DNA of 39,778 nucleotides, from the IMG/VR virus record IMGVR_UViG_3300021091_000168, positions 1-39,778 of that record; one strand, written 5' to 3'. Position 1 is the first letter of the stretch; the number at the start of each line of letters is the position of its first letter. The position numbers were made by a program, and so were the translations under genes. Positions 1-39,778 of the stretch are shown here, in pieces. The notes under the pieces were generated by a model. The model did no database searches, was not told the origin of the DNA, and was given only the letters and a program-made list of their open reading frames with translations. Source of the DNA: a virus.

Positions 1-132
1 AAGGGATCGGATGCGAGAGTCGTGATCCTTGAGCTGGTCTTGTTGATATTGCTGCATAGAAAGTAATGCATCCATTTTACCTTCTAGCCTGCCGATTGCG
101 AGGAACAGTTCGTCGTGGTGTGGGGAGGTCAT
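1..132 (-). CDS. Small coiled-coil-like protein, 3' end cut by window edge
   Basis: An open frame of 44 codons runs from an ATG at 132 off the left edge without a stop. It begins MTSPHHDELFLAIGRLEGKM and continues with a Gln/Asp-rich, probably helical stretch. The ATG overlaps the stop of the preceding 53-aa gene as ATGA. Short proteins with a GRLEGKxDALL-type segment are common in phages near tail-fibre and lysis genes, but I know of no assigned function. Its first 8 codons are duplicated after two upstream tailspike genes (around 1800 and 3684), which makes it a landmark for rearrangement in this region. Reality of the gene is fairly sure; function is unknown. Confidence 0.72.
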   Translation of the reverse strand, partial: MTSPHHDELFLAIGRLEGKMDALLSMQQYQQDQLKDHDSRIRSL

Positions 133-290
133 GTGGCGTCCTGCTCAAGTGGCTGATTGCTAGCAGCCAACCACGCTTGGTAAGTTTCGTCAGTAACCGG
201 AATCAACGGCCACACGTTGTCAATATCGACCACGTGTTTTGGATCGTGCTTGCGGTACATAGTTGGCAATGGTTGTTCGTTTGTTTCCAT
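129..290 (-). CDS. Small 53-aa protein between tailspike and coiled-coil gene
   Basis: This complete 53-aa frame starts METNEQPLPTMYRK and ends with AWLAASNQPLEQDAT. The start lies one base after the tailspike stop (292), and its TGA overlaps the next ATG (ATGA), so it fits a translationally coupled cassette. The pattern of Val-Trp-Pro-Ile-Pro-Val followed by a Tyr-x-x-Trp-Leu-Ala and Asn-x-Pro ending resembles the short tail proteins, sometimes annotated as fibre-assembly-like, found just after tail fibres. That likeness is weak. No signal peptide or membrane segment is seen. It is absent from the corresponding spot after the other two spikes. Confidence 0.65.
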   Translation of the reverse strand: METNEQPLPTMYRKHDPKHVVDIDNVWPLIPVTDETYQAWLAASNQPLEQDAT

Positions 291-291
291 G

Positions 292-1719
292 TCAGACTCC
301 AAGGGTTAAATTAATCGGGATGGTACCAAAGACGCATATCGTTATGTTCTGCGAGCTAGCGAATTCATTCATCACGCGGATTTCATGGCTGTTTGACGTT
401 TTGGTCAAACTGATGCGACTTGCCGTGCCGGTTGCATTGGTGAACGTGCCACTAGGATTGCTTACTAGCGATACGGTTGCAGACTTGTAATCCGCGTATG
501 CCAGGCAACCATCACCACCACCAGTGTTGACCGTAAACAACTTTGATGATCCGCACGAGAACCTGACGGATTCCGCTGCCGGTACGGCAATCGTGGTGTT
601 CAGCACGCCAGTATCAACTGCGCCAGCACTAACTATTCCCCATGCAGTCGATCCAGTCGGATAGGAGATTCCTGTGACGCCCTTTCCGCTAGCCGTAATA
701 TTTTGAGAGGAATTGATTCGTCCGCTGACGTCTATCTCCGCCGTCGAGGTAATGCCAGTATTTCCCGTGCTGGTCGTGGAGAACTGCCAGTTGTTTTGCG
801 CCCCAGTCCAATATCCAGCAGATACATGGACGTACTGCGTGTTAGCGGTGTTCGTGATCATATTTCCAATACCGCCTGCAATAATCGTTGTCTGATGGCA
901 TCGATCCAGTTCGACCCCGCCTGAAAGCTTGTGGGCTTGAATGAAGGCTTGAGTCGGGTAATTCGGCGGTCCAGACAGCACGACCTTTCCACCAGTGTTA
1001 AGGGCGCCTCCGGCATTCACGAAGTCGCAGCCAGTGACATTCAGGTTGATGCATGAATATGCGTACATGGCTCCAAGCGCACCGCCGAAGATTACACAAT
1101 TCGTGATGTAAAACGTGCGGACATACACGCCCGGATTTGATCCGTCAAGATAGATCGCGTAGTCATGCCCCGATCCACCGCTGGTCAGGTAAAGATCGCG
1201 GCAGATCACGTAGCCGATGATTCCCGTAAAGCCCGCGGTGTTGGGCGACGAAACCCCGGATATCAGGCATCCGCCGGAACTTGTCGGGCTTGCCAGGCTG
1301 GTGATGTTGAGCGCATACACCCCAGAGGACTGCGACCCGATCCCAGGACCGCCGCGAAAGTTAAAGATGCCATCGCCCGGATTGGCCGTGACGAAGTTCT
1401 TGTAGACGTACGTTCGATTCATCCCCGCGCCGACAATCTGCGTGCTTGCGGTGATGTTGTTCGGCTTCGTGTTGAACCAGTACAAGCCGGGCGGCAGATA
1501 GAGAGTTCGCGTCTTGGATGTCCCAGCTGCAATCGCCGCCAGCGCAGCATTGAAGGTCGGAGTCGCGTCGGATGCAGAATTTACCGTCCATCCGCCAACC
1601 GCAAACTCCTCAATGCTGATTGCCATTTCCCGCAACTTGTCGTATGCAAGAACCTGCAACGAACCTGGCATTGCCTGCTGGAATGTAACCTGTTCTGAAG
1701 TTGGTTTAGTCATTGACAT
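292..1719 (-). CDS. Tailspike, right-handed beta-helix fold (third spike)
   Basis: This 475-aa protein is rich in Gly, Thr, Ser and Asn, with short repeating beta-strand-like units typical of pectate-lyase-fold spikes. Near residues 34-60 there is a degenerate form of the entry motif: SIEEFAVGG followed by DATPTFNAALAAIAAG, compared with the usual SVxDFGAVGDG..DDTxAIQxAIDAA. There is no obvious virion-anchor domain before it, only about 33 residues. The last ~90 residues match in layout the C-terminus of the 1001-aa fibre at 3681-6686: a Phe/Gly strand block, then R-I-x-(I/L)-T-K, (V/I)R(I/V), I-x-I-C-x-F-G, P, and a final L/V-G. The DNA is strikingly G+C-rich (37 of 60 bases in 1201-1260). 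The start has AAGGA upstream. It probably binds or cleaves host surface glycan; the enzyme activity is not shown. Confidence 0.75.
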   Translation of the reverse strand: MSMTKPTSEQVTFQQAMPGSLQVLAYDKLREMAISIEEFAVGGWTVNSASDATPTFNAALAAIAAGTSKTRTLYLPPGLYWFNTKPNNITASTQIVGAGMNRTYVYKNFVTANPGDGIFNFRGGPGIGSQSSGVYALNITSLASPTSSGGCLISGVSSPNTAGFTGIIGYVICRDLYLTSGGSGHDYAIYLDGSNPGVYVRTFYITNCVIFGGALGAMYAYSCINLNVTGCDFVNAGGALNTGGKVVLSGPPNYPTQAFIQAHKLSGGVELDRCHQTTIIAGGIGNMITNTANTQYVHVSAGYWTGAQNNWQFSTTSTGNTGITSTAEIDVSGRINSSQNITASGKGVTGISYPTGSTAWGIVSAGAVDTGVLNTTIAVPAAESVRFSCGSSKLFTVNTGGGDGCLAYADYKSATVSLVSNPSGTFTNATGTASRISLTKTSNSHEIRVMNEFASSQNITICVFGTIPINLTLGV

Positions 1720-1767
1720 ATAATATATTCCTTGTTAGTTTATTATAAGGGGAGATCATGGGCATGG

Positions 1768-1806
1768 TTAGGCTCGTTCGTCGTGGTGTGGGGAGGTCAT
1801 GGGCAT
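1768..1806 (-). pseudogene. Remnant of the left-edge gene start (copy after second spike)
   Basis: A 12-codon frame reads MPMTSPHHDERA then stops. Codons 3-10 are identical at nucleotide level to codons 1-8 of the gene starting at 132. It sits 12 bases after the stop of the 600-aa spike (1819). A further partial copy of its first bases (ATGCCCATGATCTCCCC) follows at 1749-1765. It is too short to be a useful protein. I read it as debris of a recombination event that placed a spike gene upstream of an existing copy of this gene. The alternative is a retained translation-coupling element. Confidence 0.7.
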
Positions 1807-1818
1807 AATTTGATCCGT

Positions 1819-3621
1819 TTACTTGGCGACCCACCCAGTGTTCCCGGTTCCGCTTTCCTTGACGTAGAAACACGTTCCTGCCCCGCCGTCACGACGAAGG
1901 AAGATTGACCCAGGCTGCGCCGAATACACCGTTTCCGGCGAGCCTGTGCCAACAAAAATCGCGGGGTATGCGCTCTCACCGACACTTGTGGAAATCACGC
2001 GACCTTCAGCGGTACGCGCACAAGCAATGCTGGGCCGTGTCGTGGTGGCCGATGCCGTAGTAATTGATATCCCGTCGCCGTCTGCTGTGTTATTGAATGT
2101 CGCAGCATTGTCAGCAGCAAGTGCTGCGGATTGCACGACTTTCGTTGCCGTCAGTTGATTGCAGAGAACTTCGCCAACACTACCCGCTGTTCCGGCACCA
2201 GTCTTTCCGAATCGCGCATGCGTGTTCGTTCCAGCCCCGGTGAATATGTATGGTGCCGTCGCGTCGGCAAGAATTGTCTTTGCCGTTGAAGACCATCCAC
2301 CACCAAACCGGACGCCATGAACGGCGCATCCCGTCGTATTGGCACCGAACTCAATGGCGTAGTTCGCCACCGAACTTGAGGTGTCTAGGGCGGTTCCGAT
2401 GATCGACAATGTGGTTGCTCCCGAGCCAAGCGTGCTCAATGCCAGAATGCCTCTAGCGTTCACGTCCGTGGGATTCATGCCCTCAATGTAACCACCGATG
2501 ATTGTGATGGTCCCGCCAGAATCTGACCTGATTCCGCACACGCCATTGGCTTGTCCGTTGAAGTCAAACGAATGAATGTCGGTTCCGTTGATGATGTTCG
2601 TGGCTGTTGCTGACAAGTCGATCCCGCGAACGCAACCGAGGCATCGGCTGTTCAGGAACTGGTTGTAGTACGTCGTTGCCGTAATGACTGACGTGTCGTT
2701 TGCGAACGCCTTCTCAAAGAATCGAACATCTGCGGAAATCGTGGAGTTGATGAACCCCGTGACGTCAATGCCAATGGAGCCAGCTACGCGGGCGTTCAAT
2801 GCACTCAACACAAACAGCCCGGTGATGTGGTTCGCAGACCCAGTACCTGGAGTCGCCTTCTTGATTGCTGCACCAGCATTGCCGCTTGTTTGCACAAACC
2901 CGAGTTGTCCGTTCAAACATGCCGACCCCCCAAGACTAAACAGCGTCGTAACCGTAGGCGCATAAAGGAATGCGTTGCTGAAATCGACCGTGACGCTTGC
3001 TGGTACGTTTAGCGTTGCCGTAATGCGATATGCCTTGCCCGCAGTAAATCGGACGAAGCCGCGTCCGTTGAGTGTCACCGCCGCCGTCAACGCTGCTTGC
3101 ACTGCAACAGTGTCATCGTTGCCATCAAGTCCCGTGGTCGTGTTTCCAACCGCGCCAAAATCTTCAACACTTACGACCTCACCGAACTTGCTCGCCGCGC
3201 TGCGGGTAACCGCACCGGCACCTGTTGGTAAATAAGTTACAAAAGAAGAATCAACCGTAGAAACATTTGACAAAACAAAATTAACAACTTCAATATTATT
3301 AGTTCCCGCAGGAGGTGCTGCGGAAAATGTCAGTGTTGTCCCAACAACAGTATAAGTATTTCGTTGTTGATAAATACCATTAATATAAATATTAGTTCCA
3401 TTGCCCAAGGCACCAGGGTTTGATGCTAGGGTAAACTGGGTTTGTGCCCCCGTTCCACTGAATAGTTGTCTATTCATTGCAGCTGGGTTTGTTGGCATCA
3501 GCGAGGCTGAGTCAATGTAGGTCATCCAGTTAGTACCAGTCCAGACATATGTTGTTGTACCATATGTATATTGCTGGTTAACAGCTGGGTTTGCGGGAAA
3601 GGATATGGATGTATTAGGCAT
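1819..3621 (-). CDS. Tailspike, right-handed beta-helix fold (second spike)
   Basis: The protein is 600 aa. Residues 1-~130 form an N-terminal head (PxxNQQYTYGTTTYVWTGTNW, then a FSGTGAQTQFTL segment) resembling phage fibre/spike domains with a wrapped-tryptophan strand unit. A linker, TGAGAVTRSAASKFGE, leads to the entry motif VSVEDFGAVGN and DDTVAVQAALTAA of the pectate-lyase superfamily, and then a long Gly/Ser/Thr-rich beta-helix. The C-terminus has the widespread spike end motif PGSIFLRRDGG...YVKESGTGNTGWVAK. Base composition changes at the linker: 14 G+C in row 3241-3300 (head) against 32 in row 3121-3180 (helix side). This supports acquisition of the helix module. The likely role is receptor binding or glycan depolymerisation. 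Confidence 0.78.
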   Translation of the reverse strand: MPNTSISFPANPAVNQQYTYGTTTYVWTGTNWMTYIDSASLMPTNPAAMNRQLFSGTGAQTQFTLASNPGALGNGTNIYINGIYQQRNTYTVVGTTLTFSAAPPAGTNNIEVVNFVLSNVSTVDSSFVTYLPTGAGAVTRSAASKFGEVVSVEDFGAVGNTTTGLDGNDDTVAVQAALTAAVTLNGRGFVRFTAGKAYRITATLNVPASVTVDFSNAFLYAPTVTTLFSLGGSACLNGQLGFVQTSGNAGAAIKKATPGTGSANHITGLFVLSALNARVAGSIGIDVTGFINSTISADVRFFEKAFANDTSVITATTYYNQFLNSRCLGCVRGIDLSATATNIINGTDIHSFDFNGQANGVCGIRSDSGGTITIIGGYIEGMNPTDVNARGILALSTLGSGATTLSIIGTALDTSSSVANYAIEFGANTTGCAVHGVRFGGGWSSTAKTILADATAPYIFTGAGTNTHARFGKTGAGTAGSVGEVLCNQLTATKVVQSAALAADNAATFNNTADGDGISITTASATTTRPSIACARTAEGRVISTSVGESAYPAIFVGTGSPETVYSAQPGSIFLRRDGGAGTCFYVKESGTGNTGWVAK

Positions 3622-3627
3622 TTATAG

Positions 3628-3684
3628 TTACTGCTTTCTTATGTAAGGGGGATGAGTTAGATTGTCGTGGTGTGGGGAGTTCAT
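3628..3684 (-). pseudogene. Remnant of the left-edge gene start (copy after first spike)
   Basis: An 18-codon frame starts MNSPHHDN and runs to a TAA at 3628. Its ATG overlaps the TGA of the 1001-aa fibre (ATGA), the same coupling used by the intact gene at 132. Over about 22 bases it differs from the intact copy at only three positions by eye (ACC to AAC, and GAA to AAT). It lies wholly in the spacer before the next spike. I interpret it as a degenerated 5' end left by insertion of the next spike gene. It is unlikely to encode a functional product. Confidence 0.68.
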
Positions 3685-6600
3685 GGGCCAACCGTAATTG
3701 ATGTCGGAACGCATCCAAACGCGCAAATTGAAATGCTTTGCGGACCTACCGTGCCGTTTTGAATACGGACTTGATTCGACGAAGAATCTTTCGTGATGTT
3801 GATTCGGTTTGGTGTTCCGATGGTGTTGCTGAACACATCCGCTGTCCCCGTAGCAATTAGAGAAATTCCTGCCATGTTAAAATCACCAAAGCAAAGCACC
3901 GATCTGTTGTTAACGCAAACAATAAAGAATGCAGCTCCAGTGAGATTGAAATACAGGCTTTCGCTTGTATGGATAGCACCACTGCTATGCGTTGATGGAG
4001 CAAGCGTCGGTGCCCTAGCGTTTGCTTGAGTCAATAAATTATCTTGTGTTGGCAATGAACCGATCCCGCACAATGCAATCGGAAGTTGCCAATCTGAGTT
4101 GTTGTTGATTGGGACCACACCTGTCACGGTCGCGTTTATTGCTTGTGGAATAAAACCAATCTGCGTTGGGTTTGCAAGATTCCGCACGCGCTGCGTCGTA
4201 GACCAGTTGCCCATCCCAATCATCGTGTAAACATTGGAGCCGACCGCAGCTGGTTTTGTGTTCGCCACACTGTATACGGAGTTTCCGTCGATCACACCCC
4301 GAGTTGCTTGGTTTGTGATGACTGCCTTGTCATCAAAAAATACAGTAGTATCTTGCAGGCAGTCATAGCAACTGTTGTTGGTGACAACGGCATTTTTCCC
4401 ACCTTGAACGTAAATTCCGTACCGTAGGGCATTGCGGACGATGTTGCCGTCAACAACGATAGAATCGATGGGATTCATCGTAAAAATTCCGGTGCCTCCG
4501 CTGTTAATCACGATGTTGCTTGTAATCGTACATGACGTTGGTTTGTCCGCATGCGAGTTGCCAGAGTTGATTGTGACTCCACTAGAGGATAGAAGTATAC
4601 CTCCTGGTGGATGATAGGTATTGTTGATGCAATAGTTCCCATTGATAAGGAACGATTCCGTGTATTCGATCATTGTTGCGGAGTCGTATTCAGACACATA
4701 GTTGTCTTGGATGGCACATTGAGCACATCCGCGTGCCTTGATTCCGCGAATCGATAGTAGTGTACCTTGCCTATGCTCGTCACGGAAGCGGCCAATCACG
4801 TAGTTAGATGCTGCCTCCCCATATCCGCATCCAATGAATGTTACTCCAAAACCGCTCCCATCGATAGTTGAGTTTGTCAGTGCCGCCTTGTTGCATATAA
4901 AAAATATACACACTTGACCAGCATGCACGAACTTATGAAACCTGCATTGATTGACCGTTGCGTTCAAAGACGGACCATTGATAGCGCACGGGGATCGTGT
5001 TTCATTATCCGTGATGTTTGGACCAATGAATTCCACATTTTCAACAAGCACGTTTTCATAGCCATGCACGACAAGTCCGACACCATAGTCCGGAAATGCC
5101 GGACTGGCTGCGCTGTTCCTGTTGTCGATGGAGCCGTTCGCAATCTGTAAATCTCCGTGCAACGCGGTGTATGTCTTGATGTTTAGATACTCAGCCGTTG
5201 CGATGTCTGTGTAATCCATTGGAAGTGGATCGGCGATAGTAATGTTCGTCCCGCTGATGTTGACGATTTTTGAGGCGTGAGCTGCGACTTCATGATTTTT
5301 ATTTCCGGTTCTTACTGGCTCAACAACAAGCCACTGACCAACAGCCATGCCACTTGCGCTGCCGACACCGAGAACCGTCGTTCCGCGTGTAAACCCGGAT
5401 GACCAAGTCGTGGTTGCCGTGGCAGTAGGGGCGGCACGATACAGGCCACGCGATGTGCTATACGGCAAGATGGTGGATTTGCCCAGATCAATCGTGATTC
5501 CGGCGGTCGGCAAGTTGACCGTGGAATTGATTCTGTATGCACCACGCGGAAACACGACGATCTTCCCGGAAGCAGCATCGATTGCTGCCTGAATCGCGGT
5601 CGTATCATCCGTCACACCATCCCCGACCGCGCCGAAGTCTTTAACACTGATGAATTCATTTAACTTGGCACCAACAGTTCTAGCTACAGCACCCGTACCA
5701 GTTTGTGTAAACGGTACCACAGTACCCGCAGCAAATGTCTTAGCAGCTGTTAAGGTTTGAACTGTATTTGTTGAAACTAGGTTAGCCGTAGTAACAGGAG
5801 TACCAGCCACAGCAACCCAAGCATTACCAGCCCAAGCACTTAGTTGACCAGACTTAGGGTTAAACCATAAACCAGAAGCACCAGCAGTTGGTGCGGTTTC
5901 TAGAATGTCTATGGCACTAGAGCTAGGGGCTGAGTCATCTTTAGTCATAACCCCATGCTCAAATAATCTATTCAGAGAGTATAATCTAGTCGTTGCATTA
6001 GCATCTGCTGTGGGCGCAAGTACAGAGACAGTTCCATTAAAAGACCAAGGAGTATTAGCTGTGGATATTTTACTGGGGGTAACAGCTCCATCTATAATCT
6101 GTAAGGTGTTTACCGTATTGTTAGCTAGGTTAAACACTAGGCTATAGTTTGTAGTTGTAAGAATAAAAACTCTATCTAGTAACTCTTGTGCTAAATATAG
6201 AAATTGAGTTGTCTGTAAGTTTAACTGAGAGCTGGTTAATTTAGAACCTGGTACCCAACTAATTAAAGGAATATTGCTAACAGTTTTTCTTCTAATTGTT
6301 ATATTGGAGTTATCCACTATAGCAGGTACTTTAATTGTTTCTGGCACATTTGGAGTGTTTGTTTTATAATAAACAAAATTATAAACATCACCAGTAGATG
6401 GTAAGTTGATTGCTGTTATTGTTTTAGTTTGGTTGTTTATTGTTAAACGACTGTTGGGAACTAAGAACAATTCTCTTTTGTCTGATTGTTTTACATTTAA
6501 ATCAGTTAAGAAATTTGTAATTACTGAAGTGCTTCCATCTCTGTCTGAAGAAAAAACTCTTTCTACTTCTAGTTGTGCATTAAATGGAATGTTGGGTATT

Positions 6601-6686
6601 GTATTAATACTGCTAAAAGATATACCATTGGCGTTGGACCACAGCCCTGTGGTACTGGTTATAACGGGGGTGTTTGTATATGTCAT
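3681..6686 (-). CDS. Tail fibre: T7 gp17-like anchor fused to beta-helix spike
   Basis: The protein is 1001 aa (T7 gp17 is 553). Residues 1-~190 carry the gp17-type attachment domain: an ALxVxRVF-like segment (QLEVERVF), then a region ending in SSQLNLQTTQFLYLAQE and LLDRVF. A Trp-containing spacer (GLWFNPKSGQLSAWAGNAWV) follows. At about 345-370 is the pectate-lyase entry motif ISVKDFGAVGDGVTDDTTA, then a long parallel-beta-helix region with many NxxxxN and GIxxxG turns, and a C-terminal domain shared with the spike at 292-1719. The anchor DNA is AT-rich (15 of 60 G+C in 6361-6420) while the helix is GC-rich (38 of 60 in 5401-5460). The RBS AAAGGA precedes the start. This should be the fibre that docks to the tail, with the two downstream spikes probably branching from it. 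Confidence 0.88.
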   Translation of the reverse strand: MTYTNTPVITSTTGLWSNANGISFSSINTIPNIPFNAQLEVERVFSSDRDGSTSVITNFLTDLNVKQSDKRELFLVPNSRLTINNQTKTITAINLPSTGDVYNFVYYKTNTPNVPETIKVPAIVDNSNITIRRKTVSNIPLISWVPGSKLTSSQLNLQTTQFLYLAQELLDRVFILTTTNYSLVFNLANNTVNTLQIIDGAVTPSKISTANTPWSFNGTVSVLAPTADANATTRLYSLNRLFEHGVMTKDDSAPSSSAIDILETAPTAGASGLWFNPKSGQLSAWAGNAWVAVAGTPVTTANLVSTNTVQTLTAAKTFAAGTVVPFTQTGTGAVARTVGAKLNEFISVKDFGAVGDGVTDDTTAIQAAIDAASGKIVVFPRGAYRINSTVNLPTAGITIDLGKSTILPYSTSRGLYRAAPTATATTTWSSGFTRGTTVLGVGSASGMAVGQWLVVEPVRTGNKNHEVAAHASKIVNISGTNITIADPLPMDYTDIATAEYLNIKTYTALHGDLQIANGSIDNRNSAASPAFPDYGVGLVVHGYENVLVENVEFIGPNITDNETRSPCAINGPSLNATVNQCRFHKFVHAGQVCIFFICNKAALTNSTIDGSGFGVTFIGCGYGEAASNYVIGRFRDEHRQGTLLSIRGIKARGCAQCAIQDNYVSEYDSATMIEYTESFLINGNYCINNTYHPPGGILLSSSGVTINSGNSHADKPTSCTITSNIVINSGGTGIFTMNPIDSIVVDGNIVRNALRYGIYVQGGKNAVVTNNSCYDCLQDTTVFFDDKAVITNQATRGVIDGNSVYSVANTKPAAVGSNVYTMIGMGNWSTTQRVRNLANPTQIGFIPQAINATVTGVVPINNNSDWQLPIALCGIGSLPTQDNLLTQANARAPTLAPSTHSSGAIHTSESLYFNLTGAAFFIVCVNNRSVLCFGDFNMAGISLIATGTADVFSNTIGTPNRINITKDSSSNQVRIQNGTVGPQSISICAFGCVPTSITVGP

Positions 6687-6717
6687 TATTTATTCCTTTT
6701 AATATTATGAATATCTT

Positions 6718-7653
6718 TTAGCTCCATGGTCCGATTGATTGAACTGTATTGGTTCCAATTGGAGAGAATTTTATGAAAGTTCCTATACCGATTTGATTTG
6801 TTCCAGTGGGTGCTATATTAAATCTAATTTGTGGAGTTACTGTTGAGTCGTAATCACTGGGTGTCGTAACTACACCACGGAACCACACAGTTGTTAAGGC
6901 ATTGGTGGAAGTAGCATTTACAGCACCACCCGCAGCGGTTGTAAAATGTACAGTATCTTGACTTCGGGTAGTAGTACCCGCTGTTCCACCGTGAGTAAGT
7001 GCAAACCAGTACCACGTTCCCGCCGTTCCACCCAAACCTGTCTCACTAAATATCACTTGGGTAGTGTGCGACACAGTACCACTAGCAATTCGATAAAGTC
7101 CTTCAAAGGTATATGTTGTACTTGGTGCGAGTGTGATTATAGCATTAGTACTATCAAATACATTCTGAAAAGCGTTACTACTGTTAATGCTTCTTGTTGT
7201 AGTGATTACGGCAAAATGTTCTGTTGGTATTAAAGCGCGTTTGTTATTAACATTCGACGCATACAAGCGATTTTCATTAAACTCTATTGCAGCTTGACCT
7301 GCATTCATGTTGTTTACTACTTGGTTTATTAATAAATCACCTGAATTAAAATATAATGGGCCTGCATCTTCGGTACCTGGTTGCAAAGTAAGATTAAGTG
7401 CCTCTATTCCAGCATTAGCTGTTACGAGTCCGTCAAATGTTTTGTTACCGGTAATGCTTTGTTCGGTTGCTATAGTAACTAAGTTATCTATTAAGTCTGT
7501 TGACTCAGATAAAGATTTTACACTTCCACCATTATTTTTAAAAAATATCTTTTCATCCACAGTATTTATTGCAAGTTCACCAGCATCTAGATTCCCTGCG
7601 GTTGGCACAGCATTATTTGTAGTAGACCTTTTAAATTGTATTTTATTGGGCAT
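6718..7653 (-). CDS. Fibre-like virion protein with MPNxIQxKR head
   Basis: The start at 7653 is preferred over an upstream ATG because it forms a TAATG overlap with the preceding gene, has GGAA upstream, and begins with the same MPNxIQxKR head as that gene. The product is 311 aa. The head (residues 1-~50) reads MPNKIQFKRS...LDAGELAINTVDEKIFFK, a common N-terminal domain of phage fibre and appendage proteins. A short coiled or beta linker with an NKTFDGLVT segment follows. The C-terminal ~150 residues form a Ser/Thr/Gly-rich beta domain (TTYTFEGLYRIASG...TWYWFALTHGG), possibly a C1q-like or lectin-like head. It sits between gp12 and the gp17-like fibre, where T7 has internal core genes. Confidence 0.7.
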   Translation of the reverse strand: MPNKIQFKRSTTNNAVPTAGNLDAGELAINTVDEKIFFKNNGGSVKSLSESTDLIDNLVTIATEQSITGNKTFDGLVTANAGIEALNLTLQPGTEDAGPLYFNSGDLLINQVVNNMNAGQAAIEFNENRLYASNVNNKRALIPTEHFAVITTTRSINSSNAFQNVFDSTNAIITLAPSTTYTFEGLYRIASGTVSHTTQVIFSETGLGGTAGTWYWFALTHGGTAGTTTRSQDTVHFTTAAGGAVNATSTNALTTVWFRGVVTTPSDYDSTVTPQIRFNIAPTGTNQIGIGTFIKFSPIGTNTVQSIGPWS

Positions 7654-8576
7654 TAGAATGTTCCACAATCTATTGTTGTGTTATTGGTTATTAGGTTGCC
7701 TCTAAAGTTAGATGCTTCTATATCACCTTGTGTACCACTGTAAACTCCAGAAGAATCAGTTGCATTTGGAATAAAAGTAAAATACCCAGTGCTATCATCA
7801 AAACCAAAGAAACCTAGTTTGGCTGCTGAGTCGTACCACCTAAATTCAATTCCTCTATCTGTATTGCTATCACTTATTGGAGCAGTATCCCCACCCAGTG
7901 TAAGAACGGGATCATCTAAAGTTACTGTGGTAGAGTTTACGGTTGTTGTTGTTCCGTTAACAACCAAGTTTCCACTCAGTGTTAAGTCAGCAGCACTTAT
8001 TGTTCCTGTAAAGGTGGGGCTGGCAGATAACACAACATTACCTGACCCAGTAGATGTTGTAACACCTGTACCTCCACTGGCTACTGGTAGTGTTCCTGTT
8101 AATGAACTAACGGGTAAGCCGGTACAGTTTGTTAGTGTACCAGAATGCGGAGTACCTAGAGCTGGTGAAACAAAAGTAGGGTTAGTGTTAAACACAAGAA
8201 AGCCAGTCCCAGTCTCATCCGTTACAGCCGAAGCAAGATTTGCACTGCTGGGTGTTGCTAGAAAAGCAGCAACATTACTAGCCAAACCTGAAACACCGCC
8301 CGAAATAGGTAGACCAGTACAGTTTGTCAGTGTACCAGAATTAGGAGTACCCAAGACAGTAGCACCAGTAAATGTTTTATTACCAGCAATAATTTGGTTA
8401 CTTGTTAAATTAACAAAAGCACCCAGACCACCAAGTACCTCAACATTATTACCAGATATTCCAATATATAAAATATCATCTACTTCACTATAAGCAAGTT
8501 CTCCTACTGCTAGGGAATTGGGTTGACCTGATCCACCACCAGCTATTCTTCGTTTAATTTGAATTACATTAGGCAT
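7653..8576 (-). CDS. Fibre-like virion protein with LGTPxSGTLTNCTGLP repeats
   Basis: The protein is 307 aa with head MPNVIQIKRR and GELAYSEVDDILYIGISG, paralogous to the heads of its two neighbours. It carries two copies of the well-known tail-fibre repeat LGTPxSGTLTNCTGLP, near residues 75 and 142. It also has a PVASGGTGVTTSTGSGNVVLS segment and the NLVVNGTTTTVNSTTVTLDDP unit seen in many phage and prophage fibre proteins. The rest is Thr/Ser/Gly-rich beta structure. It is coupled by TAATG to genes on both sides. The C-terminus (NTTIDCGTF) resembles that of the preceding small protein (PTIDGGSF), hinting at a shared assembly tail. Structural role is likely; its exact place on the particle is unknown. 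Confidence 0.75.
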   Translation of the reverse strand: MPNVIQIKRRIAGGGSGQPNSLAVGELAYSEVDDILYIGISGNNVEVLGGLGAFVNLTSNQIIAGNKTFTGATVLGTPNSGTLTNCTGLPISGGVSGLASNVAAFLATPSSANLASAVTDETGTGFLVFNTNPTFVSPALGTPHSGTLTNCTGLPVSSLTGTLPVASGGTGVTTSTGSGNVVLSASPTFTGTISAADLTLSGNLVVNGTTTTVNSTTVTLDDPVLTLGGDTAPISDSNTDRGIEFRWYDSAAKLGFFGFDDSTGYFTFIPNATDSSGVYSGTQGDIEASNFRGNLITNNTTIDCGTF

Positions 8577-9061
8577 TAAAAGCTTCCTCCATCAATTGTT
8601 GGTATTGATGTATTAATTGTTACATTTCCAGAACCATTAAAGTTTACATTTCCAATTACGTCGCCACCCAAAGCAATGTTTCTATATGACAATAGTTGAG
8701 TAGCCGTTCCCGCATTCCCAGTAACATTAGTTAGACCTGTTAAATTAGTAACTGTAAGAGTGCTGGTATTTTTATTATATGTTAATCCCGCATGGGCACC
8801 TATAACACCACTATCATTAAATAAAACTTGAGTGTTTACTCCTTGAGCAGCTGGAGCAACTGTAGAATTAATAAATAAAACGGGAACATTAAGAATGTTT
8901 CCAATCCACAGTTTTTTATCTATTATGTTTACGGCTATTTCACCTTGGGCTAAAGTAGCAGGAACTTGACCAGCTACCGTAAAATTTTTAACTGTTGTTT
9001 GGGATAAATCTGATTGGGCAAGAGATCCCAAAACTCTTTTTGTATAATCAGCAGAGTTCAT
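8576..9061 (-). CDS. Small fibre-like virion protein
   Basis: The protein is 161 aa. The N-terminal half has the same head signature as the next two genes (TLAQGEIAVNIIDKKLWIGN). It is followed by NTQVLFNDSGVIGAHAGLTYNKNTSTLTVTNL-type sequence (residues ~97-128), a unit very common in phage tail fibres, and an LGGDVIGNVNFNGSGNVTIN segment. It ends PTIDGGSF. A strong AAGGAGGTATAATG ribosome site marks it as the first gene of the appendage cluster after gp12. The start/stop overlap with the next gene is TAATG. The likely role is a fibre subunit or adaptor; this is inferred from domain likeness only. Confidence 0.7.
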   Translation of the reverse strand: MNSADYTKRVLGSLAQSDLSQTTVKNFTVAGQVPATLAQGEIAVNIIDKKLWIGNILNVPVLFINSTVAPAAQGVNTQVLFNDSGVIGAHAGLTYNKNTSTLTVTNLTGLTNVTGNAGTATQLLSYRNIALGGDVIGNVNFNGSGNVTINTSIPTIDGGSF

Positions 9062-9070
9062 TATACCTCC

Positions 9071-12007
9071 TTAGGTATTAACTGTATTTGATTTCCACCT
9101 AAACTTTGTTTTAAAATCTATGCCCGTAATATTTACTGGTGTTGTTGCATCAGAGTTAATACTGATAACAGTAGAATCTGAATAACCAAATACTTTAAAA
9201 GTAAACTCACCATTAACATCTACTAAATCAAGCGGTAAAGAATCTTCAGTTAAAACTATATCAGAGTAGTTTGGAAAGAATGATGATACCATTGGTGTTC
9301 TTGTTCTAGATGAAACACTGATAGAGTAGTTACCAGAGTTTGCATGTCTTATGGTACCCGCTCTAACAGACATACTTCCTTCTAGTACTTGATTGTTTTG
9401 ATCACGAACAACCAAAGGACTGAGGGTAACATTTAAATTAAACTTGTTACCAAAGTAAACTGTTTTGTTAGACTCACTATAGTTACCTTGAACTATAAAC
9501 TCTTTGTGGTTAGCTTGGCTTGTTACTTGACCAGTTAAAACTGTGTTTGGAGTTTCACCGCTCCAGTCTGTACCAAACACAACTAGCGATCCTTCAGTAT
9601 TATACGGTAGTTCAAGAGGTATTTTAAAGGTTGTTGTATTGGTTGCTATATCATAAACCGTATTTGGATTATTACCTGTTGACTTAGTTTTAACAACAAA
9701 AACATCATCTAATCTAGGAGTTTCTATAGAATCTGGTAGTAAATTAGTTCTTTGTAAAAAGAATTTATTATTGTTTTTTACAACGGCATATAAATAACTG
9801 TTGTATGCTTGTAAAGATTGAATGTTACTGGCTTGACTCAGTATAAACCTGTAGAATGAACTTTGAATTAAACGGTCACCACTAAATCGAACAGTATATA
9901 AATAAATATTATTGGGGTTGTCATTATCAACCGACAGGATTGAGTCATGGGTAGGTGCTGTACAAGCAGCTCTATAGTTTTTTGGAAGATAACCAGTTAC
10001 GGAAGCAGATACTTCAACTGCTGAAGCAAGACCTAGTTTACCTTCGCCCATGTATAAATACAATCTTTGAGAATCATAGAAATAAAGTTGAGATCCAATT
10101 GTTTGGGGGTCAACAAAGGCTGCTGTTGAATAATAAGTAACGGGCGAAATAGAAACATTGGTTGGTGATAAGTTTGTTCCTTCACCACCAGCAGACATCA
10201 ATTGAAACTGCATGTTTGCTTTGGTGTTTATAAATAAGAAATTTTCAAACGGAGACATAGTAACTATTTCAGCATATGTGTTTGAAGATGCTCGTACATC
10301 AATTGGATCCGAGTCTACAATATTTGTAGGATCATCAATAAACAATTGCTCATACTTACCAAGAGCTGATGAGAATACAGAATCATCAGCAGAAAACCAC
10401 AACCTATCTTTGAAGACAGCTAATGATTTTATGCGAACATGCTTTAGAGCTAGTCCATCTGCTGTCTTAAAAATACTGGGGCCGGGATTAGAGTTTTTAG
10501 TTCCTGATTCTCTTGGTTTCCAATCCATTGGTTTAATAGAAAAGACAGGGGATGAATTAACTATATTCAAAGATAACTTGTGTGGCATTCTATTGGGATC
10601 AATATAAGACCACTCATCTGGTGTTCTGACTTTTTGTAAATAAGGATTACCCGCACCAACCACAGCATCCTTTACTGTGCCATCTCCTGTGCCTACACTG
10701 GTAGCAACAAAGGTTGTACCTGGATTACTGTTTGCAGCACCATGGGCTGTAAAGTCTGTACTGCCAGTTGTTATAATAAGGTATGCTTTACCAACTACCA
10801 TTTGAGTTGCTAGGAATGCAGTATTACCATAACCATAAATTTCAGCTTCTGAAAAAGAAATAAATCTGTAATAACCAGAAATAAGATTTAGAAATGAATT
10901 TAGGGTTTTCATTATCTTACCTCTACCGCCAACACCACCTGTAATATTTTTTAGTGGGTGAGTTGAGTCATACAAAGCAGCTAACATCAGTTGTGCTTTG
11001 TTATCTCCTGTTGTAATATTAGTATTGTTACTGAACCAATCATCTTTTTGTGGTGGTAGTTTTATAACACTAGCGTCATTTACTCGTTGCCCTAGAAAAG
11101 CTAACCCAGGTTTATCAAACAAATAATCATCAACTGAAATATAGTTACCATTTACACTGTCTGGGGTGTAACCTAGGAAGACATCATCTGGTGTGTTTTG
11201 TAAATTGTCTGGACCTGTATCAAATACTTTAGTAACTTTAGCTGCTGTAAAGTATGTTATTTTTCTACCACGAATATCATCGATAGCTGTAGCAATACCG
11301 CCTAGATCAAACAACTTACCGTTTACATCTGAACTAAACCCAGCATATACATTTGTATTAAGAATAATTAAAGAAGAACTTAGGGTAACAGCCTTTAGCG
11401 ATTCTCTTGCTGTCTTGGTATCAGTACCATAAGTAATATAAGCTCTAGTTGTTGTACTAACAGTACCAGCAGCAACAGCCGCAGCATAACTTATATTGTT
11501 TGCTGTAGCATAGGCTTGTACTACCGTACTATTGTTTGAGTTTCCTAGTGTTGAGTCTTGAATTGTAGGATCGGTTGGATCCCATTGAGCAACCATAGAA
11601 ACATTCTTCCATGAATTATCTGTTAATAGTTGATAGGTATAAATTAATTGTTGGTCTTTACCAGTGGCATCAAAATTTACAACAATTAAAAATCTAGTTT
11701 CTTCGTTTATATTATACCAATAAAACCAAAGATCATTATTAGAAATACTTTCTAACTCATGTAAAGATAGATGACAATCTTCATTAGTAAAATCCCAACC
11801 CGTATTTAAAAGATTGGCTATTGTGTTTTGTGGGACTACAGTAAACCCAGAACGCTTTTCAACGTTTCTTTCTAAAGTAACTAAAGCATTGTCAATGTTT
11901 TCAGCATCTTGTGGTTGTCTCTTGTTTGTAGCCTGTCTACTGACACTAAGAATATTTGGGATTGATATTCTGGTTGTAGTATCACCACTAGATTGTCTTC
12001 TTGCCAT
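9071..12007 (-). CDS. Tail tubular protein B, gp12-like nozzle
   Basis: This 978-aa protein (T7 gp12 is 794) sits directly after gp11, as in T7. The N-terminus (SIPNILSVSRQATNKRQ...NIDNALVTLERNVEKRSGF) matches the gp12 pattern of an opening with polar ligand residues and a RPG/KRSGF-like first blade. The middle contains the conserved WxPRxxG-type segment (MDWKPRESG near residue 490), then VFKDRLWFSADDSVFSSALGKYEQLF, a hallmark of gp12 family propellers. The protein forms the hexameric nozzle below the gp11 ring and holds the fibres. The start has AGAGGA. Extra length relative to T7 seems spread through the propeller loops. Confidence 0.9.
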   Translation of the reverse strand: MARRQSSGDTTTRISIPNILSVSRQATNKRQPQDAENIDNALVTLERNVEKRSGFTVVPQNTIANLLNTGWDFTNEDCHLSLHELESISNNDLWFYWYNINEETRFLIVVNFDATGKDQQLIYTYQLLTDNSWKNVSMVAQWDPTDPTIQDSTLGNSNNSTVVQAYATANNISYAAAVAAGTVSTTTRAYITYGTDTKTARESLKAVTLSSSLIILNTNVYAGFSSDVNGKLFDLGGIATAIDDIRGRKITYFTAAKVTKVFDTGPDNLQNTPDDVFLGYTPDSVNGNYISVDDYLFDKPGLAFLGQRVNDASVIKLPPQKDDWFSNNTNITTGDNKAQLMLAALYDSTHPLKNITGGVGGRGKIMKTLNSFLNLISGYYRFISFSEAEIYGYGNTAFLATQMVVGKAYLIITTGSTDFTAHGAANSNPGTTFVATSVGTGDGTVKDAVVGAGNPYLQKVRTPDEWSYIDPNRMPHKLSLNIVNSSPVFSIKPMDWKPRESGTKNSNPGPSIFKTADGLALKHVRIKSLAVFKDRLWFSADDSVFSSALGKYEQLFIDDPTNIVDSDPIDVRASSNTYAEIVTMSPFENFLFINTKANMQFQLMSAGGEGTNLSPTNVSISPVTYYSTAAFVDPQTIGSQLYFYDSQRLYLYMGEGKLGLASAVEVSASVTGYLPKNYRAACTAPTHDSILSVDNDNPNNIYLYTVRFSGDRLIQSSFYRFILSQASNIQSLQAYNSYLYAVVKNNNKFFLQRTNLLPDSIETPRLDDVFVVKTKSTGNNPNTVYDIATNTTTFKIPLELPYNTEGSLVVFGTDWSGETPNTVLTGQVTSQANHKEFIVQGNYSESNKTVYFGNKFNLNVTLSPLVVRDQNNQVLEGSMSVRAGTIRHANSGNYSISVSSRTRTPMVSSFFPNYSDIVLTEDSLPLDLVDVNGEFTFKVFGYSDSTVISINSDATTPVNITGIDFKTKFRWKSNTVNT

Positions 12008-12010
12008 GTG

Positions 12011-12682
12011 TTATCCTCTTGTTCTCCAAAATCTAAACCGACTGGGATCATTAGTATAGGCATTTCGATTTACCGCAGATTGCAGGGAAGGGTCCCCACT
12101 AGAGAATATGTTTTTCTTTTTATCGTTTATATCCGCAGCTTTTCCTTTGGCATTAAAAATCTGTTGTTGGAAAGCTAGATAAGAATCGGTTGCGGGATCT
12201 CCTTGAGTTAATGCTTGGTACTCACGCATTGCTGAACTAAGAATCGCTCTTTGCACTGCGGTATCCAAGTTGTCCCAAGGCAGTTTCATAATGAACTCTA
12301 CATAATAATCAACATTACTTTCAAATATATCAGTATCGTCTGTTATATTCCACAGTCGATTTGGAGATTCATTTAAAACACGAACTCTGATTTGTGTATT
12401 GTCTTCGTTAATATGGAAAGATACTAACTCTGCTGCAATTATACCAAGTTCGTCCGAGTCTGCTGTAGGTAATACTAATTTATAGTTAAGGTCAACATTC
12501 ATTTTACGAATAACTTTATTATTAGCCATCCCACGCATTTGAAAATCTAAGCTGCATTGTTCTAGGATATGTTCAGCAATTCCTGTATCTACACCACTAG
12601 AGTTTTCTAAATCTGAAACTAAGTTTTCACCAGTCGCTAACAGCATTTGATTAACAGCCTGTAGTTTTGTGATTAAACCCAT
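12011..12682 (-). CDS. Tail tubular protein A, gp11-like adaptor
   Basis: The start at 12682 was chosen because AAGGAGGTGTTTATG precedes it and the protein then begins MGLITKLQAVNQMLLATGE, the family's usual opening. An upstream in-frame ATG at 12709 would read through the terminator tail and the RBS. The product is 223 aa (T7 gp11 is 196). The dodecameric adaptor ring joins portal to nozzle. Segments such as DLENSSGVDTGIAEHILEQ and LPWDNLDTAVQRAILSSAMREYQ match the helical family pattern. It is followed after three bases by gp12. Confidence 0.9.
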   Translation of the reverse strand: MGLITKLQAVNQMLLATGENLVSDLENSSGVDTGIAEHILEQCSLDFQMRGMANNKVIRKMNVDLNYKLVLPTADSDELGIIAAELVSFHINEDNTQIRVRVLNESPNRLWNITDDTDIFESNVDYYVEFIMKLPWDNLDTAVQRAILSSAMREYQALTQGDPATDSYLAFQQQIFNAKGKAADINDKKKNIFSSGDPSLQSAVNRNAYTNDPSRFRFWRTRG

Positions 12683-12697
12683 AAACACCTCCTTGTT

Positions 12698-12726
12698 AAA
12701 AACCCCCAAGTTTCGGTAGAAACTTG
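12698..12726 (-). terminator. Intrinsic terminator after the capsid gene (T-phi-like)
   Basis: On the minus strand an 8-bp perfect stem, CAAGTTTC/GAAACTTG, with a 4-base TACC loop is followed by GGGGGTTTTT. It lies 30 bases after the capsid stop and just before the gp11 RBS. This is the same place as the T7 late terminator T-phi between genes 10 and 11. The short stem and five T residues suggest partial termination, which would keep capsid mRNA in excess over tail mRNA. Confidence 0.8.
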
Positions 12727-12756
12727 AAGGCAGAAATAAAATGTAATAAAAAAAAA

Positions 12757-13962
12757 TTATGAAGTAACTGCGTATTGACCGGTCAAAGTAGTTGCATTAG
12801 CTCCCATGAGAGTCACAAGCTCTCCTCGGCTATCAATTTCCCCACTTTCATTTGCGGTGGATACGCTTGTAGTACCTACCAAGATCTGGCACAATTCAGG
12901 TCGCAGAATCCCAGTACCCTTGAGCATACTGGCAACTGTGAACTGAGTATTGCGACGAACATCTTGGACTGTATCTACCTTCATACCCATCAAGGACAAC
13001 CCAGCAACCGCTTCCTTTTGGAAGATCATTGCAAAAATATTAAACTTGCTGCAATCAAGGTTATACTTAGCTTCTCCAACCCCATTTGAACCAGAACTTA
13101 AATCTGTACGTGGAATGTGATTTGTTTTACAAATCTTCACACCCATGTAATCTAAGTAATCACCCATTGCATTCATTCCAGCAAAGCCAGCTGGACCAAC
13201 ACCACCATACGCCTGACCCGCTGTAAACATTGGGTTCTGGGTAAATTGGTTGCTTGCTCTTGGAATACCAAGCGCACGAATAACTTGGAATACTTTTGGT
13301 GTAACTACACAATGAACATCATTAATTGGGAAGTTTTTCTCTTGCATATTAACAAGATAATTCTCAATTGCTTGAAGAATGTTCAGTGCAGCAGTTTCTG
13401 TACAACCACTAACAGCTACACCAATAGCACTGGTAGTAGTGTCCACAACAACTGGTGCTGGGAAGTCGGCTTCAACAATACCTCGTGGATCGGAATTTAG
13501 TGGAGCAGCAACACAAGCACCAATTAGCGTAGAGATAATTTGCTTATCTCTTGCGGTTGCAAGTGTTAAACCAGCTTGTCTTGCAAGCTCGCTACGGTAG
13601 TCCCACTGAGTAACCAATAAATCTACATTATCAGTTTCAAAGTGTGCTGCCATAGGTCGCTTGTCAAGATTAATCTTGAAGGTTGTGCTGCTAGAATCAC
13701 CACCAACAAGCTCTACTCCAGCATTCCAGTTGGGTTGTAGTGAAACCTTACCCGTTACTGGGAATTCATAAGAAAACCCACCACTAAGTGATTTGTGGGT
13801 AATTAGGTTTTCAAACATATTGTACTCATCATACGCATTAATTACTTCGCCTGACCAAAGTGGTAGCCAAAGCTTGTTAGCTCCTGCTGCACCACCTGAT
13901 GGTCCATCTCCAACTGCTGTTCGCAGTGCTAACTCATCATGTGTTAAATTATCTCCTGGCAT
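12757..13962 (-). CDS. Major capsid protein, gp10-like (HK97 fold)
   Basis: This 401-aa protein sits between scaffold and terminator. The N-terminal region holds KLWLPLWSGEVINAYDEYNMF and the segment SYEFPVTGKVSLQPNWNAG, typical of T7-type capsids. A later stretch, KNFPINDVHCVVTPKVFQVIRALG, resembles the A-domain of this family, and a MGMKVDTVQDVRRNTQFTVA segment near the end is characteristic. It is longer than T7 gp10A (345 aa). No sign of a gp10B-type frameshift extension is seen, because the terminator follows closely. The RBS is TTAGGAGATTTTAAAATG. It assembles the icosahedral shell with the scaffold upstream. Confidence 0.93.
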   Translation of the reverse strand: MPGDNLTHDELALRTAVGDGPSGGAAGANKLWLPLWSGEVINAYDEYNMFENLITHKSLSGGFSYEFPVTGKVSLQPNWNAGVELVGGDSSSTTFKINLDKRPMAAHFETDNVDLLVTQWDYRSELARQAGLTLATARDKQIISTLIGACVAAPLNSDPRGIVEADFPAPVVVDTTTSAIGVAVSGCTETAALNILQAIENYLVNMQEKNFPINDVHCVVTPKVFQVIRALGIPRASNQFTQNPMFTAGQAYGGVGPAGFAGMNAMGDYLDYMGVKICKTNHIPRTDLSSGSNGVGEAKYNLDCSKFNIFAMIFQKEAVAGLSLMGMKVDTVQDVRRNTQFTVASMLKGTGILRPELCQILVGTTSVSTANESGEIDSRGELVTLMGANATTLTGQYAVTS

Positions 13963-14145
13963 TTTAAAATCTCCTAAAATTTTTTGTTAACTAGAAAAGA
14001 CAATTAAAGATTACACAGAATCAGTAGTTCTTTTTAGAGTTGATGTCTATGTTGATTTACATACCAAGAATAACCATTGCACCTAGGTGGGGTTTCTTGC
14101 TGGGTATAAAATCATAATAAGTTTTCTCAGTCTTAAATTGAAAAC
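13963..14145 (-). promoter_or_regulatory. 183-base leader between scaffold and capsid genes
   Basis: This is the longest unassigned gap in the window. Reading toward the capsid it holds the 3' arm of a 10-bp stem-loop at the scaffold stop and a perfect 10-base palindrome CACCTAGGTG at 14080-14089. AT-rich sequence and the capsid RBS follow. T7 places its strongest late promoter (phi10) and an RNase III site at this spot, so a phage promoter and mRNA processing site are expected here. I could not recognise a consensus for this RNA polymerase. No open frame with an RBS was found in it. Confidence 0.5.
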
Positions 14146-14149
14146 TTAT
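14117..14149 (-). other. 10-bp stem-loop across the scaffold stop codon
   Basis: On the minus strand ATAAGTTTTC and GAAAACTTAT pair perfectly around a 13-base loop. The scaffold TAA (14148-14146) lies inside the 5' arm. No T-run follows, so it does not look like an intrinsic terminator. It could be an mRNA processing or stabilising structure upstream of the capsid message. Confidence 0.55.
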
Positions 14150-15111
14150 GGTTGTAGTTTATTAAAGTCAGTTTGCATCATTCGCCTTTCAACGGCTGCT
14201 CTAAACTTAGCATCTGTTGCAAACCTTGGATTGTTTCTTTCACTTGAGAATTCCCTTTTTGTCCTATAGGGCATATCGGGAACTTGGGTATTAGCTATAG
14301 AAGGTTTGTTTGTAGTTGGTGTTGTTGCTGGTTCTGTTCTTCGCATGTTTGGATTCTTCTTATCATACATGCTGTTAAGACCCATCAAAGCAATTTCCCA
14401 ATTAGGACTAGCTAAAGAAGCATTCATACTGTCTTGTTCTGGCTGAGTAAGATTCTTACTAGCCCATGTAAACAGCTTATTCAATTGTTCCCTACCACCA
14501 ATAACATCTGCTGCTTTACTGTAAGCCATTTCAAGTTTAGCTTTTTGACCTGTCATGTACTCGTTAATAACATATTCAGGCAACTTAGTTTTTTCTCTGA
14601 TTATAGCTTGGGTAGCATCGCTAAGTGTACCCTGAGTTGCATACTCAACAGTCCAGCTTTTCCAATCAGCCTCGCTAACGGAGGGGGAGACTTGGGGAGG
14701 TGCCTCAGGGGGTGTTTCCTGTTTTGGAATCCTGAGAACTTCTGGAATAGGCTTAGTTGTATCTTCAACAACTTTCGGTGGTTCTGGAGTTGGTTCTTTA
14801 TATTGTTTATTTACAGAACCTTGTTCAGCATATTGATTCTTTAGTGCAGCCAACTCTTGTCGTGACTTGGTATATTCCCGTTGTGCATTTTTTAAACTAT
14901 CAAACCAAGCACCCGCATCTTTAAAGTTTTCGGGAATCTTGTTACCATTGTTTTTAACATAAGCTTCAAATGCAAGTCTTTCTTTAGCATTCTGTACATC
15001 TTGCTCAGTAGAAACTAGGGATTGTTCCGAATTTTTAAGATCAGTTTGAGCCTGAGATTCAGGTTGTTCTGCTTGATATTCAAATTCTGGAGTCTCTTCA
15101 CTATCTGTCAT
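14146..15111 (-). CDS. Scaffolding protein, gp9-like
   Basis: This 321-aa protein (T7 gp9 is 307) lies directly upstream of the capsid. It is acidic at the N-terminus (SEETPEFEYQAEQPE), has a Pro/Glu/Lys-rich middle (PTPEPPKVVEDTTKPIPE, PKQETPPEAPP) and long helical segments. The C-terminal ~35 residues are basic (RTKREFSSERNN, RAAVERRMM), as expected for the capsid-binding end of a scaffold. A conserved gp9-like block covers DWKSWTVEYATQGTLSDATQ and the PEYVINEYMTGQ segment. It directs procapsid assembly and is then expelled. The start has AAGG upstream and follows closely on the 35-aa gene. Confidence 0.85.
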   Translation of the reverse strand: MTDSEETPEFEYQAEQPESQAQTDLKNSEQSLVSTEQDVQNAKERLAFEAYVKNNGNKIPENFKDAGAWFDSLKNAQREYTKSRQELAALKNQYAEQGSVNKQYKEPTPEPPKVVEDTTKPIPEVLRIPKQETPPEAPPQVSPSVSEADWKSWTVEYATQGTLSDATQAIIREKTKLPEYVINEYMTGQKAKLEMAYSKAADVIGGREQLNKLFTWASKNLTQPEQDSMNASLASPNWEIALMGLNSMYDKKNPNMRRTEPATTPTTNKPSIANTQVPDMPYRTKREFSSERNNPRFATDAKFRAAVERRMMQTDFNKLQP

Positions 15112-15113
15112 TC

Positions 15114-15221
15114 TTAACCTTTCTTTGTTTTGCTAGTAGCCTTAGGATTGACCTTGGCTTGTGCATGTTTACCAGTCAATCTGGTTGTTGTACCACAATT
15201 ACATTTAAATTTAGTTTTCAT
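15114..15221 (-). CDS. Tiny basic protein with CxC pair, 35 aa
   Basis: The frame reads MKTKFKCNCGTTTRL then a Lys/Thr-rich tail ending SKTKKG. The start overlaps the TGA of the previous gene (ATGA) and the stop is 3 bases before the scaffold ATG, so it occupies a full slot in the operon. The N-terminal KFKCNCG looks like half of a zinc ribbon, but there is no second Cys pair, so zinc binding would need dimerisation or a partner. Function is unknown. It is the last of four consecutive small Lys-rich genes between portal and scaffold. Confidence 0.68.
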   Translation of the reverse strand: MKTKFKCNCGTTTRLTGKHAQAKVNPKATSKTKKG

Positions 15222-15442
15222 TTCCAAGATACTCTCTTACCGGATTTCTTAGCACGAACACCTTTAGCTGTACACATTGATTTAGTTGGACGGCAAGCAG
15301 GATAAGAACCTTTACCAGCCTTGGAACGACCGCATGGTCCTCCTGTCTTACAGTTAATCCAACCCTTACCATTGTTTCGAGAAAACCAACCGTGTAAACC
15401 TTTCTTTTTTTCTAAAGAAAAATCAGCTTTTTTCTTTGCCAT
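15218..15442 (-). CDS. Small basic Cys-containing phage protein, 74 aa
   Basis: The protein is 74 aa, very rich in Lys, Gly and Ser, with four Cys. A core reads GWINCKTGGPCGRSKAG followed by YPACRPT. This Trp-x-x-Cys, Pro-Cys-Gly-Arg and Tyr-Pro-x-Cys-Arg-Pro pattern recurs in small proteins of marine and cyanobacterial phages and in DUF5872-like domains; the function is unknown. It may be a metal-binding or DNA-binding minor virion component. It overlaps the next gene by ATGA and is coupled at its start to the 99-aa gene (shared base at 15442). Confidence 0.75.
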   Translation of the reverse strand: MAKKKADFSLEKKKGLHGWFSRNNGKGWINCKTGGPCGRSKAGKGSYPACRPTKSMCTAKGVRAKKSGKRVSWK

Positions 15443-15741
15443 TACTTTTTACACTTTCTGTTTTTAGGGCAAGATGACTTAGAGCCACCAGACCCAGCCC
15501 ATAAATTCTTACAAGCCCAGTATCTAGCGGATAGTTTGTTGGTAGCTGAATCACATTTATGCCTAGCTTTAAAAGATTTTCTAGCACCGGCGCTATAGTT
15601 GTGACCATAACCCGTAGCACCATAGTGAATTATCTTTTCTTTACCATTAGCACAAGCTTTAACAACCCTTTTTTTATTGGGGTTAGGAGACTTGCGGGGT
15701 TTATTACAAGGCATACTAGCTTTATCTAATTTCTTTGCCAT
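15442..15741 (-). CDS. Small basic phage protein, 99 aa
   Basis: The start at 15741 was chosen over an upstream ATG because the protein then opens MAKKLDKASMPCNKPRKSPN. This is the form I recall for a recurring T7-like phage family with KPRKxPxxxKKxVVKAC, then GKEKIIHYGATGYGHN, then a SFKARHKCD...SARYWACKNLW block. Seven Cys and over 20 Lys are present. The second half (ARxxFKARHxxxxxxxKxSAxYWAxKxxW) is the best-conserved part in my memory of the family. Function is unknown, though linkage to the portal in many phages suggests a head or packaging role. Neighbours on both sides are also tiny and basic. Confidence 0.75.
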   Translation of the reverse strand: MAKKLDKASMPCNKPRKSPNPNKKRVVKACANGKEKIIHYGATGYGHNYSAGARKSFKARHKCDSATNKLSARYWACKNLWAGSGGSKSSCPKNRKCKK

Positions 15742-15742
15742 A

Positions 15743-15877
15743 TTATTTTTTTCCTTTACCCCAATTTTTAGCACCAACTTTTCGACATTTAACTAAAGCA
15801 CCGCTTGCATAAGCTGAAGGCCATTTAGTATATCTAGATTTTACTTTGTGATAACAAGCATCTTTTTTACTAGCCAT
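15743..15877 (-). CDS. Small basic phage protein, 44 aa
   Basis: The frame begins MASKKDACYHKVKSRYTKWP and continues SAYASGALVKCRKVGAKNWG before a Lys end. The start has AAGGATAATATT upstream; a longer in-frame ATG at 15946 would lie inside the portal gene and lacks an RBS. This compact CxxKVKxRxxxWPSAYASGxLVxCRKVGAxNxG unit is recurrent in phages of marine bacteria, always next to the portal or capsid in the cases I recall. Function is unknown. The two Cys are about 23 residues apart. It starts 5 bases after the portal stop. Confidence 0.75.
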   Translation of the reverse strand: MASKKDACYHKVKSRYTKWPSAYASGALVKCRKVGAKNWGKGKK

Positions 15878-15881
15878 AATA

Positions 15882-17465
15882 TTATCCTTGGAATGCTGAC
15901 ATATCAACGCCAGCGTTTTGTAATACATTAGCAACACCTTGACCACCTGTTTGCTCTATGTCTTGCATTGCAGCAGCAGTACCAGCTTTAGCCAATGTTT
16001 GTTGTGTGAGTTGTTGCTGTTGCAACATTTGTTCTTGAGCTTGTCGTTGTTGCATCATTTGTTGTTGTTCTTCTTCAGAGATAACCCAATTTCTTGAATC
16101 AAACCCTAAGGAAGATATCAATGCTTTAGCATATTCAGACCACTTAAAGGAACTAAGAGCAGACTCAGGAAGGTTGCGAACCATTTCTCCCATTTGCATT
16201 AGTTTCTGTAAGTCTGTATCTCTAGATAAAGCTTGTAAACCAGTAACAACTTCGATGTTTAATGTACCGTCTTTGTTAAAGAATTGGTCGTACATTCTTT
16301 TATCTAAAGAACCATCTTCAATCATTAAGAAAACCGTTCTCTTAATAATGGGTTCAAGTAAATCCCTAGCTATGGCAGAGAACGCACCGCCAAGAATGGT
16401 TTCTAATTCTGAACCAATCATTCTAACAGCAGTAGCAGTAACCCTGTCTCCACTAGGGATAGCACTAGCAGACATTAGGAAAGCCTGACCAATCTCACGA
16501 CGCATAACTTCCACTGCTGTTTGTGCTGCTGAAATTTGAGTGTTCATTGTTTGACTGGGGGACAACACGAACACATCTTCTCTTCTAGCAGGGACCCAAG
16601 AGCCATTAGATTGACTGGCTACGTCATCAATCTCCGTGATACCACTGGGATCTAGGCACATCCAGAATGCCGTAGAAGCAGCCATACCATCAAGCATTGC
16701 TTTGGTATATGAATCTAAAGACTGAAGATCACCAAGGGTATCTTCACAATGGGATCTACCATAGTTTTCACCTGCTACACCATACCATCTTAAGATAGAC
16801 ATGGGGGCAATTTCATAAACACCTTCAGCTAATAAATCACCATCTGCATTTTCTTTTCTATAATCCCAATTACCATCTTTGTTTAACATTAGTTGACAGA
16901 ACTGTTTTTCATATCCTTGTTTTTCTACACCAAACATTTGATATGAAATAGCATCTTCATTTTGTAAAGCATATTCTATAAAAATAATTTCTTGAACAGA
17001 ACCATCAACAGCTCGTTGAACTACATAATGATCTAGTCGTGTGGATCTAAACTTATAATCATCTTCTAAATGTATTAAAGAATCTCCAACAACAATCAAT
17101 GATTGAATAGCTTGATATACAACTTCTCTTAGATTGGTAGATGACAATCTTCTATATACTTGGTAACATAAAGTTTCAAGGTATGCTTTTATTTCAACAG
17201 AAGGATCAACACCAGACTTAAGATTAAATTTAAAGAATGGTGTATCGTTTACAGGCATCATAGCAGACAACATTCTACTAGCTAAAGAAGTAACCCCCCG
17301 CGAACCAACTGAAGAAAAGGGTTGGGGCAGCATTTGTTCTTCGGTCCACCCCTCTGGAGGTAGTAGAGATGGAATGGTTAATGCAGCACAGTACCTTGAT
17401 CTAACAAGTTTAGAGTTTCGGTTTGAGTGTAATCTAGAAAATCTATCTGCTAAAGAATTTTTCAT
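15882..17465 (-). CDS. Portal protein, gp8-like head-tail connector
   Basis: The protein is 527 aa (T7 gp8 is 536). The N-terminus reads LADRFSRLHSNRN...RSRYCAALTIPSLLPPEG, then VGSRGVTSLASRMLSAMMPVNDTPFFKF, the standard opening of podophage portals. The middle has LIHLEDDYKFRSTRLDHYVV and YGRSHCEDTLGDLQSL. GDRVTATAVRMIGSELETILGGAFSAIARDLLEPI-type sequence occurs near residues 340-375. The C-terminus is very Gln-rich (EEEQQQMMQQRQAQEQMLQQ), a common feature of this family. The dodecameric ring forms the DNA entry vertex and binds gp11. The start is 2 bases after the previous stop. Confidence 0.94.
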   Translation of the reverse strand: MKNSLADRFSRLHSNRNSKLVRSRYCAALTIPSLLPPEGWTEEQMLPQPFSSVGSRGVTSLASRMLSAMMPVNDTPFFKFNLKSGVDPSVEIKAYLETLCYQVYRRLSSTNLREVVYQAIQSLIVVGDSLIHLEDDYKFRSTRLDHYVVQRAVDGSVQEIIFIEYALQNEDAISYQMFGVEKQGYEKQFCQLMLNKDGNWDYRKENADGDLLAEGVYEIAPMSILRWYGVAGENYGRSHCEDTLGDLQSLDSYTKAMLDGMAASTAFWMCLDPSGITEIDDVASQSNGSWVPARREDVFVLSPSQTMNTQISAAQTAVEVMRREIGQAFLMSASAIPSGDRVTATAVRMIGSELETILGGAFSAIARDLLEPIIKRTVFLMIEDGSLDKRMYDQFFNKDGTLNIEVVTGLQALSRDTDLQKLMQMGEMVRNLPESALSSFKWSEYAKALISSLGFDSRNWVISEEEQQQMMQQRQAQEQMLQQQQLTQQTLAKAGTAAAMQDIEQTGGQGVANVLQNAGVDMSAFQG

Positions 17466-17466
17466 A

Positions 17467-17808
17467 TTATGTACCTGGTGTACTCATACCTGTATATAGG
17501 GAAGAAAAGAAATCTAAGTTAGACACATTTGAACCAGCCATACCCTGTTGTTGACCAGCTTCAGCTTGCGCGTTTGCTTCTGCAATAGCTTCTTGTTCTG
17601 CTTGTGTTGCTGCTTGAATTTGTTTTTCTTCTTCTTGTTTAATTCTAGTACGCTCTGCTGCTTCTCTAGCTACTCGTCTAGCTTCCGCAGCTTCAGCATC
17701 AGTTCTTCGTTGAGCTTCTTGTTGTGCTTGGAATTCTCTTTCTTCCCTTAACAATTGTTGTTGTTCGGAAAATGTCATACCTCCCGAAATAGTTGGACTA
17801 CCACCCAT
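17467..17808 (-). CDS. Gln/Glu/Ala-rich coiled-coil protein before the portal
   Basis: The protein is 113 aa. After a short head (MGGSPTISGGMTFSE) comes a ~70-residue stretch dominated by Glu, Gln, Ala and Arg with heptad-like spacing, then a Gly/Ser/Phe tail (NLDFFSSLYTGMSTPGT). The RBS TGGAGGTACTTATG is strong. Its place just upstream of the portal matches that of T7 genes 6.7/7.3 (minor virion or tail-assembly proteins), and the MGGSP opening is frequent among proteins in this slot. The functional parallel is positional only. Confidence 0.7.
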   Translation of the reverse strand: MGGSPTISGGMTFSEQQQLLREEREFQAQQEAQRRTDAEAAEARRVAREAAERTRIKQEEEKQIQAATQAEQEAIAEANAQAEAGQQQGMAGSNVSNLDFFSSLYTGMSTPGT

Positions 17809-18004
17809 AAGTACCTCCAGATTCTTTTTGTTTGTTACATATTGTTTTTAATTTACTTATCAATTCTATTTGACCAGCCCTAAAAGAACACTTGCGTGTC
17901 CATTGTTCCGAGGTTAATTCAGGATCATACTCAAGAGGTGGATACATCTTTTCCAACAGGTCTACCAACTTTGGGTCTATCCTGGGATATATTTCTTGTT
18001 TCAT
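17798..18004 (-). CDS. Small hypothetical protein, 68 aa
   Basis: This 68-aa protein has the pattern IDPKLVDLLEKMYPPLEYDP...WTRKCSFRAGQIELISKLKTI. A short N-terminal helix, a Tyr-Pro-Pro motif and a Phe-Arg-Ala-Gly-Gln-x-x-x-x-x-x-Leu helix form a layout I associate with a small unnamed phage family near the portal. It overlaps the preceding coiled-coil gene by 74 bases, which is large. A start at the internal Met (17947) would cut the overlap to 17 bases, but the longer form keeps the family-like N-terminal helix. The 3' end overlaps the next gene by 11 bases. Function is unknown. Confidence 0.6.
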   Translation of the reverse strand: MKQEIYPRIDPKLVDLLEKMYPPLEYDPELTSEQWTRKCSFRAGQIELISKLKTICNKQKESGGTYGW

Positions 18005-18161
18005 TTACTTGTTTATCCATTTGTGTTTTGATTGTATCTATATCTGTCTTAAGTGTTTCTAATTCTTCATATAAATTTTTTAAAATTAACCTAATGTCTG
18101 AAGAAGACAGCGTTGAAATATTTGTATTTAATCTTAGTTTAAAATTGTTTTGAAAGCTCAT
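17931..18161 (-). CDS. Small coiled-coil protein, 76 aa
   Basis: The protein is 76 aa. Residues 20-55 have heptad spacing (IRLILKNLYEELETLKTDID and IKTQMDKQVNE), predicting a coiled coil, followed by a basic Arg/Pro/Gly tail (RPKVGRPVGKD). The start overlaps the preceding gene's stop as ATGA and has AAGGACAATACA upstream, so expression is well supported. No family was recognised. Its 74-base overlap with the next gene means that one of the two may use a different boundary. Confidence 0.6.
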   Translation of the reverse strand: MSFQNNFKLRLNTNISTLSSSDIRLILKNLYEELETLKTDIDTIKTQMDKQVNETRNISQDRPKVGRPVGKDVSTS

Positions 18162-19132
18162 TGTATTGTCCTTGGTTTTGGAAGACCACTCATATAGTCT
18201 TGGATATTAAAGTTTTCTAAATCAATATTTTTATCTATAGGAGACATATATTGATTTCCTATATAGGAATCTTCTGCTTGTCCTCCAAAGGTAGTATAGG
18301 TGGATCTTATTTGTTGACCCAAAGCTTGCATCATCTGTTCTTCAGATAAAGCGGCTGATTGATATGACCCTAATTTTCTTTGGGATTGGCTGTATCTTGT
18401 AAACTCGTCGTTTATTTTTTTAGTTATATCTTTAAAAGTACTTTGCAATGCTTTTATCTCAGCTTCTACTGCCATTGCTGGGTTAGTTTTAAATAAAACT
18501 TTTTCATCATCGCTGGTTTCTACGGTTTCATTTGCTAGTAAACCACGCTGATAACCTCCCAAAGCGCTGTATTTATTTTGTAATTCTTCTGTAATTCCTG
18601 GCAAGAATTTATTAAAGTCATATCGTTTATTTAGTTCTTCTTCTTCAGTAGATTTGGCAAAGTTAAAGAAACTGGAGCCGCCTGTCAATGAAGTAGCTTT
18701 AGCACTTTCAAATAGTTTATTGGCAGCTTTTAGTTTGTTTGCATAATCATCTTCTGTTTCTTTTATAACTCGCTCCCCCATGTTAGTATAAGGGTTTCTT
18801 TCAAAAGCATAATAGTAGGGATTCCAATTAGCTGGTTTTTTAATACCAGCCATAGTCAGCAACTCTTCAGGAGTACGCGCATTAAATAAAAACTCATCAG
18901 CACTTCTTTCTCTTTCCTTAATTGTAAACCCAACAGACCCTAATTGTTGAGGTTTAAATGTATCATAAAGTTTTTTACCTACCACTGTTCTTGGCATAGG
19001 TCCTGATACAACAGGTGCTTGTAAGTTTTCAAGGTATCGGTTATACGCAGCCATTATTATATCCATCTGTTGTCTATTATCAGCTTCTCGTTGTGCGCGA
19101 TCAGTTACGCGATCAGCGTTGTATAAAGCCAT
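18158..19132 (-). CDS. Unknown protein, 324 aa, head-gene cluster
   Basis: The protein is 324 aa with an AAGAGGTATTACT ribosome site and an ATGA overlap to the next gene. It is charged and mostly helical, with a first helix READNRQQMDIIMAAYNRYL, a KPANWNPYYYAFERNPY aromatic patch near residue 110, and Gln/Ser-rich segments. There is no signal peptide, membrane span or known catalytic motif. It lies between RNR and the portal, at the boundary of the metabolism and virion modules. A minor virion protein, perhaps an ejected one, is plausible because internal core proteins are otherwise missing here. That is inference from position only. Confidence 0.6.
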   Translation of the reverse strand: MALYNADRVTDRAQREADNRQQMDIIMAAYNRYLENLQAPVVSGPMPRTVVGKKLYDTFKPQQLGSVGFTIKERERSADEFLFNARTPEELLTMAGIKKPANWNPYYYAFERNPYTNMGERVIKETEDDYANKLKAANKLFESAKATSLTGGSSFFNFAKSTEEEELNKRYDFNKFLPGITEELQNKYSALGGYQRGLLANETVETSDDEKVLFKTNPAMAVEAEIKALQSTFKDITKKINDEFTRYSQSQRKLGSYQSAALSEEQMMQALGQQIRSTYTTFGGQAEDSYIGNQYMSPIDKNIDLENFNIQDYMSGLPKPRTIQ

Positions 19133-19143
19133 AGTAATACCTC

Positions 19144-21021
19144 TTAAATAATTTCACAACCCCCAGCCGTACAAGCCATAGAGTGTGAAGATGTTGTTGT
19201 ATCATTTAACTCATAATCCTTTAACTTAGAAAAATCTACAAGAACTTTTGGAGACATGTTATAGGTACGAGCATCAATAGTTTCAAAGGGAGCTTGAGCA
19301 TATGTATGGTCACACTTGGGTAAGAATGATATACCTGATATCTTATCAAAGTTTTTCCAAACCCAGTTACCAATCTCTAAGAACTCATCATCTGTATAAG
19401 ACACAGTGATACTAGGCTTATGGTGACAATAGAATTGTTGATAGTCTAACCATAGCTGTAGGTGTTCCATTGCTCCTAGTGTTTCACTGGTTTGTGTACC
19501 TAGTTCTGCTCTTTGGGGAAATGTAAACACAGCTGTAGACTCAGGATTCATTACACAATCCTCTACCGTAACCCCTTGATCTCTCATCATAGCATACATT
19601 GGATCTTTCTTATCCAACCGTACACGTCTATAATAATACTCAGAGTATCTTGGGTGTAACCCAGACGCTGAGTTTGCTAAACAAGATGTAGTACCTTCTG
19701 GCTTGATACACGTGATTGATTTACTAGGAGCGATACCTAATTTATCAGACCAAACAAGATTAGTATATTCAGTAGTTTCTTTTAAAACTTCCAAAACATA
19801 CTTGAGCTTTGGTCTACCTTCTTTACCAGACATAAGTTTGTTATCAAAGATGCCAGTCATACTGACACCCAACAATCTTTCTTCTTTACAATTCTTTTCC
19901 CAAGAGTTTCTTAAGTATGGGAAATGTGTAAACATACTTTGGATTGTACCTATAACAGTAGCTTGTTCAATCTTACGATTTAAAGTTTCTATATTATCAT
20001 CAGCCCGAACAACAACTGTAGATAAATTACAGAATTGATTGGGTCGTAGAATAATTTCTGAACAAGGGTTTGTACCAAAGAAATATTCTTCTGTATCTCT
20101 GTGTGATGCTTTGGCAATATCAGTCATGGCTTGTCTGTTACAAATACCACGTTCGCCTGAGTGCGAGTTATAAAGATCAGACCACTCTTCCATGAACTGC
20201 CCCATAGAAGGTCGATCTTGATATACAGCAGAGTTATTTGCTAGTGATCTGTGTGATGCCGTTTCCCACCAAGCACCAGACTTACAGTTTGCCATCTCAC
20301 GATCTGATAGATCAGACAGTGAAATCATAGCAGACCTACGAACACCACCCACAATAACAGACTGGGCAATCTTACAACAGATGTCATGACACTCTAGAGA
20401 ACTGAGGTGGCGACCTCGTGCTTTGTAAAATGATTGTGTTACATATCTAAACACTTCTTCAAGGGGCTGTGGTCCACTTGCTCGACCACCAAATGTCTTC
20501 AGTCTTTCGCCTGCTTTGCGAACTTTAGAAGTATCCCACTTGGGATGAACTCCACTGTAAAGATTTGTGATTAATGATTCTAAAGAGTTACACCAACCTT
20601 CTCTTGAGTCTTCGACAACAATGGGTTTTTCCCAAACTTTTTCTATTGATGTTGGTACGAGAGGTAATTTATTTACACAACGTGATTCAACGCTGTAGCC
20701 AACACCAGTGCCACACATTAAGATATACATTAGTTCACAGAATGCTTTGGGAGAATCAATCTCCATATAAGCACAGTTATATAAAGCTGTATTATCTTTT
20801 TCTAAAGCAACCCCAGCGGTCATAAGACCACGCATACTGGGTAGAACTTCTAGATTAAGAATGGCTGATTTAATATCAGGTCTTTCTAATAATTGGGGTG
20901 CTTTGTTTGTAAAGAAAGACCACCATCTTTCTACTGTTTCTTCCCATGTTTCACGGCGACCTAAATTTGGTAGCCATCTTGAGTAACGACTTAGTGCTAT
21001 AAATTCTTGAAATGTATTCAT
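19144..21021 (-). CDS. nrdJ: Class II (B12-dependent) ribonucleotide reductase, monomeric RTPR type
   Basis: The start at 21021 follows GGAGTTTAATATG, giving 625 aa. It reduces ribonucleotides to deoxyribonucleotides with adenosylcobalamin. The redox pair Cys83 (YNCAYM) and Cys331 (FCNLS) and the active-site NPCSEI with Cys320 and Glu322 are all present. The 11-residue spacing between Cys320 and Cys331 equals that of the Lactobacillus RTPR (408/419). The C-terminal ACTAGGCEII carries the shuttle cysteines 617 and 622, five apart as in RTPR. GGVRRSAMISLSD and KPEGTTSCLANSASGLHPRY are further family blocks. It works with the dUTPase, ThyX and kinase encoded nearby to supply dNTPs, and needs host cobalamin. 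Confidence 0.95.
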   Translation of the reverse strand: MNTFQEFIALSRYSRWLPNLGRRETWEETVERWWSFFTNKAPQLLERPDIKSAILNLEVLPSMRGLMTAGVALEKDNTALYNCAYMEIDSPKAFCELMYILMCGTGVGYSVESRCVNKLPLVPTSIEKVWEKPIVVEDSREGWCNSLESLITNLYSGVHPKWDTSKVRKAGERLKTFGGRASGPQPLEEVFRYVTQSFYKARGRHLSSLECHDICCKIAQSVIVGGVRRSAMISLSDLSDREMANCKSGAWWETASHRSLANNSAVYQDRPSMGQFMEEWSDLYNSHSGERGICNRQAMTDIAKASHRDTEEYFFGTNPCSEIILRPNQFCNLSTVVVRADDNIETLNRKIEQATVIGTIQSMFTHFPYLRNSWEKNCKEERLLGVSMTGIFDNKLMSGKEGRPKLKYVLEVLKETTEYTNLVWSDKLGIAPSKSITCIKPEGTTSCLANSASGLHPRYSEYYYRRVRLDKKDPMYAMMRDQGVTVEDCVMNPESTAVFTFPQRAELGTQTSETLGAMEHLQLWLDYQQFYCHHKPSITVSYTDDEFLEIGNWVWKNFDKISGISFLPKCDHTYAQAPFETIDARTYNMSPKVLVDFSKLKDYELNDTTTSSHSMACTAGGCEII

Positions 21022-21022
21022 A

Positions 21023-21532
21023 TTAAACTCCAGTTGATCCAAACCCACCATTATTTCTATCTGTAGTATTAAGATTCGTAACTTCAACAAATCTAGCACA
21101 TATGGTTGGAGTAAGAATTAACTGGGCTAATCTTGTACCTTTAGAAAATGATTTTATACCACCTGATATATTTGTTAACATAAGTTTAATTGTACCTCTG
21201 TAATCAGGATCTATAACACCGACACCATTACTTAAGACAATACCACTTAAGGCTACGCTGGATCTAATATAAACTAAACCAGCTGTGTTTATAGGTAACT
21301 CTAAAGAAACACCTGTATCAATCAGGGTTGGCATATTACATTGTAAAGTAAACTCGTTTAAGCAAGCTAGGTCAGCCCCTACGGACATTGCCGTTTGAAA
21401 CATTGGTAGCTTTGCGTTTTGTTCTAATTTAACCTTAACAGCGTTATAGTTCTGGTGAACATAGGTTGCTGCTGAAACCTCAGTGGGGTTTGAAAAGGTG
21501 TTTGAACTGATATAATAACTATCTGTTGACAT
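21023..21532 (-). CDS. dut: dUTPase (dUTP diphosphatase)
   Basis: The protein is 169 aa from the ATG with AAGGATAAGATAT upstream. All five trimeric dUTPase motifs are visible: SVGADL (50-55), RSSVALSGI (90-98), NGVGVIDPDYRG (102-113, with the catalytic-loop Asp), KGTRLAQLIL (131-140) and the C-terminal NGGFGSTGV (161-169) that closes over the substrate. It hydrolyses dUTP to dUMP and PPi, keeping uracil out of DNA and feeding ThyX. A non-conserved N-terminal extension of about 40 residues precedes motif 1. It is followed after one base by the RNR start. Confidence 0.95.
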   Translation of the reverse strand: MSTDSYYISSNTFSNPTEVSAATYVHQNYNAVKVKLEQNAKLPMFQTAMSVGADLACLNEFTLQCNMPTLIDTGVSLELPINTAGLVYIRSSVALSGIVLSNGVGVIDPDYRGTIKLMLTNISGGIKSFSKGTRLAQLILTPTICARFVEVTNLNTTDRNNGGFGSTGV

Positions 21533-21569
21533 ATATCTTATCCTTGGTTGTATTCTATAGCCCCAACTA

Positions 21570-22310
21570 TTAGGCAGGGTTCCATAGAATTGGTTCTTTT
21601 GTATCTGAATTATACTCTCCATCCCGCAATATCCTAACACATTGTGCCATTTTTACACAATAATCAAGACTGTAGGGGTTTCCTTGTGCATCTTTAGCTT
21701 GCTCGTATGCACCCAAAACAGCGTCGGTCCAGTTGTGTGGTTGAACCGAGTCTAATAACTTCTGTGCTTTTATTGGACCACACTTCCAGATTCCAGGTAT
21801 GTTATCAGTAGTATCCCCCGTAAGCCACTGCTTATGAAAGTTATACTCTGCCTGTCTAGCATCAACAAGAACTGGTTTATCTTCTTTATCTGGATTCCAA
21901 TGCCATCCCCGTACAGATCTAAGATCTTTGTCTATGGTTACAGCCACAGCACGATAGCCTGATGCCATGATACCCATAACATCATCAGCTTCTAGTTGGG
22001 GAATATCTAACTTGTTACCAACTTTGGTAACCAACTCAACGGCTAAGGGTAAAGCTTCGGGAACCTTTCGGTTAACATCCCTGTGCCTTTTATACGGATC
22101 CCAAATCTTACGCCTAAAGTTATCAGACCTTGCACATGATACTGCTATGTGTACTGTAGTAATACCAGGGGGTACCCATGCTTTGACATCATGATCTACT
22201 CTGGTTTCAATATCTTCAATACCCTCAGACTCTGCCCAGAAAGCAATCCTGTACGCTAGTATATCGCCGTCTAATACAGCAACCTTAGGCATTGGTTCAA
22301 GATTCATCAT
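21570..22310 (-). CDS. 5'-3' exonuclease, T7 gp6-like (FEN/PIN fold)
   Basis: The protein is 246 aa from an ATG preceded by AAGGATGGAATACG; a second start three bases on is possible. Acidic metal-ligand motifs of the FEN/PIN fold occur in order: LDGD (13-16), QLEADDVMG (105-113), TIDKDL (125-130) and TGDTTDNIPG (164-173). The last is the diagnostic GDxxDNxPG loop before the helix-hairpin region (CGPIKAQKLL). T7 gp6 is 300 aa. The role would be removal of RNA primers and degradation of DNA ends, also supplying host nucleotides. It overlaps the previous 42-aa gene by 14 bases. Confidence 0.88.
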   Translation of the reverse strand: MMNLEPMPKVAVLDGDILAYRIAFWAESEGIEDIETRVDHDVKAWVPPGITTVHIAVSCARSDNFRRKIWDPYKRHRDVNRKVPEALPLAVELVTKVGNKLDIPQLEADDVMGIMASGYRAVAVTIDKDLRSVRGWHWNPDKEDKPVLVDARQAEYNFHKQWLTGDTTDNIPGIWKCGPIKAQKLLDSVQPHNWTDAVLGAYEQAKDAQGNPYSLDYCVKMAQCVRILRDGEYNSDTKEPILWNPA

Positions 22311-22425
22311 CGTATTCCATCCTTGTCCTCTTACGTAAGTCCAGCCAATAAGCATGATCTTGTTCTGGTGTTGTCTCGTTATCGTTTACATCGTCTTCTA
22401 AATCTTCATCTTCTGGATCAACCAT
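22297..22425 (-). CDS. Small acidic protein, 42 aa
   Basis: The frame opens MVDPEDEDLEDDVNDNETTP and ends with a basic and then acidic stretch (RKRTRMEYDDES). A strong site, AGGAGAATATTAATG, precedes it, and it overlaps the exonuclease start by 14 bases, giving coupling. About 15 of 42 residues are Asp or Glu, suggesting a disordered protein; DNA mimicry is a possibility but nothing supports it directly. No family was recognised. Confidence 0.65.
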   Translation of the reverse strand: MVDPEDEDLEDDVNDNETTPEQDHAYWLDLRKRTRMEYDDES

Positions 22426-22479
22426 TAATATTCTCCTGTGATAAATTGTCGGTCTTTACACCCAAGTGTAAATGTTTTG

Positions 22480-23226
22480 TCACAATATATCTTCTAAATC
22501 TTCGTCATCTTCTTCCGCAAGTTTCTTGTGTGCTTTATCTAAAATTTGTTCTAGATCCCCTAATGTAAGAGCTATATCATATCTTGTTTTCATACAGCCT
22601 AAACAATCACACAAAACTTTATCATCACTTTTCATATAGTTTAACCAATCCTCAAAGTAATTAGTAGCTTTGGTTTTGAATTCCTTTTCTGTACCTTCGT
22701 TAAATAATCTATAGTGAAACATTTCTGTGTAATTCATATTACTAGATTCTATCTTATTAGCCATGTCTTCACTTTCATGGTTACGCCAAGGTGCATCATG
22801 TTCTGATACAACTCTTTTACCATGAGCTACAAATACTTGTAAGGCACCAATCTTTCTACCAAAGTTAACTTCATTTAAATATCTACAATCATCAACCAGT
22901 ACACATTTTTCATGCCACTTTTTTGGGTTGGTTTCTAAGTTTTCAATGTCTTGTATTTTAATTTCATTAAGCCGCTCTTCAAATTTATTAACCCAAAAGT
23001 CAGGATTGTTCTTACGCATACCTGAACCAAGAACTTGACAAGCTAATCTATATTGTTCGGGATTAGCTTCTTTTGTTAGTCCAGTTTTTTCTACCTCTCT
23101 TTTTAATACATCAGCAAAAGGAACAATAACTGGAGAGTATCCTTTATTATACAAGTATTCTGTAAATAATTTAGCAAGGGTTGTTTTACCAACCCGTGCT
23201 TTACCGCCAAACATTATAACCATCAT
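22480..23226 (-). CDS. P-loop kinase, deoxynucleoside-monophosphate-kinase-like
   Basis: The start at 23226 (248 aa) follows GGAGATATTGGCATG; the longer frame lacks an RBS. The N-terminal VIMFGGKARVGKTTLAKLF is a Walker A loop. It is followed by FADVLKREVEK, PEQYRLACQVLGSGMRKNNPDFWVNKF and a VDDCRYLNEVNF block. That arrangement (ALADxLK; QxxGxxxRxxxPxxWV; I(T/D)DVRFxNE) is characteristic of phage dNMP kinases such as T4 gp1-like proteins. The C-terminal ~50 residues include CDCLGCMKTRYDIALTLGDL and an acidic end, not part of the kinase. It probably phosphorylates dNMPs from host DNA or from ThyX and dUTPase. Confidence 0.75.
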   Translation of the reverse strand: MMVIMFGGKARVGKTTLAKLFTEYLYNKGYSPVIVPFADVLKREVEKTGLTKEANPEQYRLACQVLGSGMRKNNPDFWVNKFEERLNEIKIQDIENLETNPKKWHEKCVLVDDCRYLNEVNFGRKIGALQVFVAHGKRVVSEHDAPWRNHESEDMANKIESSNMNYTEMFHYRLFNEGTEKEFKTKATNYFEDWLNYMKSDDKVLCDCLGCMKTRYDIALTLGDLEQILDKAHKKLAEEDDEDLEDIL

Positions 23227-23677
23227 GCCAATATCTCCATAATTGTTTAGGTGAAAAGAACATTGGTACAGAAATATTATGCAAGAACATAAAATCTGAA
23301 ACAAATGTAGCACATGTTGGGGGAATGCGCTTACTGTGGTGTAGGTTAAACCATCTCAGTATCTGGTACTTAATTAAATCCCAGTGTTTAGTTGGTTTGT
23401 ATGAGCTTACAAAGTCCTGCCATTCAGGATCTAAATTAACTAGCCCAAATGAATAACTGTAATAGGGATCAACGCCAAGAAACTTCTTGTTTAGCCCCAA
23501 CTTTAAGATGCGTGGACTGTCTCCATCTATGGTTAAGATAATGTACTTATTATTATCGTGTTCTATTTCTAAGTGTACATGGGTATGCCTAGTCATTTGC
23601 ATTAAAGCAATTACAAGCTTACGCCAACCTTGTAGTTTATAGCTTGAGTAAAAACAAGCTTGTACTTTAACTTTCAT
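23201..23677 (-). CDS. Possible permuted NlpC/P60-like hydrolase
   Basis: The start at 23677 overlaps the DUF4406 stop (ATGAAAGTTAA); the product is 158 aa. A His-rich strand, HTHVHLEIEH (31-40), comes first and PPTCATFVSDFM (119-130) follows about 85 residues later. The order His/Glu then Cys, with the Cys at the start of a helix, fits circularly permuted papain-like (YiiX/YaeF-type) proteins in the NlpC/P60 clan; Cys122 and one of His33/His35 would be catalytic. No signal peptide is seen. It might act on peptide or lipid amides, but could be inactive. The family call is tentative. Confidence 0.5.
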   Translation of the reverse strand: MKVKVQACFYSSYKLQGWRKLVIALMQMTRHTHVHLEIEHDNNKYIILTIDGDSPRILKLGLNKKFLGVDPYYSYSFGLVNLDPEWQDFVSSYKPTKHWDLIKYQILRWFNLHHSKRIPPTCATFVSDFMFLHNISVPMFFSPKQLWRYWHDGYNVWR

Positions 23678-24032
23678 AGAATATACATAAACCAAGATAG
23701 ACAGCTAAAGAATGTTCTACTCTGGCTCCTTCAGAATTTTCCCAACCATGTAACATAACTAATCCATCTGATTTCATAATGGCATCCAAGTCACGCTTCA
23801 TACAAGACTTAAGATGTTCCTTACTGTCTAATGAAACACTGTTGCCATCAAAACCAGCTTGTTCATCCATTTCAGCGGGATTAAAAATTGTACAACCAGG
23901 TATTTTCTTAGCCCACTTCTTAGCTGCTGAATGAAAAGCTGGGAAATTATGCAACGCATAACCACGCATAGGACCAGCAATATATAAAGTAAGGGGTTTA
24001 TTTAAATCTCTTTTAACACAATCTAATAACAT
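23667..24032 (-). CDS. DUF4406 protein (nucleoside deoxyribosyltransferase-like fold)
   Basis: The protein is 121 aa with AAGGAGATATATG upstream. It shows the DUF4406 pattern throughout: TLYIAGPMRG (15-24), NFPAFHSAAKKW, FNPAEMDE, CMKRDLDAIMKSDGLVMLHG, WENSEGARVEHSLAVYLGL. The fold is related to nucleoside 2-deoxyribosyltransferases; IAGPMRG is the nucleotide-binding loop and E in GARVE sits near the transferase nucleophile region. In phages it clusters with nucleotide metabolism genes, as here, but a reaction has not been established to my knowledge. Confidence 0.85.
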   Translation of the reverse strand: MLLDCVKRDLNKPLTLYIAGPMRGYALHNFPAFHSAAKKWAKKIPGCTIFNPAEMDEQAGFDGNSVSLDSKEHLKSCMKRDLDAIMKSDGLVMLHGWENSEGARVEHSLAVYLGLCIFYES

Positions 24033-24040
24033 ATATCTCC

Positions 24041-25747
24041 TTAATGAGTATCATTCCAATTCAAACCTATAGTATACTCGGCATCTATAGGAATATTAAG
24101 ATTAAGTCTGACACCAGCTTTGTTAGCTGAGTCTTTAATTATTTGACCAACATCATCAGCTATATCTTTAGGTGCAGCATACTGTAGTTCATCATGTATA
24201 TAAGCCATCTGAAATACTTTGCTACCATACTTGGCATTTAGTTGCTCATCTGCAATAACCATCCATAACTTTGATACAACAGCCCCCGCACCTTGTAACA
24301 GGGTATTTAATGCAGCATGTTCCTTGCGAACAGGAACTGATCTGCCGTCGGGTAAAGTAACACTGTTGGATTTTAAGAATTCATACCGAACTTGTTCTTG
24401 AACTTTAGTCAATGCAGGGATTTCTTTCTGAAACTTTTTACGAAGATTGTCAGCGTTTGCAGAAGAACATCCTAGAACTTTAGATAACTTTGTGTTACTA
24501 GCACCATATAGATAAGCATATATAAAGGACTTGGCTAAGTTTCTGTCAGCAAGACCAGCTGCTTCTTGGTTGTGGGAATGTATATCACCATTGATCAGTA
24601 CTGTAGCGTAGTTACCGTTATCATACTTGGACATATAGTGTGCCAACATTCTCAATTCCAAACCCTTGAGATCAGAACCAACCTGAACATATCCATCTAT
24701 ATTTGGAAACCACAGGGAACGAACCCTAGGGTCACTAGAGACTTGGGCTACATTAGGTTGGCTGTGGGTACATCTACCAGTCGCTGCCCCCTGAGGGTTG
24801 ATGCTACCGTGTATCCTGTGATCACGGGAAGCAAACGCTCTGAGATTCCAGTCTTCAACTTGACCAATAAGTTTTACAAGATCAAAGTATTTTACCAATG
24901 CTTTGGCTTCATCATACTTTAGTTTGCTTAGAACTTCTTCGTCAACTTTAGGATTACCCTTATCTGTAGTTGGTGCAACCCATCCGTACTTTTCTTCCAA
25001 CCTCTCAGCAATCTGTACTCTAGAACCTGGGTTGAATACTTCGACCTTGTTCTTAAGTGCCTTACCTGTTTTCTTTGAGTACCTTACGTGTATCTTATCT
25101 GGAAAGATTTCACGCATGTTGTCTTCAATTTCTACTTTTTCTAGAATCAAAGACTCAAGTAGATTGTCACCCAATGTTAGATTGTAACCAAAACCATTCT
25201 CCACTTGTTTGAATAAGACATGAGAAACTTGGTGTTCAAATTTAACTAATGTTTTATTAGTGATGATAAAGGGTAATTGATACTCATATATCTGTTCACT
25301 AAGGAGAACATCATTTAGACAATACCTACCCATGTCATCTGAGTAGTGTGACCAATCTCCATTGTATTCTATTTTAGGAAACTTAAGAAACTTACCCCAG
25401 TTTTCCAAAGAGTTACCACCAAGCTTGTGATCGTTCCTGTCTGGAAACATTAAGCGAGATACAACTAATGTATCTACAACAAGTCTTGGCATCGTTAAAC
25501 CCAATAAGCGAACTAGCACTGGTAAATCATAACCATAAATGTTATGACCCACAAGTACATCAAACTTACTGAGGTATAAAACTAAATCCTTTAGTTGACT
25601 TTCGGTCCACAACCTAGGTTTAGAATCCTTGTAATCCTTTGTTGCTACGCACCATATTTTAGTGCATTCTTTTTTAGCAATTCCTTTCTTTTCTATATTG
25701 ACTTCTGATAAAGCATTACCTTCGATATCTAGTATACAAGTTTTCAT
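24041..25747 (-). CDS. DNA polymerase, family A with 3'-5' exonuclease, T7 gp5-like
   Basis: The protein is 568 aa. Exonuclease motifs: Exo I LDIEGNAL (Asp7, Glu9), Exo II GHNIYGYDLPVL (Asp74), Exo III YCLNDVLLSEQ (Tyr142, Asp146). Polymerase motifs: A SDLKGLELRMLAHYM (Asp359), B RNLAKSFIYAYLYGA (Arg402, Lys406, Tyr410), C YIHDELQY (Asp519). The O-helix position equivalent to T7 Tyr526 is Tyr. It is about 136 residues shorter than T7 gp5. The stretch between the exonuclease domain and FNPGSR (residues 239-244) is short, so the T7 thioredoxin-binding insertion appears to be missing. It is coupled to primase-helicase by an ATGA overlap. It replicates the genome. Confidence 0.95.
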   Translation of the reverse strand: MKTCILDIEGNALSEVNIEKKGIAKKECTKIWCVATKDYKDSKPRLWTESQLKDLVLYLSKFDVLVGHNIYGYDLPVLVRLLGLTMPRLVVDTLVVSRLMFPDRNDHKLGGNSLENWGKFLKFPKIEYNGDWSHYSDDMGRYCLNDVLLSEQIYEYQLPFIITNKTLVKFEHQVSHVLFKQVENGFGYNLTLGDNLLESLILEKVEIEDNMREIFPDKIHVRYSKKTGKALKNKVEVFNPGSRVQIAERLEEKYGWVAPTTDKGNPKVDEEVLSKLKYDEAKALVKYFDLVKLIGQVEDWNLRAFASRDHRIHGSINPQGAATGRCTHSQPNVAQVSSDPRVRSLWFPNIDGYVQVGSDLKGLELRMLAHYMSKYDNGNYATVLINGDIHSHNQEAAGLADRNLAKSFIYAYLYGASNTKLSKVLGCSSANADNLRKKFQKEIPALTKVQEQVRYEFLKSNSVTLPDGRSVPVRKEHAALNTLLQGAGAVVSKLWMVIADEQLNAKYGSKVFQMAYIHDELQYAAPKDIADDVGQIIKDSANKAGVRLNLNIPIDAEYTIGLNWNDTH

Positions 25748-27477
25748 ATATTTGTATTAACTGGTTCAAATGCGACCTCTCCATCATCAGCTATAGCAAA
25801 GTTAACTTCTTCCAACCGACCAGTTTTGTGGTTGTAGTACAAAGCAGTAGCAATACCAGACCTACCTGTTAGCCTGTTCTTTAGAACTCTAACTAAGGTA
25901 GTATTAGCTGTCCGTTCATCTGGGTTTTGTCTATCTCTTTCAAGACCAACAACTGTGTTTGGTACTGAGGATAATGCACCAGATCCGCGAAGATCTTGTA
26001 GTGTAACTCTGTGACCTTCTTCATATGCCTTATCTGTTTTCTTTAGTTGTGATACTATATCAATATGAACACCTGTTCTAACTGCAATAGATCTCAACTC
26101 TTTCATAAGGGTATCTATAATGATACGCTCAGAACCACCACCCTCAACATCTTTATCTCCAACACCCATTAGACCAGCAGCTGCTGCTGTTATGTGGTCT
26201 AGTACAATAACATCTACCTTCAGAGATGTAGCCATAAACTCCATTCTAGCTAATAGATTTGCCATTGCATTGTTACCTAGGTGGTCATAGATAAACAGAT
26301 TAGTTTGACACAGTTTGTGTCTGGCTGCTTGGTACTCATCATCACTAAGATCATCAAAGATAGAGACACTGATTTTTGATCGTCCCATCTTAACTTGTAA
26401 AGCATTCATCATACGTGAAGCTCTAATGGCTCGTACTGGTTTGTTTAACAATAGTGATATAAGATCATCCATTGTTTCTTGAGGGGATTCTTCAAGCATA
26501 ATACAACCAACACTACGACCATCCACAAGATGATTAATAATTAACTCTCTTAGAATAGTTGACTTACCTGAGCCAGTACCACTAGCCCATAAGGTAATCT
26601 CACCACTACGCTGACCAATAAGAAACTCACTTAGTTTGTCATATGGAAATGGATACACCCGAACATCTTCAATATTTTGGGTGTCATTTGCTATCTTTGA
26701 TACATGTAAAATTTCATCTGGTGAATATGCTTGGGCTTCCCACAAGGCATTCACAAGAGATTTAGACTGAGAGTTTATAAGACACTCATTAGCATCCTTG
26801 TATGGAAGCTTTGCAATCTTACACTTACCAGCTGGTAGAATATCAGCAACTTCTTTAGCAGCATTTTGTCCTGCGTCATCCATATCAAAGCACAGAATAA
26901 CTTCTGCATAGCTGTTAACAAACTCTAGATTTTCTTTGATAGACTTTAGTGCTGATGCAGCACCATTAGGAACAGACACAACAGCCCAAGTACCACCTAA
27001 GACTTGGTTGACTGTAAGACAATCAATCTCACCTTCGGTAATAATCAACCGTTTGCCACCAGTAGTTTTCCATAGATGTTGACCAAACAATTCAACATTC
27101 TTAGCTGAACCTTTCCAAGCAAATTGCTTATCAGGTCCACGCAAGTGTTGACCTACCAGTGTTCCATCTTTGTAATAGTTTGCAATTTGTACCATCTTAC
27201 CATTGATCTTAGCGACTTGGTAGTTGTACAATCTACACACCTTCTCGTTTATTTGACGATCAGATAACTCTTGACTAAAGTCAAAAGAACCCTGTATTGG
27301 AACAAAGTCTTTTACAACAACTTGTTCTTCTGTTTTCACATACTCTCCTTTGTAATAACCACAACTAAAACAATAGACATGATCTGAATAGACAGCCAAG
27401 TTATCATTTGAGTTGTCACGACCTTCTTGCTTACACTTAGGGCAAGCTTCTTTTGTAATATACACCGATTCAGACAT
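25744..27477 (-). CDS. DNA primase-helicase, T7 gp4-like
   Basis: The start at 27477 (577 aa; T7 gp4 is 566) follows AGGAGGTATATG. The N-terminal zinc finger uses Cys12, Cys15, Cys36 and Cys39. A TOPRIM primase domain shows ITEGEID (Glu148) and FDMDDAG (Asp198, Asp200). The helicase has Walker A ASGTGSGKST (298-307), Walker B VDVIVLDHI (near 405), and VSQLKK and a Gln/Arg-rich LQDLRGSGALSS segment near 475, matching DnaB/gp4 motifs. It unwinds DNA and makes primers at the fork with the adjacent polymerase. A strong hairpin sits just upstream of its RBS. Confidence 0.95.
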   Translation of the reverse strand: MSESVYITKEACPKCKQEGRDNSNDNLAVYSDHVYCFSCGYYKGEYVKTEEQVVVKDFVPIQGSFDFSQELSDRQINEKVCRLYNYQVAKINGKMVQIANYYKDGTLVGQHLRGPDKQFAWKGSAKNVELFGQHLWKTTGGKRLIITEGEIDCLTVNQVLGGTWAVVSVPNGAASALKSIKENLEFVNSYAEVILCFDMDDAGQNAAKEVADILPAGKCKIAKLPYKDANECLINSQSKSLVNALWEAQAYSPDEILHVSKIANDTQNIEDVRVYPFPYDKLSEFLIGQRSGEITLWASGTGSGKSTILRELIINHLVDGRSVGCIMLEESPQETMDDLISLLLNKPVRAIRASRMMNALQVKMGRSKISVSIFDDLSDDEYQAARHKLCQTNLFIYDHLGNNAMANLLARMEFMATSLKVDVIVLDHITAAAAGLMGVGDKDVEGGGSERIIIDTLMKELRSIAVRTGVHIDIVSQLKKTDKAYEEGHRVTLQDLRGSGALSSVPNTVVGLERDRQNPDERTANTTLVRVLKNRLTGRSGIATALYYNHKTGRLEEVNFAIADDGEVAFEPVNTNI

Positions 27478-27490
27478 ATACCTCCTAATA

Positions 27491-27529
27491 AAGTAGGGGC
27501 ATGGGTTGTTACACCCACACCCCATACTT
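27491..27529 (-). promoter_or_regulatory. Strong hairpin upstream of the primase-helicase RBS
   Basis: On the minus strand AAGTA + GGGGTGTGGGT pairs with ACCCATGCCCC + TACTT around a 6-base GTAACA loop. That is 16 base pairs with two G-U pairs and one bulged base. It fills almost the whole 57-base gap between the RusA stop and the helicase ATG and ends about 6 bases before AGGAGG. There is no T-run, so it is unlikely to be a terminator. An RNase III-type processing site or a translation control element fits better. It is a direct sequence observation; the role is inferred. Confidence 0.65.
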
Positions 27530-27534
27530 CAGCC

Positions 27535-27927
27535 TCAACAGTTTACTTGTAATATAAAGTAACCCTCAGAATTTTTTTCTGCCCATTGTTTGGTAACATA
27601 CAGAGAGATAATTTGTGTATCATCTTCCCATAGTTTACCATTCATGGTGTCTAAGATAGCTTTGGCAAAGTTATCAATATCTGGGCGTGGGTATTCCTTA
27701 TCTGTTTTCTTAGGTCTTTTAACATGCAACTCTATAGATACAGCTAAGGTATTGGTGAGAGGTTTAAACCCACTTCCAATGGTATTCCACACCTTTTCAG
27801 CAGCTTCTTCACGGAACTTTTTGTAAGATCCTACATAAAAAGCACCCCACCTACTAACCCTGGGTCTAGAAGCAGCCACAGGATTGATATTGAATTGCCA
27901 ACTTAAGGTCTTAGAAGGGGAGGTCAC
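27535..27927 (-). CDS. RusA-family Holliday junction resolvase
   Basis: The protein is 130 aa with a GTG start preceded by AGGAAGACA; the GTG lies inside the SSB 3' end (17-base overlap). The RusA fold signature is clear: an N-terminal strand with VAASRPRVSRWGAFYVGSY (17-35), then PRPDIDNFAKAILDTMNG (80-97) and WEDDTQIISLYVTKQWA. Catalytic carboxylates would be Asp83, Asp85 and Asp102/103 with a Lys nearby. It occupies the place of T7 endonuclease I (gp3), directly after the SSB, so it should resolve branched DNA before packaging. RusA in E. coli acts on Holliday junctions in the same way. Confidence 0.88.
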   Translation of the reverse strand: MTSPSKTLSWQFNINPVAASRPRVSRWGAFYVGSYKKFREEAAEKVWNTIGSGFKPLTNTLAVSIELHVKRPKKTDKEYPRPDIDNFAKAILDTMNGKLWEDDTQIISLYVTKQWAEKNSEGYFILQVNC

Positions 27928-28444
27928 TGTCTTCCTGATCCTCTGGTTCTGTTACATCGCGTGTTGGTACACCCGAACGAACAAAACCACCCTCAACAGG
28001 AGTGAAACTGTTGTCCTTAGTAACAGAGTTCTTCTCAATAACCTGAATACCATTCAGATAGATTGATAAAGAATTATCTCTAGTTAGAACCATCGGTGCC
28101 AACTTGAGACGAACTTTGTCACCACCAAACGGAACTGTGTCCGTAGCTTGTCCCAAAGAATCGACACAAGGGAACATGCCAGCATCCACATGAACCTTAG
28201 ATTTTGCTTTAAATGTTGTAACACCGTCTGCCTCCCGTAACCCATTTAGTTTCTTTGCTCCACTGTTCTTAAGAACAGTATCCAAAACTTTCTTAAACTC
28301 AGTATCAACAACAACAGTAATGTTGTGGTTAGCACTGCCTTCTCCGAAAGCAACATCTGGCTTCAGTAGATTACTCCACTTGGTTTCCAATGTTGGTGTG
28401 ATAAATTGAGGAATTCTTTTAGTCTTCTTGTTTGTTGTTGCCAT
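27911..28444 (-). CDS. Single-stranded DNA-binding protein, gp2.5-like
   Basis: The start was taken at 28444 (MATTNKKTKRIPQF...), giving 177 aa (T7 gp2.5 is 232). The sequence has an N-terminal segment FITPTLETKWSNLLKPD and the block KSKVHVDAGMFPCVDSLGQ, then VRLKLAPMVL and IYLNGIQVIEKN, consistent with an OB-fold. It ends with an acidic tail and terminal aromatic residue (EPEDQEDSDLPF), the hallmark of gp2.5 needed for contact with polymerase and helicase. Its position before resolvase, helicase and polymerase repeats the T7 order 2.5-3-4-5. The RBS is weak, but its start lies inside the upstream gene, so coupling is likely. Confidence 0.88.
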   Translation of the reverse strand: MATTNKKTKRIPQFITPTLETKWSNLLKPDVAFGEGSANHNITVVVDTEFKKVLDTVLKNSGAKKLNGLREADGVTTFKAKSKVHVDAGMFPCVDSLGQATDTVPFGGDKVRLKLAPMVLTRDNSLSIYLNGIQVIEKNSVTKDNSFTPVEGGFVRSGVPTRDVTEPEDQEDSDLPF

Positions 28445-28634
28445 TAGTAGAACTTTCTTCTGTATTGTTAGTTTGCGAGATGCGCTTGATAGATGCAACT
28501 TGTGCATTGATATCAACCACAATTGAACTTAGAACAGCAGCCATGTTTAAAAGATACTGGCATACACTGTCGCTACGAATAGCAGGAACATTTCCTGTAG
28601 TAGCTTCTTCAGTTTGAGTTTCCGTAACTGTCAT
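28419..28634 (-). CDS. Small hypothetical protein upstream of SSB, 71 aa
   Basis: The protein is 71 aa with an excellent site, AAAGGAGGATATTAAATG, stronger than that of the SSB it overlaps by 26 bases. The centre (SVCQYLLNMAAVLSSIVVDI) is a hydrophobic helix flanked by Thr/Glu-rich ends, and the tail is Asn/Ser/Glu-rich. The helix could be membrane-associated or a dimer interface. Function is unknown. It probably boosts SSB translation through the overlap. Confidence 0.65.
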   Translation of the reverse strand: MTVTETQTEEATTGNVPAIRSDSVCQYLLNMAAVLSSIVVDINAQVASIKRISQTNNTEESSTNGNNKQED

Positions 28635-28721
28635 TTAATATCCTCCTTTCTTTGTCATCATAGCTTTGCGAACTGGTTTCTTTGACTTAACCGTTTTCTT
28701 AACTGGCTTCTTTGACTTCAT
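28635..28721 (-). CDS. Very small Lys-rich protein, 28 aa
   Basis: The frame begins MKSKKPVKKTVKSKKPVRKA and ends MMTKKGGY. It contains two copies of a KSKKPV unit. AAGGATGACT precedes the ATG and the TAA abuts the RBS of the next gene, so the slot is well formed. Very basic mini-proteins like this occur in T7-like phages, possibly binding nucleic acid. Function is unknown. The 90 bases upstream of it (28722-28810) hold no convincing gene, only a 6-bp hairpin AGTCTA/TAGACT. Confidence 0.6.
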   Translation of the reverse strand: MKSKKPVKKTVKSKKPVRKAMMTKKGGY

Positions 28722-28810
28722 TAGTCATCCTTGTAGTTGGTTCTGTTTGCTGTAGTCTATACGATTAGACTGACAACGAGCAAACAAGAACATCTTCTTT
28801 AGCCCCAACT

Positions 28811-29155
28811 TTAATGCAGCGTTTCCATACTGATAATCATGCGTTTTGGTATCTTATTTATTTGAGCAGTTTCACTAGGTCCTATAGTATTAGTAACAGC
28901 TACTTGCTCATTATCAGAAAATAAAACAAAACCAATTGTTATCATATGCGGCAAGGGTTCTCTAGCAGCAGTTCTAGATTCATCTTTTTCAAGCCACTCA
29001 GCACCACCTACTGTATAGGCATCTACCCACAGTATCTTAACTATCTTTGGTATTTTGTATGACAATACCACATCTTTAAGAAAAGTTTCTTTCTTAGTTA
29101 TTTCTTTGACTAAGGGTACTTTCTTTATTAAGGGTTGTGCTTTGTTCTTTTTCAT
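28811..29155 (-). CDS. Hypothetical phage protein, 114 aa
   Basis: The protein is 114 aa with GAGGAAAAACTAAATG at the start. A Lys-rich N-terminus (KKNKAQPLIKKVPLVK) is followed by a beta-rich domain: VKILWVDAYTVGGAEWLEKD, LPHMITIGFVLFSDNEQVAVTN, TIGPSETAQINKIPKRMI. The pattern WxDA...GW, then P...T(I/V)G(F/Y)x(L/V), and IPKxMI(I/V)xM occurs in many unnamed phage proteins. Function is unknown. It overlaps the 58-aa gene upstream by 62 bases in another frame. Confidence 0.68.
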   Translation of the reverse strand: MKKNKAQPLIKKVPLVKEITKKETFLKDVVLSYKIPKIVKILWVDAYTVGGAEWLEKDESRTAAREPLPHMITIGFVLFSDNEQVAVTNTIGPSETAQINKIPKRMIISMETLH

Positions 29156-29270
29156 TTAGTTTTTCCTCTAGTTTTTTAACAACAGAAACTGCGTCCATTA
29201 AAAGAACGAAGGGTGTAGCACCGTTGTTATAGTAAGCTAAATCCTTTAGTTCGTCAATGTATATACTCAT
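29094..29270 (-). CDS. Small hypothetical protein, 58 aa
   Basis: The frame opens MSIYIDELKDLAYYNNGATP and continues with FVLLMDAVSVVKKLEEKLNE, then a Thr/Asn/Ser tail. Its ATG overlaps the TGA of the metallophosphoesterase (ATGA), a coupling typical here. The N-terminal ~42 residues look like two short helices. The last 20 codons lie over the start of the 114-aa gene, and the low-complexity tail there suggests the overlap region is under the other gene's constraint. Function is unknown. Confidence 0.58.
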   Translation of the reverse strand: MSIYIDELKDLAYYNNGATPFVLLMDAVSVVKKLEEKLNEKEQSTTLNKESTLSQRNN

Positions 29271-29929
29271 AGATCCATTACCTCTAGATAGGGAAACTTA
29301 CCATCAATAACAACACCACAAGAAACCACAGGCTTCTTAAGATGGTATTTACCATAGGAGAAACCAATGTGGTTGTGGTCAATACCTGAACCAACATCCA
29401 TCCCAAAGTATCTTGTATTAGGACCAACCAACCAATTAATACCAGCGATACTGTGGTGGTGACCCATGACACAAGACATAGCACGTGCTTTTACCTGATT
29501 AAAACTAGGATACAAACCAGAACTACCAGTGCCGTGAGTGTAATACACCCCGTCAATAATAAAACTGTAATTCCAAGTCCAAGTTTTTGTTTTGTAAACT
29601 TCATTGTATTCCTTTAGATAAAGAGAAGGAATTCCTAAGTCTGCACATAATCTTACGACTCTTTCATCGTGGTTGCCAATACAAACAGACATTCGGGGAA
29701 ATTGTTTATACCATTTTTCAATATCTTTGATTGCTTTGTTGTACTCTCCAAGCGCACTATCAGATTCTGGATGCTTCTTGTGAAACGATACTGTATGGTG
29801 ATCAACTAAGTCACCTATGTGTACAACTCTATTACATTTGTATTTTCTGTAAATACTTTTAACAAAGTCAAAGTACTTTGAATGACACGCAGGAAAATGT
29901 GTGTCTCCAACAACTAAAACATTACTCAT
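29267..29929 (-). CDS. Calcineurin-like metallophosphoesterase
   Basis: The protein is 220 aa. The di-metal motifs are all visible in order: GDTHFP (Asp9, His11), HIGDLVDHH (Asp40), CIGNHDER (Asn86, His87), YYTHG and VMGHHHS (final His pair). These define the calcineurin-like phosphoesterase fold. Relatives act on phosphoesters of nucleic acids, nucleotides or proteins; no substrate can be read from sequence. Unlike cyclic-nucleotide enzymes it has no extra domain. It lies just after RNA polymerase, where T7-like phages often keep host-takeover genes. Confidence 0.9.
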   Translation of the reverse strand: MSNVLVVGDTHFPACHSKYFDFVKSIYRKYKCNRVVHIGDLVDHHTVSFHKKHPESDSALGEYNKAIKDIEKWYKQFPRMSVCIGNHDERVVRLCADLGIPSLYLKEYNEVYKTKTWTWNYSFIIDGVYYTHGTGSSGLYPSFNQVKARAMSCVMGHHHSIAGINWLVGPNTRYFGMDVGSGIDHNHIGFSYGKYHLKKPVVSCGVVIDGKFPYLEVMDL

Positions 29930-30164
29930 TTATTTCATCCTTTTCTAAAAATATATGAACGTGATAATTTTTTGGATCTCCCATATCTTTTACAGTAAAC
30001 ATCTTGTTTAGATTTGAAATTACTATGTTACTTAATTTTGATGAGGGAACTACAATTTGCATAATCTTTTTCTTTGCTTTGGTTTTACTTAGTTCATAGA
30101 ATCTTTCCATTACTGCTTCCATATCTCCTTCTGATCTAACCATATATACTTTTTTGTTATTCAT
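29922..30164 (-). CDS. Small hypothetical protein, 80 aa
   Basis: The protein is 80 aa with an alpha/beta look: MNNKKVYMVRSEGDMEAVME, a Lys-rich turn TKAKKKIMQIVVPSSKL, and an acidic end FLEKDEINE. It overlaps the RNA polymerase stop by 4 bases (ATGA) and the phosphoesterase start by 8. No motif or family was recognised. A possible role as a small modulator next to the polymerase is only positional. Confidence 0.62.
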   Translation of the reverse strand: MNNKKVYMVRSEGDMEAVMERFYELSKTKAKKKIMQIVVPSSKLSNIVISNLNKMFTVKDMGDPKNYHVHIFLEKDEINE

Positions 30165-32629
30165 TGGAATAAATACTCCGCATTAAGTGTTTCTGTTATA
30201 TCATACTGACCCTGAGATGGCAGTTCAGGTAGTGGTACATTAAGAATTTTCTCTAATTGAATCTTAAGGTTCTCAAGTAAAGGTTGTTTGTGCATAAGAC
30301 AGAACTCTTCCTTTGTATACTCTCGCATCATAGGAACACAGGGAGCATGACATCCATAACTATCATGAACCATACTAAGAGAGTCTATGCCTGATAACAA
30401 CATCCTTCTAATTGTACACCACATATGACTAGCGTCTAATGAGTGAATATAATTGGGGGAAATAGCAAGATTAACTTGCTTAGGATCTATAGTATTCTTA
30501 TCGGGATATCCAAAGTATAGCTCCTTCATGTTAAACAACTTGGTTACCGATCTTCTTGTAACAAGCTCGTAATACTGGTGAACAACATTAAAACCACATG
30601 GTGTTGTCCACTCTAGGTTTTTATTTAGTTCACTAGCAATATCTGATACCGCTTTTAACCACACTTTACCCTTGTTGGGTTCTACCAAGGTTCCTTTCAG
30701 AGCCTTGTCTATAAAGGTAGCCAGTTCCATAACAGCACCAGCAATCTTATCTTTAGATACCCAATCAAGATGTCCTTCAGATCTACAATATCTACGGATA
30801 CCAAACAAGGTAACACCATAGGGATCAGTCATAACCGCTCTCTTAACTACACTACGGTTAATGTTGTTATCCCAGTGGTCCAAGAATTGTTTAGCCCAAA
30901 GACCAGACTTAGTATCATTATCTTTATCTTGTTGCATTAAATCTGTAATTAAGTTTGCTACATATTGATACAAGTCTTGAGGTTTGTCTGCTTTGACTAG
31001 GTTAACCATATTAGCTAACTCTTCAGTCTTCATTAGTGCTGCCCAATGTTGGACACCATTACAACTACCATCCATTTGTACAGGTAGTTGAGTAAGACCG
31101 TCTGTCCTACACAGTTCAAATATTGCAGCCAACCTTTGGAACGAAGGATTCTTTTTCTTTTTATCAGACATCCATAGACCAAGGGTTGCATAAGGATCTT
31201 TGTTTATTTCCTTAAACATACCCATGTTATCGTCGATCCACTTGACACGATCAGAGAAACTTTCCTTGTCTTTATCAAACAGATTAGCAAGGTGTACCTT
31301 GAGCCAATACAACCCACTCGGTGTTTGTTTCTCTGTGTTTGCAAAGTGAATTAAGCCGCGATCAAAGTCAGAACTTTGGGGACTGAGTAGATCACATGCT
31401 GCATTGGCTCTGCCCCTAAAGTCACAAGTGTACAACTGATAGAAGAACTTATACTTAATCATATCCTTGGCAAGCTTCAGTCTTACCAACATACGACCTC
31501 TTGCTCTCTCTTCTTTGTACCAGTTGCTATAGGCTTCTTGCTTATGGGCGCACCATTTAGCCTGATCTTCTTTAGCCCCATCTTTCGGGTAGGGTTCTGG
31601 GTAGTCGAAGGCGGAGAACTCGTAGGCTGGTAGGTTGCAAGCTCTAGTGTTGTTTCTAAACAGATTATTCATTACTGTGTAGACTTGTTCGTTTATGCTC
31701 CACTCAGTATGCATCATTCCATTCAGACCCTCTACCACCATTTCACTTGGAGTAGAACCATGTTGAACTACAGTTTCATCCCACATTACATCCTTGAACC
31801 TTTGCACTACAGGTTTTCGCACATAAGGTAATAGGTTTCCACCCGAAGATGTTGTAGTGTGTGGTACTGGCGGAACCAACATAGGTCTATACAATAGAGC
31901 AGCATAAGAGATAACATCTGTATGTCTTTTGTGCAGCTCTTGTAGAATTTCATTGGTAAACGATACCACAACTCTATCACACCACCGTTTACCAGTGTTC
32001 TTTCTTATGTTAAATATGTTTATAACATTAGACTTTTCTACAATCCTGAGCATGTGGTGTCCAAAGTCTTCTCTATTCTTTCGTGAGAACGAAGACTTGT
32101 TAAGACCGCCCATCTTAGCAACAAATGCTTTACATCTTTTAGGTGACCAGTTTTTCTGGTAGTGAGATTGTTTAAGCCAGTCTTCTCTAAAGAAACTTTT
32201 GGTTTGTTGATATCCAATAATATCAATAACCATTTCACTGATAGCGTGCGCTATGTGTTGGGCTGTTGGCAAACTAATATTGTGTTCATTAGTTTTCCTG
32301 TCCCACAGACTAGCATTAAACCATTCTATGATAAGACATCTAACAGTTATGTCTGCCATCTTACCAGCACCAACACCAAACAAAGGCAATACCCAGCTTG
32401 GTGTCTTTGTATTCTTGGCTGAGTAGTCTATCCATTCTTGGAATAAAGGTGTCAAGTTTATAACACATGTATCCAACAAGGATTGTTCTGGCTTACCCTC
32501 ATCGGGAGCCACATCATACTCTTGCCAATACTTACGCTCCGAAAGAATGATCATATCTTCTTCAGCAATAGCCTGAAGATTCATTCTTTTCTCTTGATCT
32601 TCTTTAGATAATCTTGTCCATTGTTTCAT
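30161..32629 (-). CDS. Single-subunit RNA polymerase, T7 gp1-like
   Basis: The start at 32629 follows AAAGGATTGT and overlaps the ThyX stop (ATGA), giving 822 aa (T7 is 883). Conserved parts in this numbering: DFRGR near 403-407, motif A QMDGSCNGVQHWAALM with Asp520, motif B RSVVKRAVMTDPYG with Lys596 and Tyr604, motif C MVHDSYG with Asp756. The N-terminal domain is shorter than in T7. The loop equivalent to the T7 promoter specificity loop (around 700-720, MKELYFGYPDKNTIDPKQ) is short and unlike T7, so the promoter sequence should differ. It ends LNAEYLFQ, comparable to the T7 FAFA foot. It transcribes the middle and late genes. Confidence 0.96.
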   Translation of the reverse strand: MKQWTRLSKEDQEKRMNLQAIAEEDMIILSERKYWQEYDVAPDEGKPEQSLLDTCVINLTPLFQEWIDYSAKNTKTPSWVLPLFGVGAGKMADITVRCLIIEWFNASLWDRKTNEHNISLPTAQHIAHAISEMVIDIIGYQQTKSFFREDWLKQSHYQKNWSPKRCKAFVAKMGGLNKSSFSRKNREDFGHHMLRIVEKSNVINIFNIRKNTGKRWCDRVVVSFTNEILQELHKRHTDVISYAALLYRPMLVPPVPHTTTSSGGNLLPYVRKPVVQRFKDVMWDETVVQHGSTPSEMVVEGLNGMMHTEWSINEQVYTVMNNLFRNNTRACNLPAYEFSAFDYPEPYPKDGAKEDQAKWCAHKQEAYSNWYKEERARGRMLVRLKLAKDMIKYKFFYQLYTCDFRGRANAACDLLSPQSSDFDRGLIHFANTEKQTPSGLYWLKVHLANLFDKDKESFSDRVKWIDDNMGMFKEINKDPYATLGLWMSDKKKKNPSFQRLAAIFELCRTDGLTQLPVQMDGSCNGVQHWAALMKTEELANMVNLVKADKPQDLYQYVANLITDLMQQDKDNDTKSGLWAKQFLDHWDNNINRSVVKRAVMTDPYGVTLFGIRRYCRSEGHLDWVSKDKIAGAVMELATFIDKALKGTLVEPNKGKVWLKAVSDIASELNKNLEWTTPCGFNVVHQYYELVTRRSVTKLFNMKELYFGYPDKNTIDPKQVNLAISPNYIHSLDASHMWCTIRRMLLSGIDSLSMVHDSYGCHAPCVPMMREYTKEEFCLMHKQPLLENLKIQLEKILNVPLPELPSQGQYDITETLNAEYLFQ

Positions 32630-33291
32630 ACAATCCTTTCTAAAGTTTTTTCTAGGGCTTCCCAAGATACAGGAAACACTTTCTCACAACAGCTCTTAAT
32701 CATTTCAGCAATATCTTGGGTTTCTTTTTGAGAACTAGGGTCGCTTCGTAAAGAATATACACGGAAGAATGCATACAAAGAACCAGTCCATATCCATTCT
32801 GTATACATAGCTTGGGGTAACACAGCTCTTGCCTGTTCAGGGCATACCCCAGCCTTCAGTAAATCTTCATAACACTTTACGCTAGATCTCAGACTTAGTT
32901 CCATGGTATTTAAAACTGTGTCGTGATTATCAATAGCTTGATTAAGACTGCCTTGCTTTTTATTTAAGGCTTGTCGTCTTAATGTTTCTGGTAGCCACAC
33001 ATCTGGCACATAATCCACATAACGCCTTGATACTTCATTCCAAGACAAACCAACCTGATGTTTGGCTAACTGCCTTGCTACAAAAATGGGTGCTGATATC
33101 CTTAATTGTACACTGGTGTGTGCAAAGGGTGACCAATGACCATGCTTGGCAAGATAGTTTATTAAAGATTTATTTTCTTCTTCGGTATACAAACTAGCAT
33201 TTTTATTGAATGAGACACGGGCTGCATTACATACAGACAAATCATTTCCCATGTAGTTACACAATGAAACTTGCACATCATTGCACAACAT
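32626..33291 (-). CDS. thyX: Flavin-dependent thymidylate synthase, ThyX, divergent motif
   Basis: The protein is 221 aa. FVARQ-type lead (70-74), ThyX-like HGHWSPFAHTSVQLRI, then AKHQVGLSWNEVSRRY (76-91). This replaces the usual ThyX signature RHRx7S: Lys and Gln stand in for the two Arg, and there is one extra residue before the final Ser. The rest follows ThyX: LKAGVCPEQARAVLPQAMYTEW and FFRVYSLRSDPSSQKE, where the Arg and Ser/Asp bind dUMP. It converts dUMP to dTMP with FAD and methylene-folate, matching the dUTPase. The variant motif looks like that of other marine phage enzymes but its activity is not known to me. It shares a TAATG overlap with the upstream gene. Confidence 0.88.
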   Translation of the reverse strand: MLCNDVQVSLCNYMGNDLSVCNAARVSFNKNASLYTEEENKSLINYLAKHGHWSPFAHTSVQLRISAPIFVARQLAKHQVGLSWNEVSRRYVDYVPDVWLPETLRRQALNKKQGSLNQAIDNHDTVLNTMELSLRSSVKCYEDLLKAGVCPEQARAVLPQAMYTEWIWTGSLYAFFRVYSLRSDPSSQKETQDIAEMIKSCCEKVFPVSWEALEKTLERIV

Positions 33292-33611
33292 TAAGTAGAC
33301 AATCCTGATTTATTCTCAAGCAGTGTTGCAAGAAGATCCGAGGCTAGTTTCTTATAATCAATACGGCTTACAATTTCTTCAGCTATTTCATCCGTGTTCA
33401 GATAAGAAGCAACATCACAAACATCTACACAATCAGCAACTTCATCTGTACGCATATTTTCAGCAACATCTGCGGCATTAATATTCAGATTAGATGTTAA
33501 ATTTTCATAATCAAGATGATCAGCAAGATCATCTAAATTAATACGATCTGCAATAGATTTAACAATATTATTAAAAGTTTCAGGACAAAGTTTAATTTCA
33601 AGATTATTCAT
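33291..33611 (-). CDS. Acidic protein with nine-residue repeats
   Basis: The protein is 106 aa with AAGGAATTACAATG at the start. Residues 27-93 form about seven units of nine residues: DDLADHLDY, ENLTSNLNI, ADVAENMRT, DEVADCVDV, CDVASYLNT, DEIAEEIVS, DYKKLASDL, with two-residue breaks. The consensus is (D/E)-x-(V/L/I)-A-x-x-(L/I/M)-x-x. It is strongly acidic and probably helical. No family was recognised, and the function is unknown. A solenoid-like or multivalent binding surface is one possibility. Confidence 0.7.
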   Translation of the reverse strand: MNNLEIKLCPETFNNIVKSIADRINLDDLADHLDYENLTSNLNINAADVAENMRTDEVADCVDVCDVASYLNTDEIAEEIVSRIDYKKLASDLLATLLENKSGLST

Positions 33612-33620
33612 TGTAATTCC

Positions 33621-34628
33621 TTAGATCATTTGCAACGCCATCTGAGCAACCTTGACAGACTCATCTTGTGATGAACCTAACAGGTTATTATAAGCACGAT
33701 TCTCCCAACCAACCTTACGACCCTTGGCTGATACATTGTGTTGGAGATACTTGGTAACTGAGTTCACAGCCATCCATGCACTTGGGGGTGCAGATAGGTT
33801 GTGTCTCTCTTCATCAAAGTTCTCTGACCACTTGGAAACCTTAACTGTAGCATCAGTATAAATTCTGAAATCATCTTCAGTTACTGGGTTGGGGTTTACT
33901 GGAGCAAACAGTTGCTCGTAAACCTTAAGATAAAAGTCTCTGATGTTTTCTGTAGTCCATTTTGTAGTAGACAAAGCCTGAACACTTTCTTCAAACATCT
34001 TACCAGTCTGAGCAAACATTCGCAATGCTTCTCTCATTGCTTCTTTCTTCTCTTCGATGTTTCCTGTATGGGTAAATCGAATCATGTTCTTCTTAGCAGT
34101 ACTGAGAGCCATCCTAAGTGTGTTTGCACAAACAATACGAACACTGGTTGGTAATCCACTAAGAGCTAAAGTACCATCGTGTGATGATAACAAAGCAAGA
34201 TACTCAGTAATAGAATCATTAGTAGAATTACTTGGAGCAAAGGTATTGCCTTGAACAAGACAGATAATCTTCTTCCCGCCCTGTAAAGATAGGGCAGACT
34301 CAACCTTTACATTATCACCTAGTGAATACGCTAGATCAAACACTTCATGGTTTTGCACAACCTGATATTCAGGTGACTGAACAGAAAGAATTGTGTTAGT
34401 GTCGTCACGAACTATTGCACAAAACTTATCTGAATAACTGTCTTCCCAAGTTTCATCATTACCAATCTTTGCAAAGATTCCAGAAGACTTGGTTACAGTC
34501 CAATCCAAGCCAGATAACTTAAGTGCTTCTGCTGGACTAGGTGCATTCTCCACCACATAACCTAAACCATGCCATGCTTTTTCTTTTGTAAACATAGCAC
34601 CGTCTGTCGTGGTAATTTCATGAGCCAT
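33621..34628 (-). CDS. DUF932 phage/plasmid-like protein
   Basis: The protein is 335 aa with TAGGAGAAAATTATG. The DUF932 pattern is clear: the opening TKEKAWHGLGYVVENAPSPAEALKLSGLDW-type block (residues 14-43), VRDDTNTILSVQSPEYQVVQN, VQGNTFAPSNSTNDSITEYL, then TSVRIVCANTLRMAL and a helical C-terminus. This family is common in large plasmids and in T7-like and marine phages, often early in infection. No activity is known. It lies just after the tRNA-Leu and before ThyX. Confidence 0.88.
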   Translation of the reverse strand: MAHEITTTDGAMFTKEKAWHGLGYVVENAPSPAEALKLSGLDWTVTKSSGIFAKIGNDETWEDSYSDKFCAIVRDDTNTILSVQSPEYQVVQNHEVFDLAYSLGDNVKVESALSLQGGKKIICLVQGNTFAPSNSTNDSITEYLALLSSHDGTLALSGLPTSVRIVCANTLRMALSTAKKNMIRFTHTGNIEEKKEAMREALRMFAQTGKMFEESVQALSTTKWTTENIRDFYLKVYEQLFAPVNPNPVTEDDFRIYTDATVKVSKWSENFDEERHNLSAPPSAWMAVNSVTKYLQHNVSAKGRKVGWENRAYNNLLGSSQDESVKVAQMALQMI

Positions 34629-34663
34629 AATTTTCTCCTAAAAGAAAACCAAACTATCGAACA

Positions 34664-34684
34664 ACAATACCACAATGGTATTGT
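34664..34684 (-). other. 9-bp hairpin at the 3' end of tRNA-Leu
   Basis: ACAATACCA and TGGTATTGT pair perfectly around a 3-base loop. It begins 3 bases after the tRNA discriminator base and ends about 36 bases before the DUF932 ATG. No strong T-run follows in the direction of transcription. It may guide RNase processing of the tRNA 3' end or act as a weak terminator. Confidence 0.6.
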
Positions 34685-34686
34685 AA

Positions 34687-34759
34687 TAAGCTGGGTGGGA
34701 GTCGAACCCACACTTTACAGATTTTAAATCTGTTGTCTCTGCCTTTGGACTACCAGCTC
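34687..34759 (-). tRNA. tRNA with UAA anticodon (Leu by codon), short variable loop
   Basis: Minus-strand cloverleaf: acceptor GAGCTGG/CCAGCTT (first pair G-U), D-stem GTC/GAC with GG in the loop, anticodon stem ACAGA/TCTGT with loop TTTAAAA (anticodon TAA), variable region of only 5 bases, T-arm GTGGG-TTCGACT-CCCAC, discriminator A. CCA is not encoded. UAA reads UUA, a Leu codon, but bacterial tRNA-Leu normally has a long variable arm; this one is class I in shape. It is not a stop suppressor, because that would need UUA. Helps decode the AT-rich codons of this genome. Confidence 0.88.
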
Positions 34760-34782
34760 TATGAGGTTTATCTCATATGTAC

Positions 34783-35034
34783 TTATACGTTATCACACCG
34801 CTCTATAACAACTTTACCTTTAAAATTCGATGCGATATATTTAGTAATCTCTCGTGCTTGTTTAGGTGAACAAAAGAACGAAACATCAAAACGTCCACTA
34901 TTTAAACACATACCAGAACCTGAATACAACGTTGGAAATACATCCTCTAGTCTATGACTTACAGTGATATAATCACCCGTGTTAAAATAAAACCAATAGT
35001 TATACTTCTTTTCTGTTTTAGTTTTCTTCTTCAT
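34783..35034 (-). CDS. Small hypothetical protein, 83 aa
   Basis: The start at 35034 follows GGAAGATTCTAATG and gives MKKKTKTEKKYNYWFYFNTG. The product is 83 aa, with a basic N-terminus, an aromatic strand block, HRLEDVFPTLYSGSGMCLN and RFDVSFFCSPKQAREITKYI. It looks like a small alpha/beta domain with a C-terminal helix and strand. No family was recognised. It overlaps the upstream gene by 17 bases and precedes the tRNA. Confidence 0.6.
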   Translation of the reverse strand: MKKKTKTEKKYNYWFYFNTGDYITVSHRLEDVFPTLYSGSGMCLNSGRFDVSFFCSPKQAREITKYIASNFKGKVVIERCDNV

Positions 35035-35254
35035 TAGAATCTTCCCAAGGTAAACCCATTTCAATAATATGTGATCCAATAATATTTTCTTTTGACTCTA
35101 CCCATTTCATAAATGATTTAATATCTGGGATTTTTGTATTAATATTAGCACACTCAATCCAATCAATCCAATAGTTTAACGTTGTCAAAGGAAACAAATA
35201 AGGCATTGCTGATTCATTGCTGTTAATTTCATGTCTTAGTTCATACACAGTCAT
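35018..35254 (-). CDS. Small hypothetical protein, 78 aa
   Basis: The protein is 78 aa, starting MTVYELRHEINSNESAMPYL, with a Trp-rich centre (LNYWIDWIECANINTK), a helix KSFMKWVESKE, and an acidic end WEDSNEEEN. It overlaps both neighbours (14 and 17 bases). No known motif. The acidic tail is only a general feature. Function is unknown. Confidence 0.58.
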   Translation of the reverse strand: MTVYELRHEINSNESAMPYLFPLTTLNYWIDWIECANINTKIPDIKSFMKWVESKENIIGSHIIEMGLPWEDSNEEEN

Positions 35255-35450
35255 CGGTAATATCCCATTCTTTGTTATTACATAAAAACTTTACGATAGA
35301 TTTGAAGATAGCAACAGTTTCTCTACAGTCCTTTAGTTTTTCTTGTAGGTTTTTTATTTCAATGGCTGCTTCCTTTCGTTCTTGGTTAGCCATATCTCCC
35401 ATAGAAGCCCACTGGGTTTCTAATCTGTCTACTAAATCATTCTTAAACAT
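35241..35450 (-). CDS. Small coiled-coil protein, 69 aa
   Basis: The protein is 69 aa with AAAGGAAACGATAATG, sharing a TAATG with the upstream zinc-finger gene. Residues 20-55 (MANQERKEAAIEIKNLQEKL and KDCRETVAIFKSIVKFL) predict a coiled coil of about five heptads. No family was recognised; a dimeric regulator or structural adaptor is possible. Confidence 0.62.
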   Translation of the reverse strand: MFKNDLVDRLETQWASMGDMANQERKEAAIEIKNLQEKLKDCRETVAIFKSIVKFLCNNKEWDITDDCV

Positions 35451-35674
35451 TATCGTTTCCTTTTGTGAATTGCAGTTGCTCGACGTACATTTTCCGAATT
35501 ACTTGGACAAACCAACACTAACTCAGGTGCTGTCTTATGATGCCAATCCATAAATCCAATGTAGGATTTTTCTGTTGAGCATTTAACACAGGTTTCTGTA
35601 TGAGGCAGTGCTTCTAATCTTGACTTTGGTATCTCTATCTTACAATGAATACAAGTTTTTTCATTACCAATCAT
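35450..35674 (-). CDS. DksA/TraR-like zinc-finger protein
   Basis: The start at 35674 gives 74 aa. Four cysteines in CIHCKIEIPKSR...TCVKCS (8, 11, 29, 32) form the C4 zinc finger of the DksA/TraR family: the linker EIPKSRLEALPHTETCVKC is the family's conserved block. The coiled-coil tip of full DksA is missing, so this resembles short TraR-type phage proteins. Such proteins can enter the secondary channel of host RNA polymerase and alter transcription. It also has a Trp-His-His segment (FMDWHHKTAPEL) not typical of TraR. SD spacing is somewhat long. Confidence 0.75.
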   Translation of the reverse strand: MIGNEKTCIHCKIEIPKSRLEALPHTETCVKCSTEKSYIGFMDWHHKTAPELVLVCPSNSENVRRATAIHKRKR

Positions 35675-35897
35675 ATTCAATCCAGTCTCCTTTGTTATAG
35701 GGTTTATCCGAAATAACATAACCAGATCCACGATTGTGGGTAAAGAATCCAGCAACTATTCTAGTAACATAAGAATCTTTATCTTGGAATACAGTCCACA
35801 CTTTGTTTTCGTTTACTGCTTTCTTAAAGTATTCTTCTGATGCTTGGTCATTAGTAACTTCGATCCAGTTACCATATTTAGCTTTAAAGTTTTTCAT
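35664..35897 (-). CDS. Small hypothetical protein, 77 aa
   Basis: The start at 35897 (MKNFKAKYGNWIEVTNDQAS) gives 77 aa. It overlaps the Gp88-like gene by 14 bases. It includes VWTVFQDKDSYVTRIVAG and a Gly-rich end YVISDKPYNKGDWIEYDW. Small beta-rich domains of this length are common in phage early regions, and no family was recognised. It overlaps the next gene by 11 bases. Confidence 0.58.
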   Translation of the reverse strand: MKNFKAKYGNWIEVTNDQASEEYFKKAVNENKVWTVFQDKDSYVTRIVAGFFTHNRGSGYVISDKPYNKGDWIEYDW

Positions 35898-36693
35898 TAG
35901 AAATAGTTTCCATAGTAACAAGAAATGGAGAGGGTAATACCTTTCCCTTTGGTTTCAATAAGACTATAGACTTGGCAGGGTCAAGATATCTTTGGTCGTG
36001 TACATCGCCATCAACAACATCAAACAATCTTGAATCATTGGGGAATGAGAACTTACCCCACTTCAATATCTGTTCTTTATTTGTACAAACCACAGCAACA
36101 TTACCACCTTGATCTAGTACATCCAAACACTCGGATAAATTGTATCCAGAATAAGAGAATGTTATATGTAAATCTTCATGTTTGTTTTTGAATATATCCA
36201 TCCTCTTGGTGTAATCGTAATTGTTTACAGTAAAGGTATATATCTCAGGTACCAGTAAAGACCAATTGATATCCGATATAACATTACTTCGGAATGCCCA
36301 GTCATATAAGCCGTGTTTCTTAGAACATAACCACAACTCATGTAACAACTGGGATATAAACACTTCAGGTTCTATAGCCAGTAACCTAGTTTTTCTTATT
36401 CTAGCCTGCTGAACTGAAGTAAATCTAGATTTACCCGCTATCTTTCCAAGACAACTATCAGAACAATCTTTAGTTGCTTTGGGACACACATTATATCCAC
36501 TGAGAATGTGTGGTGCCAAGGATAAACCATAGGTTGGCACATTATTTTTATTTAGTTTTGTATTACCGTTTGGTGGTGTCAGTAATTTGAAATCAAGGAA
36601 AAATCTTTTCTTTCCTGGTCTCCAATACTGGACAGCATCTCTAGCCGATGAGGAAATAAATTGTACTGGCAGGGGTTTTATTACATCTATCAT
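35884..36693 (-). CDS. Gp88-like phage protein (Pfam GP88-type)
   Basis: The protein is 269 aa. The block NVPTYGLSLAPHILSGYNVCPKA (residues 51-73), then CSDSCLGKIAGKSRFTSVQQ and ARIRKTRLLAIEPEVFI matches the conserved core of the phage gene product 88 family: a Ser-Leu-x-Pro, a Gly-x-N-x-C-P, and a Cys-x-x-x-Cys-L followed by an Arg-rich helix. Four Cys (around 69, 77, 81) suggest a metal site. Later it has DVVDGDVHDQRYLDP and a strand-rich end. Function is unknown. It is coupled by ATGA to the upstream 63-aa gene. Confidence 0.78.
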   Translation of the reverse strand: MIDVIKPLPVQFISSSARDAVQYWRPGKKRFFLDFKLLTPPNGNTKLNKNNVPTYGLSLAPHILSGYNVCPKATKDCSDSCLGKIAGKSRFTSVQQARIRKTRLLAIEPEVFISQLLHELWLCSKKHGLYDWAFRSNVISDINWSLLVPEIYTFTVNNYDYTKRMDIFKNKHEDLHITFSYSGYNLSECLDVLDQGGNVAVVCTNKEQILKWGKFSFPNDSRLFDVVDGDVHDQRYLDPAKSIVLLKPKGKVLPSPFLVTMETISNEKL

Positions 36694-36881
36694 ACTTCAC
36701 CATCTGGGATTGTTCTTAGCCACTTTAGTAAAGCATTGAATGATTGTTGTTCGTCTTTACTTTGTGTTGTTTCATATGCAATACGAACAGCAATACCTAG
36801 TAAATACTTACGATCAGATAACTGTTCACACAAGTTCTTTAGTTTACCTTGTTCAAAGTTATCCCAATAAAATGAGTTCAT
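36690..36881 (-). CDS. Small hypothetical protein, 63 aa
   Basis: The protein is 63 aa: a Phe/Trp/Asn N-terminus (MNSFYWDNFEQGK) and then two amphipathic helices (LLGIAVRIAYETT and FNALLKWLRTIP). ATGA overlaps link it to both the deaminase-like gene and the Gp88-like gene. No motif is seen. It is likely real by its coupling; its function is unknown. Confidence 0.6.
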   Translation of the reverse strand: MNSFYWDNFEQGKLKNLCEQLSDRKYLLGIAVRIAYETTQSKDEQQSFNALLKWLRTIPDGEV

Positions 36882-37231
36882 AGTTTTACCATAGCTCCAT
36901 TCTCATCTGTGTACCAGATTTTAGAAAAGATTTCCGAACACCACATCATACATAACGGACACGGTTTAGATAGACCCAATAAACCATTGTTCTTGAATCT
37001 ATAGTTTATCAAAGTTAGATTATGATATCCTAGATTCTTTATCTTTCGATAAGCATCTAACTCTGAATGTAAGTATGGGGTTTTATATCCCATTCTCAAG
37101 GCTTCAGGATGCATCTTACCATGATTAGTACCGATTGATAATAGATTATTCTTTCGGTAGATCAGGCTTATGTGATTCCTGTGTCTTGGATTTTTCATTG
37201 CGTATTCTTTTATTTCTTGTAGACTTAGCAA
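36878..37231 (-). CDS. dCMP/cytidine-deaminase-like zinc protein
   Basis: The protein is 117 aa from a TTG start; an ATG 11 codons later (37198) is the alternative and would remove the first helix. The zinc-dependent deaminase motifs are present: LHSELDAYRKI (His-x-Glu, residues ~54-64) and KPCPLCMMW (Pro-Cys-x-x-Cys, ~89-96), giving His, two Cys and the proton-shuttling Glu. The opening (NHISLIYRKNNLLSIGTN) fits the first strands of the fold. It may convert dCMP to dUMP for ThyX, or be another base deaminase. The RBS for TTG is AGGTAAGAAAC. Confidence 0.75.
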   Translation of the reverse strand: MLSLQEIKEYAMKNPRHRNHISLIYRKNNLLSIGTNHGKMHPEALRMGYKTPYLHSELDAYRKIKNLGYHNLTLINYRFKNNGLLGLSKPCPLCMMWCSEIFSKIWYTDENGAMVKL

Positions 37232-37379
37232 AGTTTCTTACCTCATAGTTTTTCTTATGAATAATCCAATCTCTAATAAAATCATCAGCCTCTCGTTTGG
37301 TTTTCCAAACGGCGGGAGTCTGATAATCTTCCATCAACCATCCAGGATTTTTACCGATAACAATATATATTCCATACAT
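37146..37379 (-). CDS. Small hypothetical protein directly after tRNA-Ile, 77 aa
   Basis: The frame from 37379 begins MYGIYIVIGKNPGWLMEDYQ and has a helix KTKREADDFIRDWII, ending in a Lys/Arg/Gln-rich tail. Its ATG lies 2 bases beyond the tRNA-Ile discriminator with no Shine-Dalgarno sequence, so it would be translated as a nearly leaderless message after tRNA release. A start at Met16 (37334, GGATGGTTG upstream) is the alternative. Strand-helix patterns like this occur in small phage proteins. It overlaps the deaminase gene by 86 bases. Function is unknown. Confidence 0.5.
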   Translation of the reverse strand: MYGIYIVIGKNPGWLMEDYQTPAVWKTKREADDFIRDWIIHKKNYEVRNFAKSTRNKRIRNEKSKTQESHKPDLPKE

Positions 37380-37381
37380 AA

Positions 37382-37456
37382 TAGGGCAGGTGGGAATCGA
37401 ACCCACATGAGCGCAATTATAAGTCACGACCTTTTACCAATATCAGGCACTGCCCG
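37382..37456 (-). tRNA. tRNA-Ile(UAU)
   Basis: Cloverleaf on the minus strand: acceptor CGGGCAG/CTGCCCT (six good pairs; the terminal C-U pair does not form), U8, D-arm CCT...AGG with a GG in the loop, anticodon arm CGTGA-CTTATAA-TTGCG, anticodon TAT for AUA, variable CTCAT, T-arm GTGGG-TTCGATT-CCCAC, discriminator A. No CCA is encoded. The tRNA-Arg gene lies 3 bases upstream. The unpaired first position is odd but the rest is complete. Confidence 0.88.
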
Positions 37457-37459
37457 TTA

Positions 37460-37533
37460 CATTCCTGATTGGACTTGAACCAATGACCCACAGATTAGAA
37501 ATCTGTTGCTCTATCCAACTGAGCTACAGGAAT
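37460..37533 (-). tRNA. tRNA-Arg(UCU)
   Basis: Minus-strand cloverleaf: acceptor ATTCCTG/CAGGAAT (all seven pairs), TA, D-arm GCTC-AGTTGGATA-GAGC, anticodon arm ACAGA-TTTCTAA-TCTGT with anticodon TCT, variable GGGTC, T-arm ATTGG-TTCAAGT-CCAAT, discriminator G. It reads AGA. No CCA is encoded. Its first base coincides with the last base of the 144-aa gene's stop codon region. Confidence 0.93.
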
Positions 37534-37967
37534 TAGGTAAACCGTGGGAAGGTAGAGTCCCTGTTACTGACAGAATCATTTGAATTGGTGGTATTCATAG
37601 ATAAAATCTCTGACACACCAACACCATAAGGTATATCACGAATCTCTTCGTCAAGTACACCACTGAATCTTTTGTATAACTCAGTACTGGATAGGTGGTT
37701 TGTATTATGTACTTCGATACCCAATACATACAAACCATGGACAATCTTACTTATTTCAGATTCAATATCTTCATCGGATATAAAATCATCAATAGGTTTG
37801 ATGTTTACACCAATCTCAGCAAGTTGTTTTCTATTGGTAGTCATGGGAGCGCACTCAAAATCATATATTAGAGTTGCTGCCATGCCACCACCCAATGCTG
37901 TAATAGCATCGGCTCTTACCTTACGCTTCTTATTCATGATTACATTTACTGAATCGCTGTTGAACAT
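37533..37967 (-). CDS. Hypothetical protein, 144 aa
   Basis: The protein is 144 aa from the ATG at 37967, preceded by AAGGAACTAGAACA. The N-terminal half (NKKRKVRADAITALGGGMAA and TLIYDFECAPMTTNRKQLAEIG) is helical with a conserved-looking Tyr-Asp-Phe-Glu-x-Ala-Pro-Met segment. The C-terminus is Asn/Ser-rich. Its stop lies at the 5' end of tRNA-Arg (one base shared), so the gene and tRNA are co-transcribed. It overlaps the upstream gene by 22 bases. The function is unknown; I did not match it to a family. Confidence 0.62.
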   Translation of the reverse strand: MFNSDSVNVIMNKKRKVRADAITALGGGMAATLIYDFECAPMTTNRKQLAEIGVNIKPIDDFISDEDIESEISKIVHGLYVLGIEVHNTNHLSSTELYKRFSGVLDEEIRDIPYGVGVSEILSMNTTNSNDSVSNRDSTFPRFT

Positions 37968-38314
37968 TGTTCTAGTTCCTTACTTAGTTTCCTAGCACCC
38001 GTAACCATCCAACTTTTGGATACGATACAACTAAACCAATCTTGAAGGGATGGAATCCATCCAATATCTTCTATTACATGTTGTTCTCCAATCCATCGGA
38101 CTGGGATTTCTTTACCATCACTGTTTGTAATGGTATGTCCAAAGTGTCTTTCACAATCCATAATACCAGTAGCATGATGTCGATATGCTCTGTGTCTTGG
38201 ATCAGCCATGACACCTTTGGAACTGTCAAACCAATCGTGGATATCCTGATAATCTTCAGGCTTTCCACCAAACTTCTTTACACTAGACAGTGCATGATGA
38301 TACGGATTAGCCAT
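37946..38314 (-). CDS. DUF6915-like protein
   Basis: The protein is 122 aa with a strong recognisable pattern: NPYHHALSSVKKFGGKPEDY, IHDWFDSSKGVMADPRHRAY, HHATGIMDCERHFGHTITNS, VRWIGEQHVIEDIGWIPSLQ and a Trp-rich end. Many conserved His, Asp and Glu residues suggest a metal site. Proteins with this pattern are called DUF6915 in my memory and are found in phages and bacteria. No activity is known. It starts by 8-base overlap with the end of the DUF6878-like triplet. Confidence 0.72.
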   Translation of the reverse strand: MANPYHHALSSVKKFGGKPEDYQDIHDWFDSSKGVMADPRHRAYRHHATGIMDCERHFGHTITNSDGKEIPVRWIGEQHVIEDIGWIPSLQDWFSCIVSKSWMVTGARKLSKELEQCSTAIQ

Positions 38315-38735
38315 TTTCTTTCATCCAATCTGGAATCTTTAGTAAATCCCATGATGTTGCGATGTATTCTTTTTGTTCTACGATCTCATATTCAGAGTGG
38401 TCAATTCTAATAATGTTATCCTTTATAGTCCACTCCCAATATCCAGTACCTTCATTTATTTCATAACCTGCAAAATGATCGTATATGTGAGAACCTATTA
38501 GGTTAGCAAGCCTGTGAAAGTATCTACAATACATATGTTCTTTCTTTCTAACAGGATCGATCCAAGAAGCCTCATATTTAGTTCCATCCTCAAGAATAAA
38601 GGAGATTTCTTCTACACCACCTTCATGAAGGTGGCATAGAATATCTCCACCCCCCTGATAAAAAGCTTTTACAACAGCTATGTTGTTATTGACTAGCCAT
38701 TCTCTAATCTTTTCTTTTATGAGTATCTCAGTCAT
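38307..38735 (-). CDS. DUF6878-like paralogue 3 of 3
   Basis: The protein is 142 aa, with EKIREWLVNNNIAVVKAFYQ, GGGDILCHLHEGGVEEISFI, LIGSHIYDHFAGYEINEGTG, YWEWTIKDNIIRIDHSEYEI. The Gly-Gly-Gly-Asp and Gly-Tyr/Trp-Glu-x-Asn-Glu-Gly-x-Gly-x-(W/Y)-Glu-W segments match DUF6878-like proteins. It is nearest in sequence to the middle copy and has an insertion of about 6 residues before GVEEISF. It overlaps the next gene by 8 bases in the same way as the other copies. Function is unknown. Confidence 0.7.
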   Translation of the reverse strand: MTEILIKEKIREWLVNNNIAVVKAFYQGGGDILCHLHEGGVEEISFILEDGTKYEASWIDPVRKKEHMYCRYFHRLANLIGSHIYDHFAGYEINEGTGYWEWTIKDNIIRIDHSEYEIVEQKEYIATSWDLLKIPDWMKENG

Positions 38736-39120
38736 TTTCTTTCATCCAATCTGATGTTGCGATGCGATGTTTGTGTGCTATAATCTCATATTGAGAGTGA
38801 TCTATTCTAACAATGTTATCCTTTATAGTCCACTCCCACCATCCACTACCACCTTCATTGTTTTCGTAACCTGAAAAGTTATTATACACATGAGAATCAA
38901 TCAGGTTAGCAAGTTCAACAAAGAATGAACAATACATATGTTCTTTCTTGATAGGGGGATCGACCCAAGAAGCTTGGTATTCAGTTCCATCTTCAAGTAT
39001 AAAAGAGATTTTTTCTACACAACCTTCATCTCCAGATCCTTCATAAAAAGCTTTTACAATGGCTATGTTGTTATTGACTAGCCATTCTCTAATCTTTTCT
39101 TTAGTGTGTATCTCAACCAT
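38728..39120 (-). CDS. DUF6878-like paralogue 2 of 3
   Basis: The protein is 130 aa. It has EKIREWLVNNNIAIVKAFYE, GSGDEGCVEKISFILEDGTE, SHVYNNFSGYENNEGGSG and WWEWTIKDNIVRIDHSQY. It is very close to copy 3 (many identical stretches at both protein and DNA level) and more distant from copy 1. The 8-base overlap with each neighbour comes from an AAAATGNNTRA junction. It has SGDE as in typical DUF6878 members. Function is unknown. Confidence 0.72.
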   Translation of the reverse strand: MVEIHTKEKIREWLVNNNIAIVKAFYEGSGDEGCVEKISFILEDGTEYQASWVDPPIKKEHMYCSFFVELANLIDSHVYNNFSGYENNEGGSGWWEWTIKDNIVRIDHSQYEIIAHKHRIATSDWMKEND

Positions 39121-39490
39121 TTCTTTTTATCCATTCTGGAATCTCGATACTATTCCAATCAGTTTCAGCATATTCATTTTCTTCAATCAGTTGTGTATGA
39201 TTGATTGAAACAACACCTGTATTTACATCCCATTCCCAATACCCACTGCCACCACCATTTATTTCCCACCCTGGGAATGTTTTATACACATGACTGTTTA
39301 TAAGTAAATCAAGATCGTTGTATAACACAAAATTGGAATCTGATTTTAGATCGTTTCCCGATAGGCATTTATCTTCTGTATTATAAAACTCAATCTCATC
39401 TACACTACCTTCATCTCCAGAGCCACGATAATAGGCTCTTACAGTGGCTATGTTGTTACTGATTAGCCATTCTCTGATTTCATTTTTCAT
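39113..39490 (-). CDS. DUF6878-like paralogue 1 of 3
   Basis: The start at 39490 (MKNEIREWLISNNIATVRAY) gives 125 aa. It includes YYRGSGDEGSVDEIEFYNTE, INSHVYKTFPGWEINGGGSG and YWEWDVNTGVVSINHTQLIE. This is the copy closest to the DUF6878 pattern (SGDSG...I....; pGWEnneGg.G...wdv....I.l.H). It is the most diverged from the other two. An upstream Met at 39532 lies inside the 37-aa membrane protein and lacks an RBS. Function is unknown. Confidence 0.7.
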   Translation of the reverse strand: MKNEIREWLISNNIATVRAYYRGSGDEGSVDEIEFYNTEDKCLSGNDLKSDSNFVLYNDLDLLINSHVYKTFPGWEINGGGSGYWEWDVNTGVVSINHTQLIEENEYAETDWNSIEIPEWIKRNG

Positions 39491-39593
39491 TTTTACACTT
39501 TCTGTAAACAGGATAGAGAAGCAAACCAACAATCAATCCCACAACAGGATTGATTATAGACACACAAAGTACGATAAACAAAAGAGCTATCAT
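39480..39593 (-). CDS. Single-span membrane protein, 37 aa
   Basis: The frame is MIALLFIVLCVSIINPVVGL followed by IVGLLLYPVYRKCKNEK. The first ~27 residues are hydrophobic and the tail is basic, predicting one membrane span with a cytoplasmic C-terminus. The ATG overlaps the stop of the 56-aa gene as TAATG. It is small and has no similarity that I recognise. It could be a membrane-acting early protein. Confidence 0.6.
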   Translation of the reverse strand: MIALLFIVLCVSIINPVVGLIVGLLLYPVYRKCKNEK

Positions 39594-39763
39594 TATTGTT
39601 GACTGGTTTTCTGATCGTAATCCATTGTCAAATCCATCAGTTCTTCTAATGTATCCAACATTTGGCAAAGATCTGGTGAGGGATTTTGTTCATCCATTTC
39701 TTCTAGTGTAAGGTGAAGTTCCGAACACAACTCAAATACTCTTTCCAATAGGTCTTCATTCAT
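39593..39763 (-). CDS. Small acidic protein, 56 aa
   Basis: The frame opens MNEDLLERVFELCSELHLTL and has two helical segments with repeated Leu-Glu-Glu-Met-Asp patterns (EEMDEQN, LEELMDLTMDY). AACAGGAGAAAACTAATG provides a very good RBS at the right edge. It shares a TAATG with the membrane protein. The pI is low. Function is unknown. This is the last gene before the window ends. Confidence 0.65.
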   Translation of the reverse strand: MNEDLLERVFELCSELHLTLEEMDEQNPSPDLCQMLDTLEELMDLTMDYDQKTSQQ

Positions 39764-39778
39764 TAGTTTTCTCCTGTT

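Follow-up and report, generated by a model that had tools for sequence, protein, structure and literature searches.

Apparent remnants of the next gene's start between tandem tail spikes of freshwater T7-like phages: a probable record of spike exchange

Short-tailed phages with more than one spike gene are familiar from dual-spike relatives of T7 and SP6, such as K1-5, and the gain of a second or third spike in such phages is usually deduced from mosaic alignments alone. For the tailspikes of Escherichia coli phages, conserved DNA motifs have been described that flank the receptor-binding domain; these include a 20-nt downstream tract, and they are proposed to be recombination hot spots (PMC10408124). 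Mosaic joints can also arise by the relaxed, short-homology recombination of phage annealing proteins, as described for temperate phages and Rad52-like proteins (PMC3945230). Finally, the free-standing endonucleases of T-even phages drive the transfer of the DNA that flanks them (PMC2988022).

How does the present locus compare with these systems? The DNA analyzed here, called the window (the whole stretch of 39,778 nt, IMG/VR record IMGVR_UViG_3300021091_000168), is that of a T7-like phage from freshwater. It encodes a T7-type RNA polymerase, a DNA polymerase A and a gp4-like primase-helicase (PF00940, PF00476, and PF21268), together with a nozzle protein (PF25675), and the T7-type terminase (PF22530) is found in a relative, contig L010. 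A terminase reading of window 24041-25747 was dropped; this gene is the DNA polymerase A instead. Elsewhere in the window, the replication region includes a phage-encoded ribonucleotide reductase (phrog_367, 19144-21099), a phage-encoded ThyX-type thymidylate synthase (PF02511, 32626-33291) adjoins the RNA polymerase gene, and the early region encodes members of the DUF932 and GP88 families, both of unknown function (33621-34628 and 35884-36693).

The tail region, for which megablast against cultured phages gave no match, lies on the minus strand in the order S1, S2, S3, a small ORF, and gene X, which runs past the window edge (Table 1). In S1, the profile PF12708 scores over its cut-off and PF03906 slightly under (23.8 vs 25.2). 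S2 shares a conserved anchor block with its counterpart in L010, and the bodies of the two are divergent. The family search gave S3 no match of its own; the S3 anchor region has a 59.5% match in the K1-5 endosialidase. S2 and S3 are read here as putative spikes from their anchors and position, for S3 from anchor homology and position only. Their AlphaFold models have a mean pLDDT of 43 and 38, respectively, and fold searches were not based on them.

Table 1. Features of the tail region and of candidate recombination genes in the window, and 3' ends of the X-start remnants (scars). Numbers are window positions; contigs are named where the row concerns them.
Feature	Position or contig	Strand	Remark
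S1 primary tail fibre/spike, 1001 aa	3681..6686	-	T7-tail-fibre-like N-terminus and pectate-lyase-like body
Scar A, X-start remnant, 23/26 nt	3660..3685	-	between S1 and S2; opens mini-ORF MNSPHHDNLTHPPYIRKQ, then stop
S2 putative second spike, 600 aa	1819..3621	-	MPNTSISF anchor common to L010, L051, L040
Scar B, exact copy of first 26 nt of X start region	1776..1801	-	mini-ORF MTSPHHDERA, then stop
Apparent fossil leader/start GCCTAACCATGCCCATGA of another S3-type spike (MPMTKPTSEQVTF type), body gone	1756..1773	-
Scar C, shortened, altered older scar (ATGATCTCCCC)	1749..1759	-	directly 5' of S3 leader; homologous to L010 18-nt scar
S3 putative third spike, 475 aa	292..1719	-	MSMTKPTSEQVTF anchor
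Small ORF (METNEQPLPTMYRK...)	129..290	-	between S3 and X, overlaps X start; family search without match
Gene X, first 44 codons	1..132	-	cut by window edge; complete in L011, 73 aa
Gp2.5-like single-strand binding/annealing protein	27911..28522	-	phrog_112, E=7e-11
RusA-like Holliday junction resolvase	27535..27927	-	phrog_140, E=2e-24
5'-3' exonuclease-like protein, weak match	21570..22355	-	PF02739, E=6e-9
Scar 3' end at X nt 18	L010 S2/S3
Scar 3' end at X nt ~21-24	window and L010 S1/S2; L016, L051		in L016, L051 before X homologue
Scar 3' end at X nt 34	L014
Scar 3' end at X nt 36	L023, L056, L058
Scar 3' end at X nt ~105	L051, L040

The start of X is not confined to X. The 24-nt sequence ATGACCTCCCCACACCACGACGAA occurs on the minus strand at 132-109 and 1800-1777 without mismatch and at 3684-3661 with three, and none of 100 dinucleotide-preserving shuffles of the window contained it. 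Extended to 26 nt, the copies span 133-108, 1801-1776, and 3685-3660, the latter two each lying 3' of a spike gene; they are called scars below. An earlier note on this DNA had stated that the start of the small gene recurs after the two upstream spikes, and so it does, in 26 of 26 and 23 of 26 nt, with a chance expectation of zero. The copy it called identical is identical, only at 1801-1776 and not at 1798-1806; the three changes it counted by eye in the third copy are the three mismatches found here. It was also right that each remnant runs into an early stop, both mini-ORFs ending before the next spike begins. The ATGA coupling that it described holds at S1, whose stop TGA overlaps the ATG of scar A (3684-3681), and fails at S2, whose stop lies 18 nt ahead of the ATG of scar B. 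The copies at 132 and 1800 are present in other contigs as well (L012/L021 and L011, the latter sharing 3245 nt with the window at 99.94% identity), and L010 has the same scar and leader as scar A.

A fourth, shorter copy had been listed too. Repeat material is indeed there, at 1773-1749, but it is not a mere shorter copy: the segment is chimeric, with GCCTAACCATGCCCATGA, the start of another spike, joined at ATGA to an old scar (CTCCCC...AATAAACTAACAAGG) that is present with its leader in L010. In the other collected contigs GCCTAACCATGCCCATGA is confined to the leader and start of spikes of the MPMTKPTSEQVTF type (L044 and L068: GCCTAACCCATGCCCATGACC), and the continuation of the old scar, AATAAACTAACAAGGAATATATTATATGTCAATGACT, matches the scar/spike junction of L010. 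On the simplest reading, a MPMTKPTSEQVTF-type spike would once have lain between S2 and the present S3 and have been deleted or replaced via the shared CCATGACC. The fourth copy would then record a spike lost or replaced, rather than an insertion.

What is gene X? Scanning IMG/VR by pattern and by protein, we collected about 80 related viral contigs with an intact copy. The complete protein has 73-79 aa; its N-terminal part, MTxPHHDELFLAIGRLEGK, is conserved, and one C-terminal segment is hydrophobic. 3' of the gene come other small genes and then the T7-type large terminase. X is a small membrane protein encoded between tail fibre and terminase genes, as is the product of the T7 holin gene 17.5, which occupies the same place. 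X thus resembles a holin gene by size, hydrophobic segment, and position, and may function as one. The protein has no match in Pfam and only weak families of unknown function in PHROGs, its matches among cultured phages are two weak ones to Microbacterium phages, and a degenerate X-start pattern was not found in bacterial and archaeal genomes. Among about 59 distinct X-start sequences, codons 2-4 are highly variable and codons 5-12 almost fixed, in DNA and in protein. The first codons of X look as if they had travelled with the upstream spike. Synonymous diversity is 0.18 in codons 5-12 vs 0.41 in the rest of X (p=0.002).

In 556 kb of DNA upstream of X in these relatives, the first 24 nt of X, with ≤3 mismatches allowed, have 14 copies on the strand of X and none on the opposite one, and seven other segments of X have 0-1 copies each. 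Each of the 14 matches lies 3' of a spike; what follows is a further spike, an HNH gene, or a divergent homologue of X. The prediction that scars accompany extra spikes was borne out under one uniform criterion: 9 of 32 tandem-spike contigs have them vs 0 of 35 others, each of the latter with at least 2.5 kb upstream of X (Fisher p=7e-4; p=5e-3 with near-duplicates collapsed; the p-values are descriptive, because the contigs are related and incomplete and the counts not independent). A junction-focused test raises the tandem-spike figure to 12 of 32. The other 20 have no significant scar between their spikes by this test; three of them retain no more than a leader remnant of the GCCTAAC type, and several have the stop of the upstream spike right against the next start. 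The idea that every insertion leaves a scar needs revision in view of these 20. Moreover, scars also serve swaps of existing spikes, and their number is for this reason not a simple count of insertions.

In the short contig L014 a scar lies behind the sole visible spike. In L014, L016, and L051, scars also precede a different X homologue, which points to transfer between lineages; the X-start tract is common to different phage lineages. L016 also has, between spike and scar (1571-1897, with X oriented on the + strand), a 108-aa S3-type gene that is an anchor almost without a body, perhaps a spike slot that has decayed or been emptied.

The 5' end of a scar is the X start codon, and the 3' ends vary (Table 1). 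A functional motif of fixed length was set aside on account of these variable joints. L051 and L040 keep about 105 nt of decayed X with deletions, a 14-nt deletion being the same in both, and past nt 24 the X match of L051 scores 31.7 vs a shuffled maximum of 14.5. With 3' ends that differ, and with ~105 nt kept in these two contigs, the scars are remnants of X and not a fixed signal. The gaps from spike stop to scar ATG are similar to those at intact X. Further stages of loss are seen in L069, with a 1-nt deletion, in L085, whose ATG is lost, and in L074, L077, and L079, with only the scar end or leader left.

The commonest scar ends in ...CTCGCC TAA CGGACTCACCAC ATGCC; the intact X genes of L044 and L067 end in ...TTCGCC TAA AGGACACGCCA ATGCCAATG. 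Where S3 leaders of this type are full-length, they are similar to the one that separates X from its next gene, and that of L015 outscores 460 of 460 control starts. This suggests that the commonest scar is X minus codon 13 to the end, lost possibly between TCGCC repeats. The earlier note had spikes entering by recombination at the start of the small gene. Recombination at the junction agrees with the data; a clean insertion at the X start is no more than one possibility. In L051 and L040, X persists as far as about nt 105, though with internal deletions, and the commonest scar looks like an internally deleted X, so that a displaced copy of X that decayed would account for the scars no less well.

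Where, then, does homology between contigs begin? L016 and L051 share 8084 nt at 99.93% identity from the first base of the scar, and the spikes upstream are unrelated; L040 and L051 have 201 nt in common (88%), likewise beginning at the first base of a scar. Two blocks are shared by L010 and the window: the longer (542 nt, 94%) starts 3 nt ahead of scar A and the shorter (85 nt, 92%) 2 nt ahead of scar C, and in both the scar, leader, and spike anchor lie inside the block and the spike bodies differ. At these four junctions, inter-contig homology starts within 3 nt of the first base of the scar, below unrelated spikes. The same holds at intact X: starting one base 5' of the X ATG, L010 and L011 share 5272 nt at 99.66% identity, below unrelated upstream spikes, and L010 and L046, at 99.6% identity, differ in four consecutive bases just before this ATG, where L046 is like L011. 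Of 404 pairwise alignments covering X, 337 start within 15 nt of its ATG, an edge that is partly expected, as unrelated spikes simply end there. The tract is thus conserved from the scar or X start on, directly beside variable spike bodies, in the manner of a tract that flanks a receptor-binding protein, and the breakpoints of natural sequences coincide with it. A pair with a spike in one contig that is cleanly absent in the other was not caught among the contigs compared. The scars, found only at tandem spikes where enough upstream sequence is available, and with homology starting at the X or scar start, are accordingly to be regarded, on comparative grounds, as X remnants left between stacked spikes, as the earlier note had proposed.

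The history that these data make likely is one in which the scars are remnants of the 5' end of X, spikes are added or exchanged by recombination at the spike-X junction, and a displaced X decays and then seeds further swaps. The ancestral state would be a single tail fibre followed by X. A new spike would enter between the two by recombination at or inside X, followed by an X copy or X start that came with it. The first X, now displaced, would lose sequence by deletion until its translationally coupled 5' end (~18-36 nt, or ~105 nt in two contigs) remained 3' of the older spike. Scar or X start would now be a short conserved tract 3' of a variable spike body, and with the conserved N-terminal anchor on the far side this would make the spike swappable. 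The exchange probably makes use of the phage's own T7-type annealing system; the Gp2.5-like, RusA-like, and exonuclease-like genes are a plausible candidate set for short-homology recombination. We infer from the contigs this order of events, the arrival of spikes with an X, the decay of the first X, and the enzymes. In some lineages, an HNH endonuclease beside the scar may help.

A more ambitious version, which we offer tentatively, makes the 5' end of X an active docking tract that spike cassettes can use repeatedly: DNA kept for recombination as well as for coding, and exploited by HNH genes. These phages would then gather spikes in much the way that other elements gather gene cassettes, only through short-homology annealing and not through a site-specific recombinase.

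A different function is conceivable for the scars, namely, that of translation leaders. The X-start mini-ORF would catch ribosomes finishing the upstream spike and pass them to the next by termination-reinitiation, and would be kept for this reason. The low synonymous diversity of X codons 5-12 is in keeping with it, as are some S3 genes without an obvious Shine-Dalgarno sequence. Does the mini-ORF stop where such a leader should? In the comparison of mini-ORFs (from which the rows of L069 and the window's "scar 2" are excluded for a misplaced start), the stop is within 12 nt of the next start or overlaps it in L044, L059, L068, L058, L014, and at the window's S1/S2 junction, but it lies 30-46 nt before the next start in L051, L016, L023, and L056. 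Scar length ranges from 18 to ~105 nt, with the frame broken in L069 and the start codon lost in L085; 20 of the 32 tandem contigs manage without a scar; and the exact homology break at the scar is left unexplained. Translation coupling is possible at some junctions (L044, L059, L068, L014). As a general explanation it has against it that scars vary in length, frame, and presence, and as such we consider it unlikely. Both could hold: the trimming of a displaced X may spare the coupling.

Less probable still is a homing-endonuclease cassette, in which an S3-linked HNH enzyme cuts the X start of a recipient, repair copies in HNH and S3, and HNH is later lost. T-even phages offer the precedent (PMC2988022). 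In L023 and L056 an HNH gene (phrog_99) sits directly 3' of the scar and abuts S3, and L073 resembles L071, which has HNH and S3, minus the HNH. The genes in question are near-identical, encode a 162-aa HNH/AP2 endonuclease, and overlap the S3-type spike start (L023:1873-2361, L056:8162-8650, L071:7914-8402). In L023 and L056, AGAACTTCACGCC, the end of the L071-type spike gene, precedes HNH, which hints that HNH and spike moved together. However, HNH is at the junction in these three of the 32 tandem contigs only and absent from all observed S1/S2 junctions, those of the window have none, and L071 has HNH but no scar. HNH appears to be an occasional partner, not a requirement.

An integron-like array, with the X start as attachment site and spikes as recombinase-inserted cassettes, would account for tandem cassettes that each end in the same short sequence; yet the joints fall at many positions (X nt 18, ~21-24, 34, 36, and ~105) with no fixed crossover core, no integrase was found among the window proteins scanned (a subset of ORFs), and there is very little to recommend it. 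A chance repeat or an assembly artefact was ruled out for practical purposes, with zero copies expected from shuffles, other X segments near-absent upstream, and the same junctions recurring in independent assemblies from other samples.

If the scars are remnants of displaced X copies, additions, swaps, and losses of spikes become directly legible, with natural intermediates ranging from long decayed X through short scar and fused scar to no scar. As a marker, they would let spike exchange be followed in freshwater phages that are uncultured, and they provide a candidate sequence of ~24 nt for the site of exchange. Part of the history of host-recognition genes could thus be read from viral DNA.

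With regard to known systems, phages of the K1-5 type are multi-spike like the window, and we know of no next-gene start remnant at their junctions. Remnants of this kind multiplied between tandem spikes were not found described in the open-licence literature. As in the T-even homing systems, an HNH gene adjoins the junction and flanking DNA appears to be co-transferred (PMC2988022); unlike there, only three contigs bear HNH and most scars are without it; homing is a candidate mechanism here. The window's Gp2.5-like protein and RusA-like resolvase are comparable with the annealing systems of temperate phages (PMC3945230), and their role here would be analogous. The closest parallel is with the E. 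coli tailspike motifs: in both cases short conserved tracts lie on either side of a variable spike body (PMC10408124). There, the downstream tract is non-coding and a predicted terminator, whereas the tract described here belongs to the coding sequence of the next gene, whose start it forms, and its truncated copies have built up between tandem spikes, apparently as a record of events. Spike mosaicism is already known; next-gene start scars between tandem spikes would be a new variant of it.

Follow-up and report, generated by a model that had tools for sequence, protein, structure and literature searches.

Four consecutive small genes, all rich in lysine and cysteine, lie between the portal and scaffold genes of a viral sequence of 39,778 nucleotides (IMG/VR record IMGVR_UViG_3300021091_000168, the whole of which we refer to as the window), and one of them encodes a stand-alone relative of a domain that other phages carry within a predicted capsid protease and a portal-MuF protein. 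Our preferred reading, to which we assign a probability of roughly 45%, is that the four products are accessory head-interior proteins that enter the procapsid through the portal or the scaffold. We letter them D, C, B and A, in the order of their transcription, and list them here with their flanks.

15882..17465, minus strand: portal (head-tail connector), the upstream flank; matches PF12236 at 7.9e-51 and phrog_449 at 1.2e-99.
15743..15877, minus strand: gene D, 44 aa with 2 Cys; D module, phrog_727 at 7.3e-19.
15442..15741, minus strand: gene C, 99 aa; a Tlr6F/DUF5754 relative that stands alone, its 6 Cys falling into three pairs.
15218..15442, minus strand: gene B, 74 aa with 4 Cys in two pairs; B module.
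15114..15221, minus strand: gene A, 35 aa with 2 Cys; CxCG module.
14146..15111, minus strand: scaffold, the downstream flank; matches phrog_1052 ('head assembly') at 2.4e-20.
12757..13962, minus strand: major capsid protein, next downstream; its family profile matches the annotated major capsid protein of P-SCSP2.

The first-pass annotation had described four consecutive tiny Lys/Cys-rich reading frames, tightly spaced between portal and scaffold, and that description is correct. C and B overlap by 1 base and B and A by 4, and a Shine-Dalgarno-like AAGGA or AAAGGA stands 5' of D and of C, the corresponding signal being less clear for B and A. In the four proteins 20-26% of residues are lysine, whereas the 35 other genes of the window have a median of 6.4% and reach at most 13.2%; the predicted pI of the four is 10.3-10.6. 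In 16 comparisons with relatives, pN/pS of the four genes ranged from 0.01 to 0.42, from which we conclude that all four are real genes, under purifying selection as proteins. Gene A has no match in Pfam, PHROGs or NCBIfam, and an NCBIfam search with all four proteins returned none.

Protein C aligns (hhalign) with residues 530-606 of the portal-InPase-MuF protein of CL131 (phrog_220), a cyanophage protein, at E 5.7e-17 and 46% identity, and with the C-terminus of ICP1 gp125 (phrog_9979) at E 1.6e-7, probability 93.9 and 28% identity. The N-terminal part of gp125 is Peptidase_S78_2/XkdF (6.6e-10), its gene stands between portal-like and capsid genes, and published work on ICP1 assigns gp122-126 to capsid morphogenesis, with gp125 as a predicted protease (PMC7567579). 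Procapsid-like particles of ICP1 have been produced in E. coli BL21 from gp124, gp123 and gp122 (PMC10945586). The gp125 domain thus shares with C a place in a head gene cluster but, unlike C, is fused to the predicted S78_2 protease, while the CL131 domain differs from C in forming part of a single polypeptide of 1393 aa; neither domain has any of the cysteines of C. When the CL131 domain was used in a tblastn search it matched 108 phage records, 90 of them from Vibrio and 13 from Aeromonas phages, and among the 40 matches listed were 14 titled 'capsid protease', two 'Peptidase_S78_2' and one 'serine protease'. Library searches with the N-terminal parts of nine further C-bearing reading frames gave no partner of named function. 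The earlier suggestion of a minor head association is supported by the position of the genes and by these fusions of the C domain to a predicted capsid protease and a portal-MuF protein; its companion claim, that such proteins recur in phages of aquatic hosts, is borne out by the relatives found.

The same homologies bear on a second explanation, in which the four proteins are small effectors that are packaged and injected, acting early on the host and having no role in the head. The Portal-InPase-MuF build of the CL131 protein is one discussed for injected polyvalent proteins (PMC5512222), and such cargo would sit comfortably with a cassette that is dispensable in one relative and an interval of variable length (both described below). 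Yet searches of Pfam, PHROGs and NCBIfam found no enzyme family in A-D, and a C domain joined to a predicted capsid protease points to assembly more readily than to attack. Polyvalent proteins hold several domains per polypeptide, as the CL131 relative does, whereas the window genes are single small modules. We regard the cargo explanation as unlikely.

What family C belongs to is a matter of intermediates. Window C itself scores 14.1 bits against DUF5754 (PF19058), under the cut-off of 27.4, and a search of the window record for the Tlr6F/DUF5754 family gave no match. Among 43 aligned C relatives and C-domain proteins, however, 26 match the DUF5754 profile at E<=1 (best 2.2e-11), and a Flavobacterium phage member (L178) scores 76.5 bits against a C profile built without it. 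Our assignment of C to the Tlr6F superfamily is accordingly a transitive one, made through these intermediates and not on a direct Pfam score. DUF5754 is equated with Tlr6F in a 2025 paper (PMC12220804), and in 2015 Tlr6F was reported from nearly all Polinton-like viruses, several virophages, many Megavirales and some phages, as a small conserved protein of unassigned function and with no similarity to domains of known structure or function (PMC4642659). Window C is likewise a small protein, differing in its six paired cysteines and lysine-rich end. Seven of the 43 proteins also match DUF6321 weakly (best E 0.0018), and so DUF6321 and the C family may be related.

An AlphaFold model of C built from 82 sequences (pLDDT 81.7, pTM 0.71) has two strands and two helices, giving a predicted beta-beta-alpha-alpha fold. 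The cysteine pairs of C stand at residues 12-30, 63-77 and 91-97, the last of them in the low-confidence tail of the model. Among solved structures, a sequence search gave no match better than E 0.19, and comparison of the model produced nothing at E<=0.001 with Foldseek or at Z>=2 with VIA-align. Among predicted viral structures, the model matched ICP1 ORF125 (E 1.2e-4), an XkdF-named protein (3.6e-4), a ChaB-named protein (8.3e-4) and, at E 4.3e-6, an entry of 1393 aa, the length of the CL131 portal protein. Foldseek also returned Tunisvirus V9SE36 (E 7.4e-3) and Chloriridovirus W8QE68 (5.8e-2), which are at most candidate giant-virus members of DUF5754. By linking C with both a predicted capsid protease and a portal-MuF protein, these results offer Tlr6F a testable place, the procapsid interior; no publication making that link was found in a literature search, most subscription-journal papers being outside its reach.

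Proteins D and B cover different parts of one Pfam profile, DUF5872 (PF19197), D matching positions 7-39 and B positions 47-88, weakly in both cases (17.6 and 16.5 bits, under the cut-off of 27.5); unlike in DUF5872, in the window the two parts are encoded by distinct genes that flank C. Published gene lists include a DUF5872 protein in the alga virus CpV-BQ1 (PMC12085832). Elsewhere the modules share polypeptides: among 570 unique module reading frames, counted with a B profile that contained the B-like piece of S-SM2, there are 20 of type B-D, three D-B, one D-C and two B-D-C, the last being single reading frames of 298 aa (L186) and 368 aa (L199). One further reading frame (L276:3677-4498) contains C together with a B-like and a D-like piece (PSAYANAWASKWYKEHGGDWK), both pieces being recognised by eye. 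The AlphaFold model of B was poor (pLDDT 62.1) and was discarded.

The cyanomyovirus protein T4-GC119 (phrog_727; S-SM1, S-SM2) likewise combines a D module with a B-like part. Profile searches of the S-SM1 protein gave 4.1e-29 for D and 3e-11 for the B-like part, scores that are inflated in that both profiles held pieces of the S-SM2 orthologue. The D link is strong, phrog_727 matching both proteins, and the B link is weaker: the B-like part of S-SM2 is 26% identical to window B, and phrog_12753 gives 6.5e-33 for the S-SM2 protein against 0.005 for window B. Unlike the window genes, T4-GC119 is encoded between terminase subunit genes, and in S-SM2 it also contains DUF192 and DUF6321. In the cyanopodovirus P-SCSP2, small D-like, B and (by eye) DUF6321-like genes lie between the scaffold and capsid genes.

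Evidence on virion location comes from these relatives. In S-SM1 virions 41 proteins were detected, and these and their orthologues are marked in Fig. 1 of the paper concerned, which counts gp4, 14, 21, 53 and GC15 among the newly found virion proteins (PMC3037559). The S-SM2 record carries the remark 'similar to Synechococcus phage S-SM1 protein' on 15 coding sequences in two stretches (11 of 52 features and 4 of 63 coding sequences): gp53, gp4, GC15, a PA14 protein, VrlC, gp13, gp14, gp15, GC119, gp18, gp19, gp20, gp21, gp23 and gp3. Twelve of the 15 belong to the head, neck, tail or baseplate or are otherwise named as virion genes. No replication gene carries the remark, which is missing from gp32, gp59, gp44, gp45, gp46 and gp47 in the same stretches. 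It is an imperfect virion mark, since it is also missing from the structural gp7, gp8, gp22 and gp26. The remark probably marks detection in S-SM1 virions, and T4-GC119 was then likely detected in them. The CL131 portal, ORF012, is among 23 virion proteins identified by LC-MS/MS (PMC6293099).

These detections help to weigh a third explanation, that A-D are assembly factors which bridge portal and scaffold within the procapsid but do not remain in the mature virion. Genes placed between portal and scaffold, and a C domain joined, in the head gene cluster of ICP1, to what is predicted to be a maturation protease, are what such factors would lead one to expect. The detection of CL131 ORF012, as reported, and of T4-GC119, as deduced from the database remark, nevertheless concerns purified particles, and the cassette has been lost from a close relative; we consider this explanation quite unlikely. 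ICP1 gp125 was not found in the virion protein lists searched. In S-SZBM1, 11 tested proteins of the packaging and portal region contain no A-D module, and its virion list is thus uninformative here. S-CREM2 gp137 (4 virion peptides) has a DUF6321-like end by eye only, with no B or D above noise. The cyanopodovirus P-SCSP1u has a DUF6321-type relative after its capsid gene, and the cryo-EM report on that phage describes a map with no cement protein (PMC10575957). A literature search on lysine-rich small proteins found none.

The place of the cassette is kept across most of the phage group. Among 56 dereplicated contigs whose portal and scaffold genes share a strand, 52 have C in the interval between the two, 45 have D, 45 have B and 43 have A; this count is biased, many contigs having been found through C or B, and it leaves out P-SCSP2 (L008), in which B follows the scaffold. 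The commonest order in this set is C-D-B-A (32 contigs), the window's D-C-B-A occurring in four. In a set seeded by the portal instead (22 loci in 9 clusters), all four genes are present in five clusters; contig L025 is the only member of its cluster with modules (A, D and B), none being found in the seven other contigs of that cluster or in L014, L019 and L027, while the sequence of L013 stops ahead of the cassette position. L014 is a close relative, its flanks being 91% and 96% identical to those of the window, and it has 24 bases (2628-2651) in place of the window's 692 (15193-15884), a replacement that removes D, C and B together with the start of A. The cassette is therefore dispensable, unless it lies elsewhere in the L014 genome, of which the contig covers 4279 bases.

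Beyond the group, distant B and C loci have mixed neighbours (ferredoxin, terminase, RNR, endolysin, tail fibre), in a scan that set aside clusters with a window-type portal or capsid and took in 97 of the 177 neighbour genes around 54 B loci and 74 of the 249 around 71 C loci. A second module, encoded on the same strand no more than 1.5 kb away, was found at 62 of 68 B, 37 of 77 D and 18 of 78 C loci (dereplicated, wide scan), and in the near-relative sets at 40 of 41 B and 30 of 42 C loci. These related-locus searches kept the best 80 of 543, 149, 583, 574 and 572 relatives, so that the wide sets lean towards near relatives. Two short C patterns sought in 84,980 species genomes gave 63 loci, all but two in records titled MAG, many of which may be viral contigs. 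The first-pass annotation had proposed testing podophages for consistent portal linkage; position is indeed kept in most contigs of the phage group, but the cassette is lost in one close relative and its distant kin adjoin varied genes. Portal linkage of the cassette is lineage-specific.

Such variability raises the alternative that A-D are mere passengers, carried at a hot spot for insertions and having no function in the head. The interval between portal and scaffold ranges from 64 to 10355 bases among relatives, some of which hold other inserts, and distant relatives adjoin varied genes, much as passengers might. We nevertheless think passenger genes improbable, given the purifying selection on all four, the repeated clustering and fusion of B, D and C, and the fusions of C to head proteins, and we retain the head-interior reading.

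Several features of these loci are recorded here for their own sake. The other portal-scaffold inserts (L137:5226-8470, L134:6352-9690 and L027:2971-5486) encode a protein of ∼175-186 aa that begins with MIHTHTM, as well as large proteins (447-737 aa), none matching a Pfam family above cut-off. Some relatives (L047:6165-6422, L061:6165-6422, L057:6237-6416 and L059:4193-4312) have a further tiny basic module (MPFKS..QQRKFMYAVHPKIAARWSKETPKG) at or next to the position of D, and the L047 copy has no Pfam match. The records of Roseobacter phage SIO1 and of CRP-901/902 show no annotated gene at the sites of C and B, respectively, and in CRP-2 the gene annotated over B is in a different frame (L001:5001-5246, L007:5001-5189 and L181:2329-2505).

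The cysteines, which the first-pass annotation had called conserved-looking and had thought possibly metal-bound, turn out to be conserved in part. The two of D are kept in 157 of 157 unique sequences and Cys2 and Cys3 of B in 147 of 147, counts from which domains without the core motif were dropped, some hits being frame-shifted chance frames. The other cysteines vary, and do so in pairs. In the 144 B sequences with a residue at both sites, Cys1 and Cys4 are both present in 106 and both absent in 38, and never does one occur alone. In the 201 sequences of C, counting those with a residue at both sites, agreement within pairs is 175/177 for Cys1-2, 201/201 for Cys3-4 and 119/119 for Cys5-6, against disagreement in 35-49 rows for cysteines of different pairs. 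Mapped on a tree, joint changes within pairs number three for C1-2, three for C3-4, two for C5-6 and one for B1-4, while all 12 cross-pair combinations in C have none; single-partner changes number 1 and 3 for C1-2 and 1 and 1 for C5-6, the latter pair being one whose count gaps make uncertain. Among the results listed, a formal sign test of these changes did not reach significance, the events being too few, and for that reason we treat the paired-cysteine evidence as suggestive.

Paired gain and loss favours disulfides over one obligate four-ligand zinc site. A zinc finger or ribbon was considered as the main reading and rejected, since four ligands are not kept together and the cysteines vary as pairs. 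The CxCG and four-Cys patterns, with the high charge, would suit zinc proteins that bind nucleic acid and do not belong to the virion, such as late regulators; set against these patterns are the separate variation of the pairs, the persistence of the C domain in relatives without its cysteines, and the fact that D has only two conserved Cys (157/157). We give this explanation little credence, and metal binding as earlier proposed is not supported.

Returning to A-D as accessory head-interior proteins, the course of events we envisage is as follows. Judging from gene order, the four would be made late, together with portal and scaffold. C would dock on the portal or the scaffold and so enter the procapsid, as the protease and portal-MuF fusions suggest, and B and D would cooperate with it, as one may expect of modules that are joined in one polypeptide elsewhere. 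The lysine-rich ends, from their charge, may then lie against the packaged DNA, and the paired cysteines could form disulfides in oxidising water, holding the tiny folds together. The proteins may remain in the head or accompany the DNA into the next cell, and would be helpful but dispensable. Counting against this reading are the loss of the cassette from L014, the several portal-seeded contigs that have no module, the varied surroundings of distant B and C loci, the 60 of 78 wide-scan C loci with no second module close by, and the lack of a cement protein in the P-SCSP1u map. More speculatively, Tlr6F and its DUF5872-type partners might be a head-interior docking and DNA-contact module common to tailed phages, giant viruses and Polinton-like viruses, with optional disulfides where particles spend long in oxidising water. 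We hold this broader proposal to be doubtful; if it were true, the window cassette would be its minimal, unfused form.

Elsewhere in the window, at 38307-39532, three adjoining genes of 130-142 aa resemble tandem paralogues by eye, sharing the start motif REWLxxNNIAxVxAxY.
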